Below the pieces are notes generated by a model. That model did not search any database and had not been told where the DNA came from. It saw nothing but the letters and a program-made list of their open reading frames with translations. Source: Sandaracinaceae bacterium (GTDB lineage: Bacteria > Myxococcota_A > Polyangia > Polyangiales > Sandaracinaceae). From it: DNA of 64,000 bases. Below are positions 1 to 64,000 of this stretch, one piece after another; positions within the stretch are counted from its first letter, which is position 1, and each line of letters opens with the position of its first letter. The stretch is from assembly GCA_019637095.1 (NCBI GenBank), contig JAHBWG010000049.1:1-64000 (forward strand). Reading direction: 5' to 3'. The translations under genes and the position numbers were made by a program.

Positions 1-2
1 CG

Positions 3-938
3 ACGACGCCCGTCGCGTCGCGCGGCCTCGCGCCCCCGTTCGCGAGCGATCTGATCGCCGACACGCCCGCCCCGCGCGCCGCGACGCCCGCGTTCGAGGC
101 CGAGCCACTCGCCGTGAGCGCGGCGCGCGCGCTCGCCGACGTCGATCCGCCGCGCGGGCTCGCGCCAGGGCCGCTCGCGGTGGCCCCGCACCCGCGCCGC
201 TTCGTGGCCCAGTCGCCCGACTGGCGCGAGCCGGGCCGAGGCGGGCCGCCGCCCGAGTCGTCGCGGCGCCTGGCCCGCCCCGCCTCGCGCCCGGACGCGC
301 GCTCGCCGGCCTCGGCGTCCTCGCCGGGGCTCTCGCGCCACTCGCCAGCGCCCCGCACGCCGACGCCGTTCGGCGCCCCCGTCGCGACGCAGGTGAAGGG
401 CTCGCTCGTGCTGTGCGCCGTCGAGCACCTCGCGGGGCTCGGCCCGCGCGCCCTCGACCGCGTCTTCGAGCGCCTCGGCGGCACGATCTCCGAGCGCGTC
501 GCGGCGGTGAAGATGCCGATGGCGTGGGTCGGGCTCGAGGACTACGTGGCGCTGTTGCGCGCGTCGGAGCGCGAGCTCGGCACGGGCGACGGATCGCTCG
601 CGATCGACGTCGGCGTCACGACCGCCGAGCGGGAGCTCTCGACGACGCACCGGCTCTTCATGCGCACCTCCACGCCCGCCATGGCCCTCGAGCGCGTCCC
701 GCAGATCTTCCGCAGCTACCACTCGAGCGGGCGCGTCGTCGTCGACCGCGCGCCGACCGGCGGGCACCGGCTCGAGACCTCCGAGATCGAGCCCGACGCG
801 CTCGCGCACGCGATGATGTGGAGCGGCTTCTTCAAGCGAATGCTCGAGCTCGCCGGCGGCCGCGACGTGCGCGCCTCGGTGGTGACGTGCCGCGAGCGCG
901 GCGACGACCGCACGGTCACCGTCGTGCGCTGGCGCTGA
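3..938 (+). CDS. DUF2378 (TIGR02265) family protein, 5' end outside the window
   Basis: The frame is open from the left edge to the stop at 938, so the gene is incomplete and its true start is not visible. Roughly the first 130 residues seen are a Pro/Arg/Ala-rich low-complexity stretch. The last 180 residues form a folded domain that opens with QVKGSLVLCAVEHLA and closes with a VTCRERGDDRTVTVVRWR-like end. That pattern matches the myxobacterial paralogous family DUF2378/TIGR02265, whose members typically end in a Cys-Arg-Ala-Arg-Gly-Asp motif followed by a hydrophobic-Arg-Trp-Arg tail. The family's function is not established. The disordered N-terminal linker suggests another domain may lie upstream. 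The gene faces proC, with only 18 bp between the stop codons. Confidence 0.65.
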   Translation, partial: TTPVASRGLAPPFASDLIADTPAPRAATPAFEAEPLAVSAARALADVDPPRGLAPGPLAVAPHPRRFVAQSPDWREPGRGGPPPESSRRLARPASRPDARSPASASSPGLSRHSPAPRTPTPFGAPVATQVKGSLVLCAVEHLAGLGPRALDRVFERLGGTISERVAAVKMPMAWVGLEDYVALLRASERELGTGDGSLAIDVGVTTAERELSTTHRLFMRTSTPAMALERVPQIFRSYHSSGRVVVDRAPTGGHRLETSEIEPDALAHAMMWSGFFKRMLELAGGRDVRASVVTCRERGDDRTVTVVRWR

Positions 939-956
939 CGCCGCGGCGCCGGGGCT

Positions 957-1790
957 TCACCCGTCGCGCAGGCGCGTGGCCATCTGCTCGCCGAGCTGGC
1001 GGGCGCGCTCGGTCGCCGTCTCGACCGCGTTGATCAGCGTGGTGCGCAGCCCACCCGCCTCGAGCGTGTGCAGGCCCGCGATCGCCGTCCCGCCCGGGCT
1101 CGTCACCATGTCCTTGAGCATCCCCGGGTGCTCGCCCGTCTCGATCAGCAGCTTGGCCGAGCCGAGCACCGTCTGCGCGGCGAGGAGCTGCGCGGAGTCG
1201 CGCCGCAGGCCCACCTTCACGCCCGCGTCGGAGAGCGCCTCGATGATCAAGAAGATGTACGCGGGGCCCGAGCCGCTGAGCCCGGTCACCGCGTCGAGCA
1301 GCCCCTCCTCCAGGATGACCGTGATGCCCACCGAGTCGAAGAGCCGCTTGGCGAGGTAGATGTCCTCCTCGCGCGCGTGCCGCCCCGGCGCGATCGCGGT
1401 CGCGCCCGCGTCGACGAGCGCGGGCGTGTTCGGCATCGTGCGGATCACGCGCGTGCCCTCGGGCAGCCGCGCCTCGATCGCCTCGATCGGGACGCCCGCC
1501 GCGATCGAGACGACGAGCGCGTCGCCGACGTCCGCCGCGACCTCGGGCAGCACCTTGTCGAACACCTGCGGCTTGACGCTGAGCACCACGACGTCCGCCC
1601 AGGCGCACGCCTCGCCCACCTTGGCGCCGACGCGCACGCCGTGCTCCTCCGAGAGCTCGCGCAGCCGCTCCGGGCGCACGTCCACGGCCCAGATCGCCTC
1701 CGGCGCCGCCGCGCCCGCGTGCAGGAGCCCCTTGATGAGCGCGCCGGCCATGTTGCCCGCGCCGATGAACGCGATCCTCCGCTCCGTCAT
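957..1790 (-). CDS. proC: Pyrroline-5-carboxylate reductase
   Basis: ProC catalyses the last step of proline synthesis, the NAD(P)H-dependent reduction of 1-pyrroline-5-carboxylate, in the cytoplasm. The 277-residue product starts MTERRIAFIGAGNMAGALI, a Rossmann GxGxMA nucleotide-binding loop. It has the family C-terminal segment around residues 215-260 with TVLGSAKLL, HPGMLKDMVTSPGGTAIAGL and ALEAGG-like residues, and normal length. The start is the ATG at 1790. It overlaps the stop of the upstream cysteine-rich lipoprotein gene in an ATGA, so the two are probably translationally coupled. That partner is unusual for proC. An in-frame start farther upstream would add a basic tail that lies inside the lipoprotein gene, so it was rejected. 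Confidence 0.95.
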   Translation of the reverse strand: MTERRIAFIGAGNMAGALIKGLLHAGAAAPEAIWAVDVRPERLRELSEEHGVRVGAKVGEACAWADVVVLSVKPQVFDKVLPEVAADVGDALVVSIAAGVPIEAIEARLPEGTRVIRTMPNTPALVDAGATAIAPGRHAREEDIYLAKRLFDSVGITVILEEGLLDAVTGLSGSGPAYIFLIIEALSDAGVKVGLRRDSAQLLAAQTVLGSAKLLIETGEHPGMLKDMVTSPGGTAIAGLHTLEAGGLRTTLINAVETATERARQLGEQMATRLRDG

Positions 1791-3583
1791 GGCCGCCTGC
1801 ACCGCCAGTCCCCCGCGCCCGCGCTCGACTCCGCGCAGCCGAGGCCGTCGTCGCAGTCGTTGTTGTAGTCGCACTCGCCGCCCTCGGGCACCGCGGTGCA
1901 GCGCTCGGTCGACATGTCACAGGTCATCCGCCCGCAGCAGTCCGCCGCGGTTCGGCAGCGCACGCCGCGATCGACGCAGCACGAGTGCGTCCCCGCGCGC
2001 AGCGCCCGCGCGCAGCGCAGCGCGCCGCAGCAGGCGTTGGCGTCGGGGCGCATCACCGTCGGATCACACGTCTCGGTCTCGCGCCGGCACCCCATCCCGT
2101 CCTGACAGGAGCCGGCGAGGCAGATGTCGCCATCGCAACACTCGATGTCGCGATCGCACAGCCCCGCGCGCTCGATGCACTGGCACTCGTTGTCGCGGCA
2201 GAGCATCCGTCCACAGCAATCCTCGTTGCTGTCGCACGAGGTGCTGCCGCCGGCGCAGCACTGCCGCACCGGGGGCGCCGTCGGCTCGGTCCGCGTCTCG
2301 CTGCACGAGAGCCCCGAGCAGCACTCGGTCGAGACCATGCACGCCTCGCGCTCGTCCTTGCACATCATCATCGTCGGCGTCGGGCGGCACATGAAGGTCT
2401 GGCACGTGCTGCCCTCGCAGCACTCGCTCGAGTCGAGGCAGAACGAGCCGTCGCGCCCGCACGCGCACTGCCCGTCGCCACCGCAGAACATCAGGCCGCA
2501 GCAGTCGAGCGAGTTCTCGCACGAGCCGCCCTGCCCCATGCAGCACCGCGGGATGAGGGGCGCCGGCCGGCACACCGAGCCCGCGCAGCACTGCTGCCCG
2601 GGCAGCAGGCCCCCGAGCAGGCACGTGAGGCTCGGGCCGCGGCAGTCCGTGCAGTTGCCGAACTGACAGTGGAACGAGCCCTCGCACGCGCCGCTCGAGC
2701 CGCCGAGGTCGCAGCACATCTGTCCGTCGCGGCCGCAGTCGCCCGGCGGCGTCTCGCACAGGCCGCCGGCCTCCGTGCGCCGATCGCACACGAGCCCCGG
2801 ATCGCACGTCCCGCGCGGGCCGCACGGGGCGCCCATGAAGCCCGAGTCGTCGGGCCGCAGGCAGGTGCCGCCGCGGCACACGAGCGCGCCGGAGCAGTCG
2901 GTCGGCGAGCCGCCGGCGCCCGGACAACACGGCCGGTCGATCTCGCCGCACGCCATCGACGGATCCGCGTTCACGCACGTCGCGGTCGTCACGTCGCACG
3001 CGAGCGAGCGCGACGTGCACGGGCTCGATCCGTCGCAGCAGCGGTCGCCCATCCCGCCGCAGCGCGTGCACATCCCCTCGACGCACACCGCCTCGTCGCG
3101 GCAGGTGAAGCCCGCGCAGCACCGCTGGCCCGGGCGGCCGCACGTGTCCGGCATCGCGTCGACGTCGCCGGGCGCCGAGCACACGCCGGCAGAGCAGATG
3201 AGCCCGTCGCAGCAGTCGGACGAGCCCGAGCAGCTCGCGGTGCGCGGCGCGCAGCAGCGGCTCGCCTGGCACGCGAGCCCGCGACAGCAGTCCGAGGCCG
3301 CGTCACACGACGCGCCCGAGCCCGCGGCGACGCAGCACACGTCACCGCGCCCGCACTCGAGGCCCAGCTCGCAGATGCGCCCGGGATTGCAGCAGTCTCC
3401 GCCGGCCGTGCCGCACGGGCCGCTCCCGGGCGGCACCATCCCGTCGCGCCCGGGCACCGTCCCGTCCGGCAGCGAGCCGTCCATCCCGGCGACCGAGCCG
3501 TCGGGGCTGCCTCCCGGGTTGTCCGCACAGCCCGCCACGCCCGAGAGGGCCGCCGCGAGCAAGCAAGCGCGCAGGTACTGCAT
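1787..3583 (-). CDS. Cysteine-rich repeat lipoprotein
   Basis: This 598-residue exported protein begins MQYLRACLLAAALSGVAGCAD, a signal peptide ending in a lipobox (VAGC). An Asp/Gly/Pro-rich linker follows. The rest, about residues 45-590, is a chain of short cysteine modules. A typical unit has a Cys, four to six residues, Ser-Asp-Cys-Cys, a residue, Gly-Leu-x-Cys, then a closing Cys or Cys-Cys. About twenty Cys-Cys pairs can be counted. The spacing resembles knottin or Dickkopf-like disulfide modules, but no catalytic motif is visible. Such proteins are common, and uncharacterised, on myxobacterial cell surfaces. It lies 83 bp behind the FecR gene and overlaps proC by 4 bp, so it may belong to the sigma/FecR operon. 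The ATG at 3583 is chosen because it directly precedes the signal peptide. Confidence 0.8.
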   Translation of the reverse strand: MQYLRACLLAAALSGVAGCADNPGGSPDGSVAGMDGSLPDGTVPGRDGMVPPGSGPCGTAGGDCCNPGRICELGLECGRGDVCCVAAGSGASCDAASDCCRGLACQASRCCAPRTASCSGSSDCCDGLICSAGVCSAPGDVDAMPDTCGRPGQRCCAGFTCRDEAVCVEGMCTRCGGMGDRCCDGSSPCTSRSLACDVTTATCVNADPSMACGEIDRPCCPGAGGSPTDCSGALVCRGGTCLRPDDSGFMGAPCGPRGTCDPGLVCDRRTEAGGLCETPPGDCGRDGQMCCDLGGSSGACEGSFHCQFGNCTDCRGPSLTCLLGGLLPGQQCCAGSVCRPAPLIPRCCMGQGGSCENSLDCCGLMFCGGDGQCACGRDGSFCLDSSECCEGSTCQTFMCRPTPTMMMCKDEREACMVSTECCSGLSCSETRTEPTAPPVRQCCAGGSTSCDSNEDCCGRMLCRDNECQCIERAGLCDRDIECCDGDICLAGSCQDGMGCRRETETCDPTVMRPDANACCGALRCARALRAGTHSCCVDRGVRCRTAADCCGRMTCDMSTERCTAVPEGGECDYNNDCDDGLGCAESSAGAGDWRCRRP

Positions 3584-3666
3584 GCGCCCGATCCTAGCAG
3601 GCCCGGGCCCGTGTCCGCAGCCTGCTCCCGCGAGCCGTTGCCCGCCGTCGCGACGCGAGCGTCCTT

Positions 3667-5121
3667 TCACTGCCCCGCGTACGCGCGCATCGCGTCCGCG
3701 TCGGCGCCGTCGGGGAACGCGCGCACGTACTCGGCCGCGACCGACGCGGCCTCCTCGCGCCGACCGAGGCGCGACAGGAGCTGCACCTCGAGCGCGAGCC
3801 CGCGCTCGCGCAGCACCGAGCGCGGCGCCGCGACGCCCGCGGCGCGCAGCGCGCGCAGCGCGCCCGCCGGATCGCCGAGCTCGCCCGCGCGCAACCGCGC
3901 CTCGAGGAACCCCGCCTGCTGCCGGCGCGGCGCCGGCAGCGCCTGCGCGGCGCGCCCGTACGCCTCGGCCGCGTCCTCGAGTCGGCCGAGCGCGCGGAGG
4001 GCGTCCGCCTCGACCATACGCCACGCCTCCCCGCGGCCCTGCGCGAGCGCCTCGCTCGCGAGCGCGAGCGCGTCGGCGGCGCCTCCGCGCGCGATCAGCG
4101 CGCGCGCGCTCGTCGGGGTCGGCGCGGGGATCGCTTCCAGAGCCGGCTCCGGTGCCTGCTCTGGTGCCTGCTCTGGCGCCGTCGCTTCGCGCGACCGCTC
4201 GCCGCGCGGGCCGCGGGCCGCCTCGGGCGACGGAGCGAGCGCGAGCGGCTCGCGCCGCGCGACCTCGGGTCCCGCCTCGTCCCCGTCCTCTGCGCTCGCG
4301 ATCGGTCCCGGCGCGCGGCGCGCCGCCGCCGCCTCGCGCCCCTCGTCGGCGAGCGCGTCCTCGCCGATCTCACCGGCCCCGAGGTGCGCGACCTCGCCGG
4401 CCTCGACGACGCGCGCGCGCCCTTCCCCGCGCACGCGCACCGCGCCCTCGTAGACCCAGACCGTCGTCGCGCCCTCCGCGGCGCGCACGCTGAACACGGT
4501 GCCGAGCACCTCGACCTCCGCGTTCGGCGTCGTGACGTGGAAGCGCCCGCGCTCGATGCGGCGGACGTCGAAGAGCATCGACCCGCCGCCCAGCCGCACG
4601 CGGCGCACGCGCGGCTCCTCGAGCGCCACATCGAAGCGCGCGCCGGACGCGGCCATCAGCCGATCGCCGGTCGGCAGATCGAGCCCCGTGGGCTCGACGG
4701 CGTCGCTCGGCGCGCGCTCCTCGCGCGGCTCGAGCGGGCTCGCGGGCGGCGCGGGCTCGCTCGCGCCGCGCTCCGCGACGGGCGCCGGCGCCTCACCGGG
4801 ATCGAGCACCGCGAGGGTCACCGCCGCCGCCGCGCCCATCGCCGCGAGCGCCGCGACGCCGCTCACGCGCCACAGCGTCCAGCGCCGGTGCCGCGCCCCG
4901 CCCGTCACCGCCGCGTGCTGCACGAGCGCGCGGAGCTCGCGCTCCGTCAGCGCGTCCGGCTCCGCGCCCTGCGCCGAGGCGAGCAGGCCGTCGAGCGCCG
5001 CGCCGCGCGGCGCCGCGCTCCGTCGGCGCGCCTCGGCGACGAGCGCGTCCGTCGCCCCGTCGTCGAGGGCGGCCGGCGCCGCGTCGCGCGCCGCGTCGAG
5101 GAGCCGATCGAGCTCACTCAT
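3667..5121 (-). CDS. FecR-like membrane regulator with C-terminal TPR-like region (putative anti-sigma factor)
   Basis: The product is about 484 residues. Residues 1-80 are helical and probably cytoplasmic. One transmembrane segment follows near residues 82-105 (VSGVAALAAMGAAAAVTLAVL). A FecR domain spans about residues 150-240 and includes RFHVTTPNAEVEVLGTVFSV and VWVYEGAVRV. After a low-complexity linker, the last 140 residues look like TPR helices. FecR domains typically sit in the periplasm and transmit signals to a partner ECF sigma factor. The sigma gene lies directly upstream and overlaps this one by 8 bp (5114-5121), which supports a sigma/anti-sigma pair. The ATG at 5121 has a GGAGG ribosome site six bases ahead. 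A GTG two codons upstream is less well placed. Confidence 0.8.
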   Translation of the reverse strand: MSELDRLLDAARDAAPAALDDGATDALVAEARRRSAAPRGAALDGLLASAQGAEPDALTERELRALVQHAAVTGGARHRRWTLWRVSGVAALAAMGAAAAVTLAVLDPGEAPAPVAERGASEPAPPASPLEPREERAPSDAVEPTGLDLPTGDRLMAASGARFDVALEEPRVRRVRLGGGSMLFDVRRIERGRFHVTTPNAEVEVLGTVFSVRAAEGATTVWVYEGAVRVRGEGRARVVEAGEVAHLGAGEIGEDALADEGREAAAARRAPGPIASAEDGDEAGPEVARREPLALAPSPEAARGPRGERSREATAPEQAPEQAPEPALEAIPAPTPTSARALIARGGAADALALASEALAQGRGEAWRMVEADALRALGRLEDAAEAYGRAAQALPAPRRQQAGFLEARLRAGELGDPAGALRALRAAGVAAPRSVLRERGLALEVQLLSRLGRREEAASVAAEYVRAFPDGADADAMRAYAGQ

Positions 5122-5719
5122 GGCCACCTCCGAGCTCCTCGTCGCCGGCGAGCAGCGCCTCGAGGTCCTGCCGCGCGCGGCACACGAGGCTGCGCATCGC
5201 GTTGGCCGAGACGCCGAGCACGTCGGCCGCCTCCGCGGGGGTCAGCTCCTCCACCGCGCAGAGCACGAACGCCGCGCGCCGGCGCTCCGGGAGCTGCGCG
5301 AGCGCGACGTGCAACCGCGCGAGCGCGCGCCGCGCCGCGACCTGCCGCTCCGGATCGGGGCCGCCCGAAGGCTCGATCGCGAGCTCCTCGCGCCGCCGCT
5401 TGTAGTAGCGGAAGGACGTGCGCAGCGTGATCCGCCGCGCCAGCGTCGCGAGGCTCGAGCGCCCCTCGAAGCGGTGCAGCGCGCCCGCGATCTCGCCGAG
5501 CGCGTCCTGCGCCGCGTCGTCGAGATCGTCGCGCGGGCCGAGGTGGAAGAGCATCCAGCGCCGCACCTCGGGCACGAGCTCGCGGAGCACGCGATCGATG
5601 ACGACGTCATCGCGCGAGCGCAGGCGCTCGACGAGCTCCGCGAGCAGGCGCCGCTCGGGCAGCGAGTCGGCGTGGGGCGAGAGCGTCGAGAGCGACGGCG
5701 CGAGGGCGAGCGCGCTCAT
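5114..5719 (-). CDS. ECF-type RNA polymerase sigma factor
   Basis: The 201-residue protein has sigma region 2 at about residues 35-105, including DDLDDAAQDALGEIAGALHRF and a basic RYYKRRREE end. Region 4 covers about residues 130-195 with LPERRRAAFVLCAVEELT and a helix-turn-helix AAEAADVLGVSANAMRSLVCRAR-like stretch. Region 3 is absent, as expected for an ECF factor. It should redirect RNA polymerase in response to the FecR-like protein encoded next. Its ATG overlaps the stop of the upstream outer-membrane-type gene in an ATGA (5716-5719), and its end overlaps the FecR gene, so all three should be co-expressed. Its target promoters cannot be named from this window. Confidence 0.88.
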   Translation of the reverse strand: MSALALAPSLSTLSPHADSLPERRLLAELVERLRSRDDVVIDRVLRELVPEVRRWMLFHLGPRDDLDDAAQDALGEIAGALHRFEGRSSLATLARRITLRTSFRYYKRRREELAIEPSGGPDPERQVAARRALARLHVALAQLPERRRAAFVLCAVEELTPAEAADVLGVSANAMRSLVCRARQDLEALLAGDEELGGGHE

Positions 5720-6753
5720 TCGAAGCTCGCGAGGACGGAGAAGGTGGGCGTGACGTCGAACGCGTCGCCGAGCGCGAGGTCGGTCCACCCGATGTCGACG
5801 TCGGTGCGCAGGAAGAGCCGCAGCCACCCCTCGACCGGGAGGGCGAGCGCGAGGTAGGTGCCCGCCGAGACCTGGACGCGCGGACCGCTCGAGAAGAACA
5901 CCTCGCCGCCGGGGAAGAACGTCTGCACCTCGCTGACCCCGCGGCTGCCGGCGCAGCCGCGCACGCCGCCGTGGAAGCCGACGTACTCGCGCGCGGTCGC
6001 CGCGCCGAGCTCGAGGCACGTGCGCCCGACCACCTGCACGCCGCCCCCGCCCGCGGGCGAGTTCTCCGCGTAGAACCCGAGGTCGTGGAGGATCGACGCC
6101 TCGAACCAGGCGTAGCGCATCGAGATGCCGCCGCGCACCGCCCCGCCCGGGCTCAGGTTCCCGTCGAACAGCCCGAACGTCGCGAGCCCGAGGCGTCCCG
6201 ACCAACGCGCGCGCGGCCCCTCGGGAGCGCGGGCCGGCGCGGCGTGCTCCTCCGCGGGCGCGCCGAGCGCGCCCGAGGCCGTCGGCGCCGCGGCCGGCTC
6301 GGTCGCTGGCGCGACGACGACGACCGGCGCGGGCAGCGCGCCGTCGAGCAAGCTCACCACGATGAGCGCGACGGTCCGGGGATCCGCGCCGCCCGCGAGC
6401 GGTACGACCCGCGCCCGCTCGTCGCTCGGTCCGACCAGCCGCACGCGGAAGTCGGACCCGCGCGCGTCGACCCACACGGCCGCGTCGGCGCCGTGCGCGA
6501 GCGCGAGGCGCTGCGCCTCCGCGTCGCCGAGCAGCGGCGTCGCCGCCTCGGGCGCCGCCGCGGCGACCACGACCATGTCGCGCGGCGCGAGCTCGAGCTG
6601 GAGCGCGGCCGTCCACTCCGCGCGGACGGCGTCGGGCGCGAGCAGGACGACGCGCCCGGAGACCGCCGGCGGCTCGGCCTGGGCCGAGGCGACGCTCGCG
6701 CCGGCGCCGAGGAGGACGAGGAGAGAGCCGAGGAGACGAAGGTGGTGTCGCAT
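5716..6753 (-). CDS. Secreted, probably outer-membrane beta-barrel protein in a sigma factor operon
   Basis: The 345-residue product has a signal peptide (MRHHLRLLGSLLVLLGAG to about ASAQ). An alpha/beta region of about 130 residues follows, then a Pro/Ala-rich linker near 155-185. The C-terminal 155 residues have alternating aromatic and Gly-rich strands such as ARWSGRLGLATFGLFDG and a terminal Phe-containing strand (FSVLASFE), as in outer membrane barrels. No specific family was recognised. It is the first gene of the minus-strand run and is coupled by a 4-bp overlap to the ECF sigma gene. It could be the surface sensor or a structural target of that regulon; this is inference. The ATG at 6753 is favoured because it starts the signal peptide. 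Confidence 0.6.
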   Translation of the reverse strand: MRHHLRLLGSLLVLLGAGASVASAQAEPPAVSGRVVLLAPDAVRAEWTAALQLELAPRDMVVVAAAAPEAATPLLGDAEAQRLALAHGADAAVWVDARGSDFRVRLVGPSDERARVVPLAGGADPRTVALIVVSLLDGALPAPVVVVAPATEPAAAPTASGALGAPAEEHAAPARAPEGPRARWSGRLGLATFGLFDGNLSPGGAVRGGISMRYAWFEASILHDLGFYAENSPAGGGGVQVVGRTCLELGAATAREYVGFHGGVRGCAGSRGVSEVQTFFPGGEVFFSSGPRVQVSAGTYLALALPVEGWLRLFLRTDVDIGWTDLALGDAFDVTPTFSVLASFE

Positions 6754-6813
6754 GGAGTCGCTCGGCCCGCGTCGCGCGCCGTCGCCCCCTAGTGGCGCCG
6801 GCTCCCTCGAACA

Positions 6814-6868
6814 TTGCACGCGCGCCGCACGAAACGCCCGCGCCGAGAAAATCGCGCGCCGCGTGCAA
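6814..6868. promoter_or_regulatory. 9-bp inverted repeat between divergent genes, candidate operator
   Basis: TTGCACGCG at 6814-6822 is matched by its exact reverse complement CGCGTGCAA at 6860-6868, with 37 bp between. The pair lies in the 183-bp spacer between the divergent starts at 6753 (sigma operon) and 6937 (lipoprotein). Half-sites about 46 bp centre to centre could bind a dimer on each arm or support looping. No regulator is identified and no clear -35/-10 pair was seen. Confidence 0.25.
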
Positions 6869-6936
6869 CGTCGGCCGGGCTCACCCGCACTGAGGCCTCG
6901 AACGACACGGCCCACGGTGGCCAGAGGGAGAGACAG

Positions 6937-7509
6937 ATGTCGAGGATCGCAACCAACAAGAGGTGGCTCGAGGCCACCGGGCTCGCGCTGGTCGCGCTCG
7001 GGGCGGGCGGCTGCGAGCTGCTGCCGGGCCTGATCGCGGGCGGCGGATCGGAGCCCACGCCGTTCAGCACCGCGCCGCTCAGCGTCGTCGTCGAGAGCGC
7101 GGAGGGCCAGCTCGACGGCGTCGAGCTCGCGCCGGACCGCCTCGTCGCGTTCGGCAGCCGCTTCAGCTCGAACCTCCAGTTCGACCTCAACGAGCTCGAC
7201 ACGAACACCCTGATCCAGGTCTCGCTGCCGAGCGCGGACCGCTCCGACGAGAACCCGTACTTCTTCGACTCCGAGGGCCCCGGCGGCGGGACCGTGCCTC
7301 CCGACGGAATCGGGTTCGAGGAGCCGGGGCGGTTCGAGCCCGGCGAGGCCGTCATCTTCGCGTGCGGCGTGGCGAGCGACTGCCGGCAAGCGGAGGACTT
7401 CACCGTCGAGATCGCGCAGCTCGCCGAGGGGCGCGCCGTGGTCATCGAGGGCGCCTTCGGCGGCGACGACCGCGTCCGCGTCACCATGAGCTACCGCGAA
7501 GAGCGCTGA
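6937..7509 (+). CDS. Small lipoprotein of unknown function
   Basis: The 190-residue protein starts MSRIATNKRWLEATGLALVALGAGGCELLPG, a signal peptide that ends near a lipobox-like AGGC cysteine. The mature part is acidic and beta-rich. It has Cys-Gly-Val-Ala-Ser-Asp-Cys near residue 145, possibly a disulfide, and no recognised domain. A purine-rich ribosome site (gggagaga) precedes the ATG at 6937. It is followed after 11 bp by the di-haem peroxidase-like lipoprotein gene, so the two are probably one transcription unit and both products face the periplasm. A role in the same redox process is plausible but is not shown by the sequence. Confidence 0.7.
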   Translation: MSRIATNKRWLEATGLALVALGAGGCELLPGLIAGGGSEPTPFSTAPLSVVVESAEGQLDGVELAPDRLVAFGSRFSSNLQFDLNELDTNTLIQVSLPSADRSDENPYFFDSEGPGGGTVPPDGIGFEEPGRFEPGEAVIFACGVASDCRQAEDFTVEIAQLAEGRAVVIEGAFGGDDRVRVTMSYREER

Positions 7510-7520
7510 GCGGAGAGGCG

Positions 7521-8870
7521 ATGTCGCACGCAAGATCCATTGCGGCCCTGATCCCCGCCGTGTGCGCCTTGGCGCTCGCGGCGGGGTGCGGTGAGAGCGA
7601 CCTGCGGGCGCGCATCGACGCGGCCGGCGTGTACTCGCCGGGGCGCAACGACAGCGTCCCGCGCGCGCGCATCGAGCTCGGTCGCCTGTTGTTCTTCGAC
7701 CCCGAGCTGTCGGGCAACCGCGACGTCGCCTGCTCCTCGTGCCACCTGCCGGTCGACCACGCGGGCGATGGCCAGCCTCTCGGGCGCGGCGTCGGCGGAC
7801 GCAACGCCGGCTCCGAGCGCCAGGGCGGCGTCGAGCTCCCGCGCCACTCGATCGCGCCGTTCAACCGCAGCTACGCGCAGAGCCTGCTCTGGGATGGCCG
7901 GGTCGAGCGCCTCGCCGACGGCTCGATCCGCGCGCCCGTGCCCCTCCCCTCCGGGATCGCGACGCTCCTCGAGGCGCAAGCCCTCTTGCCCCTGATCGAC
8001 CGCCAGGAGATGCGCGGCGAGGCCGGCGACGTCGACGTGCGCGGCGAGCCCAACGAGCTCGCCTCGATCTCCGACGACGACCCGCGCGCGGTGTGGGACG
8101 CGGTCATGCGCCGGCTGATGGCGATCGAAGGCTACCGCAACGCCTTCGCCACCGCGTTCCCCGACGTGCCGATCGGCGAGCACGGCATCGTCCACGTCGT
8201 GCGCGCGATCGCGCTGTTCGAGATGCGGCTCTGGGAGCTGACCGACACCGCGTTCGACGGGTTCCTCGGCAGCGAGCACCGACCCCCGAGCGACGACGCG
8301 CTCCATCCGCTCGCGCGCCGCGGCGCCGAGCTCTTCTTCGGCGACGCCGGCTGTGTGCGCTGCCACGACGGCCCGCTCCTGAGCGACGACGCGTTCCACA
8401 ACATCGGCGTCCCGCCGTTCGGCCCGGGCAAGGCGGGCGGGATCGACGAGGGCCGCTTCCTGGTCACCGGTGATCCGCGCGACCGCTTCGCGTTCCGCAC
8501 GCCGCCGCTGCGCAACGTCGCGCTGACCCCGCCGTACATGCACGACGGCGTGTTCGGCACGCTGCGCGAGGCCGTCCAGCACCACCTCGACCCGGAGGCG
8601 ACGCTCGCGCGGCGCGAGCTGCTCGTCGGCGGCGTGCGCGTCCCGATCGACCCCGCGGTCGCGGCTGACATCCGGACCACGCTGTCCGAGGACGTGCGCC
8701 CGCTGCGTTCACTCGCGCCCGACGAGGTCGAAGCGCTCTCGTCCTTCCTCGAGTCGCTGAGCTCGAACACCGAGCAATTCGGTTTGCCCCCCGCCGCCGG
8801 CGAGCCGCCGGAGGTCCCGAGCGGCCTCCCCGTGCAAGGCTCGAGCGTCGAGCGCGCCCCACGCTTCTAG
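7521..8870 (+). CDS. Di-haem cytochrome c peroxidase/MauG-like lipoprotein
   Basis: The 449-residue protein has a signal peptide and a lipobox Cys near residue 23. Two c-type haem sites follow: CSSCH at 71-75 and CVRCH at 278-282. Around them are family landmarks: ELGRLLFFDPELSGN before the first haem, RGAELFFGDAGC before the second, and FRTPPLRNVALTPPYMHDGVFGTL after it. That order is typical of bacterial di-haem peroxidases and MauG-like enzymes, which reduce peroxide or oxidise substrates in the periplasm. The second-half Met and Tyr in PPYMHDG fit family positions. Whether it is a peroxidase or a MauG-type oxidase cannot be settled here. The ATG at 7521 has a ggagagg ribosome site. Confidence 0.85.
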   Translation: MSHARSIAALIPAVCALALAAGCGESDLRARIDAAGVYSPGRNDSVPRARIELGRLLFFDPELSGNRDVACSSCHLPVDHAGDGQPLGRGVGGRNAGSERQGGVELPRHSIAPFNRSYAQSLLWDGRVERLADGSIRAPVPLPSGIATLLEAQALLPLIDRQEMRGEAGDVDVRGEPNELASISDDDPRAVWDAVMRRLMAIEGYRNAFATAFPDVPIGEHGIVHVVRAIALFEMRLWELTDTAFDGFLGSEHRPPSDDALHPLARRGAELFFGDAGCVRCHDGPLLSDDAFHNIGVPPFGPGKAGGIDEGRFLVTGDPRDRFAFRTPPLRNVALTPPYMHDGVFGTLREAVQHHLDPEATLARRELLVGGVRVPIDPAVAADIRTTLSEDVRPLRSLAPDEVEALSSFLESLSSNTEQFGLPPAAGEPPEVPSGLPVQGSSVERAPRF

Positions 8871-9017
8871 CCAGCGACCCGGCGACCCTCAGTCGACGGT
8901 CCACGCCGCGTACTCGCTGTCCGAGATCGCGCCGTCGGACAGGATCCTGCGCGGCTTCACCGCCTTCGATCCGGCGCGCAGCCCGGTCCGGACGCCGAGC
9001 CCGGCCCGGCGCGCGGT

Positions 9018-9103
9018 GCTAGCTCCCCCTCTACCCGTGACCTCGAGCCCAGGCGTTCGAGCGCACGCGCGACGCGCGCGCCGGAGGCGACCGGCACCGC
9101 CAC
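9018..9103 (-). pseudogene. Probable frameshifted remnant of a hicA toxin gene
   Basis: Starting at the GTG at 9103, four bases beyond the hicB stop, the minus strand reads VAVPVASGARVARALERLG. This closely resembles the usual HicA beginning (LPVVSGREVVRALERLGF). The frame then departs from the family. The neighbouring frame supplies GLEVTGRGGAS, which resembles the next HicA block (GFEV-RQRGSH), as if one G had been lost from a G run near 9047-9049. The catalytic histidine of HicA is not preserved and the rest of the toxin cannot be traced. The position directly behind hicB fits a hicB-hicA pair. This is read by eye and needs a profile search. Confidence 0.4.
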
Positions 9104-9106
9104 CGC

Positions 9107-9310
9107 TCAGACCGCGACCTCGAAGCGCTCGACCTCGGGAAGCTCGGGAAGCTCCTCGCCCTCGAAGCGCAGCTCCAACGCCTCGCGCAACGCGTCGAGT
9201 GCCTCCGCGCGCGTACGCCCTTGCGAGGCGAGCTCGACCTCGACGCACCGAGCCACGAACCACGCGCCCTCTCGCTCGATCGCCGCGGTGAAGTACCGGG
9301 GGCTGGCCAT
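9107..9310 (-). CDS. hicB: HicB-family antitoxin-like protein
   Basis: The 67-residue product has YFTAAIEREGAWFVARCVEVELASQG, a run of residues close to the HicB partial-RNase-H fold, and ends ELRFEGEELPELPEVERFEV. HicB proteins neutralise the mRNA-cleaving HicA toxin. This short version lacks the extra C-terminal DNA-binding domain that some HicB proteins carry. Immediately downstream is what appears to be a degraded hicA, so this may be an orphan antitoxin. The ATG at 9310 is the only start giving the complete fold. It sits in a small accessory patch between a peroxidase gene and tRNA-Asp. Confidence 0.75.
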   Translation of the reverse strand: MASPRYFTAAIEREGAWFVARCVEVELASQGRTRAEALDALREALELRFEGEELPELPEVERFEVAV

Positions 9311-9462
9311 GGAGCCACGGTAGCATCGGGGCGCCGGACGCGAGGAAGCGGGCCGGGCCGAGCGCGAATCGAGGGTGGCAGCTGGGTGATGCGACGGACG
9401 ACGGAACGGCGTCGCGGGCTGCCTCAGCTCCATCGAGCCCCGTTCACGAGCAGGTCATCCCG

Positions 9463-9687
9463 CTACGCGTCAGTGATCCCCAGGTCGTCGAGCAGCTCGA
9501 GCGGTGTCATGCCGAGCGCGACGGCGGCCCCTTCGATCAGACCGATCGCGCGATGGACCTCCGCCAAGCACTCGGCGCCCTCGAAGTGGCCATCCTCGAA
9601 GTGGCGCCAGGCTGACGCTCCCGTCCCCTCGATGATCGCGTCCGCAGCGTCACGGACCGCCGCGGCCAGCTCGCCATCCGAACGCAT
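9463..9687 (-). CDS. Small hypothetical protein (74 aa)
   Basis: This short acidic product runs from MRSDGELAAAVRDAADAIIEG to PLELLDDLGITDA and looks mainly helical. It has no signal peptide, membrane segment or recognised motif. It lies in the accessory patch between hicB and a 182-residue unknown gene, 49 bp from the latter and on the same strand. It may belong to a short mobile or defence-type cassette, but nothing in the sequence shows a role. The ATG at 9687 is the first in frame. Its coding status rests on the sensible amino-acid composition and the absence of a better competing frame. Confidence 0.45.
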   Translation of the reverse strand: MRSDGELAAAVRDAADAIIEGTGASAWRHFEDGHFEGAECLAEVHRAIGLIEGAAVALGMTPLELLDDLGITDA

Positions 9688-9736
9688 CTCACCCAGCGTC
9701 GCCCTGGCGCCAACTGAGCGTCAAGCGCGACCTGGC

Positions 9737-10285
9737 TCAGTAGCCGACCACGGTGAGGCCGTACGGCATCTTCACCCGCGAGTGCCCGAAGAGGGCACGC
9801 GCGACCTCCACGGTCCGACTGTAGTCCGGGTTCACGACGATGCGCCCGGCGCTCCGAAAGCGGTACTCGTTCGCAACGCAGAGGATGAGGTGCTGGACGT
9901 CGACCATCACGAGTGCCTGGACGAGGTCGCGGTAGACGGCGTTGCTCATCCAGGCGCGCCCGGCCTCCACCTCGAGCCCGCAGCCAGCGCCCGGGTGGAA
10001 CGCATCGATCGAGTACTGCACGGTCGGTTCGCCGTTCTCGCCGAAGAACACCGGGCGCTCAAGCCGCTGGTGGTTCTGTTTGCCCACTTCAACCTGGAAG
10101 CCGATCTCGATCAGCTCGGGTGCGATCGCGGCAAGCACCGCGTCGCTCTTCATCCCGGTCATGCGCCCTACGGATGCGACCGCGTGTTCCTCGGAGCGGA
10201 ACGCCTCGACGACCTCGAACGCGATTGTCGGAGGCGGCCGCGTGGAGGGGAACGTTGCGAAGCGGATCGTGCTGTCGCGAGACAT
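9737..10285 (-). CDS. Hypothetical protein, possible PD-(D/E)xK nuclease-like fold
   Basis: The 182-residue protein has no signal or membrane segment. Its codon use is visibly less GC-rich than that of the neighbours. About residues 55-75 form a helix. Then come strands with VQYSIDAFHPG and GLEVEAGRA, a helix AVYRDLVQALVMV, and a strand HLILCVANEYR. A conserved-looking Asp, then Glu-x-Glu in the next strand, then a helix is the arrangement seen in some restriction-type nucleases. This is only a structural resemblance and no family was recognised. Its place in the tRNA-adjacent patch with hicB fits an acquired defence or stability gene. The ATG at 10285 is the first in frame. Confidence 0.5.
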   Translation of the reverse strand: MSRDSTIRFATFPSTRPPPTIAFEVVEAFRSEEHAVASVGRMTGMKSDAVLAAIAPELIEIGFQVEVGKQNHQRLERPVFFGENGEPTVQYSIDAFHPGAGCGLEVEAGRAWMSNAVYRDLVQALVMVDVQHLILCVANEYRFRSAGRIVVNPDYSRTVEVARALFGHSRVKMPYGLTVVGY

Positions 10286-10772
10286 GAACGGGCGCAGCGT
10301 ACGGCGCCTCGATCAACGGCGTGAAATTCGAGGTCGCGCGTGCCTGAGCGCGTCTGAGGAGATCCGCACCGGCGAGCGTATCCCGTCTCTTGCGTTCAGC
10401 GATCAGCCGTGTATCGGGTTGCGCCCCGTGGCACGTCGACCGCACCGTTCGGACGCGCCTGACACGGGTCTCCTCGATGGCTGGCCTGATGACGCCGAGC
10501 GGGCGTTCGCTGCCGCGCTCGAGGCTCTGCGCGCAGGCGATGCTCCCACCCCGCGAGCCGAAGCACGCGCGGCCCTCGCCGCGCTCGAGGCGGCCCGCGA
10601 TCCCCTTCTCGAGATGCTCGAGCTCGAGGACGACTGGTCGGCGATGAGCCGCGCGGTGCTCGCGATCCCGATCCGCATGCCCGAGCCCGCCACTCCGAGG
10701 GCCGATGCAGGGGGCGACCTCGCGGGCGCGACCATGGCGGGAACTATGGCGAGCGAGGGACGGAACGACGAA
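10286..10772. other. 487-bp stretch without a confident gene
   Basis: On the plus strand a frame beginning at a GTG (10428) reads an Ala/Glu-rich helical sequence with DDAERAFAAALEALRAG and LLEMLELEDDW. It could be a small gene or the remnant of one. It has no stop before it runs through the tRNA-Asp gene to 10892, which argues against an intact protein. The minus strand also has an open frame here of ordinary GC-rich shadow type. No hairpin, promoter or repeat stood out. It is best treated as degraded or non-coding sequence of the accessory patch. Confidence 0.35.
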
Positions 10773-10793
10773 AGCCCCGCGCATGGCGGGGCT
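10773..10793 (-). terminator. Intrinsic terminator of tRNA-Asp
   Basis: AGCCCCGC (10773-10780) pairs perfectly with GCGGGGCT (10786-10793) around a five-base loop. Read on the minus strand, the hairpin is followed by TTTCGT. It begins eight bases beyond the 3' end of the tRNA-Asp gene. Confidence 0.7.
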
Positions 10794-10800
10794 CTCGAAG

Positions 10801-10874
<74 letters not shown>

Positions 10875-10885
10875 AGGGAGCGCGG

Positions 10886-10914
10886 TGTGTAGCGCGGGGC
10901 CCCGGCGCTGTCAA
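10886..10914 (-). promoter_or_regulatory. Sigma-70-like promoter of tRNA-Asp
   Basis: On the minus strand, TTGACA (10914-10909) and TACACA (10891-10886) are separated by 17 bp. The likely transcription start is a few bases before the mature tRNA end at 10874. The -35 element falls four bases after the stop of the PNGase F-like gene. Confidence 0.7.
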
Positions 10915-10917
10915 AGG

Positions 10918-12570
10918 CTATCGGTAATACACGACGTAGGCGCTGAGGTCGATGTGCCCGCCCGGCGGGGCGCCGCCCGCGAACGAGCCGGCGTACTCGA
11001 GCACGTGCTCGACGCCAGGGGTCACGCCCGAGAGCTCGAAGCGGCGCGTCTCGACCGGCAGGCCGGGGCACCAGCCGGCGCGCAGCGGCGACCAGTTGCC
11101 CCACTGCCCTGGCGGCACGCCGTCGCCGGTGAGCGCGGCGCAGCCGTTGGCGCGGCCCGCCTCGCCCGGGAACGCGATCGCGGCGACGTTCTCGCCGTCC
11201 ACAGCGAAGTCGTGGTGGTGATCGCACCACTCGGCGCAGTTGTTCGGCGGCTCCTGCCCGTGGCCGCTGACGATCACGACCAGCTCCGTGCGCGTGGTGT
11301 CCGCGGGGGCCGTGAACCGGAAGGGCGCGCGACCGTCGTTGTAGGCGCCGTCGAACGTGCCGCCGCGGAACGCGATCTCGGCGCCGACGGCGCGTGGCCG
11401 CCCGCCGCGCGTCGAGAGGCGCAGCGACGCGCTCACGGTGCGCTCGGTGGCGCGCTCCCAGTCGGGGCCGAGCACGACGCGGAACGTCCGCGCGCCGCCG
11501 TCGCGCAAGAGGCCGAGCAGCGGGCTCGCGTCCATCACCCAGCGCAGGCGGCCGGGGCGGCTGTAGGGCGTGATCCACCGGACGAGCTCGTCGGCGACGG
11601 CGCAGTCCTCGTCCTCGCAGACGAAGACGTAGGCGTTGCGATCCCACTCCGAGCACTCGTCGGGCCGCAGCGTGCAGACCTCCTCGAGGTCGATCTCGAG
11701 CGTGTCGAACGCGGCCATCGCGCTCGCCGTGGGGAGCGTCACCCGCCGGTCGATCGTCCGCAGCGCGGTGAGCTCGTCGCGGACGAGATCGACGACGGTC
11801 ACGGCGGCCTCCGCCTCGAGGCGCGCGTCGAGGTCGTGGAGGTAGTCGAAGTAGGGCGTGACGAAGCGCGCCATGCCGAGGTCGGGGCGGAAGCCGCCGG
11901 CGCGGATCGACATGAGCGAGCCGACCGGATCGAAGCGCTGCTGGCGGGTGATCGCGAAGGCGTTGAGGACGATGGCCGAGCCGCGGACGAGCTCGCCGAC
12001 GCTGCCCTCGATCGAGCGCACCGGGGTGGTGACGTAGTGGACGCGCGCGCGCCAGAACGCGCGCTCCGCCTCCGGGATCGCGAGGAACTCGAAGCCGTCC
12101 TCGACCTTGTCCCGCATGGCGGTGACGCGCGCGCGGGCCTCGGGCTCGGTCGCCTCCCACGAGGTGAAGAAGTAATGGACGTTGCGGGGGCCCTCGGTGA
12201 AGAGGAGATCCGGCGAGCCGTCCCAGAGGCCGCGGCCGTAGTCGCTCGTGGCGAACGCGACGAACACGTACGACTCGCAGCCGCTCCAGCGCTCGCTCAG
12301 CCGGAAGGGGCCATCCAGCGTGTCGAGCGCGAAATCGCCCGCGACGCTCTCCCAGCTCGTGCCGGTCGCGCTCGCGTCGAACGCGCGCACCGGCAGGCCG
12401 AGCTCGGCGCAGATCGCGGACGCAGGGGCGCCGGCGTCGCTCCCCGCGTCGCCCTCGCCCGCGTCGGAGGGCGCCGCGTCGGGCGCGCCCGCGTCGCTCG
12501 GTGAGGGCGAGCCGTCGCACGCGGTGAGGAGCAGGAGGGAGGCAGAGAGCGAGGCGAGGACGCGGGCCAT
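10918..12570 (-). CDS. PNGase F-like peptide-N-glycosidase lipoprotein
   Basis: The 550-residue protein has a signal peptide and lipobox (LLLTAC, Cys18), then an Asp/Ala/Gly linker to about residue 50. The C-terminal half, about residues 300-520, matches Elizabethkingia PNGase F block by block: CSEWDRNAYVFV, RWITPY, VSGHGQ, CAEWCDHHHDF, and QWGNWSPLRAGWCPG followed by VETR. The Asp of EWDR (D310) and the Glu of CAEWC (E447) line up with catalytic Asp60 and Glu206. Glu376 may correspond to Glu118. Such enzymes cleave N-glycans from glycoproteins at Asn. Residues 60-290 are an extra N-terminal region of unknown role. Anchored at the surface, it could act on host or prey glycoproteins. The ATG at 12570 starts the signal peptide. 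Confidence 0.85.
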   Translation of the reverse strand: MARVLASLSASLLLLTACDGSPSPSDAGAPDAAPSDAGEGDAGSDAGAPASAICAELGLPVRAFDASATGTSWESVAGDFALDTLDGPFRLSERWSGCESYVFVAFATSDYGRGLWDGSPDLLFTEGPRNVHYFFTSWEATEPEARARVTAMRDKVEDGFEFLAIPEAERAFWRARVHYVTTPVRSIEGSVGELVRGSAIVLNAFAITRQQRFDPVGSLMSIRAGGFRPDLGMARFVTPYFDYLHDLDARLEAEAAVTVVDLVRDELTALRTIDRRVTLPTASAMAAFDTLEIDLEEVCTLRPDECSEWDRNAYVFVCEDEDCAVADELVRWITPYSRPGRLRWVMDASPLLGLLRDGGARTFRVVLGPDWERATERTVSASLRLSTRGGRPRAVGAEIAFRGGTFDGAYNDGRAPFRFTAPADTTRTELVVIVSGHGQEPPNNCAEWCDHHHDFAVDGENVAAIAFPGEAGRANGCAALTGDGVPPGQWGNWSPLRAGWCPGLPVETRRFELSGVTPGVEHVLEYAGSFAGGAPPGGHIDLSAYVVYYR

Positions 12571-12664
12571 CGAGGCGAGACGCTAGCGCAGCTCCGGGCG
12601 CGGTGCCGCGCCGTGAACGCCGTTTCCCGCGCGCCCCCAGCGTTTCGGGGCCCGCGCGCGTTCG

Positions 12665-14170
12665 TCAGCGCGGGCGGCGCGCCGCCTCGATGGCGGCGAG
12701 CGCGGCGCGCGCCTTGTTCACCGTCTCTTCGTACTCGGCCTGCGGGTCGGACGCCTCGACGACGCCGCCGCCCGCCTGCACGCGGATCTCCTGCCCGACG
12801 CGGACGACGGTGCGGATCGCGATCGCGAGGTCGAGGTTGCCGCCGAAGCCGACGTACCCGACGGCACCGCCGTAGACGCCGCGCCGCACCGGCTCGAGCG
12901 CCTCGATGATCTGCATCGCGCGCACCTTCGGCGCGCCGGTGAGCGTGCCCGCGGGGAACGTCGCGCGCAGCACGTCGAGCGCGTCGCGCCCCGGCGCGAG
13001 CTCCGCGCGCACGTTCGAGACGACGTGCATCACGTGGCTGTAGCGCTCGATCGCCATCTCCTCGGTGATGCGCACGGTGCCCACCTCCGCGACGCGGCCG
13101 AGATCGTTGCGGCCGAGATCGACGAGCATGACGTGCTCGGCGCGCTCCTTCGGGTCGGCGAGCAGCTCCTCGGCCACGCGTCGATCCTCGGCGTCGTCGG
13201 CGCCGCGCCGCCGGGTGCCCGCGATCGGCCGCAGCTCGGCGACGCCGTCGACGACGCGGACCAGCGTCTCGGGGCTCGCCCCCGCGATGCCGACCTCGGG
13301 GAGCGAGAGCAGGTACATGTACGGCGATGGGTTGATCGCGCGCAGCATCCGATAGACGTCGAAGAGATCGACGCCGCGCGCGTCGACGGTGAAGCGCTGG
13401 CTCGGCACGACCTGGAAGACGTCGCCCGCGCGGATGTGCTCCTTGGCCACCTCCACCGCGGCGCGGTAGCTCTCGGGATCGAAGCTCGAGGGCGGCAGCG
13501 GCCCTTCCGCGCCGAGCCGGGGCGGCGCGAGCAGCCGCGGCACGCGCACGCGGGAGAGCTCATCGGCGAGCGTGGCGAGCTCGTCCGAGGCGCGCTCGTA
13601 GGCCGCGCGCAGATCCACGCCCGCGCCGGTGCGCGCGAGCGCGACGCCGTACGCGCGCTGCCGCAGGTCGTCGAAGATGAGGAGGGTGCCGCCGACGGCG
13701 AAGGAGAAGTCCCAGGCGTCGGGGTCGGCGAGGCGCTCGCCGACCGTGGGCTCGAAGGTGCGCACGGCGTCGTACGCGACGTAGCCGACCGCGCCGCCCC
13801 AGAAGCGCGGCAGGTGCTCGAGGCCTTCGCGCGGCGGCACCCACTCCGCGAGGTGCGCGCGCAGGGCGGGCCACGGGTCGGGGATCTCGACCGCCTCGAC
13901 GCGTCCGTCGCGCTCCACCTCGAAGCGCCCGCGGCGGCCGCGCACGAGCGCGTCGGGCCGCCAACCGACGAAGCTGTAGCGGCCCCACTTCTCGCCGTGC
14001 TCGACGCTCTCGAGGAGGTAGCTCCCCGGCCCGCCGCCGATCGTGGACCACGCCAGGACCGGCGTGAGCGCGTCGGCGAGCAGCTCGCGGGTGACGGGCA
14101 CGACGGTCGCGCCGGCCGCGAGGCGCGCGAAGTCCTCGAAGCTCGGGCGGATGGGCTCGGTCGGTCGCAC
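12665..14170 (-). CDS. trpE: Anthranilate synthase component I
   Basis: TrpE converts chorismate and ammonia or glutamine-derived ammonia to anthranilate, the first step of tryptophan synthesis. The 501-residue protein has the family N-terminal region with LLESVEHGEKWGRYSFVG, near the tryptophan feedback site. The chorismate-binding half holds IRAGDVFQVVPSQRF, NPSPYMYLL, IAGTRRRGADDAEDRR, HVMLVDLGRNDLGR, FPAGTLTGAPKVRAMQII and YGGAVGYVGFGGNLD. It is full length. No trpG follows here, so the glutaminase subunit must be elsewhere. The start is a GTG at 14170 with no obvious ribosome site. It lies only 19 bp from the divergent glyA start, so its promoter must overlap glyA coding sequence. Confidence 0.93.
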   Translation of the reverse strand: MRPTEPIRPSFEDFARLAAGATVVPVTRELLADALTPVLAWSTIGGGPGSYLLESVEHGEKWGRYSFVGWRPDALVRGRRGRFEVERDGRVEAVEIPDPWPALRAHLAEWVPPREGLEHLPRFWGGAVGYVAYDAVRTFEPTVGERLADPDAWDFSFAVGGTLLIFDDLRQRAYGVALARTGAGVDLRAAYERASDELATLADELSRVRVPRLLAPPRLGAEGPLPPSSFDPESYRAAVEVAKEHIRAGDVFQVVPSQRFTVDARGVDLFDVYRMLRAINPSPYMYLLSLPEVGIAGASPETLVRVVDGVAELRPIAGTRRRGADDAEDRRVAEELLADPKERAEHVMLVDLGRNDLGRVAEVGTVRITEEMAIERYSHVMHVVSNVRAELAPGRDALDVLRATFPAGTLTGAPKVRAMQIIEALEPVRRGVYGGAVGYVGFGGNLDLAIAIRTVVRVGQEIRVQAGGGVVEASDPQAEYEETVNKARAALAAIEAARRPR

Positions 14171-14189
14171 GCCCGAGGTCTACCGTGCT

Positions 14190-15464
14190 ATGAGCCCGCC
14201 GGAAATGACTCAGCGCATCGATCCGCCTCTCTCCGTCACCGACCCCGAGCTCGACGCCCTGATCCGCGCCGAGGAGCGCCGGCAGGCGGACACGCTGCGG
14301 CTCATCCCCAGCGAGAACTACGCGTCGCGCGCCGTGCTCGAGGCGTCGGGGTCCGTCCTCAACAACAAGTACTCCGAGGGCTACCCCCACAAGCGCTACT
14401 ACCAGGGGCAGGTGAACATCGACGCGGTCGAGGAGCTCGCGGTCTCGCGCCTGTGCGCCCTGTTCGGCGCCGATCACGCGAACGTGCAGCCCTACTCCGG
14501 CTCGCCCGCGAACCTCGCGGTCTACGTCGCGTTCATGCAGCCGGGCGACAAGTCGATGGGCCTCGCGCTCCCCGCCGGTGGCCACCTCACGCACGGCTGG
14601 AACGTCTCGGTCACGGGCAAGTACTACCAGGCGATCCAGTACGGCGTACGCCAGAGCGATCACCTCATCGACTTCGATCAGGTCGCCGCGCTCGCCCGCG
14701 AGCACCGCCCGAAGCTCCTCTGGGCCGGCACCACCGCGTACCCGCGCGTGCTCGACTACGATCGCTTCGCGGAGATCGCGCGCGAGGTCGGCGCGATCCT
14801 CGTCGCGGACATCGCCCACATCAGCGGGCTCGTCGCCGGCGGCGCGCACCCGAGCCCGTTCGGCAAGGCCGAGGTCGTGACCTCGACGACGCACAAGACG
14901 TTGCGGGGCCCGCGCGGCGGGATGATCCTCTGCGACGCGGCGCACCAGAAGCGGATCGACCGCGCCGTGTTCCCGGGCCTGCAGGGCGGCCCGCACAACT
15001 CGGCGATCGCCGCGCTCGCCGTCGCCGCCAAGGAGGCCGCGACGCCGGCGTTCCGCGACTACGCCAGGGCCGTGGTCGACAACGCCCGCGTGCTCGCGGA
15101 GGGCCTCCTCTCGCGCGGCATCGCGCTCGTGACGGGCGGCACCGACACGCACCTGATCCTCGCGGATCTCACGCCGACCGGCGTGCCCGGCAAGCCGGCG
15201 GCGGTGGCGCTCGAGAAGGCCGGCATCGTCACCAACTACAACTCGGTCCCGTTCGACACGCGCGGCCCGTTCGACCCGAGCGGCATCCGCATCGGCACGC
15301 CTGCGATCACGAGCCGAGGCATGGGCCCCGACGAGATGAGGCGGCTCGCCGGCTGGATCGCGGACGTGATCGAGGACGTCGAGGACGAGGCGCGGCTCGC
15401 GAGGATCGCGGGCGAGGTGAAGGACCTCTGCGATCAATTCCCCGCGCCCGGCCTGCCGAGCTGA
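14190..15464 (+). CDS. glyA: Serine hydroxymethyltransferase
   Basis: GlyA is a PLP enzyme that interconverts serine and glycine with tetrahydrofolate and supplies one-carbon units. The 424-residue product shows RLIPSENYASRAVLEASGS, NNKYSEGYPHKRYYQG, NVQPYSGSPANLAVY, the PLP-lysine segment TSTTHKTLRGPRGG, and TNYNSVPFD near the end. Its length is normal for the family. The ATG at 14190 has GAGG about twelve bases ahead. An alternative ATG at 14205 would shorten it by five residues. It diverges from trpE by 19 bp and its last 31 bp overlap the convergent coaBC gene. Confidence 0.95.
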   Translation: MSPPEMTQRIDPPLSVTDPELDALIRAEERRQADTLRLIPSENYASRAVLEASGSVLNNKYSEGYPHKRYYQGQVNIDAVEELAVSRLCALFGADHANVQPYSGSPANLAVYVAFMQPGDKSMGLALPAGGHLTHGWNVSVTGKYYQAIQYGVRQSDHLIDFDQVAALAREHRPKLLWAGTTAYPRVLDYDRFAEIAREVGAILVADIAHISGLVAGGAHPSPFGKAEVVTSTTHKTLRGPRGGMILCDAAHQKRIDRAVFPGLQGGPHNSAIAALAVAAKEAATPAFRDYARAVVDNARVLAEGLLSRGIALVTGGTDTHLILADLTPTGVPGKPAAVALEKAGIVTNYNSVPFDTRGPFDPSGIRIGTPAITSRGMGPDEMRRLAGWIADVIEDVEDEARLARIAGEVKDLCDQFPAPGLPS

Positions 15465-16627
15465 CCGAGGCGCGCGCCGATCCAGTCGAGGATGCGATCC
15501 GCGAGCGCGCGCTTGTCGAGCTCGGGGAGCGTCTCGTCTCCGTCGTCGTCGACGAAGATCGCGCGGTTGGTCGTGGTGCCGAGCGCGTCGGCCGCGCGGT
15601 TGGCGACGACGAGGTCGACGCGCTTCTTCGCCCGCTTGGCGCGCGCGCGCTCGAGCACGTCGCGCGTCTCGAGGGCGAAGCCGACGAGCACGGGGCGCGG
15701 GCCCGCGCGCCACGCGCCGAGCCCGGCGAGGATGTCCGGGTTGCGCACGAGCTCGAGGGTGAGCGGCCCGTCCGACTTCGCGATCTTGTCGGTCGCGAGC
15801 GCCGCCGGGCGGTAGTCGGCGACGGCGGCGGCCATGACGATCGCGTCCGCCTCGGCGCGCACCCGGCCGATCGCCGCCTCCATGTCGCGCGCCGAGCGCA
15901 CGTCGACGCGCTCGGCGCCGGGCGGCGTCGCGAGCGCGCTCGGGCCGGTGACGAGGATCGCGCGGGCGCCACGCGCCGCCGCGCGCTCGGCGATCGCGTA
16001 GCCCATGCGGCCGGTCGAGCGGTTGCCGAGGAAGCGCACCGGGTCGAGGTCCTCGCACGTGCCGCCGGCGCTCACGACGACGGTGCGCCCCACGAGGTCG
16101 CGCCGGAGCAGGCGCTCGACCGCGTCGGCGATCGCCTCGGGCTCGGCCATGCGCCCGAGGCCGACCTCGCCGGAGGCGAGCGCGCCCTCGACCGGGCCGA
16201 CGAGGATCGCGCCGTCCTCGGCGAGGCGCGCCGCGTTGCGCCGCGTCGCGGGCTGCGCCCACATGCGGGCGTGCATCGCGGGCGCGAAGAGCCGCGGCCC
16301 GTCGAAGCAGAGGATCGTCGCGGTGAGCGCGTCGTCGGCGACCCCGGACGCGGCGCGCGCGAGGAGGTTGGCGGTCGCCGGCGCGACCACGAGCGCGTCC
16401 GCCCACGCCGCGAGCTCGACGTGCACCTCGCCCGCGTAGCGCGCGTCCCAGAGGTCGACGACCGGCGGCGCGCCGGTGAGCCCAGTGAACGTCACCGGGC
16501 CGATGAAGCGCGTCGCCGCTTCGGTCATCACGACGCGGACCGCGTGACCGCGCCGGCCGAGCTCCCGCACGAGGTGCGCGGCCTTGTACGCGGCGACGCC
16601 GCCGCTCACGCCGACGAGGACGTTCAC
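15434..16627 (-). CDS. coaBC: Phosphopantothenoylcysteine decarboxylase / phosphopantothenate-cysteine ligase
   Basis: CoaBC makes 4'-phosphopantetheine from phosphopantothenate and cysteine in coenzyme A synthesis. The 397-residue protein begins VNVLVGVSGGVAAYKAAHLV, an FMN-binding decarboxylase start. It shows ALVVAPATANLLARAASGVADD and the catalytic APAMHARMW segment. The ligase half from about residue 185 has VVSAGGTCEDLDPVRFLGNRS, MAAAVADYRP and KIAKS. The GTG at 16627 overlaps the upstream gene stop in a GTGA. At the 3' end it overlaps glyA by 31 bp in convergent orientation. Confidence 0.94.
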   Translation of the reverse strand: MNVLVGVSGGVAAYKAAHLVRELGRRGHAVRVVMTEAATRFIGPVTFTGLTGAPPVVDLWDARYAGEVHVELAAWADALVVAPATANLLARAASGVADDALTATILCFDGPRLFAPAMHARMWAQPATRRNAARLAEDGAILVGPVEGALASGEVGLGRMAEPEAIADAVERLLRRDLVGRTVVVSAGGTCEDLDPVRFLGNRSTGRMGYAIAERAAARGARAILVTGPSALATPPGAERVDVRSARDMEAAIGRVRAEADAIVMAAAVADYRPAALATDKIAKSDGPLTLELVRNPDILAGLGAWRAGPRPVLVGFALETRDVLERARAKRAKKRVDLVVANRAADALGTTTNRAIFVDDDGDETLPELDKRALADRILDWIGARLGQLGRPGAGN

Positions 16628-17772
16628 CCGACGATCGATACCACGGCGCGGGCGCGCCCGCCCCGCGACGCGAGGCGGCGGCGCGCGGCGAGCGCGGAGC
16701 ACGCGAGCGAGAGCGCGGCGAACGGCGCGCGCGGCGAGCGCCCGCCGGACGCCGCCGCGCAGCCGAGGAGCGGGCCGGTCTCGGCCGTGCGCGCGAGCGC
16801 GGGCCAGCGCGAGCCGCAGTAGTCGCTCGCCGCGCCGCAGTCCGGATCCACCGATGTCCACCGGTCGAGCGCGGCCTCGACCGGCGCGAGGTCCCGGTCG
16901 AGCCAGTATCGCTGCACGGCCCCGACGAGCTCGGTCGAGGCCTGCGTCGCCGCCGCGGCGAGCGGCGCGACCTCGGGGAGCCGGCAGTCGTCGAGGGTGT
17001 CGCTGTGGCGGGGCCCGTCGCGCGCCTCGTCGTGCCGCGGCGTGACCGCCTCGACGTAGTTCTGGATGACGAGGATGCGCCGCGCGTCGTCGCTGCGGTA
17101 GGTGTGCGTGAACGAGTCCTGCAGCGCGTGCAGCGCCTGCGCGAGCAAGAAGAGCGGCCGCCACACGTCGATCCCGACCTGCCCGTAGCGCTCGACGTAG
17201 ACGGTGATCTCCGACAAGAGGCGCGCCCTCGGGTCGGCGTCGTAGGCCCGCGCGGACGCCTCGATCAGCGCCAGGATGTGCGCGCGCCCGTCCGCGATCG
17301 CCGCCGCGCCGCCCTCGTCGCCGTCCTGATCGTTGCGCCTGAGGAAGTGATTCACCTGACGCTCGTCGAGGAGGTGGATCTCGCGCAGGTTGTGGATGTG
17401 CACGAGCCCGAGCTCGCCGAGGTCCGGCGAGCGGACACCGAGCACCGCGGTCGTGAGCACGAGGCGCGCCGCGCCCGACGTCGGCTCGCGCGCCGCGTCG
17501 AGCGTGCGCGCGTAGTGGCCGGCGAGCCGCCACCACGCGGCGTCGGGCACGTCGACCGGCGTCAGGTCGAACGGCGGCGCCGCCTCGAGCGCGTCGAGGG
17601 TGATCCGCTCGTGGCACGCCTCGGACACCGTGCTGCCGATCGCGAACGCCTGCGCCGAGCGCGGACAGAGCACGACGAAGGCCCCGAGGACGACGGCGCA
17701 CCACGCGCTCGCCCCGACGGCGTGAGGAGCCCCTCTCGGGGCGAGGCGCGCGCTCGGGATCATCGCTCGCAT
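16624..17772 (-). CDS. Secreted zinc-dependent phospholipase C/S1-P1-like protein with MYXO-CTERM-type tail
   Basis: The roughly 380-residue product has a signal peptide ending around CPRSAQAFA. Next comes ACHERITLDALE and, near residue 215, LLAQALHALQDSFTHTYR. The spaced histidines and the H-x-L-Q-D-x-x-x-H block resemble the zinc sites of the phospholipase C/S1-P1 nuclease fold, so a secreted hydrolase is likely, but the exact substrate is open. The C-terminus has a Cys, a hydrophobic helix (FAALSLACSALAA) and an Arg cluster, the MYXO-CTERM type of surface sorting tail. The gene overlaps coaBC in a GTGA. Two ATGs are possible; the one at 17772 has the better ribosome site (gagg) and the one at 17763 is three codons later. 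Confidence 0.55.
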   Translation of the reverse strand: MRAMIPSARLAPRGAPHAVGASAWCAVVLGAFVVLCPRSAQAFAIGSTVSEACHERITLDALEAAPPFDLTPVDVPDAAWWRLAGHYARTLDAAREPTSGAARLVLTTAVLGVRSPDLGELGLVHIHNLREIHLLDERQVNHFLRRNDQDGDEGGAAAIADGRAHILALIEASARAYDADPRARLLSEITVYVERYGQVGIDVWRPLFLLAQALHALQDSFTHTYRSDDARRILVIQNYVEAVTPRHDEARDGPRHSDTLDDCRLPEVAPLAAAATQASTELVGAVQRYWLDRDLAPVEAALDRWTSVDPDCGAASDYCGSRWPALARTAETGPLLGCAAASGGRSPRAPFAALSLACSALAARRRLASRGGRARAVVSIVG

Positions 17773-17869
17773 GCGTCCTCGCGCGAGTCTACGCGAGCGC
17801 ACGACCGCAGCGCGAGTCGTGCATCGTCCCATCGCCACGGGGCGACCGGCTCAGGCATGCTCGGCGCCC

Positions 17870-18397
17870 ATGCGGACCTCCTCGACCGCCGCGCTGCTCG
17901 TCGCGCTCCTCGGCCTCGCCCCCGCCGCGGCGCGCGCGGACGTCGAGGGCGTCTTCGCCCTCGAGACGGGCCTCTCCATCGCCGAGCCCTCGCTCGTCGT
18001 CGGCGTCGAGGGCGGCGTCCGCCTCGACCGCCAGTGGACGTTCCTCCTCGAGATCGACTGGAACCCGTGGTTCTCGATCGAGGGCGCGGTCGTCCACGAG
18101 GGCGCGCTCAACATCGGCGTCGGGGTCGAGCACATCTACCAGGACGGGCTCCTGCGCTCGGCGCTCTTCGTCGGCACCTCGACGCTGCTCTACCAGACCG
18201 CGCTCGACGTCCCCGGCACCACCGGCCCGTTCGTGGACTTCGTCCCGATCTCGGTGCGCGTCCCGCTCGAGGGCGACGTCGTCACGCTCCGCATCGACCC
18301 GGTGAGCATGCACCTCTTGGCCCCGGTGCTCTCGGGGATCCCGCTGATCCGCTACGAGTTCCGCCACGTCCTCTCGATCGAGCTCGCGGGCCGCTGA
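17870..18397 (+). CDS. Secreted envelope protein, possible small beta barrel
   Basis: The 175-residue protein has a clean signal peptide (MRTSSTAALLVALLGLAPAAARA). Alternating hydrophobic strands follow: VEGGVRLDRQWTFLLEIDW, NPWFSIEGAVVHEG, LLRSALFVGTSTLLY and YEFRHVLSIEL. The pattern suggests an outer membrane or periplasmic beta structure. No family was recognised. It diverges from the phospholipase-like gene. Its stop codon is followed within two bases by the five-hairpin repeat element, which may end the transcript. The ATG at 17870 directly precedes the signal peptide. Confidence 0.65.
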   Translation: MRTSSTAALLVALLGLAPAAARADVEGVFALETGLSIAEPSLVVGVEGGVRLDRQWTFLLEIDWNPWFSIEGAVVHEGALNIGVGVEHIYQDGLLRSALFVGTSTLLYQTALDVPGTTGPFVDFVPISVRVPLEGDVVTLRIDPVSMHLLAPVLSGIPLIRYEFRHVLSIELAGR

Positions 18398-18398
18398 G

Positions 18399-18545
18399 TC
18401 TTCGGAGGGGTTGTTCCAACCCCTCCCCCCATGCGGCAAAGCCGCATGGGGCCCCCCACCCGAGGCGAACGCGGCGGAGCCGCGTTCGACCCCATCGCGG
18501 GGCGATGGGGCCCCCTCGACCGACGCCCGTCGCTGCGCGACGGGC
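18399..18545 (+). repeat. Five-hairpin intergenic repeat, full copy 1
   Basis: Five perfect stem-loops stand in tandem behind the stop at 18397. Stem arms are 18404-18412/18418-18426 (9 bp, loop GTTCC), 18427-18437/18441-18451 (11 bp, loop AAA), 18466-18475/18479-18488 (10 bp, loop GGA), 18490-18498/18502-18510 (9 bp, loop GGG) and 18525-18533/18537-18545 (9 bp, loop TGC). The same order, spacing and mostly three-base loops occur inverted at 49961-50102, with compensating changes in the stems. It is a REP- or BIME-like element. Roles in transcription termination, mRNA 3' protection or transposition are possible. The remainder of the spacer, 18546-18643, holds only faint similarity to the flank of the other copy. 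Confidence 0.85.
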
Positions 18546-18643
18546 TGGTCTCGATGGCGGGGCCTGCGCGCTCGCTGAGGATGCGAGCCGCGCGATGGGT
18601 CGAGGGTCTTCGAGCTACGGAAGCACCTCCGTGAGAGGACCGC

Positions 18644-20179
18644 TCAGGGCGCGGGCGGCTGCGGCAGGCCCATGCGCGCGGTCCAGCCGGGCGTCCCGCT
18701 GCGACCCGCGCGCCGCACGATGCGCGTGCCACGCACGCCCTCGCCTTGCGACACCTCGAGGTACTCGTCCGCGGTGTACTCGTTGTGCGTGTCGCCGGCC
18801 GGCGTGACGAAGTCGGCCGTCGGCGCGCCGCCGGCGCCCACCGTCCAGAGGTGCTGCGTCGGGGGGTAGACGTCGCGGTTGCGCGTGCGCACCGCCTGAT
18901 TGGAAGCGACGTCGCGCACGATGCGGAAGGTCGTCACCGTGAAGCCGGGCACGCCGCGCTGGCGCAGGACCCGGGTCCCGCGCGGGAGCGAGGCGTCGGG
19001 CACGTCGCGCTCGACGTAGGGGGCGATGTCGTCGACGCGCCGCACGAACGTGACGAGCCGCCGCGTCGCCGCGCCCCGCAGCTCCGCGCGGACGTAGCCG
19101 CCCTCGACGCGGAAGCCGATCACGATCGGGAAGTCGAGGTCGTTCTGGAACCGCAAGTTCAGTTGCGGGTAGCTGACGACGGCGTCGAGGCCCATGAAGA
19201 TGTACGAGCTCGGCCGGCTGTGCGGGCTGCGCTCGACGATCGGGAGCCCCGCGAAGAACGCGGCCGCGTGCAACGTGCCCGCGACCTGGCAGGTGCCGCC
19301 GCCCACGCCGTCGACGAGCTCCCCGCCCGCGATGACCGGCGCGGGCCGGAACCCGTTGGCCTCGCTGCGCTCGCCGACCGCGGCGTTGAAGTCGAAGGTC
19401 TCTCCCGGCAGGATCACCAGCCCGTCGATCTTCGAGCCCGCGACCGCGAGGTTGAAGGTCCGGTCCCGCGCCTCCGGCGCCGTGCTGTAGCGCGTCTCGA
19501 ACGCGCCGAGCACCTGGCTCACGTCGATCGCGCCGAGCTCCTCCGCCGTCCGGTGCGCCGCGAGCCGCTCGACCGCCGCCGCGACCGTGGCGTCACCGCG
19601 CGCGAGGGCCCGCTCGATCGCGTCGAGCGTGCGGTGCACGTCGAGCCGGCGCCCGTGGGTGTGCGCTCGCACGGTGCCGGTCGCCGCACCGCCCACCGCG
19701 AGATCGAAGCGCGCGTCCTCGGGGCGCTGATCGAAGCCGTCCTTGACGTCCGCGAGCAGTCCGAAGATCACCGCGTCGTCGAAGCGCACCGGCAGGTCGA
19801 GCGAGAGCGCGTCTCGGGGGTGCAGCCGCCGCATCGCGCTCGTCGCGTCGAGCGCCTGATCGAGGCTCGCCGCGAGCGCGTCCACGTCGAGCGACGCGCC
19901 GAACGCCGCGCGCGAGCGCCGGATCGGCGCCGCGCCCGGGATGGTGAGGGTCAGCGGCTCGCGCGCCCAGCGCGCAGCGATGCGCTCCGCGACGCGGCGT
20001 GGGTCCTCCCCCTTGGCCGGCTGCTCACCGGCCACCTCGACCGTCGCGGCCGGCGCCGCCGCGCGCGCGACGGACGGCTCCACGCGCTGCGCGAGCACCC
20101 ACGCGCCGAGCACCCCCGCCGCGGCGAAGGCGAGCAACGCCGCGACGACGCGCAGACGATCCGCCATGCGCGCGAGCAT
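18644..20179 (-). CDS. VanW-family protein
   Basis: The 511-residue product has one N-terminal transmembrane or signal segment (VVAALLAFAAAGVLGAWVL), so most of it lies outside the inner membrane. Residues 50-230 resemble the peptidoglycan-binding-like repeats that precede VanW domains. The VanW domain covers about residues 260-370, with LPGETFDFNAAVGER, GGTCQVAGTLHAAAF, HSRPSSYIFMGLDA and YPQLNLRFQND. A beta-rich G5-like C-terminus follows. VanW was first seen in vancomycin-resistance clusters but its biochemical function is not known; a cell-wall role is likely. The ATG at 20179 has GAGG five bases ahead. A GTG two codons upstream and an ATG at 20167 are alternatives. Confidence 0.85.
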   Translation of the reverse strand: MLARMADRLRVVAALLAFAAAGVLGAWVLAQRVEPSVARAAAPAATVEVAGEQPAKGEDPRRVAERIAARWAREPLTLTIPGAAPIRRSRAAFGASLDVDALAASLDQALDATSAMRRLHPRDALSLDLPVRFDDAVIFGLLADVKDGFDQRPEDARFDLAVGGAATGTVRAHTHGRRLDVHRTLDAIERALARGDATVAAAVERLAAHRTAEELGAIDVSQVLGAFETRYSTAPEARDRTFNLAVAGSKIDGLVILPGETFDFNAAVGERSEANGFRPAPVIAGGELVDGVGGGTCQVAGTLHAAAFFAGLPIVERSPHSRPSSYIFMGLDAVVSYPQLNLRFQNDLDFPIVIGFRVEGGYVRAELRGAATRRLVTFVRRVDDIAPYVERDVPDASLPRGTRVLRQRGVPGFTVTTFRIVRDVASNQAVRTRNRDVYPPTQHLWTVGAGGAPTADFVTPAGDTHNEYTADEYLEVSQGEGVRGTRIVRRAGRSGTPGWTARMGLPQPPAP

Positions 20180-20235
20180 CGGCACCTCGCTCGCGAGGCG
20201 TCAAGAAACCGGTCTCTCGACAGCCCGAGCCGCGC

Positions 20236-20733
20236 TCAGCCGGCGCGGCGGCGGCGCCAGATCGGGACGTCGTGGTCCTCGGCGGGCTGGTAGGTCACCG
20301 ACCACTCCGTGAACGCGGCGAGCGCGTCCGCCGGATCCTTGCCCGGCGCGAGCGCGAACGAGTCGAACCCGCAGCGCCAGAGGTAGAAGAGCTGGTCGCG
20401 CAGGACGTACCCCACCGCGCGGAGCTCGCCGCGGTAGCCGTGCCGCGAGCGCAAGAGGCGCGCGAGGCTGTACGCCCGCCCGTCGGTGAACTTCGGGATC
20501 TCGACGACGATCAGGGCGAGCCGGTGGAGGTGCGGCGCGAGGAGCTCGGGGTCCGAAGCGCCGTCGACGCGCGCCGCGAGCCGGCCCGGCGCCTCGACGA
20601 CGTCGGCGAGGCGCGCGAGCGGGACGACCACGTCGCCGTGGCTCGGCAGCGGCGTCTCGTCCGAGAGGTCGAGCCACGGGTCGTCCTCGACGAGCCGCGC
20701 GCCGCGCTCGGCGTCATGCGCGAGCAGGGTCAT
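20236..20733 (-). CDS. DUF934 family protein of the sulfite reductase operon
   Basis: The 165-residue protein shows DUF934 landmarks: LALIVVEIPKFTDGRAYSLARLLR, RGELRAVGYVLRDQLFYLWRCGFDSF and a Pro-rich acidic end with QPAEDH. In many proteobacteria this family is encoded directly after a sulfite or nitrite reductase and is counted among assimilatory sulfate reduction genes, although its reaction is unproven. Here its start overlaps the end of cysI by 20 bp, which indicates co-expression. It has no membrane segment. It is the last gene of the three-gene minus-strand unit. Confidence 0.85.
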   Translation of the reverse strand: MTLLAHDAERGARLVEDDPWLDLSDETPLPSHGDVVVPLARLADVVEAPGRLAARVDGASDPELLAPHLHRLALIVVEIPKFTDGRAYSLARLLRSRHGYRGELRAVGYVLRDQLFYLWRCGFDSFALAPGKDPADALAAFTEWSVTYQPAEDHDVPIWRRRRAG

Positions 20734-22381
20734 AGACCGCCTCCTTGAACGGCGCCGGACCGAGCCGGCGGTAGGCCTCGAGGAACGTCTCCTCGGGCCC
20801 CGCGCGGTGCGCGAGGTACGCGAGCACGACGCGCTCGACCGCGGGCGCGACCTCGTCGTGCACGAGCGCGTGGCCGAGCACCTTGCCGAGCGAGGCGTCG
20901 GTGCCCGACGAGCCGCCGAGCATGAGCTGGTAGAACTCGTGCCCCTGCTTGTCGATCCCGAGCACGCCGATGTGCCCGACGTGATGGTGACCGCACGCGT
21001 TGATGCAGCCGGAGATGTTGAGGTGCAGCTCGCCGACGGCGTAGAGCTTCGAGAGCTCCTCGAAGCGCTCGGCGACCTGCTTGGCGACCGAGATGGAGCG
21101 CGCGTTCGCGAGCGAGCAGTAGTCGAGCCCGGGGCAGCACACGATGTCGGTCAACTTGCCGACGTTGGGCGTCGCGAACCCGAGGCGGGTGAGCTCGGCG
21201 TAGAGCGCGGGGAGGTCGCGCTTCTTCACGTCGGTGAACACGAGGTTCTGCCGATGCGTGACGACGAGGGCGCCGAACGAGAAGCGATCCGCGAGGTCGG
21301 CGACGGCGTCCATCTGGTCGGCCGTGACGTCGCCGGGAGGGAGGTCCGGCGACTTGCAAGACAAGTTGACGATCGCGTAGCCCGGCTGGCGGTGCGGGGC
21401 CACGTTGTGCGCGAACCAGCTCGCGAGCCCGCGGTCCTTGCCGAGGAGCGCGGCGGCGAGCGTGGGGTCGTCGTCGCGGAGCACCTCGTACATCGGGGGG
21501 CGGAAGAAGCGCCGGAACCCTTCGATGTCCTCGCGCGCGAGCTTCAGCGGCCCCTCGGCGATGTGCGCGTGCTCCTCTTCGACCTGCCGCGCGAACTCCT
21601 CGGCGCCCACCGCCTTCACGAGGATCTTGATGCGCGCCTTGAACTTGTTGTCGCGCCGGCCGAGCCGGTTGTAGGTCCGCAGGATCGCCTCGGTGTACGA
21701 GACGAGGTGCGCCTCGGGTACGAACGCGTTGATGCACGGCGCGAGCAGCGGGGTGCGGCCCTGGCCGCCGCCGACGTAGAACGCGAAGCCGATCTCGCCC
21801 GCGTCGCTCTTCACGACGCGGATCCCGATGTCGTGCACCGCGATCGCGGCCCGATCCTCCGCGGCGCCGGTCACGGCGAGCTTGAACTTGCGCGGGAGCG
21901 CCGCGAACTCCGGGTGGAACGTGGACCACTGCCGCATCAGCTCGCAGTACGGGCGAGGGTCGGCCACCTCGTCGGCGGCCACGCCCGCGTACGGGTCGCT
22001 CGTGATGTTGCGGATGCAGTTGCCGCTCGTCTGGATCGCGTGCATCTCGACGGCCGCGAGCTCGTCGAGGATCTTCGGCACGTCCTCGAGCTTGGGCCAG
22101 TTGAGCTGGAGGTTCTGGCGCGTCGTCCAGTGCGCGTAGCCGCGATCGTACTTGCGCGTCACGTCGGCGAGCACGCGGAGCTGCTTCGAGGAAAGGAGCC
22201 CGTACGGGATCGCGATGCGCAGCATGTACGCGTGGAGCTGCAGGTAGAGCCCGTTCTGCAGCCGCAGCGGCTTGAACTCGAGCTCCGTGATGCGGCCGTC
22301 GATGCGGCGCACGACCTGCTCGCGGAACTGGTGGGCGCGCTCCTCGACGATGCGGCGGTCGAACGCGTCGTACTGGTACAT
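20714..22381 (-). CDS. cysI: Sulfite (nitrite/sulfite) reductase haemoprotein subunit
   Basis: This 555-residue cytoplasmic enzyme carries the sirohaem/4Fe-4S signature near the C-terminus. CCPGLDYCSLA supplies the first cysteines and NISGCINACGHHHVGHIGVLG the second pair. The N-terminal half has RIAIPYGLLSSKQLRVLA, HWTTRQNLQLNWPKL and TSGNCIRNITSDPYAGV, typical of the ferredoxin-like repeats of this superfamily. It reduces sulfite to sulfide with six electrons. The operon partners DUF2849 (3-bp gap) and DUF934 (20-bp overlap) favour sulfite over nitrite. No flavoprotein subunit is encoded here, so the electron donor is not visible. Confidence 0.92.
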   Translation of the reverse strand: MYQYDAFDRRIVEERAHQFREQVVRRIDGRITELEFKPLRLQNGLYLQLHAYMLRIAIPYGLLSSKQLRVLADVTRKYDRGYAHWTTRQNLQLNWPKLEDVPKILDELAAVEMHAIQTSGNCIRNITSDPYAGVAADEVADPRPYCELMRQWSTFHPEFAALPRKFKLAVTGAAEDRAAIAVHDIGIRVVKSDAGEIGFAFYVGGGQGRTPLLAPCINAFVPEAHLVSYTEAILRTYNRLGRRDNKFKARIKILVKAVGAEEFARQVEEEHAHIAEGPLKLAREDIEGFRRFFRPPMYEVLRDDDPTLAAALLGKDRGLASWFAHNVAPHRQPGYAIVNLSCKSPDLPPGDVTADQMDAVADLADRFSFGALVVTHRQNLVFTDVKKRDLPALYAELTRLGFATPNVGKLTDIVCCPGLDYCSLANARSISVAKQVAERFEELSKLYAVGELHLNISGCINACGHHHVGHIGVLGIDKQGHEFYQLMLGGSSGTDASLGKVLGHALVHDEVAPAVERVVLAYLAHRAGPEETFLEAYRRLGPAPFKEAVYDPARA

Positions 22382-22384
22382 CGC

Positions 22385-22699
22385 TCAGCCCACCCTCCGC
22401 TGGGGCTCGGCCGCCGGCGCGTACCCGAGGCGCGCGAGCGTCACGAGCGGGCCCTCGGCGCGGATGCGCTCGCGCGCCGAGGTCGGCACGAGCCGGTCAC
22501 CCTCGCGACCGAGCTCGAGCAGGTACGGGTCGCAGATCACGTGCTCCTGGCCGAGCGCCCACGCGAGCAGCGGCTGCGCCTCGGCCTCGCTCGCCGCCAC
22601 CCACGCGCGCGCGAGCTCGGAGGTCCAGCGCCGGTCCGCCGAGAGATACGCCACCGATCCGTCCAAGAGCCGATTGGCCGTCACCGTCCAGAGGGTCAT
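22385..22699 (-). CDS. DUF2849 family protein, first gene of the sulfite reductase operon
   Basis: The 104-residue protein begins MTLWTVTANRLLDGSVAYLSADRRWTSEL and continues with AWVAASEAEAQPLLAWA, the usual DUF2849 order. The family is commonly linked to cysI and often annotated as a sulfite reductase accessory protein. Its biochemical role is not established. The stop is 3 bp from the cysI start. The ATG at 22699 is the first that gives the family start. An AT-rich leader with a palindrome lies immediately upstream, a likely control region for sulfur supply. Confidence 0.85.
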   Translation of the reverse strand: MTLWTVTANRLLDGSVAYLSADRRWTSELARAWVAASEAEAQPLLAWALGQEHVICDPYLLELGREGDRLVPTSARERIRAEGPLVTLARLGYAPAAEPQRRVG

Positions 22700-22711
22700 G
22701 TTGACATTCCT

Positions 22712-22739
22712 TACCGGAAAACCGTAGAACCAAATTTGG
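22712..22739 (-). promoter_or_regulatory. AT-rich palindromic region ahead of the sulfite reductase operon
   Basis: Within 40 bp of the DUF2849 start, in an otherwise strongly GC-rich sequence, lie the near-palindrome TACCGGAAAACCGTA (22712-22726) and the perfect palindrome CCAAATTTGG (22730-22739). These are candidate operator half-sites for a sulfur-responsive repressor. The regulator is unknown and no clear -35/-10 pair is assigned on this strand. Confidence 0.4.
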
Positions 22740-22785
22740 CGCAACTCGCGGGCGAAGGCAAGCGCGATTCGCGCGCGTTCGTTCC

Positions 22786-22813
22786 TTGACGGCCCGCGCC
22801 GCGGTGCTAGAAA
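22786..22813 (+). promoter_or_regulatory. Sigma-70-like promoter of tRNA-Gln and tRNA-Glu
   Basis: TTGACG (22786-22791) and TAGAAA (22808-22813) are separated by 16 bp, eleven bases ahead of the tRNA-Gln 5' end. The layout matches that found ahead of tRNA-Asp. Confidence 0.65.
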
Positions 22814-22823
22814 TCGCAGCCCT

Positions 22824-22894
22824 TCGGGGATCGTCTAACGGCAGGACTCCAGATTCTGGTTCTGGCTATCTAGGTTCGAATCCTAGTCCCCGAG
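22824..22894 (+). tRNA. tRNA-Gln (anticodon CTG)
   Basis: The cloverleaf is complete. The acceptor TCGGGGA pairs with TCCCCGA and the D stem is GTC/GAC. The anticodon stem CCAGA/TCTGG carries loop TTCTGGT with anticodon CTG. The T arm is CTAGG-TTCGAAT-CCTAG, and the discriminator is G. CCA is not encoded. Directly after it, the eight bases TCCCCGAG of the 3' end are repeated once (22895-22902). It shares a promoter and transcript with tRNA-Glu 31 bp downstream. Confidence 0.95.
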
Positions 22895-22925
22895 TCCCCG
22901 AGCGAATCAGGCGACTACGCCAACC

Positions 22926-22997
22926 GGCCCCATCGTCTAGTGGTTAGGACATCGGCCTCTCACGCCGGTAACAGGGGTTCAAATCCCCTTGGGGTCA
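22926..22997 (+). tRNA. tRNA-Glu (anticodon CTC)
   Basis: The acceptor GGCCCCA pairs with TGGGGTC through one G-T pair. The D arm is GTC...GAC. The anticodon stem TCGGC/GCCGG has loop CTCTCAC with anticodon CTC. The T arm is AGGGG-TTCAAAT-CCCCT. The discriminator is A and CCA is not encoded. A 13-bp hairpin starts three bases behind it. Confidence 0.95.
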
Positions 22998-22999
22998 GT

Positions 23000-23035
23000 C
23001 ACCCGCCCCGGATCCGCCCAGGTCCGGGGCGGGTG
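23000..23035 (+). terminator. Terminator-like hairpin behind the tRNA pair
   Basis: CACCCGCCCCGGA (23000-23012) pairs perfectly with TCCGGGGCGGGTG (23023-23035) around a ten-base loop. No T run follows, so it may be a structural rather than classical terminator. It separates the tRNA transcript from apaG. Confidence 0.6.
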
Positions 23036-23056
23036 GAGCAAACCCCGCGGAGGCCC

Positions 23057-23455
23057 ATGCGAGCGACCAACCCATCGGTAGCGCTGACGCAGGGCGTCCG
23101 GGTCACCGTGACGAGCCACTACCTGCGCGAGCAGTCGAGCCCGACCGGGCACCGCTACGTCTGGGCGTACACGGTGCGCGTCGCGAACGAGGGCGAGGCC
23201 GCGGCCACGCTCGTGTCGCGCCACTGGGTCATCACCGACGCCAACGGGAAGGTCGACGAGGTGAAGGGCCCGGGCGTGGTCGGCAATCAGCCGCAGCTCG
23301 CCCCCGGACAGCAGTTCCAGTACACGAGCGGCTGCATCCTTCAGACGCCGCGCGGGCGCATGGAGGGCACCTACCAGATGGTGCGCGAGGACGGCAGCAC
23401 GTTCGACGCGATCATCGCGCCCTTCTCGCTCGAGATGCCCGTCGACCTGAATTGA
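23057..23455 (+). CDS. apaG: ApaG protein
   Basis: The 132-residue cytoplasmic protein carries the ApaG core: VRVTVTSHYLREQSSPTGHRYVWAYTVRVAN, LVSRHWVITDANGKVDEVKG, GVVGNQPQLAPGQQFQYTSGC and MEGTYQM. ApaG has a fibronectin-like fold and is tied to divalent metal effects and diadenosine tetraphosphate metabolism in enterobacteria; its exact activity is uncertain. The ATG at 23057 has gcggagg ahead and lies just behind the tRNA terminator hairpin. No ApaH-type gene is adjacent. Confidence 0.92.
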   Translation: MRATNPSVALTQGVRVTVTSHYLREQSSPTGHRYVWAYTVRVANEGEAAATLVSRHWVITDANGKVDEVKGPGVVGNQPQLAPGQQFQYTSGCILQTPRGRMEGTYQMVREDGSTFDAIIAPFSLEMPVDLN

Positions 23456-23477
23456 GCCCCGCGGCCCTCGACCCGCG

Positions 23478-23990
23478 TCACGCAGCCTGAGCGGCCGCCG
23501 CGTCCCAGCTCGTCTTGATCGCGCGGAACGTCTCGATCGCGTCCGCGCCGAGCTCGAGCGCGCCGGCGCCGATGAGCTTCTCGTGGATCGACTTCGGGTC
23601 GCGCTCCCAGCCCCGCGGCACGGCGAGCTTGAGGTTCAGGGGCACCCCCGAGAGCAGCCCGATCTCCTCGAGCTTCCAGAGCACCTCGGCGGCGAGGAAC
23701 TGCCCCGCGACGGTGCGCACCGGCGCGTCGAGCGCGGCGCTCAGCGGGAACACGTCGTACACCGCGACCGCACCGTCGCCGAGCCCCGCGTGCGCGCGCA
23801 GCGCGCCGAACGCCTGGGGCGTCACGGGGAGCTCGACGATCTCGAGCCCCGCGATCGGCAAGCCGGCGCTCGCGGCGAGCGCGCGCTCCATCGCGTCGCC
23901 GTGGCTCATCGAGATGGCAGCAGCGCGCGCGGTCGCGTCGAGGATCGCGGTCACGACGATGAAAGGGCGGGCGTCTCGCTCGGTGCTCAT
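23478..23990 (-). CDS. Hypothetical cytoplasmic protein (170 aa)
   Basis: The product starts MSTERDARPFIVVTAILDATARAAAISMSHG and contains VAVYDVFPLSAALDAPVRTVAGQFLAAEVLWKLEEIGLLSG and VPLNLKLAVPRGWERDPKSIHEKLIGAG. It has no signal peptide or membrane helix and looks like an alpha/beta fold. No family was recognised, and the long well-formed frame and ordinary codon use are the evidence for coding. It converges on apaG, with 22 bp between the stops, and diverges from the macro-like gene by 67 bp. Confidence 0.6.
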   Translation of the reverse strand: MSTERDARPFIVVTAILDATARAAAISMSHGDAMERALAASAGLPIAGLEIVELPVTPQAFGALRAHAGLGDGAVAVYDVFPLSAALDAPVRTVAGQFLAAEVLWKLEEIGLLSGVPLNLKLAVPRGWERDPKSIHEKLIGAGALELGADAIETFRAIKTSWDAAAAQAA

Positions 23991-24057
23991 GAGGCCAGGG
24001 GGCTAGCACGAGGATACGCGATACGTCAGCCGGATTTTGTGCTAGGTCCCCGCTCCC

Positions 24058-24948
24058 ATGGACGTGCAGCTGATCGCCGCTTCGGTCCTCGACCTTCCTT
24101 CGTCGCAGCGCGTGGACGCCATCGTGCACGACGGGACGACGGATCTCACCCTCTGGCGCCCGCCGGGCGCGGACCGCGACCTGCTCGAGCAGTTCGGCGA
24201 GGAGCTGCCGACCGTGCTCGAGCGCGAGCGCGCGCAGCACCCCGACGGCCTCGCCCTCGGCGAGCTGGTGCGCCTGCACCGCGGGAAGCTGCACTGCGAC
24301 TTCCTCGTGTGGGTCGCGACGCGGCCGCCGGAGCGCGACGGCGTCCAAGCCGACGCGCCGAGCGCGGAGGTCATCACGCGCGCCGTGACCGACGTGCTGC
24401 GCTTCGTGTCCGAGCGCCACGTCGCGCGGGTCGCGTTCGGCGCGCTCGGCGGAGGCCCGAAGGCCCTCCCCGACGCCGACCGCCTCGTGCTCGTCGCCCG
24501 CGCCGCGAACGCGTTCTACGACGCGTGCTACGCCGAAGGTCGGCCGACCGGCATCGAGGAGGTGCTCGTCTGCCACCCGCTCGCGAGCAAGATCCGCGAC
24601 GCGCGGCGCGCCCTCGGGGCCAGCGTCGGGATCGTCGAGCGCGAGGCGCCGCCGGCGCGCGCGGCGGAGCCCGCGGCGCCGCGCCGGCGGAGCCCGGCGG
24701 CGCCGCGTGCCAAGGCCGCGACGGGCCGCAAGGGGAGCCGCGCCGCGCCCACGCTGAGCGCCGACGAGATCGGGCACGCGCGCGCGACCGCCCCCGCGTA
24801 CGACCGCGCGGTCACCTACGAGCCGGGCCAGTACGTGGTGCACGCGAAGTTCGGCGTCGGGCGCGTGGACGCGCTCACCCCCGAGGGGTTCATCCTCGTG
24901 CTCTTCGAGAGCGGTGAGACGAAGCGGCTCCTGCACGGACGCCCCTGA
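24058..24948 (+). CDS. Macro-domain-like protein fused to a C-terminal tudor-like domain
   Basis: The 296-residue protein has three parts. Residues 1-180 resemble a divergent macro (ADP-ribose-binding) fold: LGELVRLHRGKLHCDFLVWVA, a helix TRAVTDVLRFVSERHVARVAFGALGGG, then RLVLVARAANAFYDAC. The usual Asn of the macro substrate loop is not evident. Residues 195-240 are an Ala/Arg/Lys-rich linker. Residues 250-296 (YEPGQYVVHAKFGVGRVDAL...LFESGETKRLLH) look like the small beta-barrel at the end of PcrA/UvrD helicases and in CarD-like proteins, which bind RNA polymerase or DNA. A nucleic-acid-linked ADP-ribose function is possible but is inferred only from fold resemblance. It is followed after 20 bp by a Sua5/YciO gene. 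Confidence 0.5.
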   Translation: MDVQLIAASVLDLPSSQRVDAIVHDGTTDLTLWRPPGADRDLLEQFGEELPTVLERERAQHPDGLALGELVRLHRGKLHCDFLVWVATRPPERDGVQADAPSAEVITRAVTDVLRFVSERHVARVAFGALGGGPKALPDADRLVLVARAANAFYDACYAEGRPTGIEEVLVCHPLASKIRDARRALGASVGIVEREAPPARAAEPAAPRRRSPAAPRAKAATGRKGSRAAPTLSADEIGHARATAPAYDRAVTYEPGQYVVHAKFGVGRVDALTPEGFILVLFESGETKRLLHGRP

Positions 24949-24968
24949 GCCCACGCCGCCCGCCCGAA

Positions 24969-25577
24969 ATGCAGCGCATCCAGATCGATCCGGAGCACCC
25001 GGATCCGCGGCTCATCCGACGCGCCGTCGAGGCGATCCGGCGCGGGGCGGTCGTGCTCTATCCGACGGACACGGTGTACGGGCTCGGCTGCGACTTCACC
25101 CAGAAGAAGGCGGTCGACCGCGTCTACGCGCTCAAGCGGATGCGCGAGGATCGCGAGCTCGCGTTCATCTGCCCCGACCTCGGGGATCTCGCGCGCTACG
25201 CGATCGTCGACGACCAGACCTATCGGCTGATGCGGCGGCTCACGCCGGGGCCGTACTGCTTCATCCTCCCCGCGACGCGGGAGGCCCCGAAGATCCTCCA
25301 CCTCGCGAAGAAGCGCAAAGAGGTGGGGATCCGCATCCCGCACCACGAGGTGCCGCTCGCCCTGGTGCGCGAGCTCGGCAACCCGATCGTGTCGACGACG
25401 GCGAGCTGGGACGGTGAGCCGCTCAACGATCCGAACGACATCGCGCAGTACTACCACGGCGCGGATCTGTTCCTCGACGCCGGGTGGGGTGGGCTCGAGC
25501 CCTCGACGGTGCTCGACCTGACGAGCGGCGAAGTGGTCGTCCGCCGCACCGGCGCGGGGCCCGTCGACATCCTGTGA
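24969..25577 (+). CDS. Sua5/YciO/YrdC family protein (threonylcarbamoyl-AMP synthase-like)
   Basis: The 202-residue cytoplasmic protein has AIRRGAVVLYPTDTVYGLGCDF, VYALKRMREDRELAFIC, LMRRLTPGPYCFILPA, VGIRIPHHEVPLALV and NPIVSTTAS, in the order typical of the YrdC fold. The family makes threonylcarbamoyl-AMP from threonine, bicarbonate and ATP for the universal t6A tRNA modification. The RELAFIC segment in place of the KPLSLHV-like loop is closer to the YciO branch, whose role is less certain. Its stop is followed by a decayed copy of the five-hairpin repeat. Confidence 0.88.
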   Translation: MQRIQIDPEHPDPRLIRRAVEAIRRGAVVLYPTDTVYGLGCDFTQKKAVDRVYALKRMREDRELAFICPDLGDLARYAIVDDQTYRLMRRLTPGPYCFILPATREAPKILHLAKKRKEVGIRIPHHEVPLALVRELGNPIVSTTASWDGEPLNDPNDIAQYYHGADLFLDAGWGGLEPSTVLDLTSGEVVVRRTGAGPVDIL

Positions 25578-25581
25578 GTCG

Positions 25582-25625
25582 TCGGAGGAGCACGCTCCAA
25601 CCCATGCGACAGAGCCGCGGCGGGG
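25582..25625 (+). repeat. Decayed copy of the five-hairpin repeat (first two modules)
   Basis: Four bases after the stop at 25577 the sequence again reads TCGGAGG..., with GGAGC (25587-25591) pairing to GCTCC (25594-25598). It is followed by AACCCATGCGACAGAGCCGC, which matches the second module of the full copies with several substitutions that break the stem. The later modules are absent. Confidence 0.6.
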
Positions 25626-25635
25626 CGACGCGTGC

Positions 25636-26025
25636 CTACCGGCCCGCCTTGAGCTTCTCCACGAGGCGACGGTCCGGCGGCGGCAGCGGGTAGTCGTCGA
25701 GGTCGGCGGGCGCGACCCACGCGCTGTCCGCGACGCCGAGGTGGGCGAGCTCCCCGCCGGCGACTCGGCAGTCGTAGAAGAGGAGCAAGACGTCTTTCTC
25801 GGGATAGCGGTGGTACGCGACCTCGAGCACGTCGACGACGCGGAGCTCGAGCGCGATCTCCTCGCGGCACTCGCGCACCACCGCGTGCTCGGGGGCCTCC
25901 CCGTCCTCGACCTTGCCGCCGGGGAGCTCCCAGAGACCCGCGAGGTGCGTGCCCGCCGGCCGGCGCGTCAAGAGCACCGGCGCGCCCGGCGCGTCGCGGA
26001 TCACCGCGGCGGCCACGACGATCAC
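25636..26025 (-). CDS. NUDIX hydrolase, MutT-like
   Basis: The 129-residue protein carries a Nudix box near residue 37: GKVEDGE, seven residues, then RECREEIAL. The final Gly of the classical box is replaced by Ala. It begins VIVVAAAVIRDAPGAPVLLTRRP and has LAGLWELPGGK, as in MutT-type enzymes that clean 8-oxo-dGTP or related nucleotides. The GTG start at 26025 overlaps the stop of the tolC-like gene in a GTGA, so it is the coupled downstream gene. Exact substrate cannot be told from sequence. Confidence 0.88.
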   Translation of the reverse strand: MIVVAAAVIRDAPGAPVLLTRRPAGTHLAGLWELPGGKVEDGEAPEHAVVRECREEIALELRVVDVLEVAYHRYPEKDVLLLFYDCRVAGGELAHLGVADSAWVAPADLDDYPLPPPDRRLVEKLKAGR

Positions 26026-27560
26026 GGGGTCTCGCCGCCGAGCGCTCGGCGCAGGCGCGCGTTCGCGATCCGCGCGTCGATCGCGGCGTTCACGAGGTCG
26101 AGCTGGGCCCGCACCTGCTCGGCGCTCGCGTCGATCAGCTCGGACGTGGTGGCCGCGCCCGCGCGGTGGCGCTCGGTCATCACGCGGTAGCTCTCGTCGG
26201 CCGCCTCGACGCCGAGCCGCGCCGCGTCGAGCGCGGTCGTCGCCGCCTCGTGCGTGGTCGCCGCCTCGGTCACCTGCATGCGGACGGCGTCCTGGAGCAT
26301 GCGCAGGTCCTGGCGCGCCGAGTCTCGCTGCGCGCGCGCCTCCTCGGCCTGCACCTCACCTGTCAAGACGTCGTGCGGGCTCCATCGAAGGATCGCGCTG
26401 ATGTCCCAGGTCTCTCGGAACTCCTGCGTCAGCGGGAAGATCCGCGTGTTCGGGTTCGCGACGTCGAGGGTCGCCTGCACGATGAGGTGCGGATAGCGGC
26501 TGCCCTCGGCCGCGTCGACCGCCTGGCTCGCCGCCCGGATGATCCGGCGCACCGCCCGCAGATCGTCCCGGCGCGCGAGCGCGCCGCGCACGAGCTCCTC
26601 CAGCGATCCGTCGGCGGGCGCGAGCGGCGCGAGCAGGTCCTCGCCGACGGCGATCTCCGTCCCGGGCTCGACGTGGAGCATCGTCGTGAGCGCGGTGCGC
26701 GCCGTCCGTACGCCCGCCTCCGCCCGCACCACGGCGACGCGGGCCGCGGCGACCTGCGCGCGCAGCCGCAGCTCGTCGACGCGCGCCGAGACGCCGGCCT
26801 CCACGAAGGCGCGCACCTGGGTGTGGCGCGTCTCGGCCTGCGCGAGCGCGGTCTGCGCGACGGCGAGCGCCGCCCGGGCGCGCGCGTACTGGTAGAACGT
26901 CTCGCGCGCGGAGAGCCCGACGTCCTGCTGCTGCACCGCGATCTGGAGCCGCGCCGCCTCCTCGCGGGAGCGCGCGCTCTCGTAGGCCGGCAGGATGCTC
27001 AGGATCGCGTCGCTCACCGGGTACGAGAGCGACGCCTGGAACGCGAAGTTGTCGAGGATCACGGGGAAGCGGAAGTTCGCGAGCTCGGCCTGTCCGCGCA
27101 GGCTCTGCTCCCAGAGGGTTCGCGCGTAGGGATCCTGGAGGGGCGCGACGATGTCGGGGATGGTGTCCGGGTCGATCGTCGGCCCGGTGGCCAGCCCGCC
27201 GTTCTGGATCTCGCTCAACCGCGTGTAGCGCGCGCTCAGCGTGAGCTGGGGGACGAAGCCGACGAGCGCGCGCATCGCGCCGGCGCTCGCCATGCGGCGC
27301 GCCGCCCGCGCGCGCGCGACGTTGGGTGACGTCGCGACCGCGAGCCGCGCGGCCTCGTCCGCGCTCAGCCCCTGCCCTTCTCCGCGCAGCACCGACTCGA
27401 CGTCGGCGACGCGCGGCGCGGGATCGGGCGGCGGCACGGCCGGCGCGTCGAGCGCGTCCGGCCCCGCCGGGGGCGAGGGCGCCTGCGCGCTCGCGAGCGC
27501 CGGCCCGAGGGACAGAGAGAACAGCACGATCGACGACATCCACGGTCCGATGGCACGCAT
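26022..27560 (-). CDS. TolC-family outer membrane efflux protein
   Basis: The 512-residue product has a signal peptide (SSIVLFSLSLGPALASAQA). Two related halves of long helices with strand insertions follow. Typical points are LSADEAARLAVATSPNVARARAARR, LVGFVPQLTLSARY, LSYPVSDAILSILPAYESAR, EAGVSARVDELRLRAQVAAARVAVVRAEAGVRTARTAL and HRAGAATTSELIDASAEQVRAQLDLV. The family trimerises into outer membrane exit ducts for tripartite pumps or type I secretion. No inner membrane pump gene is adjacent. The ATG at 27560 is chosen; an in-frame start 12 codons upstream would add a polar stretch before the signal peptide. The mutT-like gene is coupled behind it. Confidence 0.88.
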   Translation of the reverse strand: MRAIGPWMSSIVLFSLSLGPALASAQAPSPPAGPDALDAPAVPPPDPAPRVADVESVLRGEGQGLSADEAARLAVATSPNVARARAARRMASAGAMRALVGFVPQLTLSARYTRLSEIQNGGLATGPTIDPDTIPDIVAPLQDPYARTLWEQSLRGQAELANFRFPVILDNFAFQASLSYPVSDAILSILPAYESARSREEAARLQIAVQQQDVGLSARETFYQYARARAALAVAQTALAQAETRHTQVRAFVEAGVSARVDELRLRAQVAAARVAVVRAEAGVRTARTALTTMLHVEPGTEIAVGEDLLAPLAPADGSLEELVRGALARRDDLRAVRRIIRAASQAVDAAEGSRYPHLIVQATLDVANPNTRIFPLTQEFRETWDISAILRWSPHDVLTGEVQAEEARAQRDSARQDLRMLQDAVRMQVTEAATTHEAATTALDAARLGVEAADESYRVMTERHRAGAATTSELIDASAEQVRAQLDLVNAAIDARIANARLRRALGGETP

Positions 27561-27646
27561 GTGGCCCCATTTGGGCGTGACTCGCGGATCCGTCAAGCGA
27601 GCCCGCGCCTTTGGATCGCGCGCCGGCTCGTGTTAAGGAGCAGGCC

Positions 27647-27664
27647 ATGAGGTCAAGGCCATGA
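27647..27664 (+). other. Five-codon ORF overlapping the asd start, created by a 14-bp tandem duplication
   Basis: GGCCATGAGGTCA at 27643-27655 is repeated with one change at 27657-27669. The first ATG (27647) sits at good distance behind AAGGAG and reads Met-Arg-Ser-Arg-Pro-stop. Its TGA overlaps the ATG of asd (27661) in an ATGA. The best ribosome site therefore serves the mini-ORF, and asd may be translated by re-initiation. Confidence 0.45.
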
Positions 27665-28668
27665 GGTCCATCGACGTCGCGATCCTGGGCGCCACCGGCG
27701 TGGTCGGCCGCGAGATGCTGCGCGTGCTCGAGCAGCGCGAGGTGCCGGTCGGCCGCCTGAAGCTGCTCGCCTCGCCGCGCAGCGCGGGCGCCACGCTCTC
27801 CTTCCGCGGGCGCGAGCACACGGTCGAGGCGGTGACGGACGAGGCCTTCCAGGGCATCGACGCGGCGCTCTTCTCCGCCGGCGCGGGGACGAGCCGGGAG
27901 TGGGCGCCGAGGGCCGCCGCGCGCGGCGCGGTCGTGATCGACAACTCGAGCGCCTGGCGCATGGACGACGCGGTCCCGCTCGTCGTGCCGGAGGTCAACC
28001 CCGACGCGGCGCGCGAGCGCCCGCGCGGGATCATCGCGAACCCGAACTGCTCGACGATCCAGCTCGTCGTCGCCCTCGCCCCGCTCCACCGCGCCGCCCG
28101 GGTGCGCCGGATCGTCGTCGCGACTTACCAGGCGATCAGCGGCGCGGGGATCGAGGCGGTCCGCGCGCTCGAAGCGCAGCAGCGCGCGCTGGTCGCGGGC
28201 GAGCCCGCCGAGCCCGGGCCGCTCTCGGGGCAGCTCGCCGGCAACCTCCTCATGCACTGGAAGCGCGACACGGCGAGCGGCTACCAGGAGGAGGAGCTCA
28301 AGATGGTCCACGAGACGCGCAAGATCCTCGGCGACGCGGAGATCCGCGTCTCGCCGACGGCGGTGCGCGTGCCCGTGCTCAACGCGCACTCCGAGGCGGT
28401 CACCGTGGAGCTCGCGCGGCCGATGACCGCGACCGAGGCGCGCACGCTCCTCACCGGCGCGCCGGGTGTCGAGCTCGTCGACGACTTCGCGAACGGCGTC
28501 TACCCGCAGCCGCTCGCGGCGTCGGGCCGGGACCCCGTCTACGTCGGCCGCATCCGCGAGGACGTCGGCAACCCGGGCGGGCTCCAACTGTGGGTCGTCG
28601 CGGACAACCTCCGCAAGGGCGCGGCCCTCAACGCGGTGCAGATCGCGGAGCTGGTGTTCGCGAGCTGA
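27661..28668 (+). CDS. asd: Aspartate-semialdehyde dehydrogenase
   Basis: Asd reduces aspartyl phosphate to aspartate semialdehyde, the branch point to lysine/diaminopimelate, methionine and threonine. The 335-residue protein has the NADP loop ILGATGVVGREMLRVLEQR, FSAGAGTSREWAPRAAARGAVVIDNSSAWRMD, the catalytic cysteine in IIANPNCSTIQLVVAL, TYQAISGAGIEAV, and the late His/Arg block in VSPTAVRVPVLNAHSEAV. Length is normal. It diverges from the tolC-like gene by 100 bp. A duplicated start region places a five-codon ORF directly ahead. Confidence 0.95.
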   Translation: MRSIDVAILGATGVVGREMLRVLEQREVPVGRLKLLASPRSAGATLSFRGREHTVEAVTDEAFQGIDAALFSAGAGTSREWAPRAAARGAVVIDNSSAWRMDDAVPLVVPEVNPDAARERPRGIIANPNCSTIQLVVALAPLHRAARVRRIVVATYQAISGAGIEAVRALEAQQRALVAGEPAEPGPLSGQLAGNLLMHWKRDTASGYQEEELKMVHETRKILGDAEIRVSPTAVRVPVLNAHSEAVTVELARPMTATEARTLLTGAPGVELVDDFANGVYPQPLAASGRDPVYVGRIREDVGNPGGLQLWVVADNLRKGAALNAVQIAELVFAS

Positions 28669-28796
28669 CGCTCGACGACTTGACGATTTGTCAGGGCAAG
28701 GGGACGGCACCTCGCCCTCCATGTCAGAATGGCTCAGACGCCGCGCGCGCCGACAACGCGCGGTGGAGGGTACGCGCCTTGCTTTGCTCCGCCCCG

Positions 28797-29789
28797 ATGC
28801 GACCGACGACTCTCTGCTCGTTCCTGCTCGCGGGTCTCGCGGCCTCGACCCTCGCGGCGCCGGCGTCGGCGCAAGGGATCCAGGTCACGGTCCGCTCGAT
28901 GACGTCGCGCACGCGAGTGCAGCTCGTCGACTTCGCCACGCAGATGGCGACGCCGATCAACTTCGCGGAGTGCGAGTCGGCCACCATCGGGTTCCGCTTC
29001 TCCATGGTCGACCGGAACCGGACCCAGCTCGCGTTCTTCTTCGGCTCGATGTGCGAGCAGGCGTCGGTGCGCAACGACGTGACGAACACGAGCTGCACCG
29101 ACCTCGAGCTCTCGTACGCGATCGATCTGCGCACGCAGGTCGACGTGGACATCCCCGTGTCGAGCCTGCTCGACTGCACCCAGGGCATGTCCGGCGTGCG
29201 CACGATCTACGTGCTCGCGCTGAACGATCCGACCTCGGAGGTCGGCGCGGCGGGACAGAACGCGAGCTTCCCGATGGCCTTCGACTTCCAGGGGCCGACG
29301 GAGCCGAGCGGGTTCACCGCCCGCAACGGCCAGTCGGGGACGAGCGTGTCGTGGCAGGCGACGACCGACCGCGTGCAGCGCTACGACGCGTTCCTCGTCC
29401 CGGGCGGCTGCGACGCGAGCGGGAACCTCACGACCGACGCGTTCGACGACCCCGACAACCCGACCGTCTCGCCGTACACGACCTTCGAGGGGACGGCGAC
29501 GAGCGGGACGATCTCCTTCCCGTCCGGCTCCGCGGAGGGCAGCACGTTCGCGGTGACGGTGCGGGCGATCGACAACGCCGGCAACACGGGCACGGTGGCC
29601 GAGCCCGTGTGCGTCACGTTGATCACCATCGACACGTTCTGGAGCGCGTACTGCGGCACCGCGGACGCGCCCGAGGCGTGCTCGTCTTCGTGCGCCGCCG
29701 GCCCCGCGCGCTCCGGCGCGCCCGCCCCGTGGGCCCTGCTCGCCCTCGCCGCGGCGCTCGGCCTCACGCGCCGCCGGAGGTCGCGATGA
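28797..29789 (+). CDS. Secreted MYXO-CTERM-type surface protein
   Basis: The 330-residue protein has a signal peptide (CSFLLAGLAASTLAAPASAQ). A beta-rich region follows, with paired cysteines that probably form disulfides (CES, MCEQ, SCTD, DCTQ). About residues 160-280 resemble a fibronectin type III-like domain (GPTEPSGFTARNGQSGTSVSWQ, FAVTVRAIDNAGNTG). The tail has CSSSCAAGP, a hydrophobic helix PWALLALAAALGL and TRRRRSR, the MYXO-CTERM sorting layout, so the protein is probably displayed on the cell surface. Its ligand or role is unknown. The stop overlaps the next gene start in an ATGA. Confidence 0.8.
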   Translation: MRPTTLCSFLLAGLAASTLAAPASAQGIQVTVRSMTSRTRVQLVDFATQMATPINFAECESATIGFRFSMVDRNRTQLAFFFGSMCEQASVRNDVTNTSCTDLELSYAIDLRTQVDVDIPVSSLLDCTQGMSGVRTIYVLALNDPTSEVGAAGQNASFPMAFDFQGPTEPSGFTARNGQSGTSVSWQATTDRVQRYDAFLVPGGCDASGNLTTDAFDDPDNPTVSPYTTFEGTATSGTISFPSGSAEGSTFAVTVRAIDNAGNTGTVAEPVCVTLITIDTFWSAYCGTADAPEACSSSCAAGPARSGAPAPWALLALAAALGLTRRRRSR

Positions 29790-30508
29790 GCCGGCTCAGC
29801 TCGTGTCTGGGCGCCGCGCTCGTCGCGGGCGCCGCGCTCGGCGCCGCGCCCGCGTCCGCCGACATCGACGACTGGACGGAGGTCCCCGAGTTCCATCCGT
29901 CGCCGGAGAACTTCGGCATCGAGCTGCGGATCGGCATGTACCGGCCGGAGGGCCTCGGTGACGAGTTCTTCAGCGGCAACTACTTCGGCGGCGACGTCGG
30001 CCCGCACCTGAGCCTGCAGTTCCACTACTACCCGTTCCAGGTCCCCTACCTCGGGCTCTTCGGGATCGGCGCGAGCCTGGGCTGGTCGCAGTGGGACACG
30101 CTGCGACCGGGGGGGGGCGCGGTCGACACCGAGCGGAACGTCTTCGAGCTGCTCGTCCTTCAGCCGATGGTGCTCTGGCGCTTCGACACGCTCGCGCGCG
30201 AGGTCGGCATCCCGATCGTGCTGACCCCGAAGATCGGGTGGGACTTCGCCCGCTGGCTCACGAGCCCCGGCACGCCGGCCAACCCGTCCCCCGCCGGGCT
30301 CAGCATGGGCTTCCGCTTCTCGGGCAAGGTCTCGCTCGAGCTCGACTTCATCGAGCCGCGCGCGGCCCGCCAGCTCGACGAGGCGTGGGGGATCAACCAC
30401 TCGGAGCTCTTCGTCGAGTTCTACTACTCGATGGCGGGCGAGATCCTCGCCGGCGAGCTCCCGGTCAGCGGCTGGGGCTGGGCCGCGGGCCTCGGCTTCA
30501 CCTTCTGA
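29786..30508 (+). CDS. Putative outer membrane beta-barrel protein
   Basis: The 240-residue product has a signal peptide (LGAALVAGAALGAAPASAD). Gly- and aromatic-rich strands follow: FGIELRIGMYRPEG, GPHLSLQFHYYPFQVPYLGLFGIGASLGW, FELLVLQPMVLWRF and SMGFRFSGKVSLELDF, ending in GWGWAAGLGFTF with a terminal Phe, the usual end of outer membrane barrels. It is coupled by ATGA to the MYXO-CTERM protein, and the two may work together at the envelope. No specific family was recognised. The stop is 2 bp from the truA start. Confidence 0.7.
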   Translation: MSRLSSCLGAALVAGAALGAAPASADIDDWTEVPEFHPSPENFGIELRIGMYRPEGLGDEFFSGNYFGGDVGPHLSLQFHYYPFQVPYLGLFGIGASLGWSQWDTLRPGGGAVDTERNVFELLVLQPMVLWRFDTLAREVGIPIVLTPKIGWDFARWLTSPGTPANPSPAGLSMGFRFSGKVSLELDFIEPRAARQLDEAWGINHSELFVEFYYSMAGEILAGELPVSGWGWAAGLGFTF

Positions 30509-30510
30509 GC

Positions 30511-31314
30511 GTGCACGGGGTCCGCGTCGTCGTCGCCTACGACGGAGCCGGCTTCGCGGGCTGGCAGCGGCAGCCGGGGCAGCGCACGGTGCAGAGCGAG
30601 CTCGAGGCCGCCGTCGCCGCGCTCGCCGGGGCCGACGTCCGCGTGCGCGGCGCGAGCCGCACCGACTCGGGCGTGCACGCGCTCGGGCAGCTCGCGGCGT
30701 TCGACAGTCCGCGCGCGATCCCTCCGTACAAGTGGCTGCGCGGGCTCAACGGGAAGCTCCCGCCCGACGTCGCCGTCCGCAGCGCCGAGGCGTGCGAGGC
30801 GGGCTACGAGCCGCGCTTCGACGCGCGCGCCAAGACGTACCGCTACCTCCTGCACCTCGGACCCGCGCGCGACCCGCTGCTGCGCGATCGCGCGTGGCAC
30901 CTCGGGCCCAAGCGCGCGCGTCCGACCGGCGGGCGCCCGACGCGCACGAGCGACTGGCTGGACCTGGACGCCATGCGCGGGGCGGCCGCCGAGCTCTTGG
31001 GGACCCACGACTTCCGCGCGTTCCGCAGCGCGCACGACCCCCGCGAGCAGACGGTGCGCACGCTCTGGCGCGCCGACGTGATCGCACACTTCGGCGGTCG
31101 CGAGGACGTGCTCGCGATCGAGGTACGCGGCGACGCGTTCCTCCACAACATGATGCGGATCATCGCTGGGACGCTCGTGGAGGTCGGGCGCGGGCGGCGC
31201 ACCGCCCGAGACGTCGCGGCGAGCCTCGCGTCGGGCGCGCGCGCGGACGCGGGCGAGACGGCGCCGCCGGGCGGCCTCTACCTCGTCGAGATCGAGCGGC
31301 GCTCGGAGACCTGA
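30511..31314 (+). CDS. truA: tRNA pseudouridine(38-40) synthase
   Basis: TruA isomerises uridines at tRNA positions 38-40. The 267-residue protein has YDGAGFAGWQRQPGQRTVQ, the catalytic Asp in the RGASRTDSGVHALGQ block near residue 50, TYRYLLHLGP, and HNMMRIIAGTLVEVGRG near the end. A short insertion (KRARPTGGRPTRTSDW) lies in the middle. The start is a GTG at 30511, two bases after the upstream stop. It follows two envelope genes in what may be one transcript. Confidence 0.92.
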   Translation: MHGVRVVVAYDGAGFAGWQRQPGQRTVQSELEAAVAALAGADVRVRGASRTDSGVHALGQLAAFDSPRAIPPYKWLRGLNGKLPPDVAVRSAEACEAGYEPRFDARAKTYRYLLHLGPARDPLLRDRAWHLGPKRARPTGGRPTRTSDWLDLDAMRGAAAELLGTHDFRAFRSAHDPREQTVRTLWRADVIAHFGGREDVLAIEVRGDAFLHNMMRIIAGTLVEVGRGRRTARDVAASLASGARADAGETAPPGGLYLVEIERRSET

Positions 31315-31320
31315 CGGCGC

Positions 31321-32046
31321 TCAAGCGCCCGAGCGATCGGCGGCGGCGGGGAGCGCGGCGAGCTCGCAGATGCGCGCGCGCGTCTCTGTGAGCAGCTCGT
31401 CGAGGCTGCGCCCGCTGGGCTCGATCGGCGCGCCGATGTGGACCTCGCACCGCCCGCTGCGGATGCCGCGACCGTGCTTGGGCAGGATGTCGGCGGTGCC
31501 GCGGATCCCGATCGGCACGATGGGGACCTGCGCGAGCATCGCGAGGTGGAAGCCGCCCTTCTTGAACGGCAGCACCTCGCGGCGCCGGCTGCGCGTGCCC
31601 TCGGGGAAGATCACGATCGTCGCGCCGTCGCGGATCGCGCGCGCCGCCTCGTCGATCGCCGCGACCGCGCGCGAGTGCTCGCCGCGCTCGACGAAGACGT
31701 GCCCGCCCACGGCCATCGCGCGCCCGAAGACCGGGACGCGCCGCAGCTCCGCCTTCGCGAGGAAGCCCGGGACCATCGGCAGCGCGCAGAAGAGCGCGAC
31801 GATGTCGACGTGGCTCTGGTGGTTCGCCATCAGGACGTAGGCGCGCGCCGGGTCGAGGTGCTCGGCGCCGAACGTGGCGACGTCGATCCCGTTGCCGCGC
31901 GCGACCCAGCGGGCCCACCTCCGCTCGTCGCGCCGGAACCGCTCGGCGTCCGGCGACACGGCCTGCGCCGCGAGCACCCAGCCGCTCATCGCGCCGGTGA
32001 GGCCCGTCGTCCAGACGAAGTTGAAGGCCGCGCGCGGTCCGAGCAT
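31321..32046 (-). CDS. plsC: 1-acyl-sn-glycerol-3-phosphate acyltransferase
   Basis: PlsC adds the second acyl chain to lysophosphatidate at the inner membrane to make phosphatidic acid. The 241-residue protein has the four acyltransferase blocks: NHQSHVD with the catalytic His and Asp, an Arg-containing KAELRRVPVFGRAM, FPEGTRS, and VPIVPIGIRG. A hydrophobic N-terminal segment (FVWTTGLTGAMSGWVLAAQ) anchors it. The ATG at 32046 is the first in a good context. The gene converges on truA with 6 bp between the stops. Confidence 0.92.
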   Translation of the reverse strand: MLGPRAAFNFVWTTGLTGAMSGWVLAAQAVSPDAERFRRDERRWARWVARGNGIDVATFGAEHLDPARAYVLMANHQSHVDIVALFCALPMVPGFLAKAELRRVPVFGRAMAVGGHVFVERGEHSRAVAAIDEAARAIRDGATIVIFPEGTRSRRREVLPFKKGGFHLAMLAQVPIVPIGIRGTADILPKHGRGIRSGRCEVHIGAPIEPSGRSLDELLTETRARICELAALPAAADRSGA

Positions 32047-32091
32047 CGTCGGACGGGGTACACGCTCGACGCTCCGACGTCGAGGCGCTAC

Positions 32092-32955
32092 ATGAGGCGG
32101 ATGCGGCTCATGCCGGCCCTCGGCGCGCTCGCGCTGCTCCTCGCCGCCGCGAGCGCCGCGGCGCAAGAGGGCGCGCCCGCCGGCGCGGAGGACGCGGAGG
32201 ACGCGGCGCCCGCGGAGGCGGAGGTCCCCCCGGCGCCGGCGGAGGAGGCGCCGAGCGAGGACCGTGGCGGCGCCGAGCCCGCGCCGGTGCCCGCGGCGCC
32301 CTCGGCGACGGAGGAGCACGCGCCGAAGGTCGCGGTCGTCGTGGTCGGCGATCCCGACGACCGGCTGCGCGCGCTCGCGCGGCAGGTCGACGCCGCGCTC
32401 GAGCCGACCCTTCGGCGGCCCTTCGACCCGGGCCTGCGCGGCGCGCTGCGCGGCGAGCCTGGCGAGCCCGACGATGGGCTCTCCGAGGTCCGCCGGGATC
32501 GGCGGCGGCTCAGCGGCGAAGAGGCCGCGGACGCCCCTGCGCTCTCGCGGCTCGGCCGCCGCGCGGGCGCGCTGGTGGTCGCGGTCCTGCGCGCGCGCGA
32601 CGAGGGCGTCGAGCTGGTCGTGCTCGACGTGCGGCACGGCGCGTTCTACCGCGGCGCGCTCCCGCTCGACGCGTCGACGGAGCCCGCGCGCATCGTGCGG
32701 TTCCTCGAGCGCCGCGCGCGCGCGGCGACGCACGTCGAGGGCATCACCCCCGCGGACGCGGCCGCCGCGAGCGCCGCCGCGGACCCGCCCGCCGCTCCCG
32801 CGCAGGAGCGGAGCGAGCCGGACTTCTTCGAGCAGTACTGGCCGTTCCTCGTCGCGGGCCTCCTGCTCGCCGGCATGATCACCGCCATCCTCGTCAGCCA
32901 GGCGACGCAAGGCGAGCAGGTCCCGGTGCTACGCTTCGTCCCAGGAGGCGGGTGA
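32092..32955 (+). CDS. Membrane-anchored protein of unknown function
   Basis: The 287-residue product has a signal-like N-terminus (MPALGALALLLAAASAAAQ) and an acidic Ala/Glu/Pro-rich linker to about residue 75. A globular region with VAVVVVGDPDDRLRALARQV and AGALVVAVLRARDEGVELVVLDVRHGAFYRG follows, then a second acidic linker. A C-terminal transmembrane helix (WPFLVAGLLLAGMITAILVSQ) is present. No family was recognised. It is coupled through a GTGA to the metallopeptidase gene that follows, so the two probably act at the same membrane. Confidence 0.65.
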   Translation: MRRMRLMPALGALALLLAAASAAAQEGAPAGAEDAEDAAPAEAEVPPAPAEEAPSEDRGGAEPAPVPAAPSATEEHAPKVAVVVVGDPDDRLRALARQVDAALEPTLRRPFDPGLRGALRGEPGEPDDGLSEVRRDRRRLSGEEAADAPALSRLGRRAGALVVAVLRARDEGVELVVLDVRHGAFYRGALPLDASTEPARIVRFLERRARAATHVEGITPADAAAASAAADPPAAPAQERSEPDFFEQYWPFLVAGLLLAGMITAILVSQATQGEQVPVLRFVPGGG

Positions 32956-34118
32956 GCACGCGGTTCGGTCTCTTCTGGCTCGTCGCCTGCCTCGCGGCAG
33001 CGCCGACGTCGTCCGCGAGCGCGCAGGACGGCCCCGCGGACGTCGCGGTGGTCGCCCCCGACGTCGAGCTGCCGCCCACGCCGGAGGGCTTCCAAGCCGA
33101 GGTCGTCGGCGACGTGCGCTGGGAGTACCCGAGCCAGGCGAGCGAGATCGCCGAGCGCTTGCAGGGCGTCTACGCGCGCGCCTGGCCGCGGGTGACGGAC
33201 GAGCTCGGGGGCGCGCTCGACGGCGCGATGGTGATCCGCATCGGCCGCAACCACGCGGAGATGAGCGGGCTCGCGCCCGCGCGCGCGCCGCCCCCCGAGT
33301 ACGCGTCCGGCGTCGCCTACCCGCACCGCGGCCTCGTGCTGCTGAGCCTCACGGAGCCCTCGACCAACGAGCAGACCGACGTCGACTCGGTGTTGGTCCA
33401 CGAGCTGTCGCACATCGCGCTGCACCGCGCGGTGGACGGACACCCGGTGCCCCGCTGGTTCTCCGAGGGCGTCGCGATCTACCAAGCGCGGGAGCGCAGC
33501 TTCGAGCGCGTTCGCACGCTCTGGGGCGCGACGGTGGGCGGGCGGCTGATGAGCCTCGAGCAGCTCGAGCGCGAGTTCCCGCGCTCGACGGCCGGCGTCG
33601 GCCTCGCCTACGCGCAGAGCGCCGACTTCGTCGAGTGGCTGCGCGGGCGCGAGAACGGCGCGACCAAGCTCCGCGACGTCGTGCGCCGCGTGCGCGAAGG
33701 GCAGTCGTTCACGACCGCGCTCGAGCGCACCTACTCCGCGTCCATGACGCGCCTCGAGATCGACTGGCACGACAGCCTCGGCGAGCGCTTCCGGGCCCTG
33801 CCGCTCCTGGCCGGCTCGGGCGCGGTGTGGGTGCTCGCGGCGTTCCTCATCGTCGTCGCGTACGCGCGGCGACGCCAGCGCGACCGCGCGCGTTTCGCGC
33901 AGTGGGCCGAGGAGGAGCGCGCCGCCGCCGCGAAGGTCGTCGTCCCGCTCGCGACGGTCGACGTCGCCTCGACCGATCGCCACCCTCCCGGGGCGCGCAG
34001 CCCCACGGAGCCCGACCGCGACGACCTCGAGGTGCTCTACGTCGTGCCGCCCGAGCCCGGCCGCCACGCCGGCGTGCCCACGGTCGAGCACGAGGGCCGC
34101 AGCCACACGCTGCATTGA
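32952..34118 (+). CDS. Membrane-anchored zinc metallopeptidase (gluzincin, peptidase MA-like)
   Basis: The 388-residue protein has a signal peptide (FGLFWLVACLAAAPTSSASAQ). The zinc motif HELSHIALH lies near residue 156, with the third ligand in RWFSEGVAIYQ about 25 residues later, the HExxH...E arrangement of the MA-like peptidases. One transmembrane helix follows near residues 290-310 (GAVWVLAAFLIVVAYA) and then a basic, probably cytoplasmic, tail of about 75 residues. Only the catalytic domain is expected outside. It starts with GTG at 32952, overlapping the previous stop. Its substrate is unknown. Confidence 0.82.
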   Translation: MSTRFGLFWLVACLAAAPTSSASAQDGPADVAVVAPDVELPPTPEGFQAEVVGDVRWEYPSQASEIAERLQGVYARAWPRVTDELGGALDGAMVIRIGRNHAEMSGLAPARAPPPEYASGVAYPHRGLVLLSLTEPSTNEQTDVDSVLVHELSHIALHRAVDGHPVPRWFSEGVAIYQARERSFERVRTLWGATVGGRLMSLEQLEREFPRSTAGVGLAYAQSADFVEWLRGRENGATKLRDVVRRVREGQSFTTALERTYSASMTRLEIDWHDSLGERFRALPLLAGSGAVWVLAAFLIVVAYARRRQRDRARFAQWAEEERAAAAKVVVPLATVDVASTDRHPPGARSPTEPDRDDLEVLYVVPPEPGRHAGVPTVEHEGRSHTLH

Positions 34119-34247
34119 AGATCTGTCGAGGAGCCTCCCGTCGCTCCGCGCTCGCATGACTCCTCGCGCCGCCTCGCGGCTGCCCCCGGATCGCAAGTCG
34201 CGTTGCGGCCCGGGCGAGCGCGCGAGCCGTGAGGTAAGCTGCGCCTC

Positions 34248-36386
34248 GTGAATCGCCCGCTCCGCTCCGCGCTCCTCGTGCCCGCCCTGCTCCTCGTCGC
34301 GTGCGGCGCCCGCACGAGCCTCGACGAGCCGACCGACGGGCGCCCCCTCGACGCGGGGACCGCGCGCGACGGCGGGAGCGTCGACGCCGGCCGCACCGAC
34401 GGCGGCGGCGGCGTCGACGCGGCGATCTGCGGGACGCCCTGCGACGACGGACGCTTCTGCAACGGCGTCGAGGCGTGCGACCCGATCCTCGCGTCGTGCG
34501 TGCCTGGGCCGGCGCCCGACTGCGACGACGGGGACGAGTGCACGCTCGACTCGTGCGACCCGCGCCGCGACGCGTGCCTGCACGTGCCGACGGAGCGCGA
34601 CGACGACGGCGACGGCGTCGGCGCCTGCGAGGGCGACTGCGACGATCGCGACCCACGCCGCGCGCCCGGGCTGCCCGAGCTCTGCAACGGGATCGACGAC
34701 GACTGCGACGGCGCCGTCGACGAGGGCGTGCTCTCGGAGTGCGGCGACTGCCGCCCCGGCTGCAACCTCGTCACCATCCCGCGCGAGACGACGGGCGCTT
34801 GGGATCTGCGCGACGCCGCCGGCGTCGACGTCGACGCGATGGGCCGCCTGCAGCTCAGCCAGACCCGGACCGAGACCTACTTCGCGTGGATCGCCAACAC
34901 GCTCTTCGGGACGATCACCAAGCTCGACACACGCAACGGCGCGCAGGCGGCCGAGTACGACGGCGTGCTCCGCGACGGAACGAACGGCGCGCGCCCCCCG
35001 GCCGAGCGTTGCCGCACCGACGCGCCGGGCGGCAACTGCCCCTCACGCACCGCGGTCGATCTGCGCGGCGCCGTCTACGTCGCCAACCGCGCGTTCTTCA
35101 ACCAAGCGACCGTCACCAAGATCGCCGGGTTCGAGTCGGACTGCGTCGACCGCAACGGCAACGGCGTCATCGACACGAGCCGCGACCTGAACGGCAACGG
35201 CGTCATCGACCGGAGCGTGCGCGGCGAGTTCCTCGGCCAGAACGACGAGTGCGTCCTCTGGACCGTCAACGTCGGCAACCCCGGCGCGATCGCGCGCGCC
35301 ATCGCGATCGACGCGGGCGGCACGGTGTGGGTGGGGCTGCACGATCAGGGCGACGTCGTCCAGCTCGACCCGAGCGACGGGCGCGTGCTCCGCACGATCA
35401 CGCTGCCGACGAGCGGTCCGTTCGGGCGCTTCCGGCCCTACGGCGCGGTCGGCGACAGCCGCGGCAACATCTGGTTCGTCGAGGCAGGGACCGGCAACAT
35501 CGTCAGCATCGACTCGCGCACCGGGCTGATCGGGCCGCGCGAGACGGCGCCGCTCCCGCGGGGCGCGGGGACCGAGTGCCCGAGCTCGTACGGCATCGCC
35601 GTCGACTCGCGCGACCGCGTCTGGCTCGCCGGCTTCCTGTGCCCTTGGGCGTTCCGGTTCGATCCGACGATCCGGCGCTGGTTCGAGGTGCGCCTGCCCG
35701 ACTCGGGCGCGTCGCGCGGGATCGCCGCGGACGCGCGCGGGCGCATCTACGTCGCGAGCTCGCACGAGTGGATCCTCTTCACGCCGGGCGGAGGCATCAG
35801 CGCGTCCGACCCGATCAGCCGGCTCACCATCTTCGACGCCGACACCGGCGGCGCGCTGCAGATCATCGGGACGCCCTCGCGGCCGCTGCCCGGCCTGGGC
35901 ACGACGGGTGTCGGGCTCGACTCGTCCGGACGCGTGTGGCTGATCAACCAGGACTCCTCGAGCGCGACCCGCGTCGACCCGAGCACCGGCGCCGCGCGCG
36001 ACTTCCCGGTGGGCAACAACCCCTACACGTACTCGGACTTCACGGGCTTCGCGCTGCGGACGTTCACCGCGCCGAACGGCTACCTGCGCGCGGTCGTCGC
36101 GGGCTGCGCGATCGGGCCCACGGAATGGGAGCGCCTCGCCTGGCGCGCGACCGTGCCGCGCGGGTCGCGGGTCGAGGTGCGCGTGCGCAGCGCCGACGCG
36201 CTCGCCGACCTCGCGACGGCGACGTGGATCGGGCCGTTCACGAGCCGGCCCACCGAGCTCGCGCTGCCGCCTGGGCCGGTGCCCGGCGGGCGCCACCTCG
36301 AGCTCGAGGTGACGCTCATCTCGGACGACGAGACGTCCACGCCGCGCATCAACGACGTCACGGTGCAGTTCCACTGCCCGATCTGA
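34248..36386 (+). CDS. Lipoprotein with MopE-type metal-binding motif and beta-propeller
   Basis: The 712-residue protein begins with a signal peptide and lipobox (LLLVACG). An Asp/Gly linker follows, then a Cys/Asp-rich region with the MopE-type motif LCNGIDDDCDGAVDEG near residue 150, which probably binds calcium or another metal. Residues 190-610 are repeated strands with Asp-containing turns (GRLQLSQT, GTVWVGLHDQGDVVQLD, GNIWFVEAGTGNIVSID, RVWLAGF, GRVWLINQ), as in the NHL/virginiamycin B lyase-type propeller. A short stretch of DRNGNGVIDTSRDLNGNGVID is an EF-hand-like calcium repeat. Catalytic lyase residues were not confirmed. It is probably a surface protein. The start is a GTG at 34248. 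Confidence 0.75.
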   Translation: MNRPLRSALLVPALLLVACGARTSLDEPTDGRPLDAGTARDGGSVDAGRTDGGGGVDAAICGTPCDDGRFCNGVEACDPILASCVPGPAPDCDDGDECTLDSCDPRRDACLHVPTERDDDGDGVGACEGDCDDRDPRRAPGLPELCNGIDDDCDGAVDEGVLSECGDCRPGCNLVTIPRETTGAWDLRDAAGVDVDAMGRLQLSQTRTETYFAWIANTLFGTITKLDTRNGAQAAEYDGVLRDGTNGARPPAERCRTDAPGGNCPSRTAVDLRGAVYVANRAFFNQATVTKIAGFESDCVDRNGNGVIDTSRDLNGNGVIDRSVRGEFLGQNDECVLWTVNVGNPGAIARAIAIDAGGTVWVGLHDQGDVVQLDPSDGRVLRTITLPTSGPFGRFRPYGAVGDSRGNIWFVEAGTGNIVSIDSRTGLIGPRETAPLPRGAGTECPSSYGIAVDSRDRVWLAGFLCPWAFRFDPTIRRWFEVRLPDSGASRGIAADARGRIYVASSHEWILFTPGGGISASDPISRLTIFDADTGGALQIIGTPSRPLPGLGTTGVGLDSSGRVWLINQDSSSATRVDPSTGAARDFPVGNNPYTYSDFTGFALRTFTAPNGYLRAVVAGCAIGPTEWERLAWRATVPRGSRVEVRVRSADALADLATATWIGPFTSRPTELALPPGPVPGGRHLELEVTLISDDETSTPRINDVTVQFHCPI

Positions 36387-36431
36387 CGCCCGACTGAGCT
36401 GACGGCGGACGCGCGCGATGCGGCGCGCGCG

Positions 36432-36593
36432 CTACTTCGCGCCGCGCTTCTCGGCCGAGTCCGGGCCGGCCTGGGCCGGATCGATCGGGAACGGCGGCGT
36501 GCCTTCCTTGGCGCGCGCCTTCTTCTGCTGCTTGCCGGTCGCCTTCTGGCGGATCTTCCGGCGCTTCTCGGTCTTCTGCGTGATGGACGACAT
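36432..36593 (-). CDS. Small, highly basic protein (53 aa)
   Basis: The product reads MSSITQKTEKRRKIRQKATG, then KQQKKARAKEGTPPFPIDPA and a short acidic tail. The first 30 residues are rich in Lys and Arg and may bind nucleic acid. The TPPFPI segment looks like a conserved feature rather than chance, and I recall similar short proteins in related bacteria, though no name. It has no membrane segment. It lies alone between the propeller lipoprotein and the aminotransferase. Longer in-frame starts would extend into GC-rich noise, so the ATG at 36593 was chosen. Confidence 0.6.
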   Translation of the reverse strand: MSSITQKTEKRRKIRQKATGKQQKKARAKEGTPPFPIDPAQAGPDSAEKRGAK

Positions 36594-36627
36594 GGGGCGG
36601 GCGGTGTAGCCGAGGCGCCGCCGAGCG

Positions 36628-37506
36628 TCAACCGCGCTCGGCGGCGAGCAGCGCGTCGCGGCGCCGCGCGAACGCGGCGGCGAGCCGCCGGGTGACGAGG
36701 CCGGGCCGCCCGTCACCGATCACCGCGCCGTCCGCGCGCACGACGGGGACGACCTCGCGCAGGCTGCTCGTGATGAACGCCTCGTCCGCGCCGTAGAGGT
36801 CCGGGGGGAACAGCAGGCGCTCCTCGACCTCGACGCCCCCCTCGCGGGCCGCCTCCATCACCACCCGGCGCGTGATCCCTTCGAGGATGCCGACGCCGAG
36901 CGGAGGCGTCGCGACGCGGCCGCCGCGCACGAGGAAGACGTTGCTCGTCGCGCCCTCGAGCAGCTCGCCGCCCGGTCCGACGCTGAGCGCCTCGTAGCCC
37001 CCACGGGCGCGGGCGGCCGCGAGCGCGAGGATGTTGGGGAGGTAGTTCGACGCCTTGGCGCCCGCGGCTCCGGTTCCGTCGAGCGCGCGCGCGCTCATCA
37101 CCGTCGCGAGCTCGACGCCGTCCTCGTAGAGCGCGGCGGGCTGCTCCGTGAGCGGCAGGACGACCACGACACGGCGCGGGGTCTCGCCGCGACCGACCCC
37201 GAGGCCGATGTCGGTGATCCCGCGCGTGACGATGACGCGCACGTAGGACTCCTCGTTCGCCGCCGCGCCGAGCGCGACCGCGATCTCGGGCCGCAGGGCC
37301 GCCCCGAGCCCGGTCGCCGGGATCCCGAGGCGCTCGCAAGAGCGCTCGAGCCGATCGAGGTGGGCGCCGAGCGCGAACGGCTGTCCGCCGTACGTCCGCG
37401 TCACCTCGAAGGCGCTGTCGCCGTAGAGGAACCCACGGTCCATGACGGGCACCGAGGCGAGCTCCGGCGCGACGAGGGCGCCGTCGATGCAGACGCTCGC
37501 GCCCAC
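36628..37506 (-). CDS. Class IV aminotransferase (branched-chain aminotransferase / aminodeoxychorismate lyase type)
   Basis: The 292-residue PLP enzyme has MDRGFLYGDSAFEVTRTYGGQPFALGAHLDRLERS, the PLP lysine in GAKASNYLPNILALAAARARG, EGATSNVFLVRGG, GILEGITRRVVMEAAREGG and DEAFITSSLREVVPV. These fit both IlvE-like transaminases and PabC lyases. At this length, and with the residues after the lysine, the two cannot be separated by eye. The start at 37506 is six bases behind the stop of the giant TPR gene, so the two are probably one transcript, an unexpected pairing. Confidence 0.85.
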   Translation of the reverse strand: MGASVCIDGALVAPELASVPVMDRGFLYGDSAFEVTRTYGGQPFALGAHLDRLERSCERLGIPATGLGAALRPEIAVALGAAANEESYVRVIVTRGITDIGLGVGRGETPRRVVVVLPLTEQPAALYEDGVELATVMSARALDGTGAAGAKASNYLPNILALAAARARGGYEALSVGPGGELLEGATSNVFLVRGGRVATPPLGVGILEGITRRVVMEAAREGGVEVEERLLFPPDLYGADEAFITSSLREVVPVVRADGAVIGDGRPGLVTRRLAAAFARRRDALLAAERG

Positions 37507-37512
37507 GTCGCC

Positions 37513-40500
37513 TCAGCCCTTGAGCTGCGCGAGCAGCGCCGCCGCCGCCTCGTGGTTGGCGTCCTCCGCCTTCGCGCGCTCGAGCATGGAGATCGCCTTG
37601 CGGGCGTCGCCGGCGCGCGCGGAGATGTCCCCGAGGTAGTAGTAGACGTCCGCCTTGGTGATCCCGGCGTCGTCCGAGAGCTTCTGCAGGAGCAGCGCCC
37701 GGAAGGTCTTCTGAGCACGATCCATGTCGCCGCGGACCATGCACAGCCGCCCGAGATCGCGCAGCACCACGACGTTGGTGAGGTCGACCTTGAACGCCGC
37801 GTCGTAGGACTCCATCGCGCCGTCGAGGTCGCCCATCGACTCCTTCGCGCGGCCGAGGCGGTGGTGGTACACGGCCACCTCCTTGTTCCGGCGCGCCCCG
37901 TAGCTCGCGACGATCTGCTCGAGCACGGGGATCGCGTCGCCCTGCCGCCCTGCCGCGATGTAGAGATCGCAGAGCGGCAGGAGCACGTCGCGGTCCTCGG
38001 GGTCGAGCTGCGCGGCCCGCTCGAGGTATTGCGCCGCCGAGCCCGGGTCGGACAGCGGCCCGGAGTAGAGGTCGGCGATGCGCTTGAGGAGCTTCACCTT
38101 CTCCGCCGGCGCCTCGGTCTCCTCCTCGTCCATCGCGAGCATCATCGCGAGCTGGTCGGGCTGCTCGTTCTTCTCGTAGTGCGCCTTGAGCCGCTCGCGG
38201 CTCTCGCGGCTCCCGCCCGACAGCTCGTAGGCCCGGCGGAGCGCCGCCTCCGCGCGGGCGGCGTCGCCGAGGCGCTCCGCCGCGAGCTCGGCGGCCTCGT
38301 ACGCGGTCGCGACGGCTTCGTCGTCCGCCTGCGCCGCGCCGAGCCGCTCGAGCACGCCGAGCGCGGCCTCCCAGTCCTCGCCGCCGCGGTGGATCGCGAG
38401 CAGCGCGCCGAGCGCCGCGACGTGGTGGGGGTCGTGCTCGAGCACGCGCTCGTAGATCTCGACCGCGCGCGCCGGGTCGCCGCGGCGCTCCGCCTCGACC
38501 ACGGCGAGGCGCAGCAAGAGCGCGAGCCCCTCGCCCTCGCCGGCAGCGTGCTCGATGCGCCGCTCGAGCAGCGCGACGAGCTCGTCCCACTCCTCACCGC
38601 TCGTGTGCAAGCGCTCGAGCTCGTCGAGCGCCTCCGCGTTGTTCGCGTCCTCCTCGAGGATCTCGCGGAGCTGCTCGATCGCGTCGTCGCGCCGCCCGAA
38701 GCGCGACTCGGCGAGCCGCGCCAGCCGCACGCGCGCGGCGATGCTCTCCTCGGGCGTGCGCGCGATCTCGAGGCGCCGCTCGACGAGGGCCTCGAGATCG
38801 CTCCAGCGCTCGGCGCCCTCGTAGAGCACCTCGAGCGCGCCGATCGCGTCGAGATCCTCCGGCGCCTCGTCGAGCGCCCCCTGCCACGCGGAGATGGCGT
38901 CGGTCACGCGCTCGAGCGCGGCGTAGGTCCCCGCGAGCTGCTTGCGCAACCCGAGCCGCACGCCGGGATCCATCTCGACCTCGACGCGCGTCTCGAGCAG
39001 ATCGCACACGCGCTCGTGGTTGCCCGCGCCGGCCTCGAGCCGCACGAGCTGGTCGAGGGCGAGCGGGTGGCCCGAGTCGACCTCGAGCACCTTCTCGTAG
39101 CACCGGATCGCGAGCGAGGGCTCGTGGAACGCGGACTCGGCGAGCGCCGCGGCCTCGATGAGCCGCGCCTTCTTCGCGTCTTCGTCGTAGTCCACGTCCG
39201 CCCAGTGGACGAGCGCCGCGACGAGCGCCTTCTCGCGGCCGGCGACGCGCAAGAGCTCGACGAGCTGCTCGTGGGCCTCCGACGCGTCCTGGTCCGCCGC
39301 GATGGCGCCGCGGTAGCGCGCCTCCGCCGCCTCGACGTCGTCGAGGGCGTCGCGGTACCAGCGCGCCGCGCGCAGGTTCAGGTCGCGCACGAGCATCCCG
39401 TCGAAGTCCTCGCCGCCCGCCTCGAGGACCTTCTCGATCAGGCCGCGCAGGCTCCCCCAGCCGCCGTCGGCGAGGGGCGCGAGCCGCTCGAGATCCGACG
39501 CGAGCTGCTCGTCGCGCGGATCCATCTCGAAGGCTCGGCGCAGCGCCTCGAGCGCGCGCGTCGCGTCGCCGAGCTCCGTCTCGAGCACCTGCGCCTGATC
39601 CTGGAGGAACCGCACGCGCTCACCGTCCGTCTCGGCCAGGCCGATGCGCACGTCGTAGAGCGCGGCGATCTTCTCGGTCGCCCCCGTCTCGCGGTAGACG
39701 GGCTCGAGCACCTCGACGACGTCCGCCGCGAGCGTGTCGTCCTCGAGGAGCGCCTCCATCGCGCTCACCGCGCGCCGCTCCGTCGGGTCTCGGTCGAGCA
39801 CCTCGCTGAACGCGCGGAACGCGCCCGCGAGGTCGCCGAACTGCTCCTGCTTGAGCGCGCCGACGCGAACGAGCAGCTCGCTGCGCTCCGCCGGATCCAT
39901 CGCCGCCGCGACGCGGCGCTCGAGGATCTCGCCGAGCTCCGGCCAGGCCTGCAGCTTGGTGTAGAGCCGATCGAGCGCGGCCAGCGCCGCCTCGTCGTCG
40001 CCCGCTTGCTCGATGGCGCGCGTGTACGCCTCGACCGCGCGCGCGTCGTCGCCGAGGTGCGCCTCCGCGATCGCCGCGAGGCGCCCGTAGAGCGCGCGCG
40101 CCACCTCGGGCTCGAGGACCGACGACGCGCGCGACGCGAAGGCGTCCGCCGCGCGATCCCAGCGCCCCAGCTCGGCCGCGAGCCGCTCGATGTCGTCCGC
40201 CGTCGCCTCGTCGGACGCGTCCTCGCCGAGCGCGCGCACGTACGCGTCGAACGCCGCGGCCCGGTCGCCGCGGCCGCGCTCGTGCACCTCGGCGAGGCGG
40301 CGCAGGCCCAGGCGCTTGTCCTCGGGGTCGTAGGCCGCCTGCGCCTTCCCCGCGAGCACCTCGGCGAGCTCGTCCCACCGCGCCTGCGACTCGAGGAGCG
40401 GCTCGACGATCTCGGCGGCCGGCTCGCGGTAGTCGTCGAGCCGCCCGATGCGCAGGAGCGCCTGGATCGCGGGCTCGAACGCGGGATCGAGAGAGAGCAC

Positions 40501-43500
40501 GTCCTGATAGGTGGAGAGCGCCGTCAAGACGTCGTCCATCTCGCGCTCGAGGACCTCACCCGCCCGGTAGAGCAGGCGCACGCGCGCCGCGACGTCCTCC
40601 TGCATCCCCGCCTGCAGCCGCAGGTTCTCGAGCAGGTCGGGCCACTGCGCCTCGCGCTCGTAGAGCCGGGCGAGCGCCTCGATCGCGGTCAGCTGATTCG
40701 GGTCGTCGTCGAGCGCGCGCTGGTAGGCGTCGATCGCCTCGTGCGGCTGTCGGAGGTGGACCTCGTTCAGGTGACCGAAGCGGAGCGCGAGCGCGACGCG
40801 GGTCTCCGGATCCTGCTCGGCCTCGAGCCGGCGGCGCAGGACGTCCGCGAGCTGCGCGTGGTCGGCCGCCGCTTCGTAGAGCCGGTCGAGGGCCTCGAGC
40901 GCGTACTCGTCCGTCTCGTCCTCCGCGAGCGCGGCGCGGTACGCCTCGATGGCGCCCGCCGGATCGCTCAGCAGCTCCTCGAGGACCGAGCCAGCGCGCT
41001 GGAGCAGCTCGCCGCGCTCCTGCGGATCGTACGAGCGCTCGACCTTGCGTCGGAGCACCGCGACGAGCCCGCGCCAGTCGCCGACCATGGTGTGGAGCGA
41101 CTCGAGCGCGTCGAGCGGCGTCGGGTCGTCGGGCTCGACCTCGAGCAGGCGCTCGTAGGTCTCGATGGCGGAGCGCGGATCGCCGCGCATCTCGTCGTGG
41201 ACGCGCGCGACCTGCGTGAGCAGCTCGGCCTTGACCGCGGGATCCTCGGCCGACTTGAGCGCCTCCTCGTACGCGGCGACGTGCGAGTCCCACGTGCCGA
41301 GCTCCTGCGCGAGCCGGTCGACCTGGCCGCGCACCTCCTGGTCGTCGGGCTGCGCGGCCAAGGCGCGCGCGTACGCGTGGAACGCGAGCTGGCGGTCGCC
41401 CGCGCGCTCCTCGTGGAGCTCCGCGATCATCGAGAGCAGCCGGACTCGATCGAACGTCTCGTCGGTGGTGGCCACGCGCGCTTCGTAGATCGCGATGCGT
41501 TTGCGCCACTGATCGGTCGCGCGGTAGATGGGCTCGAGGATCTCGATGATGCGCGCCTGGTGCTCGGGCGCCTGCACGAGCTGCTCGAGCGCGGTCACCG
41601 TCTCGACGTGGTGCGGATCGACCTGGGTGACCTCCTCGAAGACGTCGATGGCGCCCGACGCGTCCTCGAGGCGATCGAGCAGGACGCGCCCGAGCCGCAG
41701 CTTCAGGTCGCTCGCGATCGGCTCGTCGCCCCACAGCTCGATCTGGTGGCGCAGGTGGTCGGCGAGCTCCGCCCAGCGCTCTTGGCGGACGAGCAGCTCG
41801 TCGAGCGCCGCGATCGCGTTGGCGTCCTGGCCGTCGATCATGAGGATGTCGCGCTGCGCCTCGATGGCGCGGTCCGGCTGCTCGAGCTCCTCCTCGAGCA
41901 GCCTCGCGCTCTTGCGCAGGAACGCGATGCGCTCCTCGTCGGACTCGGCCGCGTCCGACTGCTCGCGGTAGAGCCGCAGGAGATCGTCCCAGGCGCTCTG
42001 GCGCTGGTACACGGACTCGAGCGCGATGAACGCGTCGTGGTTCGACGGGTCGAACCGGAGCGCGCGCGCGTACTGAGGCGCGGCCTTCGCGAGATCGCCG
42101 ACGCGCTCGTCGTAGAGCTGTCCGGTGAGGAGCGCGAGCCGCGCGGTGTCCTCGTCGTCGCCGCCGATCTCCTCCAGCACGTCGCGGTAGATCTCGGCGA
42201 GCCGATCCCAGCGCTCGAGCACGCGCGCGAGGCGCGAGAGCGTCTCCCAGGTCGACGCGTCGCGCGGGTCCTCGCGGAACAGCCGCGCGTACGACTCGAG
42301 CGCGCCGTCGAGGTCCTCGAGGTAGTCCTCGTGGATCTGGCCGAGGCGGGTGAGGTGGGCCTTGCGCTCCTCGAGATCGGTCTCGGCGGCGAGCCGCGCC
42401 TCGATGCACGCGGTGACCCGCGGCCAGTCCATGCGCTGGAGGAACACGGGCTCGAGGATCTCGGCGGCGCTCGCGCGGTGCTCCTCGTCCTCCATCAAGC
42501 GCTCGAGCGCGTCGATGGTCGGCTGGTGCGAGACGTCCAGGTCGCGCGCCTCGCGGAACTGCTCGATCGCGCTCCACGGATCCTCGAGCCGCTCGAGCTG
42601 CGTCTTGCCGAGCCGGTAGCGCACCTCGACGGGCTCGCCGACGCCGTGCTCGAGCATCCGCTCGTAGTGCGAAGCGAGCTCGTTGTAGCGCTCCGCGCGC
42701 GCGTAGAGGCGCTCGAGCCCGTCGTACGCGGAGCGCGGCTGCGTCTCCGCGAGCGCCTGCTCGAGGCAGTCGATCGCGTTGGCGAGCTCGCCGGTGTGCT
42801 TCTCGCCGATCTCGGCGCGACGCAGCAAGAGCGGGGCGCGCGCCTCCGGGGTCTCGGCGAGGTCCGTCTTGCGCCGCAGCACGTCGAGCAACGCGGGGTA
42901 GTCGCCGGCGGCGTCCGTGAGCGCCTCGAGCGCGTCGAGCGCCCCCGTGTGATCGGGGCGCGTCTCGATCACGTTCTCGTAGTAGGCGCGGGCGAGCGCG
43001 GCGTCCCCGAGCCGCTCGCGGGCGACCTCGGCGACCTCGGCGTACACCTCGACCTGCAGGTCCGCGTCCATCACGTCGGGCCCCACCTCGCGCAGGAGCG
43101 CGACGTAGTCGGCCCAGCGCGCGCTGTCGCGCGCGAAGCGGCCGAGCTCGCGGAGCATGTCGCCGAGGTCGTCCTCGGCGAGCCCGGCGCGGATCGCGCG
43201 CCCCTGGAGCTCGAACGAGCGGCTCGCGTCCTGCAGGCCGAGATCGGCCACCTCCGCCGCGCGGCGCAGCGACTGGTAGCGCTCGAGCGGATCCTCGCTC
43301 TCGGCGCGCACGAGCAGGGCCTCGAGCAGCGCGGGGTAATCGGCGCGCGCCTCGTAGTGCGGCACGAGCACGCGCGCGGCCTCGATGCGCACCTCGATCG
43401 GCAGCGCCGGCGGGGGCGGCGGCACGCTGGCCGCCGGCGCCTCTTCGCCCTCCGCCAGCGTGTCGCGGCCGCCCTCGTCGGCGGGCGCGCTGCCGTCGGA

Positions 43501-46500
43501 GCTCATCACCTCGCGCAGCGACTCGATCGCGCCCTCGTGGTCGGGAACGAGCTCGAGCACCTCCCCGTACGCCTCGACCGCGCGCTCCACCTCGCCGAGG
43601 TAGCCGCGCATGATCTCGGCCATCTGGTAGCGGACGGCCGCGCGCACGGGGGCGCGCTCCGCCATCTCGAAGACCATCTCGGCGACCTGCAGCAGGTCGT
43701 TCCAGCGCTCGGCCTGCTCGTAGAGCCGCGAGAGCGCCCCGAGCGTCTCGGTGTCCGTCCCGAAGCGGGAGAGCACGTCGTTGTACGCCGCGATCGCCTG
43801 GTCCGAGTCCTCGAGGTGCTCCTCGTAGATCGCGCCGACGCGCCGCGCGATCGCGCGCTGCTCGTCGGGGTCGGTGACCGCCGCGTCGCGCGCGCGCAGG
43901 ACCTCGATGAGATCGGTCCACGCGGACGTCTGCTCGAGCAGCCGCTCGAGCGCGCTCATCGCGTCGAGATCGCCGGGATCGATCTCGAGCCGCTCCCGGT
44001 GCGCGGCGATCGCGCCGGGCACGTCACCCAAGAGCTCCTCGCGCAGATCGGCGAGGCGCACGAGCAGCCGGCCGCGCGTGTCCGGGTCCGTCTCGAGGCG
44101 CACCTGCAGCGCGAGATCCTCGCCGAGCGCGGCGTGGTCGCCCTTGGCGAGGTGGATGCGCTCGAGCGCGCGCGCCGCCTCGAGCAGCAGCTCGGGCTCG
44201 TCCGGGCCCGCGGCGATGAGCCGGCGATACGCCGCCTCCGCGGGCCCGGGCTCGCCGACCGCCTCGTCCCACACCTGCGCGAGCTCGAGGAGCAGCTCGC
44301 ACACGAGCGCCCCGTCGCCCTCGCTCTTGGCGATGGCCTTCTCGAGCACCGCCGCCCGCTCTCGCTCCGCGTCGCGCATGCGCGCGAGCCGCGCGAGCTC
44401 CTCGCGGACGAGGGACTCCGCGGGATCGATCTCGACCGCCGCGGCGATCGAGCGGAACGCCGCCGCCGGATCGTGGAGGCGATCCTCCTCGAGGCCGGAG
44501 ATGCGCGTGAGCAGCGCCACGCGATCGGGCACCGCCTCGAGCTCTTCGAGCTGCACCCGCAGCGTCTGGACGAGCTCGGGCCAGTCCCCCCGGTCCTCGT
44601 AGATCGGCGCGAGGAGGCGGGCGCAGCGCTGCCGCTCCGAGGGCACCGAGATCAGCCGCTCGAGCGCCTCGCGCGCGTGGCGGTGGCTCGGCTCGCGCTC
44701 GAGCACCTGCTCGTAGCAGTCGACCGCCGCCGAGGGACGGCCGAGCCGCTTCTCGTGCAGCACGCCGAGGCGCTGCGTCAAGCCGACTTGCTCGTCCGGG
44801 TTGGCGCGATCGAGCTCCTCGCGCAGGAGGCCCACGAGGTCCTCCCAGCGCCCGGTGCGCTCGTACAGCCGCTCGAGCGCGCGCCGCGACGCCGAGTGCT
44901 CCGGATCGAGCTCGAGCACCTGCCGGTGCGCGCTGATCGCCGCCTCGGCGTCGTCGGTGAGCTCCTCGAACAGGAAGCAGACCTGCAGGAGCAGGTCGAG
45001 CTTCGCGCCGGCGTCCATCGTCTCGGCGATGCGGCGGTCGTAGAGGACCTGGAGCTCGGACCAGCGCTCCGCGTTGGTGTAGAGGTCCTTGAGCGCCCCG
45101 AACGCGGCCTCGTCGAGCGGATCGTTCGCGAGCACCTTGCGGTAGAACGGCTCCGCGTCGTCGGGACGGCCGAGGACCACGTCGTAGAGGTGCGCGACCT
45201 TCGCGGCGAGGGCCGACTGATCCGCCGGCTCGAGCGCGCCCATCGCGGAGCTGAAGGCGGCCGCGAGGGCCTCGTGCTCGTCCGCCGCCTCGGCCGCCTC
45301 GATCACGCGATCCTGGAGATCGACGTTCGCCGGGTCGGCGAGGAACGCCGCCTCGAGCGCGCCGTACGCCGCCTTCGCGTCGCCGATCGTGCCGGCGAGC
45401 TCCGCGTATCGGACGCGCAGCGCGCGCTGCTCGTCGGGATCTTCGGTCGCGGCGAGCCGCTGCTCGAGGATGCCGGTGAGCTTCTCGTACTGCCCCGTCG
45501 CCTCGTAGACGCGCTCGAGCACGAGCCGCGCGTCGGCGGCGAGCGCTTCGTGGCCCACGAGCGCCTCGAGGCCCGCGACCGCCCTCCCCTCGTTCGGGTG
45601 CGTCTCGACGACCTCGGCGAACGCGATGAGCGCGCCGGCCGGATCCCCGAGCGGGCCGGCGAGCGTCTCACCGAGGCGCAGCGTGAGGGCCGCGCGCTCG
45701 GCGTCGTCCTGCGCGAGCCCGCGCCGCCGCTCGATCACCGCCGCGACCTCTTCCCAACGCTCGCCCGCGACGCAGAGCCGATCGAGCGCGGCGAGCGCCT
45801 CGCGATCCGACGCGTCCTCGTCGAGCACCTGGCGGTAGCGCGCGGCGGCGCTCTCGGCGTCGCCGAGGGCCTCCTCCTCGACGCGCGCGAGGTCGAGCAG
45901 GTATTCGCGCCGCGTGGCCTCGTCCGGCGCGTGGCTCACCCGCGACAGGAGCAGCCCGCGCAGCTCTCGGTGCGCGCCCTCGCCGCGGTAGATCCGCGCG
46001 AGCGCGTCCGCCGCCTCGGTGTCGTCGGGCTGCGCGTCGAGCAGCGCGCGGAGCTGCGCGACCGCCTGATCGGTCCGCCCGAGCCGCTCGCCCGCGAGCG
46101 AGGCGACGCGCCGGCGCAGCCACGCGCGCTCCTGCTCCGCGCCGACCTCGTCCTCGATCCGCGCGAGCCGCGCGAGGTAGACCTCGACGAGCGCCTCGTG
46201 GCGCCCGGCCGCGTTCGCCGCCTGCTCGAGGGCGGCGCGCGTGTCGGGATCCGTCGGCGCGATCGCGAACGCGCGCGCGGAGTACTCGTAGGCCGCGCCG
46301 TCGTCGCTCAGGCGCGTGGTCGCGAGCCGCCGCAGGGTCGCGAGGAGCTCGAGGCGCGCCGCGTCGTCCTGCGCGCGGCGAAGCAGCACCTCGTGGAGCG
46401 CGGGCAGCCGGTTGTGCTTTCCTTCGCCTTCGTAGATCGGGATCAGCGCGCGCGCGGCCCGCTCGTTGTCCGGGTCGGCGGCGAGGACGCGCTCGTAGGC

Positions 46501-48804
46501 CCGGAACGCGCGGTTCCGGGACTGGAGCTCGTTCTCGTAGATCTCGGCGGCGCGGAAGCTGAGCTGGATCTTGGTGGCGTCGTCCTTCGCGCGATCCGCG
46601 ACGTTGCCGAGCACGTCGACGAGGCCCTCGTAGTCCCCCGCCTCGGCGTAGAGCGCCTCGAGGCCCTCGAAGTCGCTGGCCGCGAGGAACGTCTCGCGCA
46701 GCGTGCGCAGCGCGCGCCCGTTCTTCGGATCGAGGTCGAGGATGCGCTTCCACGCGCTCGCCGCGCGGAGCGTGTCCTCGAGGTGCTCGCCGTAGATCAC
46801 GCCGAGCTTCGGCAGCAGCTTGAGCTGCTCGGCGGGATCCGACGCCGCCTCGTCCACGCGCCGCTCGAGGACCTCCGCGAGCGTGCTCCAGTCCTTCTCG
46901 CGCTCCGCCAGCTTCTGCAGGTTGTCGAGCGCGTCGGGGTGCTCCGGCGCCTGCTCGAGGATCTCCTTCCAGATCTGGATCGCGTCCGCGTGCCGGTGCA
47001 GGCGCTTGCCCGCGAGATCGGCGAGCTCGAGCTTGTGCTCGAGGCGCGCGGTGGGGTCGCTCGCGAGCCGCGCCTCCTTGAGGAGCACCTCGTAGAGGTG
47101 CGTCCACGCCCGCTTCTTCGTGTAGATGTCCTTGAGCGCCTTGAGCGCGCGGCGGTTCTCCGGCTCGAGCGCGATCACCTGCTCGAGCGGCTGCGTCGCC
47201 TGGTTGTAGTTGGCGAACCGCTCGATCCAGAGATCCGCGACGCGCAGGTAGAGCTCGACCCGCTCGACGGGATCGCTCGCCGCGTCGGCCTGCTTGGTGA
47301 GCACGCCGATGAGATCGTTCCAGCGCCCGGTGGCCTCGTAGGTCTTCGCGAGGGCCCCGATCGCCTCGTGATCGCTGGGGTCGAGCTGGAGGATCGCGTT
47401 GTAGGTGTTGATCACCATCACGTCGAGCCCGAGTCGGTCTCGATAGACGGGCAACAGCTCGCGCAGCAGCGCGACCTTGCGGGCGGGCTCGTCCTCGGGG
47501 ACCGCGTCGACCTCCGCCTTGAGCACCTCGACGAGCGCGTTCCACTTCTCGCTGCGCTCGTAGAGCCCGCGCAGCTCGCGCGGCGCCTGCGCGTTCTTCG
47601 GGTCGTGCCGCAGGACCGTCTTCCACGCGTCGATCGCGCGCTCGTCCTGGCCCGCGAGCGTCGCGGCCTCGGCGAGCTCGATCGCGAGCGCGAGCCGCTG
47701 GTCGTCGCCCGACGCGCCGCGCTGCGCGTCGGTGAGGATCTTGACGAGCTGCTGCGGGTCCTCGTCGTCGGCGTAGTAGGCGCGATAGAAGTCGAGCATC
47801 CCCGGGTGGCCCGGGTCCATCTTGCGCAGGCGCGCGAAGTACGGCTCCGCCTCGGCGGGAGACTCGCGGAAGCGCCAGTGCACCATCCCGAGCTGCAGGA
47901 GCACGCCCGCCTCGTCGTCGAGCTTGTTGCGCGCGCGCAGCGCGTCCTCGTAGAGCGCGACGAGCCGATCCCAGTCCTGCGCCTCCATGTAGTGGCCCAC
48001 GAGCCAGCTCAGCGAGCGCGCGTGGTTGGGATGCAGCTCGAGGATCCGCTCGTAGGTCGCGGCCGCGCGCGCGCGGTCGCCGAGCGCCTTCGCGAGCACA
48101 CGCGCCGCGCGCACGAGGAGCTGGACCTTCTCCTCGCGCTCCGCCGCCCCGTCGGCGGCCTGCAGCAGGACGGTCGCGAGCTCCTCCCACTTCTCGCGCG
48201 CGCTGAGCACCTGCGCGTAGAGCCTCGCGGCGCGCGCGTCCCCTCGCGCCGCCTCGAGCGCCGCGCGGAAGAGCGCGTCGACCTGCTTGTCGCGGCCGCG
48301 GCCCTTGTACTTCCACACGAGGCTCGCCGCGCTCACGAGCAGCGAGCTGCGCAGCGTCGGGTCGCTCGCGCTGTCCGCCTCGTCGAGGAAGCGCTTGACG
48401 ATGTCGCCCCACTTCGCGGCGGTCTGATCGATCTGCGCGATCTGGTCGGCGAGGTCGTCGTCCCCCGGCCGCAGCGCCAGCGCCGCCTCGAACGCCTCCT
48501 TGGCGGCGGCGTCGTCGAGGAGTTCCTCGCGGCGGACGCGACCGAGCTCCTCGTAGAAGGTCGCGGCGCGATCGGGATCCGCGCTCGCCGACAACTTCGC
48601 TTGCACTTCGAGGATCTTCGCGACCGCGCGGTACTCCGCGCGCGCGTCGTGGCCGTGTCGCGCGAGCTCGAGGAGGCGCTCCGCCTCGGCGTCGAGCGCG
48701 ACCGCCCCGTTCTCTGCGAGCGCCCCGATGGCCGAGAGGGCCTCGAGGTTGTCGGGGTCCTCTTGAAGCGTGCCGAGTAGGTGCGAGACGTTTTGGGACG
48801 CCAT
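37513..48804 (-). CDS. Giant tetratricopeptide-repeat protein (3763 aa)
   Basis: This single frame of 11.3 kb has no signal peptide or membrane helix. From about residue 40 to the end it is built of a helical unit that recurs roughly every 72 residues, about fifty times. Each unit runs from a Trp-x-x-Leu start (WNDLIGVL, WTHLYEVL, WSTLAEVL) through a variable helix. It continues to L-G-x-hydrophobic-x-E-x-x-L, then D-x-x-x-A-I-x-A-Y/W-x-x-hydrophobic-L, a D/E-P turn and A-L-x-x-L. This is two TPR-like hairpins per unit, so the chain should form a very long superhelix that serves as a protein scaffold. Its partners are unknown. The ATG at 48804 has AGGGAG ahead; a GTG one codon upstream is possible. 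The aminotransferase gene follows after 6 bp. Confidence 0.9.
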   Translation of the reverse strand: MASQNVSHLLGTLQEDPDNLEALSAIGALAENGAVALDAEAERLLELARHGHDARAEYRAVAKILEVQAKLSASADPDRAATFYEELGRVRREELLDDAAAKEAFEAALALRPGDDDLADQIAQIDQTAAKWGDIVKRFLDEADSASDPTLRSSLLVSAASLVWKYKGRGRDKQVDALFRAALEAARGDARAARLYAQVLSAREKWEELATVLLQAADGAAEREEKVQLLVRAARVLAKALGDRARAAATYERILELHPNHARSLSWLVGHYMEAQDWDRLVALYEDALRARNKLDDEAGVLLQLGMVHWRFRESPAEAEPYFARLRKMDPGHPGMLDFYRAYYADDEDPQQLVKILTDAQRGASGDDQRLALAIELAEAATLAGQDERAIDAWKTVLRHDPKNAQAPRELRGLYERSEKWNALVEVLKAEVDAVPEDEPARKVALLRELLPVYRDRLGLDVMVINTYNAILQLDPSDHEAIGALAKTYEATGRWNDLIGVLTKQADAASDPVERVELYLRVADLWIERFANYNQATQPLEQVIALEPENRRALKALKDIYTKKRAWTHLYEVLLKEARLASDPTARLEHKLELADLAGKRLHRHADAIQIWKEILEQAPEHPDALDNLQKLAEREKDWSTLAEVLERRVDEAASDPAEQLKLLPKLGVIYGEHLEDTLRAASAWKRILDLDPKNGRALRTLRETFLAASDFEGLEALYAEAGDYEGLVDVLGNVADRAKDDATKIQLSFRAAEIYENELQSRNRAFRAYERVLAADPDNERAARALIPIYEGEGKHNRLPALHEVLLRRAQDDAARLELLATLRRLATTRLSDDGAAYEYSARAFAIAPTDPDTRAALEQAANAAGRHEALVEVYLARLARIEDEVGAEQERAWLRRRVASLAGERLGRTDQAVAQLRALLDAQPDDTEAADALARIYRGEGAHRELRGLLLSRVSHAPDEATRREYLLDLARVEEEALGDAESAAARYRQVLDEDASDREALAALDRLCVAGERWEEVAAVIERRRGLAQDDAERAALTLRLGETLAGPLGDPAGALIAFAEVVETHPNEGRAVAGLEALVGHEALAADARLVLERVYEATGQYEKLTGILEQRLAATEDPDEQRALRVRYAELAGTIGDAKAAYGALEAAFLADPANVDLQDRVIEAAEAADEHEALAAAFSSAMGALEPADQSALAAKVAHLYDVVLGRPDDAEPFYRKVLANDPLDEAAFGALKDLYTNAERWSELQVLYDRRIAETMDAGAKLDLLLQVCFLFEELTDDAEAAISAHRQVLELDPEHSASRRALERLYERTGRWEDLVGLLREELDRANPDEQVGLTQRLGVLHEKRLGRPSAAVDCYEQVLEREPSHRHAREALERLISVPSERQRCARLLAPIYEDRGDWPELVQTLRVQLEELEAVPDRVALLTRISGLEEDRLHDPAAAFRSIAAAVEIDPAESLVREELARLARMRDAERERAAVLEKAIAKSEGDGALVCELLLELAQVWDEAVGEPGPAEAAYRRLIAAGPDEPELLLEAARALERIHLAKGDHAALGEDLALQVRLETDPDTRGRLLVRLADLREELLGDVPGAIAAHRERLEIDPGDLDAMSALERLLEQTSAWTDLIEVLRARDAAVTDPDEQRAIARRVGAIYEEHLEDSDQAIAAYNDVLSRFGTDTETLGALSRLYEQAERWNDLLQVAEMVFEMAERAPVRAAVRYQMAEIMRGYLGEVERAVEAYGEVLELVPDHEGAIESLREVMSSDGSAPADEGGRDTLAEGEEAPAASVPPPPPALPIEVRIEAARVLVPHYEARADYPALLEALLVRAESEDPLERYQSLRRAAEVADLGLQDASRSFELQGRAIRAGLAEDDLGDMLRELGRFARDSARWADYVALLREVGPDVMDADLQVEVYAEVAEVARERLGDAALARAYYENVIETRPDHTGALDALEALTDAAGDYPALLDVLRRKTDLAETPEARAPLLLRRAEIGEKHTGELANAIDCLEQALAETQPRSAYDGLERLYARAERYNELASHYERMLEHGVGEPVEVRYRLGKTQLERLEDPWSAIEQFREARDLDVSHQPTIDALERLMEDEEHRASAAEILEPVFLQRMDWPRVTACIEARLAAETDLEERKAHLTRLGQIHEDYLEDLDGALESYARLFREDPRDASTWETLSRLARVLERWDRLAEIYRDVLEEIGGDDEDTARLALLTGQLYDERVGDLAKAAPQYARALRFDPSNHDAFIALESVYQRQSAWDDLLRLYREQSDAAESDEERIAFLRKSARLLEEELEQPDRAIEAQRDILMIDGQDANAIAALDELLVRQERWAELADHLRHQIELWGDEPIASDLKLRLGRVLLDRLEDASGAIDVFEEVTQVDPHHVETVTALEQLVQAPEHQARIIEILEPIYRATDQWRKRIAIYEARVATTDETFDRVRLLSMIAELHEERAGDRQLAFHAYARALAAQPDDQEVRGQVDRLAQELGTWDSHVAAYEEALKSAEDPAVKAELLTQVARVHDEMRGDPRSAIETYERLLEVEPDDPTPLDALESLHTMVGDWRGLVAVLRRKVERSYDPQERGELLQRAGSVLEELLSDPAGAIEAYRAALAEDETDEYALEALDRLYEAAADHAQLADVLRRRLEAEQDPETRVALALRFGHLNEVHLRQPHEAIDAYQRALDDDPNQLTAIEALARLYEREAQWPDLLENLRLQAGMQEDVAARVRLLYRAGEVLEREMDDVLTALSTYQDVLSLDPAFEPAIQALLRIGRLDDYREPAAEIVEPLLESQARWDELAEVLAGKAQAAYDPEDKRLGLRRLAEVHERGRGDRAAAFDAYVRALGEDASDEATADDIERLAAELGRWDRAADAFASRASSVLEPEVARALYGRLAAIAEAHLGDDARAVEAYTRAIEQAGDDEAALAALDRLYTKLQAWPELGEILERRVAAAMDPAERSELLVRVGALKQEQFGDLAGAFRAFSEVLDRDPTERRAVSAMEALLEDDTLAADVVEVLEPVYRETGATEKIAALYDVRIGLAETDGERVRFLQDQAQVLETELGDATRALEALRRAFEMDPRDEQLASDLERLAPLADGGWGSLRGLIEKVLEAGGEDFDGMLVRDLNLRAARWYRDALDDVEAAEARYRGAIAADQDASEAHEQLVELLRVAGREKALVAALVHWADVDYDEDAKKARLIEAAALAESAFHEPSLAIRCYEKVLEVDSGHPLALDQLVRLEAGAGNHERVCDLLETRVEVEMDPGVRLGLRKQLAGTYAALERVTDAISAWQGALDEAPEDLDAIGALEVLYEGAERWSDLEALVERRLEIARTPEESIAARVRLARLAESRFGRRDDAIEQLREILEEDANNAEALDELERLHTSGEEWDELVALLERRIEHAAGEGEGLALLLRLAVVEAERRGDPARAVEIYERVLEHDPHHVAALGALLAIHRGGEDWEAALGVLERLGAAQADDEAVATAYEAAELAAERLGDAARAEAALRRAYELSGGSRESRERLKAHYEKNEQPDQLAMMLAMDEEETEAPAEKVKLLKRIADLYSGPLSDPGSAAQYLERAAQLDPEDRDVLLPLCDLYIAAGRQGDAIPVLEQIVASYGARRNKEVAVYHHRLGRAKESMGDLDGAMESYDAAFKVDLTNVVVLRDLGRLCMVRGDMDRAQKTFRALLLQKLSDDAGITKADVYYYLGDISARAGDARKAISMLERAKAEDANHEAAAALLAQLKG

Positions 48805-48914
48805 CACTCTCCCTGAAACCGATTCCCCGAAGCGGCGGGCGCCGATCGGATGGGAACGCCAAAAAAGCCAGCGACTCCAAGCAGTTGAACGAGACCAACC
48901 CCCGAAGGGCCCCG

Positions 48915-48944
48915 ATGGTATCGGTTGGCGGCCGGCGCTGGCAA
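48915..48944 (-). promoter_or_regulatory. Possible promoter of the giant TPR gene
   Basis: On the minus strand, TTGCCA (48944-48939) and TACCAT (48920-48915) are 18 bp apart. The leader to the start codon would be about 105 bases and contains a run of six T. The -35 element lies in the loop of a short GGCGCT/AGCGCC hairpin. Confidence 0.3.
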
Positions 48945-49044
48945 GCGCCGTCTTTCGCGGACCTTTCAGCGCAACGGAATCACACGCGGAATGGCGACGG
49001 CGTGACTCCCTGCGCCGGTGGGCTTACATCTCGCGCGTCCGCCG

Positions 49045-49782
49045 ATGCGCCCGTCCCGCCGCACGCTCCTCGGCCGCTTCGCGGGCGTCGCGCTCGCGTG
49101 CCTCGCCGCCGCCTCGCCGGCGCGCGCGCAGTCGCTCGCGCACTCGTACGAGACCTGGCTCGCGTTGTTCGCGCACGGCCCGCTCGCCGGCGACCTCTGG
49201 CTCTGGGTCGACGTCCAGCCGCGGCTCTACGAGCGCCTCGAGCCCCAGGCGGTGCTCGTGCGCCCCGGCCTCTCCTGGCGCGTCACGCCCGAGCTCTTCC
49301 TCACCGCGGGCTACGCGTGGACGCCGAGCTGGAGCCGCGGGAGCGACGAGGAGCGGGGCTGGGGCGAGCTCGACTTCGTCGACGAGCACCGGAGCTGGCA
49401 GCAGGGCCTCTACGCGGTGACCGATCCGGCGAGCGGGCTCGCCGGCCAGGTGCGCGTGCGCCTCGAGCAGCGCGCCCGCACGACGGGCGAGCCCGACGTC
49501 GGCGTACGGCTGCGCGTCTTCGCGCGCGGCCAGGTGCCGATGACGCACGCGCGCGACGTGCTCGTCGTGCTCTGGAACGAGTCCTTCGTCGCGCTCAACG
49601 ACACGAGCTGGGGCCAGCGCGGGGGCTTCGATCAGAACCGGCTCTTCGCCGGGCTCGGCTGGCAGGTGATCGCCGGCCAGCTCCGGCTCGAGCTCGGCTA
49701 CCTCAACCGGTGGAGCGTCCGGCCGGGCGTCGACCCCGTCGTACACGCCGCCGCGCTCAACGCGTTCGTCGCGTGGCGGTAG
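49045..49782 (+). CDS. DUF2490-like outer membrane protein
   Basis: The 245-residue protein has a signal peptide with twin arginines (SRRTLLGRFAGVALACLAAASPARAQ), which could be a Tat or a Sec signal. The mature part has barrel-type strands: LWLWVDVQPRLYERLEPQAVLVRPGLSWRVTPELFLTAGYAW, EHRSWQQGLYAV, RVRLEQRART and ENRLFAGLGWQ-like segments near the end (QNRLFAGLGWQVIAGQLRLELGYLNRW). The Trp/Arg pattern and length fit DUF2490, a family of uncharacterised outer membrane proteins. The ATG at 49045 is chosen because the signal peptide starts there. It diverges from the giant TPR gene, with a 240-bp spacer. Confidence 0.75.
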   Translation: MRPSRRTLLGRFAGVALACLAAASPARAQSLAHSYETWLALFAHGPLAGDLWLWVDVQPRLYERLEPQAVLVRPGLSWRVTPELFLTAGYAWTPSWSRGSDEERGWGELDFVDEHRSWQQGLYAVTDPASGLAGQVRVRLEQRARTTGEPDVGVRLRVFARGQVPMTHARDVLVVLWNESFVALNDTSWGQRGGFDQNRLFAGLGWQVIAGQLRLELGYLNRWSVRPGVDPVVHAAALNAFVAWR

Positions 49783-49786
49783 CCCC

Positions 49787-49898
49787 CGTCGACCAGCGCA
49801 CGCGACCGACGGCGCCAGTCGAGGAGGCCTCCCCGTTCTCCGAGAACGCAGTGTAGTCCGTCGACCAGCGCACGCGACCACGGCGCCAGTCGAGGAGG
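49787..49898. repeat. 72-bp-spaced direct repeat behind the DUF2490 gene
   Basis: A 41-bp unit at 49787-49827, beginning CGTCGACCAGCGCACGCGAC, recurs at 49859-49898 with one base missing. Between the copies is a small GTTCT/AGAAC hairpin (49835-49847) with a three-base loop. The block starts five bases after the stop at 49782 and leads into modules of the five-hairpin repeat. Confidence 0.8.
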
Positions 49899-49920
49899 GG
49901 TTGGAGTGCTCCTCCGAAGA
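49896..49920 (-). repeat. Isolated first module of the five-hairpin repeat
   Basis: Read on the minus strand this is TCTTCGGAGGAGCACTCCAA followed by CCCCT. It matches the start of the copy at 25582 and, with changes, the start of full copy 1 at 18399. It stands alone between the direct repeat and full copy 2. Confidence 0.6.
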
Positions 49921-49960
49921 CTCGAAGTCTGCACACGGCCGACGGCGCCGTTCGAGGCCA

Positions 49961-50102
49961 GGCCATCGCGCAGCGATGGCCGTTGGCCGAGGGGGCCCCA
50001 TCGCTCCGCGATGGGGTCGAAGGCGGCGAAGCCGCCTTCGCCTTGGGTGGGGGGCCCCATGCGGCTTTGCCGCATGGGGGGAGGGGCTGGAACAGCCCCT
50101 CC
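49961..50102 (-). repeat. Five-hairpin intergenic repeat, full copy 2
   Basis: This is the inverted counterpart of 18399-18545. In element order the stems are 50102-50094/50088-50080 (9 bp), 50079-50069/50065-50055 (11 bp), 50040-50031/50027-50018 (10 bp), 50016-50008/50004-49996 (9 bp) and 49981-49973/49969-49961 (9 bp). Loops are GTTCC, AAA, TTC, GGA and TGC. Compared with copy 1, four stem positions differ on both sides so that pairing is kept. It begins seven bases beyond the stop of the gene ending at 50109, in that gene's direction. Confidence 0.88.
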
Positions 50103-50108
50103 GCCAGC

Positions 50109-50897
50109 TCAGAACAGCATGATCGCGCCGGCCGCCGTGAGCAGGCCGAACGTCGTGAGGCCGACGACCTGGTGCACCGTGGCGAGCGCCTGGAGCGCCG
50201 CGAAGTCGTTGGCGCGGTCGAGCCCGAACCAGTCCTGCGAGATCGCGAGGCCGAGGAACAGCTGCGCCAGCATCCCGCCGAGGTGCGCCCAGCGGAGCAC
50301 CTTGTGCAGGCGCAGGTTGCTCGCGTACGCGCCGTCGCCTTGGTCGAGGTGATCGGGGTCGGGCATCGCGAGCGAGATCGTGAACGTCGTCGTGTAGAGC
50401 GCGGTCGTCGCGATCCACGACGCGCGGTGGACCCACGGCTCGCCCCAGCACTGCTCCTGGCCGAAGATCGCGTCGCCGCGCACGCAGCCCGAGTCCTCGA
50501 CGCCGCCGAAGAACCCGTAGAGGTTGTAGTACTGGAACATCCCGAGGGTGACCGTCGCGAGCATCGAGACCCACGTCGCGATCCCGAACGCGCGGTGCAC
50601 GGGCATCAGGTCGGCGCGCTGCCGGAGCTGCGCGGCGTACTCGTCGTTGGAGGTCTCGGCGGTCTGCCGAGGGGTGGGCACGGGCGCGGGCTCGGCACGC
50701 CGCGTCTGGACGGCGGGCGCCTCCTCGTCGGCGCCGGCGCCGTCGTCGCCCGCGTCGTCCTCTGCCGCGTCGGCGAGCTGAGCGAAGACCGGCGGGAAGA
50801 GGATCGCACCGGGCGGCGCGGCGAGGTCGCCGGGCGGCGGGGTGAGCGCGAAGCCGAAGATGGGCGTGGCGAGCGCGAGCGCGGCGAGCGGCGTCAT
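50109..50897 (-). CDS. Polytopic membrane protein with intramembrane histidines (cytochrome b561-like?)
   Basis: The 262-residue protein has an N-terminal signal-like segment and a Pro/Ala/acidic region to about residue 85. At least four hydrophobic helices follow. Histidines recur at helix ends or inside them: MPVHRAFGIATW, EPWVHRASWIATTALY, RLHKVLRWAHLGGMLAQLFLGLA and ATVHQVVGLTTFGLL. Such spacing can hold b-type haems, so a b561-like electron carrier is possible, but the family was not recognised. A Cys pair (GCVRG and QCWG) lies in a loop. The five-hairpin repeat follows the stop. Confidence 0.6.
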   Translation of the reverse strand: MTPLAALALATPIFGFALTPPPGDLAAPPGAILFPPVFAQLADAAEDDAGDDGAGADEEAPAVQTRRAEPAPVPTPRQTAETSNDEYAAQLRQRADLMPVHRAFGIATWVSMLATVTLGMFQYYNLYGFFGGVEDSGCVRGDAIFGQEQCWGEPWVHRASWIATTALYTTTFTISLAMPDPDHLDQGDGAYASNLRLHKVLRWAHLGGMLAQLFLGLAISQDWFGLDRANDFAALQALATVHQVVGLTTFGLLTAAGAIMLF

Positions 50898-50995
50898 CGG
50901 TCCTCCGGGCGCGAGCGTACCGCGAACCGACGGGCGTGGCAGGCCTCGCGCACGAGATCGCGCAGTTCGTCGCGGGTTGGGCTACGCTCGGGGCC

Positions 50996-51403
50996 GTGAG
51001 CTTCGGACAGCCCCCCCACGGACCGCCGCCGCACGGCGGCTTCGGCCCTCCCCCGCAAGGCTACGGCGTGCCGCCGCAAGGCTACGGGGGGCCGCCGCAG
51101 CACGGCTTCGGGCCGCCCGTCGCGGCGACGCCGCCGGCGGTGCAGATCAACACGGACCTCGCGCTCATCGTCGGGCTCGTCGTCGCGATGTTCTGCGGGT
51201 GCCTGCCTGGCGGGCTGTTCGCGGTCTACTTCGCCGACCAGGCGAAGAAGGCGGCGCGGCGCGGCGACGCGGTGGAGGCGAACGCCAAGCTCCGGCTCTC
51301 GTACATCGTCAGCGGCGTCTCGGTCGGCATCCTCTGCCTCCTGCCGTGCCTCTACTTCGCGTTCGTGTTCCTCGTCGCGGGCGCGGGCGCCATCGCCGGA
51401 TGA
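50996..51403 (+). CDS. CD225/dispanin-family membrane protein
   Basis: The 135-residue protein has an N-terminal Pro/Gly/Gln/His-rich region with repeats of PPQGYG. Two membrane segments follow. Between and around the first is INTDLALIVGLVVAMFCGCLPGGLFAVYFADQAKKAARRGDAVEAN, matching the CD225 pattern (hydrophobic half, Cys-x-Cys-Leu-Pro, an Ala/Lys amphipathic loop with Gly-Asp). The second helix is LLPCLYFAFVFLVAG. Eukaryotic members (IFITM) alter membrane fusion; bacterial members have no settled role. The start is a GTG at 50996. Confidence 0.8.
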   Translation: MSFGQPPHGPPPHGGFGPPPQGYGVPPQGYGGPPQHGFGPPVAATPPAVQINTDLALIVGLVVAMFCGCLPGGLFAVYFADQAKKAARRGDAVEANAKLRLSYIVSGVSVGILCLLPCLYFAFVFLVAGAGAIAG

Positions 51404-51413
51404 GCCCCGTCGC

Positions 51414-53345
51414 TCAGGGTCGCGGGAAGTCCGTCGCCTCGTAGGGATCGCGCACGCGCGCGAGCCCGCCGCGCAGGTGCGTCGCGAGGAAGTCGAACCA
51501 CGCCTGCGCGCCGACGTCGCTGTCGCCGACGTTGTCGTGCGTGGCGAGCTGCACCTCGCCGCCGCCGCGCCGCACCCAGTCGAACTGCAGCAGGCCGCCG
51601 GTGGCGCGACCCTCGTCGAAGTTACCAGCGACCGGCGACGCGACGACCTCGAAGCCCGGCTCCGCGCGCCGCAGCGGGCCGACGATGGGCACCCCGTACG
51701 CGCGACCGAGGGCGTAGTTCGCGACGTTGGGGACGACGTTGTCGTCGAGCACCACGCCGAGCAGCACGCTCGGCACGCGCGGCGCGCGGTCGAAGCGATC
51801 GCGCAGCCCGCGCGCGCCGTAGCTGGCGGGATCGCCCGCGTCGAGGATCGTCTGGAGCACCGGGAAGAAGCGCCGCACGTCGCCCGGCGTCGCGTTGCGC
51901 GGCCGGAGCAGATCCACGAGCGCGCCGAAGAGCGACGACGCGTACATGATCGTCGACACGCGCCCGCCCGGGACGACGAGGACGCCGGCGGAGTACGCGT
52001 CGGTCGCGGCGAGCAGCTCCGGCCCCATCAGCCCCCCGAGCGAGACGCCGAGGTACGCGAGCTGGTCGGGCGCGACGTCGGGCGCGCCGTCTCCGTCCAC
52101 GTCGGGCGCGCTCTCGAGCAGCCGCGTGAGCTGGAGCCGATCCCAGGTCGTCTGGCGGAAGTGCTCGCGCAGCCGTGTCGCGTGGAGCGCGCGCCCGCTG
52201 ATCTCCCCGATCGCGAAGAACTCGAGCACCACCGAGAGCGTCGCGGCCTCGGGGTCCGCGTGCGTCGGGTGGTCGCCGTGGACGAGCGCGGGCGCGGCCA
52301 CCGTCGCCCAGCCCTCGGGGCCGGCGAACTGCGCGAGGCGGCGCGCCTGCTCGCGATCGCCGCCGAGGCCGTGTCCGAAGAGCAGCGTCGGGTACGGCGG
52401 CGTGCCGCCCGCGGGCAGCCAGAACGTGACGGGGACCTCGTAACGCGCCACCGGCACGGCGGGCGCACCGGCGGCGCGGCGGAACACCCCGTCGGCGTCG
52501 CGGTAGTCGATGGCCTCGAAGCGCGCGTCGCACCGCACCAGCTCGCCGTCGGGCCGGCAGCTCGACCCGAGCAGCGCGGGCGCCGGGCGCGCGGCGACGT
52601 CCGCCGCCACCGCCAGCGTGTCCTCCTCGATCGACTGCGTCGGGAAGGCGACGAACGCGGCGAGCTCCGCCGGCGACGCGATCACGCCGAGCGCGACGAG
52701 CGCGTCGAGCGCGGCGCGCGCGCGCGCGTCCGGGCTCGCGAGCTCGGCCGCGAGCGCGGCGCTCGGGGCGAGGCAATCCCCCGTGAATGGCGCAAGCCGC
52801 GTGGTCACGAACGCGGCGACCTCGGCGCGCGCCGGGAGCGGATGGAGCGGCGCGAGCAAGAGCGTGCGGTCGTCGTCCGTCGCCTCGACGAGCACCGGGT
52901 GGATGCGCGGCGGACCTGGCGAGACGACCACGAGCCCGAGCCCCGCGCCGGGCGCCGCCGTGGCCTCGGCGCTCGGCAAGGCCGCGACGTCGAACGCGCG
53001 CCCGAACGTGAAGAACGCCTCGGCGTTGATCCCGAACCCGTCGAGCTCGCCGAGGTCCTCGCTGAAGACCTGGCGGTAGCCGCGCAGGCGCGCGACGAGG
53101 TCTGGGTACGCGGCCTCGTCGAAGCGCAGCCGGTGCCCCGTCTCGGTCGTCGCGTCGTCGACGAGCAGCGCGGGCTCGGGCCAGCGGGGAAGCCCGCCGG
53201 GCTCGTCGATCAGCGCCGTGCACGACGGGCCCGCGTCCTCGAGCCCCGCGTCCTCGAGCCCCCCGTCCCGCGCGCCTGCGCCGTCGCAGCCGAGCGCGCC
53301 GACCACCGCCAAGAGCCACCCGAGAGACGCCCACCGCCCACGCAT
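51414..53345 (-). CDS. Lipoprotein alpha/beta hydrolase
   Basis: The 643-residue protein has a signal peptide and lipobox (AVVGALGC), then Asp/Gly linker repeats. Residues 60-300 form an N-terminal region like that of large surface lipases. The alpha/beta hydrolase core has YPTLLFGHGLGGDREQARRLA, a GHG oxyanion-type segment, and the nucleophile elbow LAYLGVSLGGLMGPELL (GVSLGG). Asp in VVLDDNVVP and His in LATHDNVGD are possible acid and base. It probably hydrolyses esters or lipids outside the cell. The ATG at 53345 is the start of the signal peptide; upstream in-frame starts add a polar leader. Confidence 0.8.
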   Translation of the reverse strand: MRGRWASLGWLLAVVGALGCDGAGARDGGLEDAGLEDAGPSCTALIDEPGGLPRWPEPALLVDDATTETGHRLRFDEAAYPDLVARLRGYRQVFSEDLGELDGFGINAEAFFTFGRAFDVAALPSAEATAAPGAGLGLVVVSPGPPRIHPVLVEATDDDRTLLLAPLHPLPARAEVAAFVTTRLAPFTGDCLAPSAALAAELASPDARARAALDALVALGVIASPAELAAFVAFPTQSIEEDTLAVAADVAARPAPALLGSSCRPDGELVRCDARFEAIDYRDADGVFRRAAGAPAVPVARYEVPVTFWLPAGGTPPYPTLLFGHGLGGDREQARRLAQFAGPEGWATVAAPALVHGDHPTHADPEAATLSVVLEFFAIGEISGRALHATRLREHFRQTTWDRLQLTRLLESAPDVDGDGAPDVAPDQLAYLGVSLGGLMGPELLAATDAYSAGVLVVPGGRVSTIMYASSLFGALVDLLRPRNATPGDVRRFFPVLQTILDAGDPASYGARGLRDRFDRAPRVPSVLLGVVLDDNVVPNVANYALGRAYGVPIVGPLRRAEPGFEVVASPVAGNFDEGRATGGLLQFDWVRRGGGEVQLATHDNVGDSDVGAQAWFDFLATHLRGGLARVRDPYEATDFPRP

Positions 53346-53419
53346 CGCGACACTCTGGCATGTGAGGAGCCGCCCGCGCACGCCTTGACCGCGCCGCTCG
53401 GACGCTCGAAACACCGACG

Positions 53420-54340
<921 letters not shown>

Positions 54341-54414
54341 GCGGAGCGCGGCTCCGAAGAGAAAGATCCTCATCCGGGGACTGCTTGGCGACAACGTGCG
54401 CTACTCTCGTACGA

Positions 54415-56106
54415 ATGAAGCAGTATCACCTCGTCCTCCTGGCCTTCCCCTCGATCGCGCTGTCGGCCTGTGACGGAGGAGGAGGCGGCGATCCGCTGCG
54501 CCCCGACGGCGGGAGCACACCGGAGCCGACGGTCACCTACCACCGCGACGTCGCGCCGCTCGTCGCGCGCGAGTGCCTGAGCTGCCACGTCGAGGGCGGC
54601 ATCGGCCCGTTCGCGCTCGACACCTACGCGCGGCTCGTCGAGCAGTCCGAGTTCGTCCTGCCCGCGGTGATGGCTGGCTACATGCCGCCGTGGATGCCGG
54701 ACCCCGACTGCCGCGTGTTCGAGCACCAGCGCCAGCTCTCCGCGGCCGAGCGCCAGGTCTTCGAGCAGTGGGTGGCCGAGGACATGCCCGAGGGCGACCC
54801 GGCGACCGCGCCGCCGCCGCCGCCGGCTCCGCCGGCGTTCACCGCGACGCACGTCGCGCGCATGACGCAGGAGTACCTTCCCGACGCGCGCGTGCCCGAC
54901 GACTACCGGTGCTTCCTGCTGGACCACACCTTCGAGCGCGACAGCTTCCTCGTCGGGCGCAACGTGGTCCCGGGCGCCGGCGCCCTCGTGCACCACGTCC
55001 TCGTATACGGCGTGCCGCCCGAGATGGTCGCGACGATCGAGGGCGCCGACGCCGCCGAGGATGGACCGGGCTACACCTGCTTCGGCGGCCCGGTCCCGAC
55101 GGCGATGGAGACGCGCGGGGGCGCGCTCGGCCTCGTCGGCATGGGCGGCTGGGTGCCGGGCGCCCTCCCCGTCGTCGAGCGCGAGGGCCGCGGCGTGTAC
55201 ATCCCGGCGGGCTCGCGGATCGTCATGCAGGTGCACTACAACCTACTCGGGAACGAGCCCGCGGCCGACCGCACCGAGTACCACATGCGGATCACCGAGG
55301 ACGCGCCCGCGCAGCTCGCCACGACGTTCCCGACGGTGATCCTGGATCTGAACATCGCGGCGGGGCGCGCCGAGAACCCGCACCGCGCGGTCTTCCGCAA
55401 CTACCGCTCCGACGCGCTGAACCTCACCGGCCTCATGCCGCACATGCACCTGCTCGGCCGGCAGATCAGCTTGCACCGAGTACCCGCGGCCGGCGCCGCG
55501 GAGGACCACGAGTGCCTGATCGACGTCCCGCGTTGGAGCTTCGGCTGGCAGGAGAGCTACGCGGTGCGGCGCGACGACGCGATGACGATCGCGCCGGGCG
55601 AAGGGCTCGAGCTCTTCTGCAACTACGACAACTCCCCCACGAACCAGCCCGTGATCAACGGAACGCGCGTGGAGCCGCGCGACGTGACCTGGGGCGAGGG
55701 CACGCTCGACGAGATGTGCCTGCTCTACGTGCAGCACGAGACCCCGTGGACCGGCACCCCGCCGGCGCGCGGCTGCGACGCGGCCGCCGACTGCCTCGCC
55801 GGCTGCACGAGCGGCGACGCGGAGTGTCTGCTCTCCTGCGAGGGCCTCGCGGGCGGCTGCCGGATCTGCGTCATGGAGTCGACGCTCGGCTGCGCGCGTG
55901 ACACGTGCCTCGCCGCGTACGCGCCGGCCGCGGCGTGCTTCCAGACCTGTCTCTTGAGCTTCGCGGTGGTCGGCGGCTCGTTCGATCGCTGCATGGCGGC
56001 GGAGTGTCCCGAGGGAACCTGGCCGCGGGCGCGTGACTGCGTCGAGCGCGTGGTCGAGGCGGGCACGTGCGACGCGCGGCTCACCGCGTGCGGCATCTCG
56101 CGCTGA
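54415..56106 (+). CDS. Copper type II monooxygenase-like lipoprotein with a haem-c motif
   Basis: The 563-residue protein has a signal peptide and lipobox (IALSAC). Near residue 57 is CLSCH, a c-type haem site within a short cytochrome-like segment (YHRDVAPLVARECLSCH). The middle matches the peptidylglycine/dopamine monooxygenase fold. ALVHHVLVYG and MQVHYNLLG could supply histidines for one copper, and LMPHMHLLGRQ the His-x-His for the other. The C-terminal 130 residues are Cys-rich with repeated CxxxC spacing. Ascorbate-type hydroxylation outside the cell is likely, and the haem may supply electrons; the latter is inference. Its last 40 bases overlap the next gene. Confidence 0.82.
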   Translation: MKQYHLVLLAFPSIALSACDGGGGGDPLRPDGGSTPEPTVTYHRDVAPLVARECLSCHVEGGIGPFALDTYARLVEQSEFVLPAVMAGYMPPWMPDPDCRVFEHQRQLSAAERQVFEQWVAEDMPEGDPATAPPPPPAPPAFTATHVARMTQEYLPDARVPDDYRCFLLDHTFERDSFLVGRNVVPGAGALVHHVLVYGVPPEMVATIEGADAAEDGPGYTCFGGPVPTAMETRGGALGLVGMGGWVPGALPVVEREGRGVYIPAGSRIVMQVHYNLLGNEPAADRTEYHMRITEDAPAQLATTFPTVILDLNIAAGRAENPHRAVFRNYRSDALNLTGLMPHMHLLGRQISLHRVPAAGAAEDHECLIDVPRWSFGWQESYAVRRDDAMTIAPGEGLELFCNYDNSPTNQPVINGTRVEPRDVTWGEGTLDEMCLLYVQHETPWTGTPPARGCDAAADCLAGCTSGDAECLLSCEGLAGGCRICVMESTLGCARDTCLAAYAPAAACFQTCLLSFAVVGGSFDRCMAAECPEGTWPRARDCVERVVEAGTCDARLTACGISR

Positions 56107-57296
56107 CGCTCGGGCTCGTCGCGCTCGCGGGCCCGGCGCGCGCGCACGGCCCCGCGCCCGTGGCGCTCGAGGTGCTCGCCCACGACGGGCGCGCGCCGCT
56201 CGCGCTGCGCACCAGCGTCGGCCTCGCCGTCGCCCGCGGGGACGGGACCTACGCCTACGTCTGCCCCGCGCGCTGGGACGGGAACGAGCTCGCCCTCGCC
56301 GCCGGCGCGCGCGACGGCCGCGACCTGCTCGTCCACAGCGCCGGCGCCGCCTACCTCTCGCGCGACGGCGGCTGCACCTTCGCGCCGCTGACCGACGGGT
56401 CGCTCTACGTGATGGCCGCCGCCTCGACGGGGCAAGGCTTCTTGCTCGTGGCCGAGGACGCGTCGGCGAGCGGTCCGCGGCGCTCGCGTCTCTTCGAGGT
56501 CTCCGACGGCGTGCTCGAGGAGCTCCCCCTCGCGCTCCCCGGCGCGGTGGACGGCGCGCTCGGGATCCCCGGCGGGTGGCTCGTCGCCGGGCACGCGCCG
56601 GTCGGCTTCGTCGCCGGTCCCGACGGAGTCCTCGCCACCTTCGAGACGAGCGCGAGCTGGATCACGCCGCGCGCCCTCGACGCAGGCGATCTCTGGCTGC
56701 GCGTCGCGGGCGCCGACGGAGTGATCCTCGCGCGCGTGGGCGCAGGTGAGGTCGAGCTCACCGCCCCGAGCGCACGCCTGGTCGGCGGGCCCATCCGGCT
56801 CGACGGCCGCTGGCTCGCCCTCCTCGACGGAGCCCTCCACGCGTTCGAGGACGGCGCGTGGCACCTCGAGGGCGAGCTCCCGTGGACGTGCCTCCAGAGC
56901 TACGAAGGGCGCCACTTCGCGTGCGGCCTCGAGGCGCTCTGGGAGCTCGCGCCCGGCGCGCCCGTGCCCGCCGCGGTCGCGGCGTTCTCGTTCTCGCAGC
57001 TCGCGCCGCCCGACGCGTGCGGCGAGCCCGCGACGCGCGCCGCCTGCGGCCGCGAGTGGGCGCACTTCGGCGGCGAGGCCGGCTGGCTCGACGCCCCGCC
57101 CGCGACGAGACCCGGCGAACCGCGCGGCGCGACACCGGGGAGCGGCGACGGCTGCGCCGCTTCCTCGACGCCGCCGCGCGGGAGCCTCGCCCTCGTCGTC
57201 GCGCTCGCCGCGTTCGCGTCGGCGCGCTCGCGACGGGCGATGCAGCGCGCGAGCAGGGTGGCTACCAGAGGACCGGCTCGCCGATGCAGTTCGTGA
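56067..57296 (+). CDS. Secreted beta-propeller-like protein with MYXO-CTERM-type tail
   Basis: The 409-residue product has a signal peptide (HLALTLGLVALAGPARAHG). Repeated strands with Asp/Gly turns follow (SVGLAVARGDGTYAYV, LLVHSAGAAYLSRDGGCTF, SLYVMAAASTGQGFLLVAED, GVLATFETSASW, LDGRWLALLDGALHAFED), suggesting a propeller. Cysteines occur late (CLQSY, CGLE, CGEP, CGRE). The tail has GCAASS, a hydrophobic helix (GSLALVVALAAFA) and SARSRRA, the MYXO-CTERM layout, with about 23 more residues beyond it. The GTG at 56067 overlaps the copper monooxygenase end by 40 bp. The 3' end overlaps the convergent gene by 35 bp. Confidence 0.65.
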   Translation: MRRAAHRVRHLALTLGLVALAGPARAHGPAPVALEVLAHDGRAPLALRTSVGLAVARGDGTYAYVCPARWDGNELALAAGARDGRDLLVHSAGAAYLSRDGGCTFAPLTDGSLYVMAAASTGQGFLLVAEDASASGPRRSRLFEVSDGVLEELPLALPGAVDGALGIPGGWLVAGHAPVGFVAGPDGVLATFETSASWITPRALDAGDLWLRVAGADGVILARVGAGEVELTAPSARLVGGPIRLDGRWLALLDGALHAFEDGAWHLEGELPWTCLQSYEGRHFACGLEALWELAPGAPVPAAVAAFSFSQLAPPDACGEPATRAACGREWAHFGGEAGWLDAPPATRPGEPRGATPGSGDGCAASSTPPRGSLALVVALAAFASARSRRAMQRASRVATRGPARRCSS

Positions 57297-58692
57297 GATC
57301 GAAGAGCATGAAGATCAGCGCCTGCTCCTGAGGCGTGATCGTGCTCGTGCAGCCCTGCGGGAAGCTCGGCGGCTCACCGCCGAACGGGCTGCTCTGCGCC
57401 TGGTCCGCGCTCGAGACGTGGATGTCGCTGAACACCACGCGCCCGCACGCCTCGGTCTCGAACCCGTGGAGCGGCGCATCGAAGCTGAAGTAGACGGGCG
57501 TCGACTCCACCCAGATCCACGGCTGCGCGCCCATGCCCACGCTGCTCGACGACTGCCGCGCCTCGCGCAGCGAGACCGGCCCGTAGGTCGTCGAGCCGCG
57601 CACGTCGGGGAGCATCATCCAGTCCGCGAGCAGCATCCCGCGCTCGAACGTCGTGTCGATGCGGCCGGTCGCCGTGTCGAGCTGCGCGCCGCCGCCCCAC
57701 CGCGCCAGGTCGCGCCAGTATGGATCGATGGCGTGCTGGAGCCAGGCGTAGTGGTAGTGCGTGAGGAACACGCGCCCGCCCGCCTCGGCGTAGCGCCGGA
57801 GCGCCTCGCGCGCGGCCTCCGGCTTGTTCGCGACCGTCTCGGAGCACTCGCAGGAGTGGATCACCGCGTCGTACGCGGCGAGGTTCTCGTAGCGCGACCA
57901 CCACTCCTGCGCCGAGGGGAAGCGCTCGCCGCCGAGCGACGCGTCGAAGCGGTTGCGCCCCGACTCGCAGGTCTCGCCGAGCAGCGGGATCGTGACGCAG
58001 ACGCGATCGGCGAAGAGGTTCACCCGCCCCGCGCGGTCCGGCATCGTGAACTCGGAGTCGTCGATCCCGAGCTTGCGCAAGAGGCACTCCATCCCGTCGC
58101 ACGAGCCGGTCGTGAGCGCGAAGCGCGGCAGGTGGCCCTCCGCGCGGTTGCGCGGCAGGCGCGTCGAATCGGGCGAGATGCTGTAGGACTGGCACGCTTC
58201 GACGACCGGGATGGTGGTGATCCGACGCCACTTGCCGATCTGGATGACGAGCTGGATGTTCTCTCCGGCCGGCACGTCGGTGAGCGTGAAGCTGCCGTCC
58301 GTCCCGGTTCGCACGGGCGTACCGACCACGCCGCTGAGCTCCGCGTCGCAGCGCAGGCACGCGCGGCCGTCCACGCCGGTGGGGATCGGCGCGACGGGGC
58401 CCTCCGCGACGTACACGACGGCGCCGGGCACGGGGAGCGTCCCGGCCGGGATGCGCACGACGCCGGAGATGCTCGTCGTGCCGCCGCCTGGGCAGATCGC
58501 GGCGTCGCGGCGCTCGGCCGGCCCGCTGTCGCTGCCCGCGCGGCTCTGGCACATCCCGCTGACGCAGACGAGTCCGTCGGCGCAGGAGGAGTCGTCCCGG
58601 CAGCTGCCGCCGGAGGGACGGTTGCCGACCGTGCAGCCGGTCAGGCCTGCGACGAACACGATGGCGGCGACGCTCGGTGCTCTCACGATCAC
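57262..58692 (-). CDS. Lipoprotein with carboxypeptidase-regulatory-like domain
   Basis: The 476-residue protein has a signal peptide and lipobox (VAGLTGC) and a short Cys region with CRDDSSCADGLVCVSGMC. Residues 70-160 resemble a carboxypeptidase regulatory or CNA-B-like beta sandwich (SISGVVRIPAGTLPVPGAVVYV, TGTDGSFTLTDVPAGENIQLVIQIG). The larger remainder has EWWSRYENLAAYDAVIHSCECSE and GGRVFLTHYHYAWLQH, which look like a globular alpha/beta domain of unknown role. Similar proteins recur in myxobacterial genomes without assigned function. Two GTG codons are possible starts; the one at 58692 is given, and one at 58686 has better spacing from GAGGAG. It follows apeB by 111 bp. Confidence 0.7.
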   Translation of the reverse strand: MIVRAPSVAAIVFVAGLTGCTVGNRPSGGSCRDDSSCADGLVCVSGMCQSRAGSDSGPAERRDAAICPGGGTTSISGVVRIPAGTLPVPGAVVYVAEGPVAPIPTGVDGRACLRCDAELSGVVGTPVRTGTDGSFTLTDVPAGENIQLVIQIGKWRRITTIPVVEACQSYSISPDSTRLPRNRAEGHLPRFALTTGSCDGMECLLRKLGIDDSEFTMPDRAGRVNLFADRVCVTIPLLGETCESGRNRFDASLGGERFPSAQEWWSRYENLAAYDAVIHSCECSETVANKPEAAREALRRYAEAGGRVFLTHYHYAWLQHAIDPYWRDLARWGGGAQLDTATGRIDTTFERGMLLADWMMLPDVRGSTTYGPVSLREARQSSSSVGMGAQPWIWVESTPVYFSFDAPLHGFETEACGRVVFSDIHVSSADQAQSSPFGGEPPSFPQGCTSTITPQEQALIFMLFDLTNCIGEPVLW

Positions 58693-58803
58693 TTCTCCTC
58701 GCGAGGCGCGACGCGCGATCCCCGTCGAGAGAGGAGAATGAGTAAGGACGAGAGAGCGGTCAACGGCGTCGCCCGCGAGAAAGGCTCGCGAAAGTGCCGT
58801 AGC

Positions 58804-60099
58804 TCACGCCCCTCGCTCCTCGAAGAACGCGCGCATCACCGCGATCATCGGCGCGACGTCGGCCGCGCCGGCCATCTCGCGGCACGAGTGCATCGACAAC
58901 ATCGGGTTGCCGACGTCGACCGTGGCGAGGCCGAGGCGCCCTGCGCTGATCGGCCCGATGGTGCTGCCGCACGCGAGGTCGCTGCGCGTCACGAAATGCT
59001 GCGGGACGACCCCCGCCGCCTCGCACCACGCGGCGAAGCGCGCGGCCGTCTCACCATCGGTCGCGTAGCGCTGGTTCGCGTTCGTCTTGATGACGGGGCC
59101 GCCGCCGAGGCGCGGCAGGTGGCCGGGCTCGTGTCGGTCGGCCCAGTTCGGGTGGACCGCGTGCGCCATGTCGGCCGAGATCGAGACCGAGCGAGCGAGC
59201 GCGCGCGCGAGCGCGTCCGCGCGCGGATCGAGCGCGTGCGCGACGCGCTCGAGGACGTCGCCCAGGACGGGCGAGTCGGCGCCCTGGCGCGAGCGGCTCC
59301 CGACCTCCTCGTGGTCGTAGAGCGCGACCCCGCGCGTCGCGCGCACCGGACCGGTCGCGCCGAGCAGCGCCGAGAGGCCCGCGTGACAGCTCGCGAGGTT
59401 GTCGAGCCGGGGCGCGAAGACGAGCTCGTCGTGCGCGCCGCCGCGCGCGGACGGCACGACGTCGAACAGGCAGAGGTCGTGGCCATAGATCGCAGACGGG
59501 TCGACGCCGACCGCCTCGGCGACGAGCGAGAGCAGCGTCGCCTCTCCCGCGCCCTCGAGCGCGAGGTGCGGCGCGAGGTGGCTCTGCGCGTTGAGCTTGA
59601 GCCCCTCGTCGTTGACGGCGCGGTTCAGGTGGATCGCGAGCGAGGCGACGCGGCAGATCGGGCGCGCGATCCGCACGAGCGCGGGCTCGAGCCGCTCGCC
59701 GCGTCGCACGACCACGCGGCCCGCGACGGAGAGGTCGCGGTCGAGCCACGTGTGGAGCAGCACGCCTCCGTAGGGCTCGACCGCGATCTGGCGGACGCCC
59801 TGCGCGCCCGCCTCGGCGCGCGGCTTCACGCGCAGGTTCGGTGAGTCGGTGTGCGCGCCGACGAGCCGGAAGCCGCCCTCGCTCGGCGGCACGCTCCCGA
59901 GCTCGAGCGCGACGAGGGTCGAGCCGCCGCGCACGACGTACACGCGCGCGCCCGGCGCGAGCGCCCACGGCTCCGCCTCGTCGAGGGCGACGTAGCCGGC
60001 GGCCGCGAGCCGCGCGACGCTCTCCGCCACCGCGTGCCACGGCGTCGGCGACGCGTCGATGAACGCGAGGAGATCGGTGACCGGATCCGAGGTGCGCAT
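58804..60099 (-). CDS. apeB: M18-family aminopeptidase
   Basis: The 431-residue cytoplasmic zinc peptidase shows the M18 blocks: FIDASPTPWHAV at the start, FRLVGAHTDSPNLRVKPR with the first metal His and Asp, YGGVLLHTWLDRDLSVAGR, APRLDNLASCHAGL, LYDHEEVGSRSRQGADSP with the Glu pair, SADMAHAVHPNW, and SMHSCREMAGAADV with the last His. M18 enzymes remove N-terminal acidic or other residues from peptides in large complexes. It is full length. The ATG at 60099 is the first in frame. The PAF-acetylhydrolase-like gene lies 33 bp upstream on the same strand. Confidence 0.92.
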   Translation of the reverse strand: MRTSDPVTDLLAFIDASPTPWHAVAESVARLAAAGYVALDEAEPWALAPGARVYVVRGGSTLVALELGSVPPSEGGFRLVGAHTDSPNLRVKPRAEAGAQGVRQIAVEPYGGVLLHTWLDRDLSVAGRVVVRRGERLEPALVRIARPICRVASLAIHLNRAVNDEGLKLNAQSHLAPHLALEGAGEATLLSLVAEAVGVDPSAIYGHDLCLFDVVPSARGGAHDELVFAPRLDNLASCHAGLSALLGATGPVRATRGVALYDHEEVGSRSRQGADSPVLGDVLERVAHALDPRADALARALARSVSISADMAHAVHPNWADRHEPGHLPRLGGGPVIKTNANQRYATDGETAARFAAWCEAAGVVPQHFVTRSDLACGSTIGPISAGRLGLATVDVGNPMLSMHSCREMAGAADVAPMIAVMRAFFEERGA

Positions 60100-60132
60100 C
60101 GCGGCGAGCGTACCCGCGCCGCCCGAGCGCGC

Positions 60133-61404
60133 CTACTCCGAGCGCAGCTCGGAGACCTCCGCGAACCGGCCCGGCAGCGCGGCGATGGCGTCGTCGCGGT
60201 CGCGACACGACAGCACCCGCTCGAGGATGGCCGTGGTGATCGCGCGGGTGACGACGCGCGCTCGCTCGGGCTCGATGTGCTCGGGCCGGCAGTCGAAGAG
60301 GAACGACGCGAACGAAGCGCCGCACACGTCGTAGCGCTGCGCGACGGCGACGAGGTCCTCGCCCGCTTCGTTCTCCAGGTCGCACAGATCGCTCGGCGCG
60401 AGGTGTCCGCTGCCGCCGATCCCGAGCAGCCACTTCGGGGCGGGGGAGCTCGCGTAGGCCGAGACGGTCTGATTGTACCGCACGACCCGGTCGTCCTCGG
60501 CGCCGACGAAGAGCGCGCCGCGCAGCTGCTCACTGCGCGTCGCCGACTGGCTCGACGCGAGGCCGATCACCAGCGCGACGCCCGGGCGCCCGGTGAGCCC
60601 GGCGACCGCGCCGCCCGCGCTGTGTCCGGCGAGCGCGGTGCGCGCGCGGTCGATACGTCCGGCGAGGAACGCGAGCCCCTCGCTCGGCGCATCGAGCGCC
60701 GCGAGCACCGCGTCGACGTCGCCCGCGATGTTGCGCGCCCCGCTCGCGGAGTCGGGACACGCGATCGCGAGCTGGTCGCCGAGGAAGAGCCCCGGGTGAT
60801 CGGCCGCGGCCACGACGAAGCCGCGGCTCGCCCAGTGCGTGGCGATCGAGAGCGACTGCGTTCGGAACGCGGCGGTGCCGTGCACGAAGACGACGACGGG
60901 GTACGGGCCGCGGGCCTCGTCGATCGGCGCGTCGCGCGTGCAGTCGCAGTCCTGCCAGGGGTTGTCGGTGTCGGGGATGCGCGCGCGCTGCGATGGAGGC
61001 AGCCAGTCGCGCAGGTCGTAGCGCACCGGCACGTCGGACGCGCGCGCTGCGGGGTACCAGACCTCGACCGTGAGGCGACCCACCGCGGCGGTGCGCGCGC
61101 CGACGGACCACGGGCCGCGCCGCTCGGGGTCCACGGGCGCCGGGCGCAGAGCGACGCCGTCGCACCCGTCGCCCGGGAGCACCGGGACATCGCCGGCGTC
61201 CGCCTCGCCCCCCGCGCCATCCACTCGTGGGCCCGCGTCGCGCGCGCTCGCCGCGTCGGGCATCGCCGCGTCGAGCGGCGTCGCGCCCGCATCCAGCGCG
61301 CCCCCGTCCACCCTCACCACACCCGCCTCCTCGGCGCCGCCCGCGGGGTCGTCCCCACAGCCGCCGAGCCCGAGCGCGAGAACCGCCATCCACGCTGCCC
61401 GCAT
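60133..61404 (-). CDS. Lipoprotein alpha/beta hydrolase, PAF-acetylhydrolase-like
   Basis: The 423-residue product has a signal peptide and lipobox (LGLGGC) and an Asp/Ala/Gly linker to about residue 75. The hydrolase core has YPVVVFVHGTAAFRTQSLSIATHWASRGFVVAAADHPG, as in PAF-acetylhydrolase/dienelactone hydrolase relatives. The nucleophile elbow is ALAGHSAGGAVAG (GHSAGG). Asp in VGAEDDRVV and His in GGSGHLAPSD are likely triad members. It is probably a surface esterase or lipase. A good sigma-70-like promoter (61426-61454) and GGAGGT ribosome site precede the ATG at 61404. Confidence 0.82.
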   Translation of the reverse strand: MRAAWMAVLALGLGGCGDDPAGGAEEAGVVRVDGGALDAGATPLDAAMPDAASARDAGPRVDGAGGEADAGDVPVLPGDGCDGVALRPAPVDPERRGPWSVGARTAAVGRLTVEVWYPAARASDVPVRYDLRDWLPPSQRARIPDTDNPWQDCDCTRDAPIDEARGPYPVVVFVHGTAAFRTQSLSIATHWASRGFVVAAADHPGLFLGDQLAIACPDSASGARNIAGDVDAVLAALDAPSEGLAFLAGRIDRARTALAGHSAGGAVAGLTGRPGVALVIGLASSQSATRSEQLRGALFVGAEDDRVVRYNQTVSAYASSPAPKWLLGIGGSGHLAPSDLCDLENEAGEDLVAVAQRYDVCGASFASFLFDCRPEHIEPERARVVTRAITTAILERVLSCRDRDDAIAALPGRFAEVSELRSE

Positions 61405-61425
61405 ATCGTCACCTCCGCGGACCAG

Positions 61426-61454
61426 ATACTAAAAGTCGAAAGCCGCACTTTCAA
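61426..61454 (-). promoter_or_regulatory. Sigma-70-like promoter of the hydrolase/apeB series
   Basis: On the minus strand, TTGAAA (61454-61449) and TAGTAT (61431-61426) are exactly 17 bp apart in an unusually AT-rich patch. The start codon is about 15 bases beyond the expected transcription start. Confidence 0.65.
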
Positions 61455-61547
61455 CAGTGCCTGGTTGCGTCCGCCCCGACTCGGCGGCGGCCCAAGTGAT
61501 CTCGCTGTACTTCGCCCACCGGTTCTGAGGACAATCGGCGCGCGCGC

Positions 61548-62714
61548 ATGCAGAGCTCGTCGCGGTGGCTCTTCTCGCTCGTCCTCCTGCTCGGCTGCGA
61601 GGACCCTCCCCCCGAGCTGCCGCCGCCGCTGCCGCCGGGCCCGCCGCCGGCGCCGATCGCCGGACCTCGCGGGGTCGCCGACGACGCCGCGTTCGCGATC
61701 GTGCCGAGCCCGGACGGCGCGCTCCTCTTCTGGGCGGTGCCGTACCGCGAAGGCGGCGGGGTGCGGGTCGTCACGCTGTCGCCCACCGGCGGGGCGCTCG
61801 GCGCCGAGCGGCCCGTCGCGCAGCGCGGCGCGGCGGCAGGCGGCGCGGCGGAACAGCACGTGAGCCAGGCCGTCGAGCTCGACGCGTTCTCGGTCGGCCG
61901 GCGCGTCGCGCTCGCGTGGGTGCTCGACTACGGCCACCACCTCGCGGTCCAGGCGACCTGGTCGGCGGACGGGCAGCGGTTCGCCACCGTCGAGACGCTC
62001 GGGCGCACCGTCCGGCGCGACGAGGGCACACGCGGGCGCGTGGCCGTCAGCGGCGACGAGGACCACCTGCTCGTGCACCACCGCACCGAGGAGGCGGACT
62101 GCGTCGCGAGCGAGGGGCGCTGCGCGATGTTCGCGCGCCATGGCCTCGACGGCGCGACGGGCCGGCCGGGCCCGAGCGAGGTGCGCGAGCCCTGCGAGCC
62201 GCTCGTGGGCGGCGCGCTGTTCCGCGCTGGGACCTGGTACGACGCCGTCTGCCACGTGGAGGGCGGCGCGCCCTCGACGACGATCGAGTCCGTGCGCCCC
62301 GCGCTCTCCTACGCCGGCCCGACGACGTTCGCGGGCTGCGTGCCCGTCGCGCTCGCGCCCCTCGACGACGGCGTGCTCGCGCTCGCGCGCTGCCGCGACA
62401 CGCTCGCCGGCCACGCGCTCGACGAGATGGGGCGCACGCGCGCGAGCTTCTCGCCGATCGAGCGCGTCGCGGCGTGCGAGGATGGACGCCCGGTCCTTCG
62501 TGCGCGCGAAGGGCGCCGCGAGGCCAAGCTCACCCTCGGCGCCGCGATCGGGCGCATCGAGGGCTTGCTCCCCGAGGACCTCGCGCCCGCGGGCGCGCGC
62601 GCCGTCTGGACGGGCGAGGCGATCCTCGTCGCCGTGCCAGTGCGCCGCTCGCTGATCCTGCGCCGCTACCAGTGCCGCCCCGACGGACGCCTCGACCGCA
62701 CCGACGCGCTCTGA
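61548..62714 (+). CDS. Lipoprotein of unknown function, possible beta-propeller
   Basis: The 388-residue protein has a signal peptide and lipobox (LVLLLGC) and a Pro-rich linker (residues 18-40). Repeated strands of the type AFAIVPSPDGALLFWAVPY, VRVVTLSPTGGAL, RVALAWVLDYGHHLAVQATW and EDHLLVHHRTEEADC follow, suggesting a propeller. Four or more cysteines in the second half may form disulfides. No family or catalytic motif was recognised. It diverges from the hydrolase gene. Its stop codon lies inside the first unit of a 14-bp tandem repeat. Confidence 0.65.
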   Translation: MQSSSRWLFSLVLLLGCEDPPPELPPPLPPGPPPAPIAGPRGVADDAAFAIVPSPDGALLFWAVPYREGGGVRVVTLSPTGGALGAERPVAQRGAAAGGAAEQHVSQAVELDAFSVGRRVALAWVLDYGHHLAVQATWSADGQRFATVETLGRTVRRDEGTRGRVAVSGDEDHLLVHHRTEEADCVASEGRCAMFARHGLDGATGRPGPSEVREPCEPLVGGALFRAGTWYDAVCHVEGGAPSTTIESVRPALSYAGPTTFAGCVPVALAPLDDGVLALARCRDTLAGHALDEMGRTRASFSPIERVAACEDGRPVLRAREGRREAKLTLGAAIGRIEGLLPEDLAPAGARAVWTGEAILVAVPVRRSLILRRYQCRPDGRLDRTDAL

Positions 62715-62744
62715 CGGACGCGCTCCGACGGACGCGCTCTGACG
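62703..62744 (+). repeat. Three-copy 14-bp tandem repeat over a stop codon
   Basis: GACGCGCTCTGACG at 62703-62716 is followed by a copy with one T-to-C change (62717-62730) and an exact copy (62731-62744). The first unit contains the TGA of the lipoprotein gene. Confidence 0.9.
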
Positions 62745-62806
62745 AAAGACGCGCAGGCGTTGCGCCCGCCATCCCCATCTGGTAGCAAGGTCTCCGGAGG
62801 GACGGG

Positions 62807-63229
62807 GTGGGGGTGGTCACGCGGCGCATTCGCAAGCTGGGCGCGATCCCGAGGCGGGTCGTGGTGGCCGACGACAGCGCGGCGATGCGCACGACCTTGC
62901 GCCTCTTGCTCGAGGACGCGGCGCCGAGCCTCGAGGTCGTCGAGGCCGCCGACGGCTTCGCGGTGCTGCGAGCCCTCGACGAGGGGCCGGTCGACGTGCT
63001 CGTGTGTGATCTCTCGATGCCCGTGCTCGACGGGCGCAAGCTGTTGCGCATGCTCGCGGAGCGCCCGGATCGCCCGGACGTGGTGATCGTGAGCGGCGCG
63101 CCGCCCGAGCCGGGCGAGGCGTGGCAGCTCGACACGATCCGGGGTTGGCTCGAGAAGCCCTTCGACCCGCGCGCGCTCATCGCGCTCGTGCTCGGGACGC
63201 CGCCGCCGTCGGCTCAGACCGGCTCGTAG
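62807..63229 (+). CDS. Single-domain response regulator receiver
   Basis: The 140-residue protein is a stand-alone CheY-like receiver. The acidic pair is in RRVVVADDSAAMR, the phosphoacceptor Asp in VLVCDLSMPVLDG, the conserved Ser in VIVSGAPP and the Lys in GWLEKPFDP. No output domain or adjacent histidine kinase is present, so its partner lies elsewhere. The GTG at 62807 is used; a GTG at 62813 would remove two residues. The end overlaps the convergent small Cys-rich gene by 16 bp. Confidence 0.88.
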   Translation: MGVVTRRIRKLGAIPRRVVVADDSAAMRTTLRLLLEDAAPSLEVVEAADGFAVLRALDEGPVDVLVCDLSMPVLDGRKLLRMLAERPDRPDVVIVSGAPPEPGEAWQLDTIRGWLEKPFDPRALIALVLGTPPPSAQTGS

Positions 63230-63411
63230 GCCTTGCAGAACACGAGCTCGGCCTCGGGATCCGCGTAGCGGGCGAGGCGATGATCGGCGACGGGGTAGTC
63301 GTAGGCGCAGGCCGGCGCGTCGGGATCGAACGCCGCGCACCCCTCGCAGCAGAACTGCAAGCCATATTGCGCCCGCTCCTCGCGGAAGCGGGCGTCCTGC
63401 GCGATCCTCAC
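63214..63411 (-). CDS. Small cysteine-rich protein (65 aa) coupled to rpiB
   Basis: The product starts [25 protein letters not shown], then has a Cys in PACAYDYPV and FCKAYEPV at the end. Five cysteines in so short a chain, with Cys-Cys-x-x-Cys, suggest a bound zinc ion or iron-sulfur cluster. No signal peptide is present and no family was recognised. The GTG at 63411 overlaps the rpiB stop in a GTGA, so it is probably made together with rpiB. Confidence 0.6.
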
Positions 63412-63854
63412 GCGCCGCGCTCGGCGTCGATCTTGGCGACGCGGCCCGCGTGGCGGCCGCCCTCGAACGCGCCGGCGACGAACGCGTCGAGGATCGTCTC
63501 GGCGAGCCCGACGCCGACGACGCGCGCGCCTACGCAGAGGACGTTGGCGTCGTTGTGCGCGCGAGCCATGGCGGCGCTGTAGGGCTCGCTGCACACGACG
63601 GCGCGGACGCCCGGGTGCCGGTTCGCGGCGATGCTCATCCCGACGCCCGAGCCGCACACGAGGAGCCCGAACACCGCGCCCTCCCCGGCCGCGACGGCCG
63701 CGGCGACGCGGTGCGCGTAGTCGGGGTAGTCGACCGAGGATCCGTCGTGCGTCCCGAGATCCTCGACGTCGTGCCCGCGCGCGCGCAGGCGCTCGACGAG
63801 GGACGCCTTGAGGGCGAGCCCCGCGTGATCCGCACCCGCGACGAACCGCGCCAC
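63408..63854 (-). CDS. rpiB: Ribose-5-phosphate isomerase B
   Basis: RpiB interconverts ribose 5-phosphate and ribulose 5-phosphate in the pentose phosphate pathway. The 148-residue protein has [48 protein letters not shown], the catalytic Cys in [23 protein letters not shown], and [11 protein letters not shown]. It is full length, starting with GTG at 63854 only 3 bp behind the fabF stop. It belongs to the run fabF-rpiB-small Cys-rich protein. Confidence 0.94.
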
Positions 63855-63857
63855 GGC

Positions 63858-64000
63858 TCAGGCCGGGCCGAACGCCAGCGTGACGTTCGTGCCGCCGAAG
63901 CCGAAGCTGTTCGAGATCGCGACCTCGAACCGGCCCTCGCGCGCGGTCCCCGCGACCACGTCGAGCCCCGACAGCTCGTCCTCGGGCTCCTCGAGGTTGA
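63858..64000 (-). CDS. fabF: 3-oxoacyl-ACP synthase II, C-terminal end only
   Basis: The visible 46 residues end with [20 protein letters not shown]. The NSFGFGGTN loop is diagnostic of beta-ketoacyl-ACP synthases of the FabF/KAS II type, which elongate fatty acids. The rest of the gene lies beyond the right edge. The stop is 3 bp from the rpiB start, so the two are probably co-transcribed. Confidence 0.88.

What the first reader, a model, noticed from the sequence alone, without database searches (positions are those of the whole stretch)
37513..48804. 3763-residue protein made almost only of ~72-residue double-TPR units
About fifty units run without interruption, which predicts a superhelix far longer than ordinary TPR scaffolds. 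Two successive spacings measured between the leading Trp residues were both exactly 72. No enzymatic, membrane or signal segment was seen, so it may be a cytoplasmic ruler or assembly scaffold. Its only operon partner is a class IV aminotransferase.
Basis: partly seen in the sequence, partly recalled or inferred. Interest (0 to 1): 0.6.

Follow-up and report, generated by a model that had tools for sequence, protein, structure and literature searches.

The report
Giant TPR scaffold, sister of GltI
The gene encodes a real 3,763-residue cytoplasmic protein built from 47 helical TPR double-repeats; it belongs to an apparently unstudied family found across two major groups of myxobacteria and is a sister of the giant gliding-motor scaffold GltI, and its repeat number and spacing have hardly changed between distant relatives, which suggests that its length matters.

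Summary
A minus-strand ORF (ATG 48804, stop 37513) encodes 3,763 residues with a clear 72-residue period, 47 complete double-TPR units, no signal peptide and no membrane segment. AlphaFold models of two overlapping stretches that together span residues 1900-3763 are all-helical TPR solenoid (mean pLDDT 91 and 92). 'Without interruption' is wrong: eight inserts of about 17 residues, mostly one extra helix, break the array at fixed points (9 | 5-4-5-4-4-5-3 | 8 units). A window-only 31-residue Pro-rich linker lies at one of them, and three distinct TPRs cap the C-terminus.

The protein is not unique. Co-linear relatives at 36-69% identity occur throughout the order (Polyangiales) and in other Myxococcota. 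Across 39 named orthologs only 1.4% of aligned positions (residues 301-3760) are gaps, so no unit was gained or lost. The same genome has a second giant TPR protein (3,359 aa) inside a gliding gltD-E-F-G-like cluster, i.e. GltI/AgmK. A tree puts GltI-like and window-like proteins on two sides of one branch (99% SH-aLRT), so the duplication is old.

Most likely this is a cytoplasmic, fixed-length scaffold paralogous to GltI. Its partner is unknown. The aminotransferase is a conserved neighbour of unproven relevance.

The parts
37513..48807 (-). Giant TPR gene; 3,763 aa from ATG 48804 (residue r starts at base 48804-3(r-1)); 419 kDa, pI 4.7
37981..48645 (-). 47 complete ~72-residue double-TPR units (residues 54-3608)
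   Evidence: TPR fold of residues 1900-3763 modelled
45997..47508 (-). N-terminal anchor (residues 433-936), co-linear with residues 20-476 of GltI-like proteins; among the best conserved stretches
46651..46698 (-). Insert 1 (residues 703-718), conserved position, sequence unlike the other inserts; not within the modelled stretches
45508..45570 (-). Half-unit insert 2 (residues 1079-1099)
44602..44661 (-). Half-unit insert 3 (residues 1382-1401)
43396..43488 (-). Pro-rich linker (residues 1773-1803), absent from 97-100% of orthologs
43357..43395 (-). Half-unit insert 4 (residues 1804-1816), next to the linker
42436..42504 (-). Half-unit insert 5 (residues 2101-2123; AAEILEPVFLQRMDW), extra helix in the model
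41527..41586 (-). Half-unit insert 6 (residues 2407-2426), extra helix in the model
40393..40455 (-). Half-unit insert 7 (residues 2784-2804), extra helix in the model
39697..39756 (-). Half-unit insert 8 (residues 3017-3036), extra helix in both models
37516..37980 (-). C-terminal cap of canonical TPRs (residues 3609-3763, RAQKTFRALLLQKL), the most conserved part of the family
36628..37506 (-). Class IV aminotransferase (PabC/D-amino-acid/branched-chain-like, exact substrate unresolved), 6 bp downstream, conserved neighbour

Best explanation
A cytoplasmic giant TPR solenoid that works as a fixed-length assembly scaffold. It is the founding-duplication sister of GltI/AgmK, the giant TPR scaffold of the myxobacterial gliding motor, and is not GltI itself. 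Shown here: the TPR fold; 47 ordered, individually conserved units; half-unit inserts at conserved positions (9 | 5-4-5-4-4-5-3 | 8 units); conserved end regions; paralogy to GltI. Inferred: the two conserved ends (residues ~430-800 and the C-terminal TPR cap) bind different partners; the solenoid between them holds those partners at a set distance or offers an ordered row of sites; the inserts, one per 3-5 double units (roughly one TPR superhelical turn), set local curvature or dock partners. The partner is unknown. By analogy with GltI, which is described as coupling Agl motors to the MreB-associated track, an inner-membrane or cytoskeletal machine is the first guess.
For: TPR fold: Pfam; AlphaFold mean pLDDT 92.1 and 90.9, all helices, for residues 2950-3763 and 1900-3045; best PDB fold matches are TPR scaffolds Ctr9, Ski3, IFT-A TPR subunit, OGT, and the profile matches consensus TPR designs. 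Fixed architecture: mean gap fraction 1.4% over residues 301-3760 in 39 named orthologs; 44-46 of 47 units are reciprocal best and all in order for L041, L043, L049; insert spacing 380-305-380-310-305-379-232 recurs from Polyangiales to Myxococcaceae-like genomes and at fixed distances from the C-terminus in 61 proteins. Paralogy: residues 433-936 and 3313-3672 are co-linear with GltI-like 20-476 and 2340-2698; one-branch split from GltI, 99% SH-aLRT. GltI assignment: the second giant sits after gltD/E/F/G-like genes including an FHA+TonB_C protein (gene set as in PMC3169522). GltI as intracellular scaffold: PMC13104615. No signal or TM segment.
Against: No partner is identified, and the neighbours are housekeeping enzymes rather than an envelope or motor operon. 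Global model shape is uncertain (pTM 0.40-0.54), so length and curvature are not measured, and residues 1-1899 were not modelled. Some lineages show no clear ortholog while keeping GltI (G010, G030), so it is not essential everywhere. Fixed unit number could reflect lack of recombination between diverged units rather than selection on length.
Confidence: 0.55

Rival explanations
1. It is the gliding-motor protein GltI/AgmK of this organism.
For: Same size class, same repeat type, co-linear anchors, shared first part of the insert pattern 5-4-5.
Against: The same genome has another giant TPR gene in the gltD-E-F-G-like cluster; the Myxococcaceae-like genome G134 also has both; the tree separates them with 99% support; the insert patterns differ (5-4-5-3 versus 5-4-5-4-4-5-3) and so does the C-terminus.
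Confidence: 0.05
2. A second cytoplasmic scaffold of the same gliding or trans-envelope machinery (both giant TPR proteins act in one Agl/Glt-type machine).
For: Old paralogs with a shared N-terminal anchor, co-present in most Polyangia and in Myxococcaceae-like genomes.
Against: No Glt-type genes near the window family in any locus read; some genomes keep GltI without a detected window-type protein (G010, G030). No mutant evidence is known to me.
Confidence: 0.2
3. A scaffold for lipid or envelope biosynthesis (LapB-like idea: TPR protein organising enzymes at the inner membrane).
For: The next codirectional gene is a DUF374 acyltransferase in many Polyangia (L148, L163 and others) and a PS decarboxylase in Myxococcaceae-like genomes (L153, L157). 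LapB is among the better solved-structure profile matches.
Against: Neighbourhood only; in the window itself the neighbour is an aminotransferase; the LapB match is generic TPR.
Confidence: 0.15
4. A scaffold or regulator for the co-transcribed class IV aminotransferase (metabolic complex).
For: 53 of 70 loci carry the aminotransferase within 2.6 kb downstream, 51 codirectional; only 1-4 such genes per genome in nearly all genomes checked; a divergent class IV aminotransferase also lies upstream in Myxococcaceae-like genomes.
Against: The Myxococcaceae-like neighbour is a different subclade; other lineages have no aminotransferase nearby; a 419-kDa protein for one small enzyme is implausible.
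Confidence: 0.05
5. Assembly artefact or a freely expanding repeat array with no length constraint.
For: Repetitive protein in a fragmented assembly.
Against: Longest exact repeat 19 bp, units 51% identical on average at DNA level; the same unit number and order in dozens of independent genomes, one of them a single 10.3-Mb contig.
Confidence: 0.01

Closest known systems
GltI/AgmK (MXAN_4863), giant TPR scaffold of the Myxococcus gliding machinery
   Same: Size, 72-residue double-TPR units, +17-residue inserts in a shared 5-4-5 pattern, co-linear N-terminal and near-C-terminal regions, no signal or TM segment.
   Different: Separate clade; different insert pattern after the third block; different C-terminus (TPR cap instead of GltI's own C-terminal region); not in a glt cluster; longer N-terminus than the Polyangiales GltI-like proteins.
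Eukaryotic TPR scaffolds Ctr9, Ski3/TTC37, IFT-A TPR subunit, OGT
   Same: Long TPR superhelix used as assembly scaffold (fold matches).
   Different: Far shorter, unrelated by sequence beyond TPR consensus.
LapB and other bacterial TPR proteins (MamA, BcsC, PilW)
   Same: TPR fold; weak profile matches.
   Different: Short or membrane/periplasmic; no co-linear homology.

Membership tests
TPR (tetratricopeptide repeat) superfamily | 34-residue helix-turn-helix repeats with TPR consensus, antiparallel helix pairs | tested here: met
   Pfam TPR families; consensus positions; models; fold matches
GltI/AgmK | Encoded in the gltD-E-F-G-H-I(-J) gliding cluster | tested here: not met
   Window neighbours are an aminotransferase and a DUF2490 gene; the glt-like cluster with its own giant lies on contig C90
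GltI/AgmK | Groups with cluster-borne GltI-like proteins in a tree | tested here: not met
   GltI-like proteins are one clade (99%), window protein outside it
GltI/AgmK | Giant cytoplasmic TPR protein without signal or TM segment | tested here: met
   GltI data in PMC3169522
GltI/AgmK | Insert pattern of GltI (5-4-5-3 units) | tested here: not met
   window family 5-4-5-4-4-5-3
GltI/AgmK | Needed for gliding, binds the Agl/Glt machinery | not testable with these tools
   needs a mutant and pull-down
Class IV aminotransferase (neighbour gene) | Aminotran_4 domain; specific subtype | tested here: inconclusive
   PF01063 E = 1.6e-52, but no NCBIfam subtype reaches its cut-off

The most novel reading that the evidence does not exclude
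The protein is a genetically fixed molecular ruler: a giant solenoid whose number of units and evenly spaced extra helices were set before the two main myxobacterial lineages split and have been kept since, so that it positions partners at a defined distance inside the cell, in a machine not yet described and separate from the gliding motor.
Probability: 0.2. Interest if true: 0.75.

Novelty: new variant of a known kind. Interest (0 to 1): 0.45.

Why it matters
Two giant TPR families with distinct, conserved repeat layouts exist side by side across a phylum; only one (GltI) appears in the literature I could search. The second family gives a ready test of whether very long TPR solenoids act as rulers: whole blocks between inserts can be deleted cleanly. 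It also means that annotators or BLAST users may mistake one paralog for the other when tracing the origin of gliding motility.

Tried and rejected
First named-genome scan with the N-terminal 267 residues found nothing; the scan with the C-terminal alignment worked. Assembly artefact rejected. GltI identity rejected. Idea that the aminotransferase link is ancient and phylum-wide: not supported, since the neighbour in the Myxococcaceae-like genomes belongs to another subclade. The antisense plus-strand ORF 37360-48780 (3,806 aa) was considered and rejected as a mirror of the codon bias. NCBIfam equivalog hits such as PrsT and MamA are sums of generic TPR scores over many repeats, not family membership. 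The viral structure library gave only generic TPR/Sel1 matches. Literature searches found no paper on a second giant TPR family, but the library lacks most subscription journals.

Full report
What is in the window. The minus-strand ORF is real and as described: 3,763 residues from ATG 48804, stop at 37513, with uniform coding statistics over its length. Self-comparison gives one dominant period of 72 residues (6.3 sd), and many Trp-Trp distances are exactly 72. Pfam finds TPR families only. An iterated unit profile finds 47 complete units from residue 54 to 3608, plus partial matches in a C-terminal region made of ordinary TPRs. Composition is acidic (pI 4.7, 419 kDa), with no hydrophobic segment able to span a membrane and no signal peptide visible at the N-terminus.

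Spacing between units is 68-77 residues except at eight points. At seven of them about 17 extra residues recur, with a related motif (AAEILEPVYxxxxDW). The first insert (703-718) has a conserved position but a different sequence. In the AlphaFold model of residues 1900-3045, each of the four inserts it covers is one extra helix following a shortened helix; the last of these is also seen in the C-terminal model. The inserts divide the array into 9 | 5-4-5-4-4-5-3 | 8 units. At one insert the window protein alone carries a 31-residue Pro-rich linker (residues 1773-1803).

Relatives. The 800 N-terminal residues match all 38 genomes searched from the family and order; matches over most of the query lie in ORFs usually 3,750-3,900 residues long. 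Full-length alignment to genomes of the order gives 36-69% identity over ~3,700 residues. In a named collection, 80 loci from Sandaracinaceae, Polyangiaceae and other myxobacterial metagenome-assembled genomes carry the C-terminal region. Across 39 of those, the mean gap fraction over residues 301-3760 is 1.4%. For L041, L043 and L049, 44-46 of 47 units are reciprocal best matches in the same order. The insert spacing is retained in genomes of another class and in Myxococcaceae-like genomes (L153: 376-314-378-310-314-381-233). The repeat array is therefore an old, fixed object and not an expanding repeat. The most conserved parts are residues ~290-800 and the last ~155 residues.

Relation to GltI. 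The same genome has a second giant TPR gene on contig C90 (3,359 aa), preceded by genes matching the sizes and domains of gltD, gltE, gltF and gltG (FHA plus TonB_C) of the Myxococcus gliding cluster (PMC3169522). Genome G134, with a 9-Mb genome in a different class, has both kinds, the glt-cluster one and a separate one. Sliding profiles show that residues 433-936 and 3313-3672 of the window family are co-linear with residues 20-476 and 2340-2698 of the GltI-like proteins. The tree of the shared anchor puts the two kinds on two sides of one branch with 99% SH-aLRT support. GltI-like proteins show an insert pattern 5-4-5-3, which looks like the window pattern without a 4-4-5 or 5-4-4 segment. 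So the window protein is a paralog of GltI, not GltI. The GltI label rests on gene-cluster synteny, because the M. xanthus sequence itself was not at hand.

Structure. AlphaFold gives all-helical TPR solenoids with mean pLDDT 92.1 (residues 2950-3763) and 90.9 (residues 1900-3045). Local structure is confident, the overall curve is not (pTM 0.54 and 0.40). Residues 1-1899 were not modelled; for them the TPR assignment rests on Pfam and the unit profile. Foldseek against the PDB returns Ctr9, Ski3, IFT-A and OGT TPR scaffolds. From the known geometry of consensus TPRs (about 8 TPRs per turn, my own knowledge), one 4-unit block is about one superhelical turn, so the inserts come about once a turn; this is inference.

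Neighbours. The class IV aminotransferase starts 6 bp downstream. In 70 named loci with enough downstream sequence it lies within 2.6 kb in 53, codirectional in 51; a DUF374 acyltransferase is found in 18, 11 of them together with the aminotransferase (DUF374 identified). Nearly all genomes checked have only 1-4 such aminotransferase genes (one had none above threshold). Myxococcaceae-like genomes have a divergent class IV aminotransferase upstream and a PS decarboxylase directly downstream, but that aminotransferase is from another subclade. I read this as conserved synteny of uncertain meaning.

Mechanism. Shown: TPR fold, fixed number and order of units, conserved inserts, conserved ends, paralogy to a known motor scaffold. 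Inferred: cytoplasmic location, scaffold role, distance-setting, two-ended binding. GltI is described as a large scaffold that, with GltG, couples Agl motors to the MreB-associated track (PMC13104615), and AgmK was reported in a complex binding FrzCD (PMC3447774). A similar role for this paralog, with a different cargo, is the best guess.

Verdict. Observation confirmed with corrections; scaffold reading plausible; size not unprecedented because of GltI. Interest is moderate: a giant paralog family with a strikingly fixed layout, for which no functional study was found.

Noticed in passing
37360-48780 (+): An open frame of 3,806 codons runs antisense over the whole giant gene; it follows from the codon bias (GC3 ~0.96) and is not a gene.
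   Followed up: yes
43396-43488 (residues 1773-1803): Pro-rich, low-complexity linker present only in the window protein among the orthologs aligned, placed exactly at a conserved insert.
   Followed up: partly
L061:8585-19005 and L062 (G000 contig C90): Own-genome gliding-type cluster (gltD/E/F/G-like, a 290-aa TPR protein, giant GltI-like 3,359 aa) followed by carB instead of gltJ.
   Followed up: partly
L153:6633-7529, L157:6968-7816: In Myxococcaceae-like genomes a PS decarboxylase gene follows the giant gene directly; in many Polyangia a DUF374 acyltransferase does (L148, L163). Phospholipid enzymes recur as next gene.
   Followed up: partly
50109-50897 (-): Conserved ~250-aa gene often directly upstream and codirectional in relatives (L041, L043, L044, L053-L055); only a weak Cytochrom_B561 match. 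In the window a DUF2490 gene (49018-49782, +) sits between.
   Followed up: partly
L069 (G010), L072 and GltI-like loci: GltI-like proteins of most Polyangiales lack the ~460 N-terminal residues that the f12 family (L065, L070) and the Myxococcaceae-like genome (L155) retain, suggesting an N-terminal loss in GltI.
   Followed up: partly
G000 contigs C110, C132, C149, C162: Several further large TPR reading frames (open frames of 1,800-2,650 aa) match the window protein weakly in the same genome.
   Followed up: no

Follow-up and report, generated by a model that had tools for sequence, protein, structure and literature searches.

Bacterial repeats usually cluster loosely behind genes. The REP and BIME sequences of enterobacteria and pseudomonads are small GC-rich palindromes with many extragenic copies, often at the 3′ ends of genes, and in these respects the element described here is like them. 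A share of REPs lies within 15 nt of a stop codon, a second point of likeness, and REPs at this distance are reported to stall ribosomes in Escherichia coli (PMC12306157). The BOX repeats of Streptococcus pneumoniae offer a different parallel, being composite and modular, with a module number that differs between strains (PMC3049150). The accessible parts of the literature on myxobacteria, Polyangiales and stop-codon repeats, taken outside subscription journals, yielded no description of a stop-anchored five-hairpin repeat, and, in the available text of the Sandaracinus amylolyticus genome paper, repeats come up only where searches for CRISPR and for insertion elements are described (PMC5010890).

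The locus analyzed here lies in a stretch of 64,000 nucleotides from a Sandaracinaceae bacterium (contig JAHBWG010000049.1), the whole of which we call the window. A gap of 326 bp (49783–50108) forms the entire interval between two convergent stop codons, in genes called by a home-made codon-score script rather than a published caller. A sequence-only reading had placed a composite repeat nest here, behind the DUF2490 gene (PF10677; 49018–49782, plus strand). The position was right and the anchor was not: the nest adjoins DUF2490 because that gene converges with a 262-aa gene without a Pfam family (50109–50897, minus strand), and it is the TGA stop of the latter (50111–50109) on which the nest is anchored. 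On the minus strand, this TGA is followed by the six-nt head GCTGGC, which forms the linker, then by five hairpins with 3-nt loops and a tail; the next unit opens with the head GTCTTC, keeps hairpin 1 in degenerate form and closes with a tail, and beyond it lie a hairpin in a further state of decay and a third tail. The gap holds the five-hairpin repeat once in intact form and twice as a degraded copy.

The intact element (49952–50110, minus strand; head, five 3-nt-loop hairpins, ending CTCGA) is matched at 177.1 bits by R1, a covariance model built from 27 copies. Its hairpins, at 49961–50102, comprise h1 (50080–50102), h2 (50055–50079), h3 (50018–50040), h4 (49996–50016) and h5 (49961–49981, with an outer stem), and their perfect stems measure 9, 9, 10, 11 and 10 bp. 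The element's own tail begins at 49931–49957 (minus strand; repeat family D1, matching tails of other copies), where it overlaps the end of the core; this third copy of the tail sequence is 85% like the other two. The remnant unit (49894–49923, minus strand) consists of the head GAGTCTTC (49916–49923) and the degenerate hairpin 1 (49894–49915), with hairpins 2–5 missing. It is found as a second, weak R1 match (49800–49923, minus strand; 13.5 bits, E 0.002 with filters off), so that the stand-alone minus-strand module of the sequence-only reading, like its full five-hairpin element, is borne out. The tail of the remnant unit (49858–49898, minus strand) and that of the outermost unit (49786–49827, minus strand), which ends 3 nt from the DUF2490 TAG and so abuts it, are the second and first copies of the 41-bp direct repeat described earlier (families D2 and D3). 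The repeat resolves into an exact block of 22 nt and another of 19 nt, whose copies stand 72/71 bp apart, with one inserted base, and it is the tail of the element. The small hairpin noted between the copies is likewise present (49834–49848, strand unassigned), pairs in the predicted fold and is possibly a residue of the outermost unit's hairpin 1. A second full element lies elsewhere in the window (18396–18554, plus strand; linker GTCTTC), directly after the TGA of a gene called at 17870–18397.

A run of five such hairpins is not a product of chance. When 100 copies of the window were generated from a dinucleotide Markov model, stems of at least 9 bp with a 3-nt loop occurred on average 3.25 times per 64 kb, and there were never more than three inside 150 nt; the window itself holds 13, ten of which belong to the two five-hairpin elements. 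RNA folding z-scores of the gap are −6.2 (plus strand) and −8.1 (minus strand). Covariation shows that the pairing is under selection. Standard pairs fill 97.0% of the pair cells in an alignment of 83 copies, and two-sided changes occur at 28 of 51 pairs against a shuffle mean of 11.3 (0 of 500 shuffles equal), counts that lean towards structure as the alignment was fitted to the model; none of the sliding controls comes near these values. G-U pairs outnumber A-C mismatches by 67 to 39, 23 of the former falling in one pair (44 to 37 without it), and this test does not separate RNA from DNA hairpins. The unit as a whole comprises a short pyrimidine-leaning head, with the consensus GAGTCTNC before GGAGGGG in 27 copies, the five 3-nt-loop hairpins and the tail. 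In alignment A1, the common head and the start of hairpin 1 (GTTGGC-Y-GAGGGG) resemble an inverted repeat of the h4–h5 spacer (CCCCTCGGCCAAC); complementarity between the head (50103–50108 in the window) and this spacer would allow a long-range alternative fold.

The element is widely dispersed. A BLAST search with the spacer returned 52 matches in the genome to which the window belongs (9.25 Mb in 197 contigs), of which 40 span the greater part of the element, and R1 gave at least 128 matches at E 0.001 in the same draft genome (150 of 23,662 candidates scored). R1 also matched 10 of the 14 related genomes tried, and a core model of hairpins 1 and 2 with their C-rich spacer, built from 20 sequences, matched 56 of 289 genomes of the class; all copy numbers are lower bounds, with 40, 150 or 17 candidates scored per genome, and none of the genomes searched is of the same genus. 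Between genera, stem sequences vary while pairing is kept. Searches against Rfam returned no family, with weak matches falling far below the gathering threshold. Copies have a single orientation relative to the gene, and full copies in tandem, found with a constant junction at 6 of 86 places in the window's genome, share that orientation. We read the element as a dispersed, REP-like repeat family of 3′ untranslated regions. Another type of repeat, set apart by its hairpin 1 (GGAGGGCGCG or a similar sequence), occurs in one related genome (G001; L340, L341, L343, L344 and L345), where it is located behind a shared upstream sequence and mostly away from stops.

The most distinctive property of the family is its spacing from stop codons. 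Among the places matched by R1, 98 of the at least 128 were read and oriented and 86 scored at least 60 bits; setting aside the six tandem junctions left 80. A copy was counted as being in register if hairpin 1 had an in-frame stop of an ORF of at least 60 codons 4–16 nt upstream. This holds for 70 of the 80 non-tandem copies, and in 54 of these the distance is 6 or 7 nt. By comparison, 14,074 pairs of non-coding position and strand were taken from the window, of which 11.8% have a stop within range and 1.4% have one at 6–7 nt. Of the ten exceptions, one has its TGA at 6 nt behind a 57-codon ORF, two lie near contig ends (one TAG and one TGA, both at 6 nt), four are separated from the stop by an additional partial copy, one is spaced at 17 nt and two are weak matches (60.6 and 61.9 bits) lacking a stop. 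The 72 places that satisfied the first version of the rule all use TGA, with linkers of 6 nt in 27 and 7 nt in 30. Only 4 of 141 other TGA stops in this genome precede similar sequence, and these look by eye like decayed elements; the head is thus part of the element. In two further genomes, G001 and G006 (one and two contigs), 26 of 35 and 28 of 37 copies stand at stops with modes of 6–7 nt, among 35 of at least 39 and 37 of at least 70 matches read, the start of hairpin 1 being scored 2–3 nt early for sequences beginning GCCGG or GGCGG. The stops used there are TGA (46), TAG (5) and TAA (3), and the register therefore holds while the stop codon changes. Spacing is looser in other genera, where 6 of 14 (G072) and 3 of 7 (G007) copies are at stops, and in genus g6, where some copies follow a terminator-like hairpin with a T-tract or an SRP RNA rather than a stop; this counts against a stop-docked reading. 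One copy (L251 1002; G005:C48:19951) starts at the 3′ end of an SRP RNA, within its T-tract (RF00169, L251 916–1004); for a further copy (L216), the start falls in the T-tract that follows a terminator-like hairpin.

The stops themselves look native to the host genes. Ten host proteins were checked, several of them lacking a full-length family model, and isocitrate lyase, polyphosphate:AMP phosphotransferase, succinate dehydrogenase iron-sulfur protein and others end within a few residues of the NCBIfam model end. That the element supplies the stop was rejected, given these native C-termini, as was protein extension by UGA readthrough, given that 6-nt and 7-nt linkers occur at similar frequency and that stems carry frame-breaking indels. 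No common function was found among the host genes. Two element-bearing genes of the window's genome (L111 and L112, on C141 and C143) show encapsulin likeness, both below curated cut-offs: one resembles a family 2 encapsulin cargo of the polyprenyl transferase type, and the other weakly resembles a family 2B encapsulin shell. For the 262-aa gene, the only relative recovered, from one contig scan, is a 56% identical protein in a Polyangia MAG (L264); the search gave no orthologue of the spacer in its entirety. The L264 gene terminates at the same aligned residue with CTGA and carries no element. Downstream of it begins a protein resembling that of the window's giant gene (37513–48807, minus strand), and the locus has no DUF2490 match. 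Since L264 has neither, the element and DUF2490 are not common to both lineages. The giant gene is a 3764-aa ORF full of TPR-like repeats; the opposite strand of this DNA has a still longer open frame, probably an effect of high G+C.

How these observations fit together can be framed around translation termination. We consider it an even call that the nest is a local array of dispersed REP-like repeats in 3′ untranslated regions, with hairpin 1 abutting the terminating ribosome. With a stop codon in the A site, a hairpin 6–7 nt downstream is located at the ribosomal mRNA entry. The element would be transcribed together with its host gene, hairpin 1 would occupy this entry position on the terminating ribosome, and the series of hairpins might protect the mRNA 3′ end or tune termination or the fate of downstream RNA, a role modelled on that reported for E. 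coli REP elements close to stops. Copies would spread as DNA and persist mainly in the 6–7 nt register. In the window, an element beside the 262-aa gene may have been duplicated in tandem, after which the outer units would have lost hairpins 2–5 and, as a last step, the 41-bp tail would have been copied.

The base before the stop opens the way to a different account. C precedes TGA at 66 of the 72 places mentioned above, as compared with 72 of the 141 TGA stops among 158 other genes of the same genome (Fisher p 6e-10), and at all of the 25 best-scoring copies (linkers of 6 nt in 17, 7 in 4, 11 in 3 and 12 in 1). A purely ribosomal constraint does not predict this bias. It would be expected of a non-autonomous mobile DNA that targets CTGA, perhaps CTGAG, and inserts just 3′ of it in the manner of IS200/IS605, copies elsewhere having been purged and the RNA having no role. 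The fixed orientation of copies and the tandem junction, CTCGA-TGTCTTC, which resembles CTGA-GTCTTC, point the same way. Against it, the window offers 32 non-stop, non-coding CTGA sites beside 22 CTGA stops and almost no copies occur at sites of the former kind, and the TAG and TAA stops of G001 and G006 keep the register. No link to Y1/RAYT transposases was found: the core model is absent from 16 of the 17 Y1-gene loci read, with one copy about 0.7 kb away at the remaining locus, IS200-type copies have different ends by eye, and four element-bearing genomes (G001, G006, G002 and G043) gave no Y1 match. Neither these loci nor these genomes revealed a RAYT gene flanked by two inverted repeats. 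On balance, we hold CTGA-directed insertion to be possible, though doubtful. As a separate observation, two IS200-type element copies of the window's genome (L224 and L225, on C90 and C124) are identical over 658 bp, which suggests recent movement of these sequences.

A bolder proposal, which we regard as unlikely, joins mobility to the stop codon. Across the class, translation termination itself would read out the integration or retention of a family of small mobile repeats. Copies would land or survive only where hairpin 1 comes 6–7 nt past an in-frame TGA, TAG or TAA, the element being docked to the ribosome that terminates there; their spread might even pass through an RNA or a ribosome-bound step.

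Strong GC-rich hairpins behind genes also invite the view that a multi-hairpin transcription terminator has been copied from gene to gene, and the g6 copies that follow a terminator or SRP RNA gene would suit it. No T-tract lies behind any of the hairpins, however (0 found at 49600–50300), and a terminator several nt after a stop is reported to be almost fully repressed by the ribosome in E. coli (PMC4824070). It is because of these two points, repression at short distance and the missing T-tract, that termination is placed lower, and we deem it quite unlikely. The downstream gene is co-directional in 36 of 67 cases and convergent in 31, and in both G001 and G006 one element is closely followed by the start of a co-directional gene, further points that speak against this view.

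To the sequence-only reading, the nest also looked like a site of repeated insertion or slippage that might reveal growth of the element module by module. Comparison of relatives supports turnover of modules, which seems to proceed mostly by duplication and deletion, and does not support stepwise growth towards the five-hairpin form. In G005 and G008, which are 98–99% alike around one array, the array of G005 is longer by two partial units on the stop-proximal side, one of hairpin 1 alone and one of hairpins 1–2, a difference for which an assembly error is possible, as the G008 assembly is fragmented with contig ends in repeats. A second locus of this pair differs by a 22-nt module fragment and clustered substitutions. 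One orthologous copy in G001 and G006 differs by a 28-nt deletion between direct repeats, and another is intact in both. The alignment of orthologous spacers suggested as a check led to L264, the sole orthologous locus found, where the element is lacking and the sequence past the stop is too diverged to align as an insertion site; the module differences were seen at other loci. Nor did G008 provide a clean unoccupied site, since three insertion-site queries there gave one full-length match with the copy kept and two matches that ended inside the repeat or at contig ends. Of the three tails in the window, the outer two are almost identical and the inner one is 85% like them; the copying of the 41-bp tail is for this reason probably the youngest event. 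The lone module carries both head and tail and is hence better read as a full copy minus hairpins 2–5 than as an initial building block.

Such changes, including the deletion between direct repeats, together with the tandem partial units at stops, are what would be expected of a slippage or recombination hot spot without any role, at which hairpins stall replication and copies change by errors only. Slippage alone explains neither the dispersal to at least 128 places nor the stop register nor the compensated stems, and as the full account it is highly unlikely. That the gap locus encodes a fixed functional RNA is hardly credible: its structure is strong and conserved and some orthologous copies are common to G001 and G006, but it has no Rfam family, many near-identical copies are dispersed, L264 lacks the element, host genes share no function, and spacers are neither identical nor fixed between genera, identical spacers in distant relatives having been named beforehand as the mark of a fixed RNA.

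If the array of REP-like 3′-UTR repeats with hairpin 1 abutting the terminating ribosome is the correct reading, a family held to stop codons with a precision of one or two nucleotides, spread over many unrelated genes in more than one genus, would constitute a natural library of structures set against the terminating ribosome. REP function would become testable in one group of organisms, and the question is raised of how a repeat could find the ends of reading frames.

Each of the known systems shares some of these features and departs from the element in others. Compensated stems are common to it and to REP/BIME sequences (PMC2817692). The element is unlike them in its five-hairpin unit with 3-nt loops, in the lack of a GTAG- or GTGG-type head at the hairpin foot (27 copies) and in having neighbouring units in one orientation without alternation. 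Its stop register is also tighter, with 54 of 80 copies at 6–7 nt as compared with the roughly 11% of E. coli REPs reported within 15 nt of a stop (PMC12306157). BOX, compared by description and not by sequence homology, varies in its inner boxB array, whereas partial units here start from the head, and the available text on BOX describes no stop register (PMC3049150). Intrinsic terminators likewise place GC-rich hairpins shortly after the stop, but they carry the T-tract that is lacking here, and the element stands at a spacing where E. coli ribosomes are reported to repress termination (PMC4824070).
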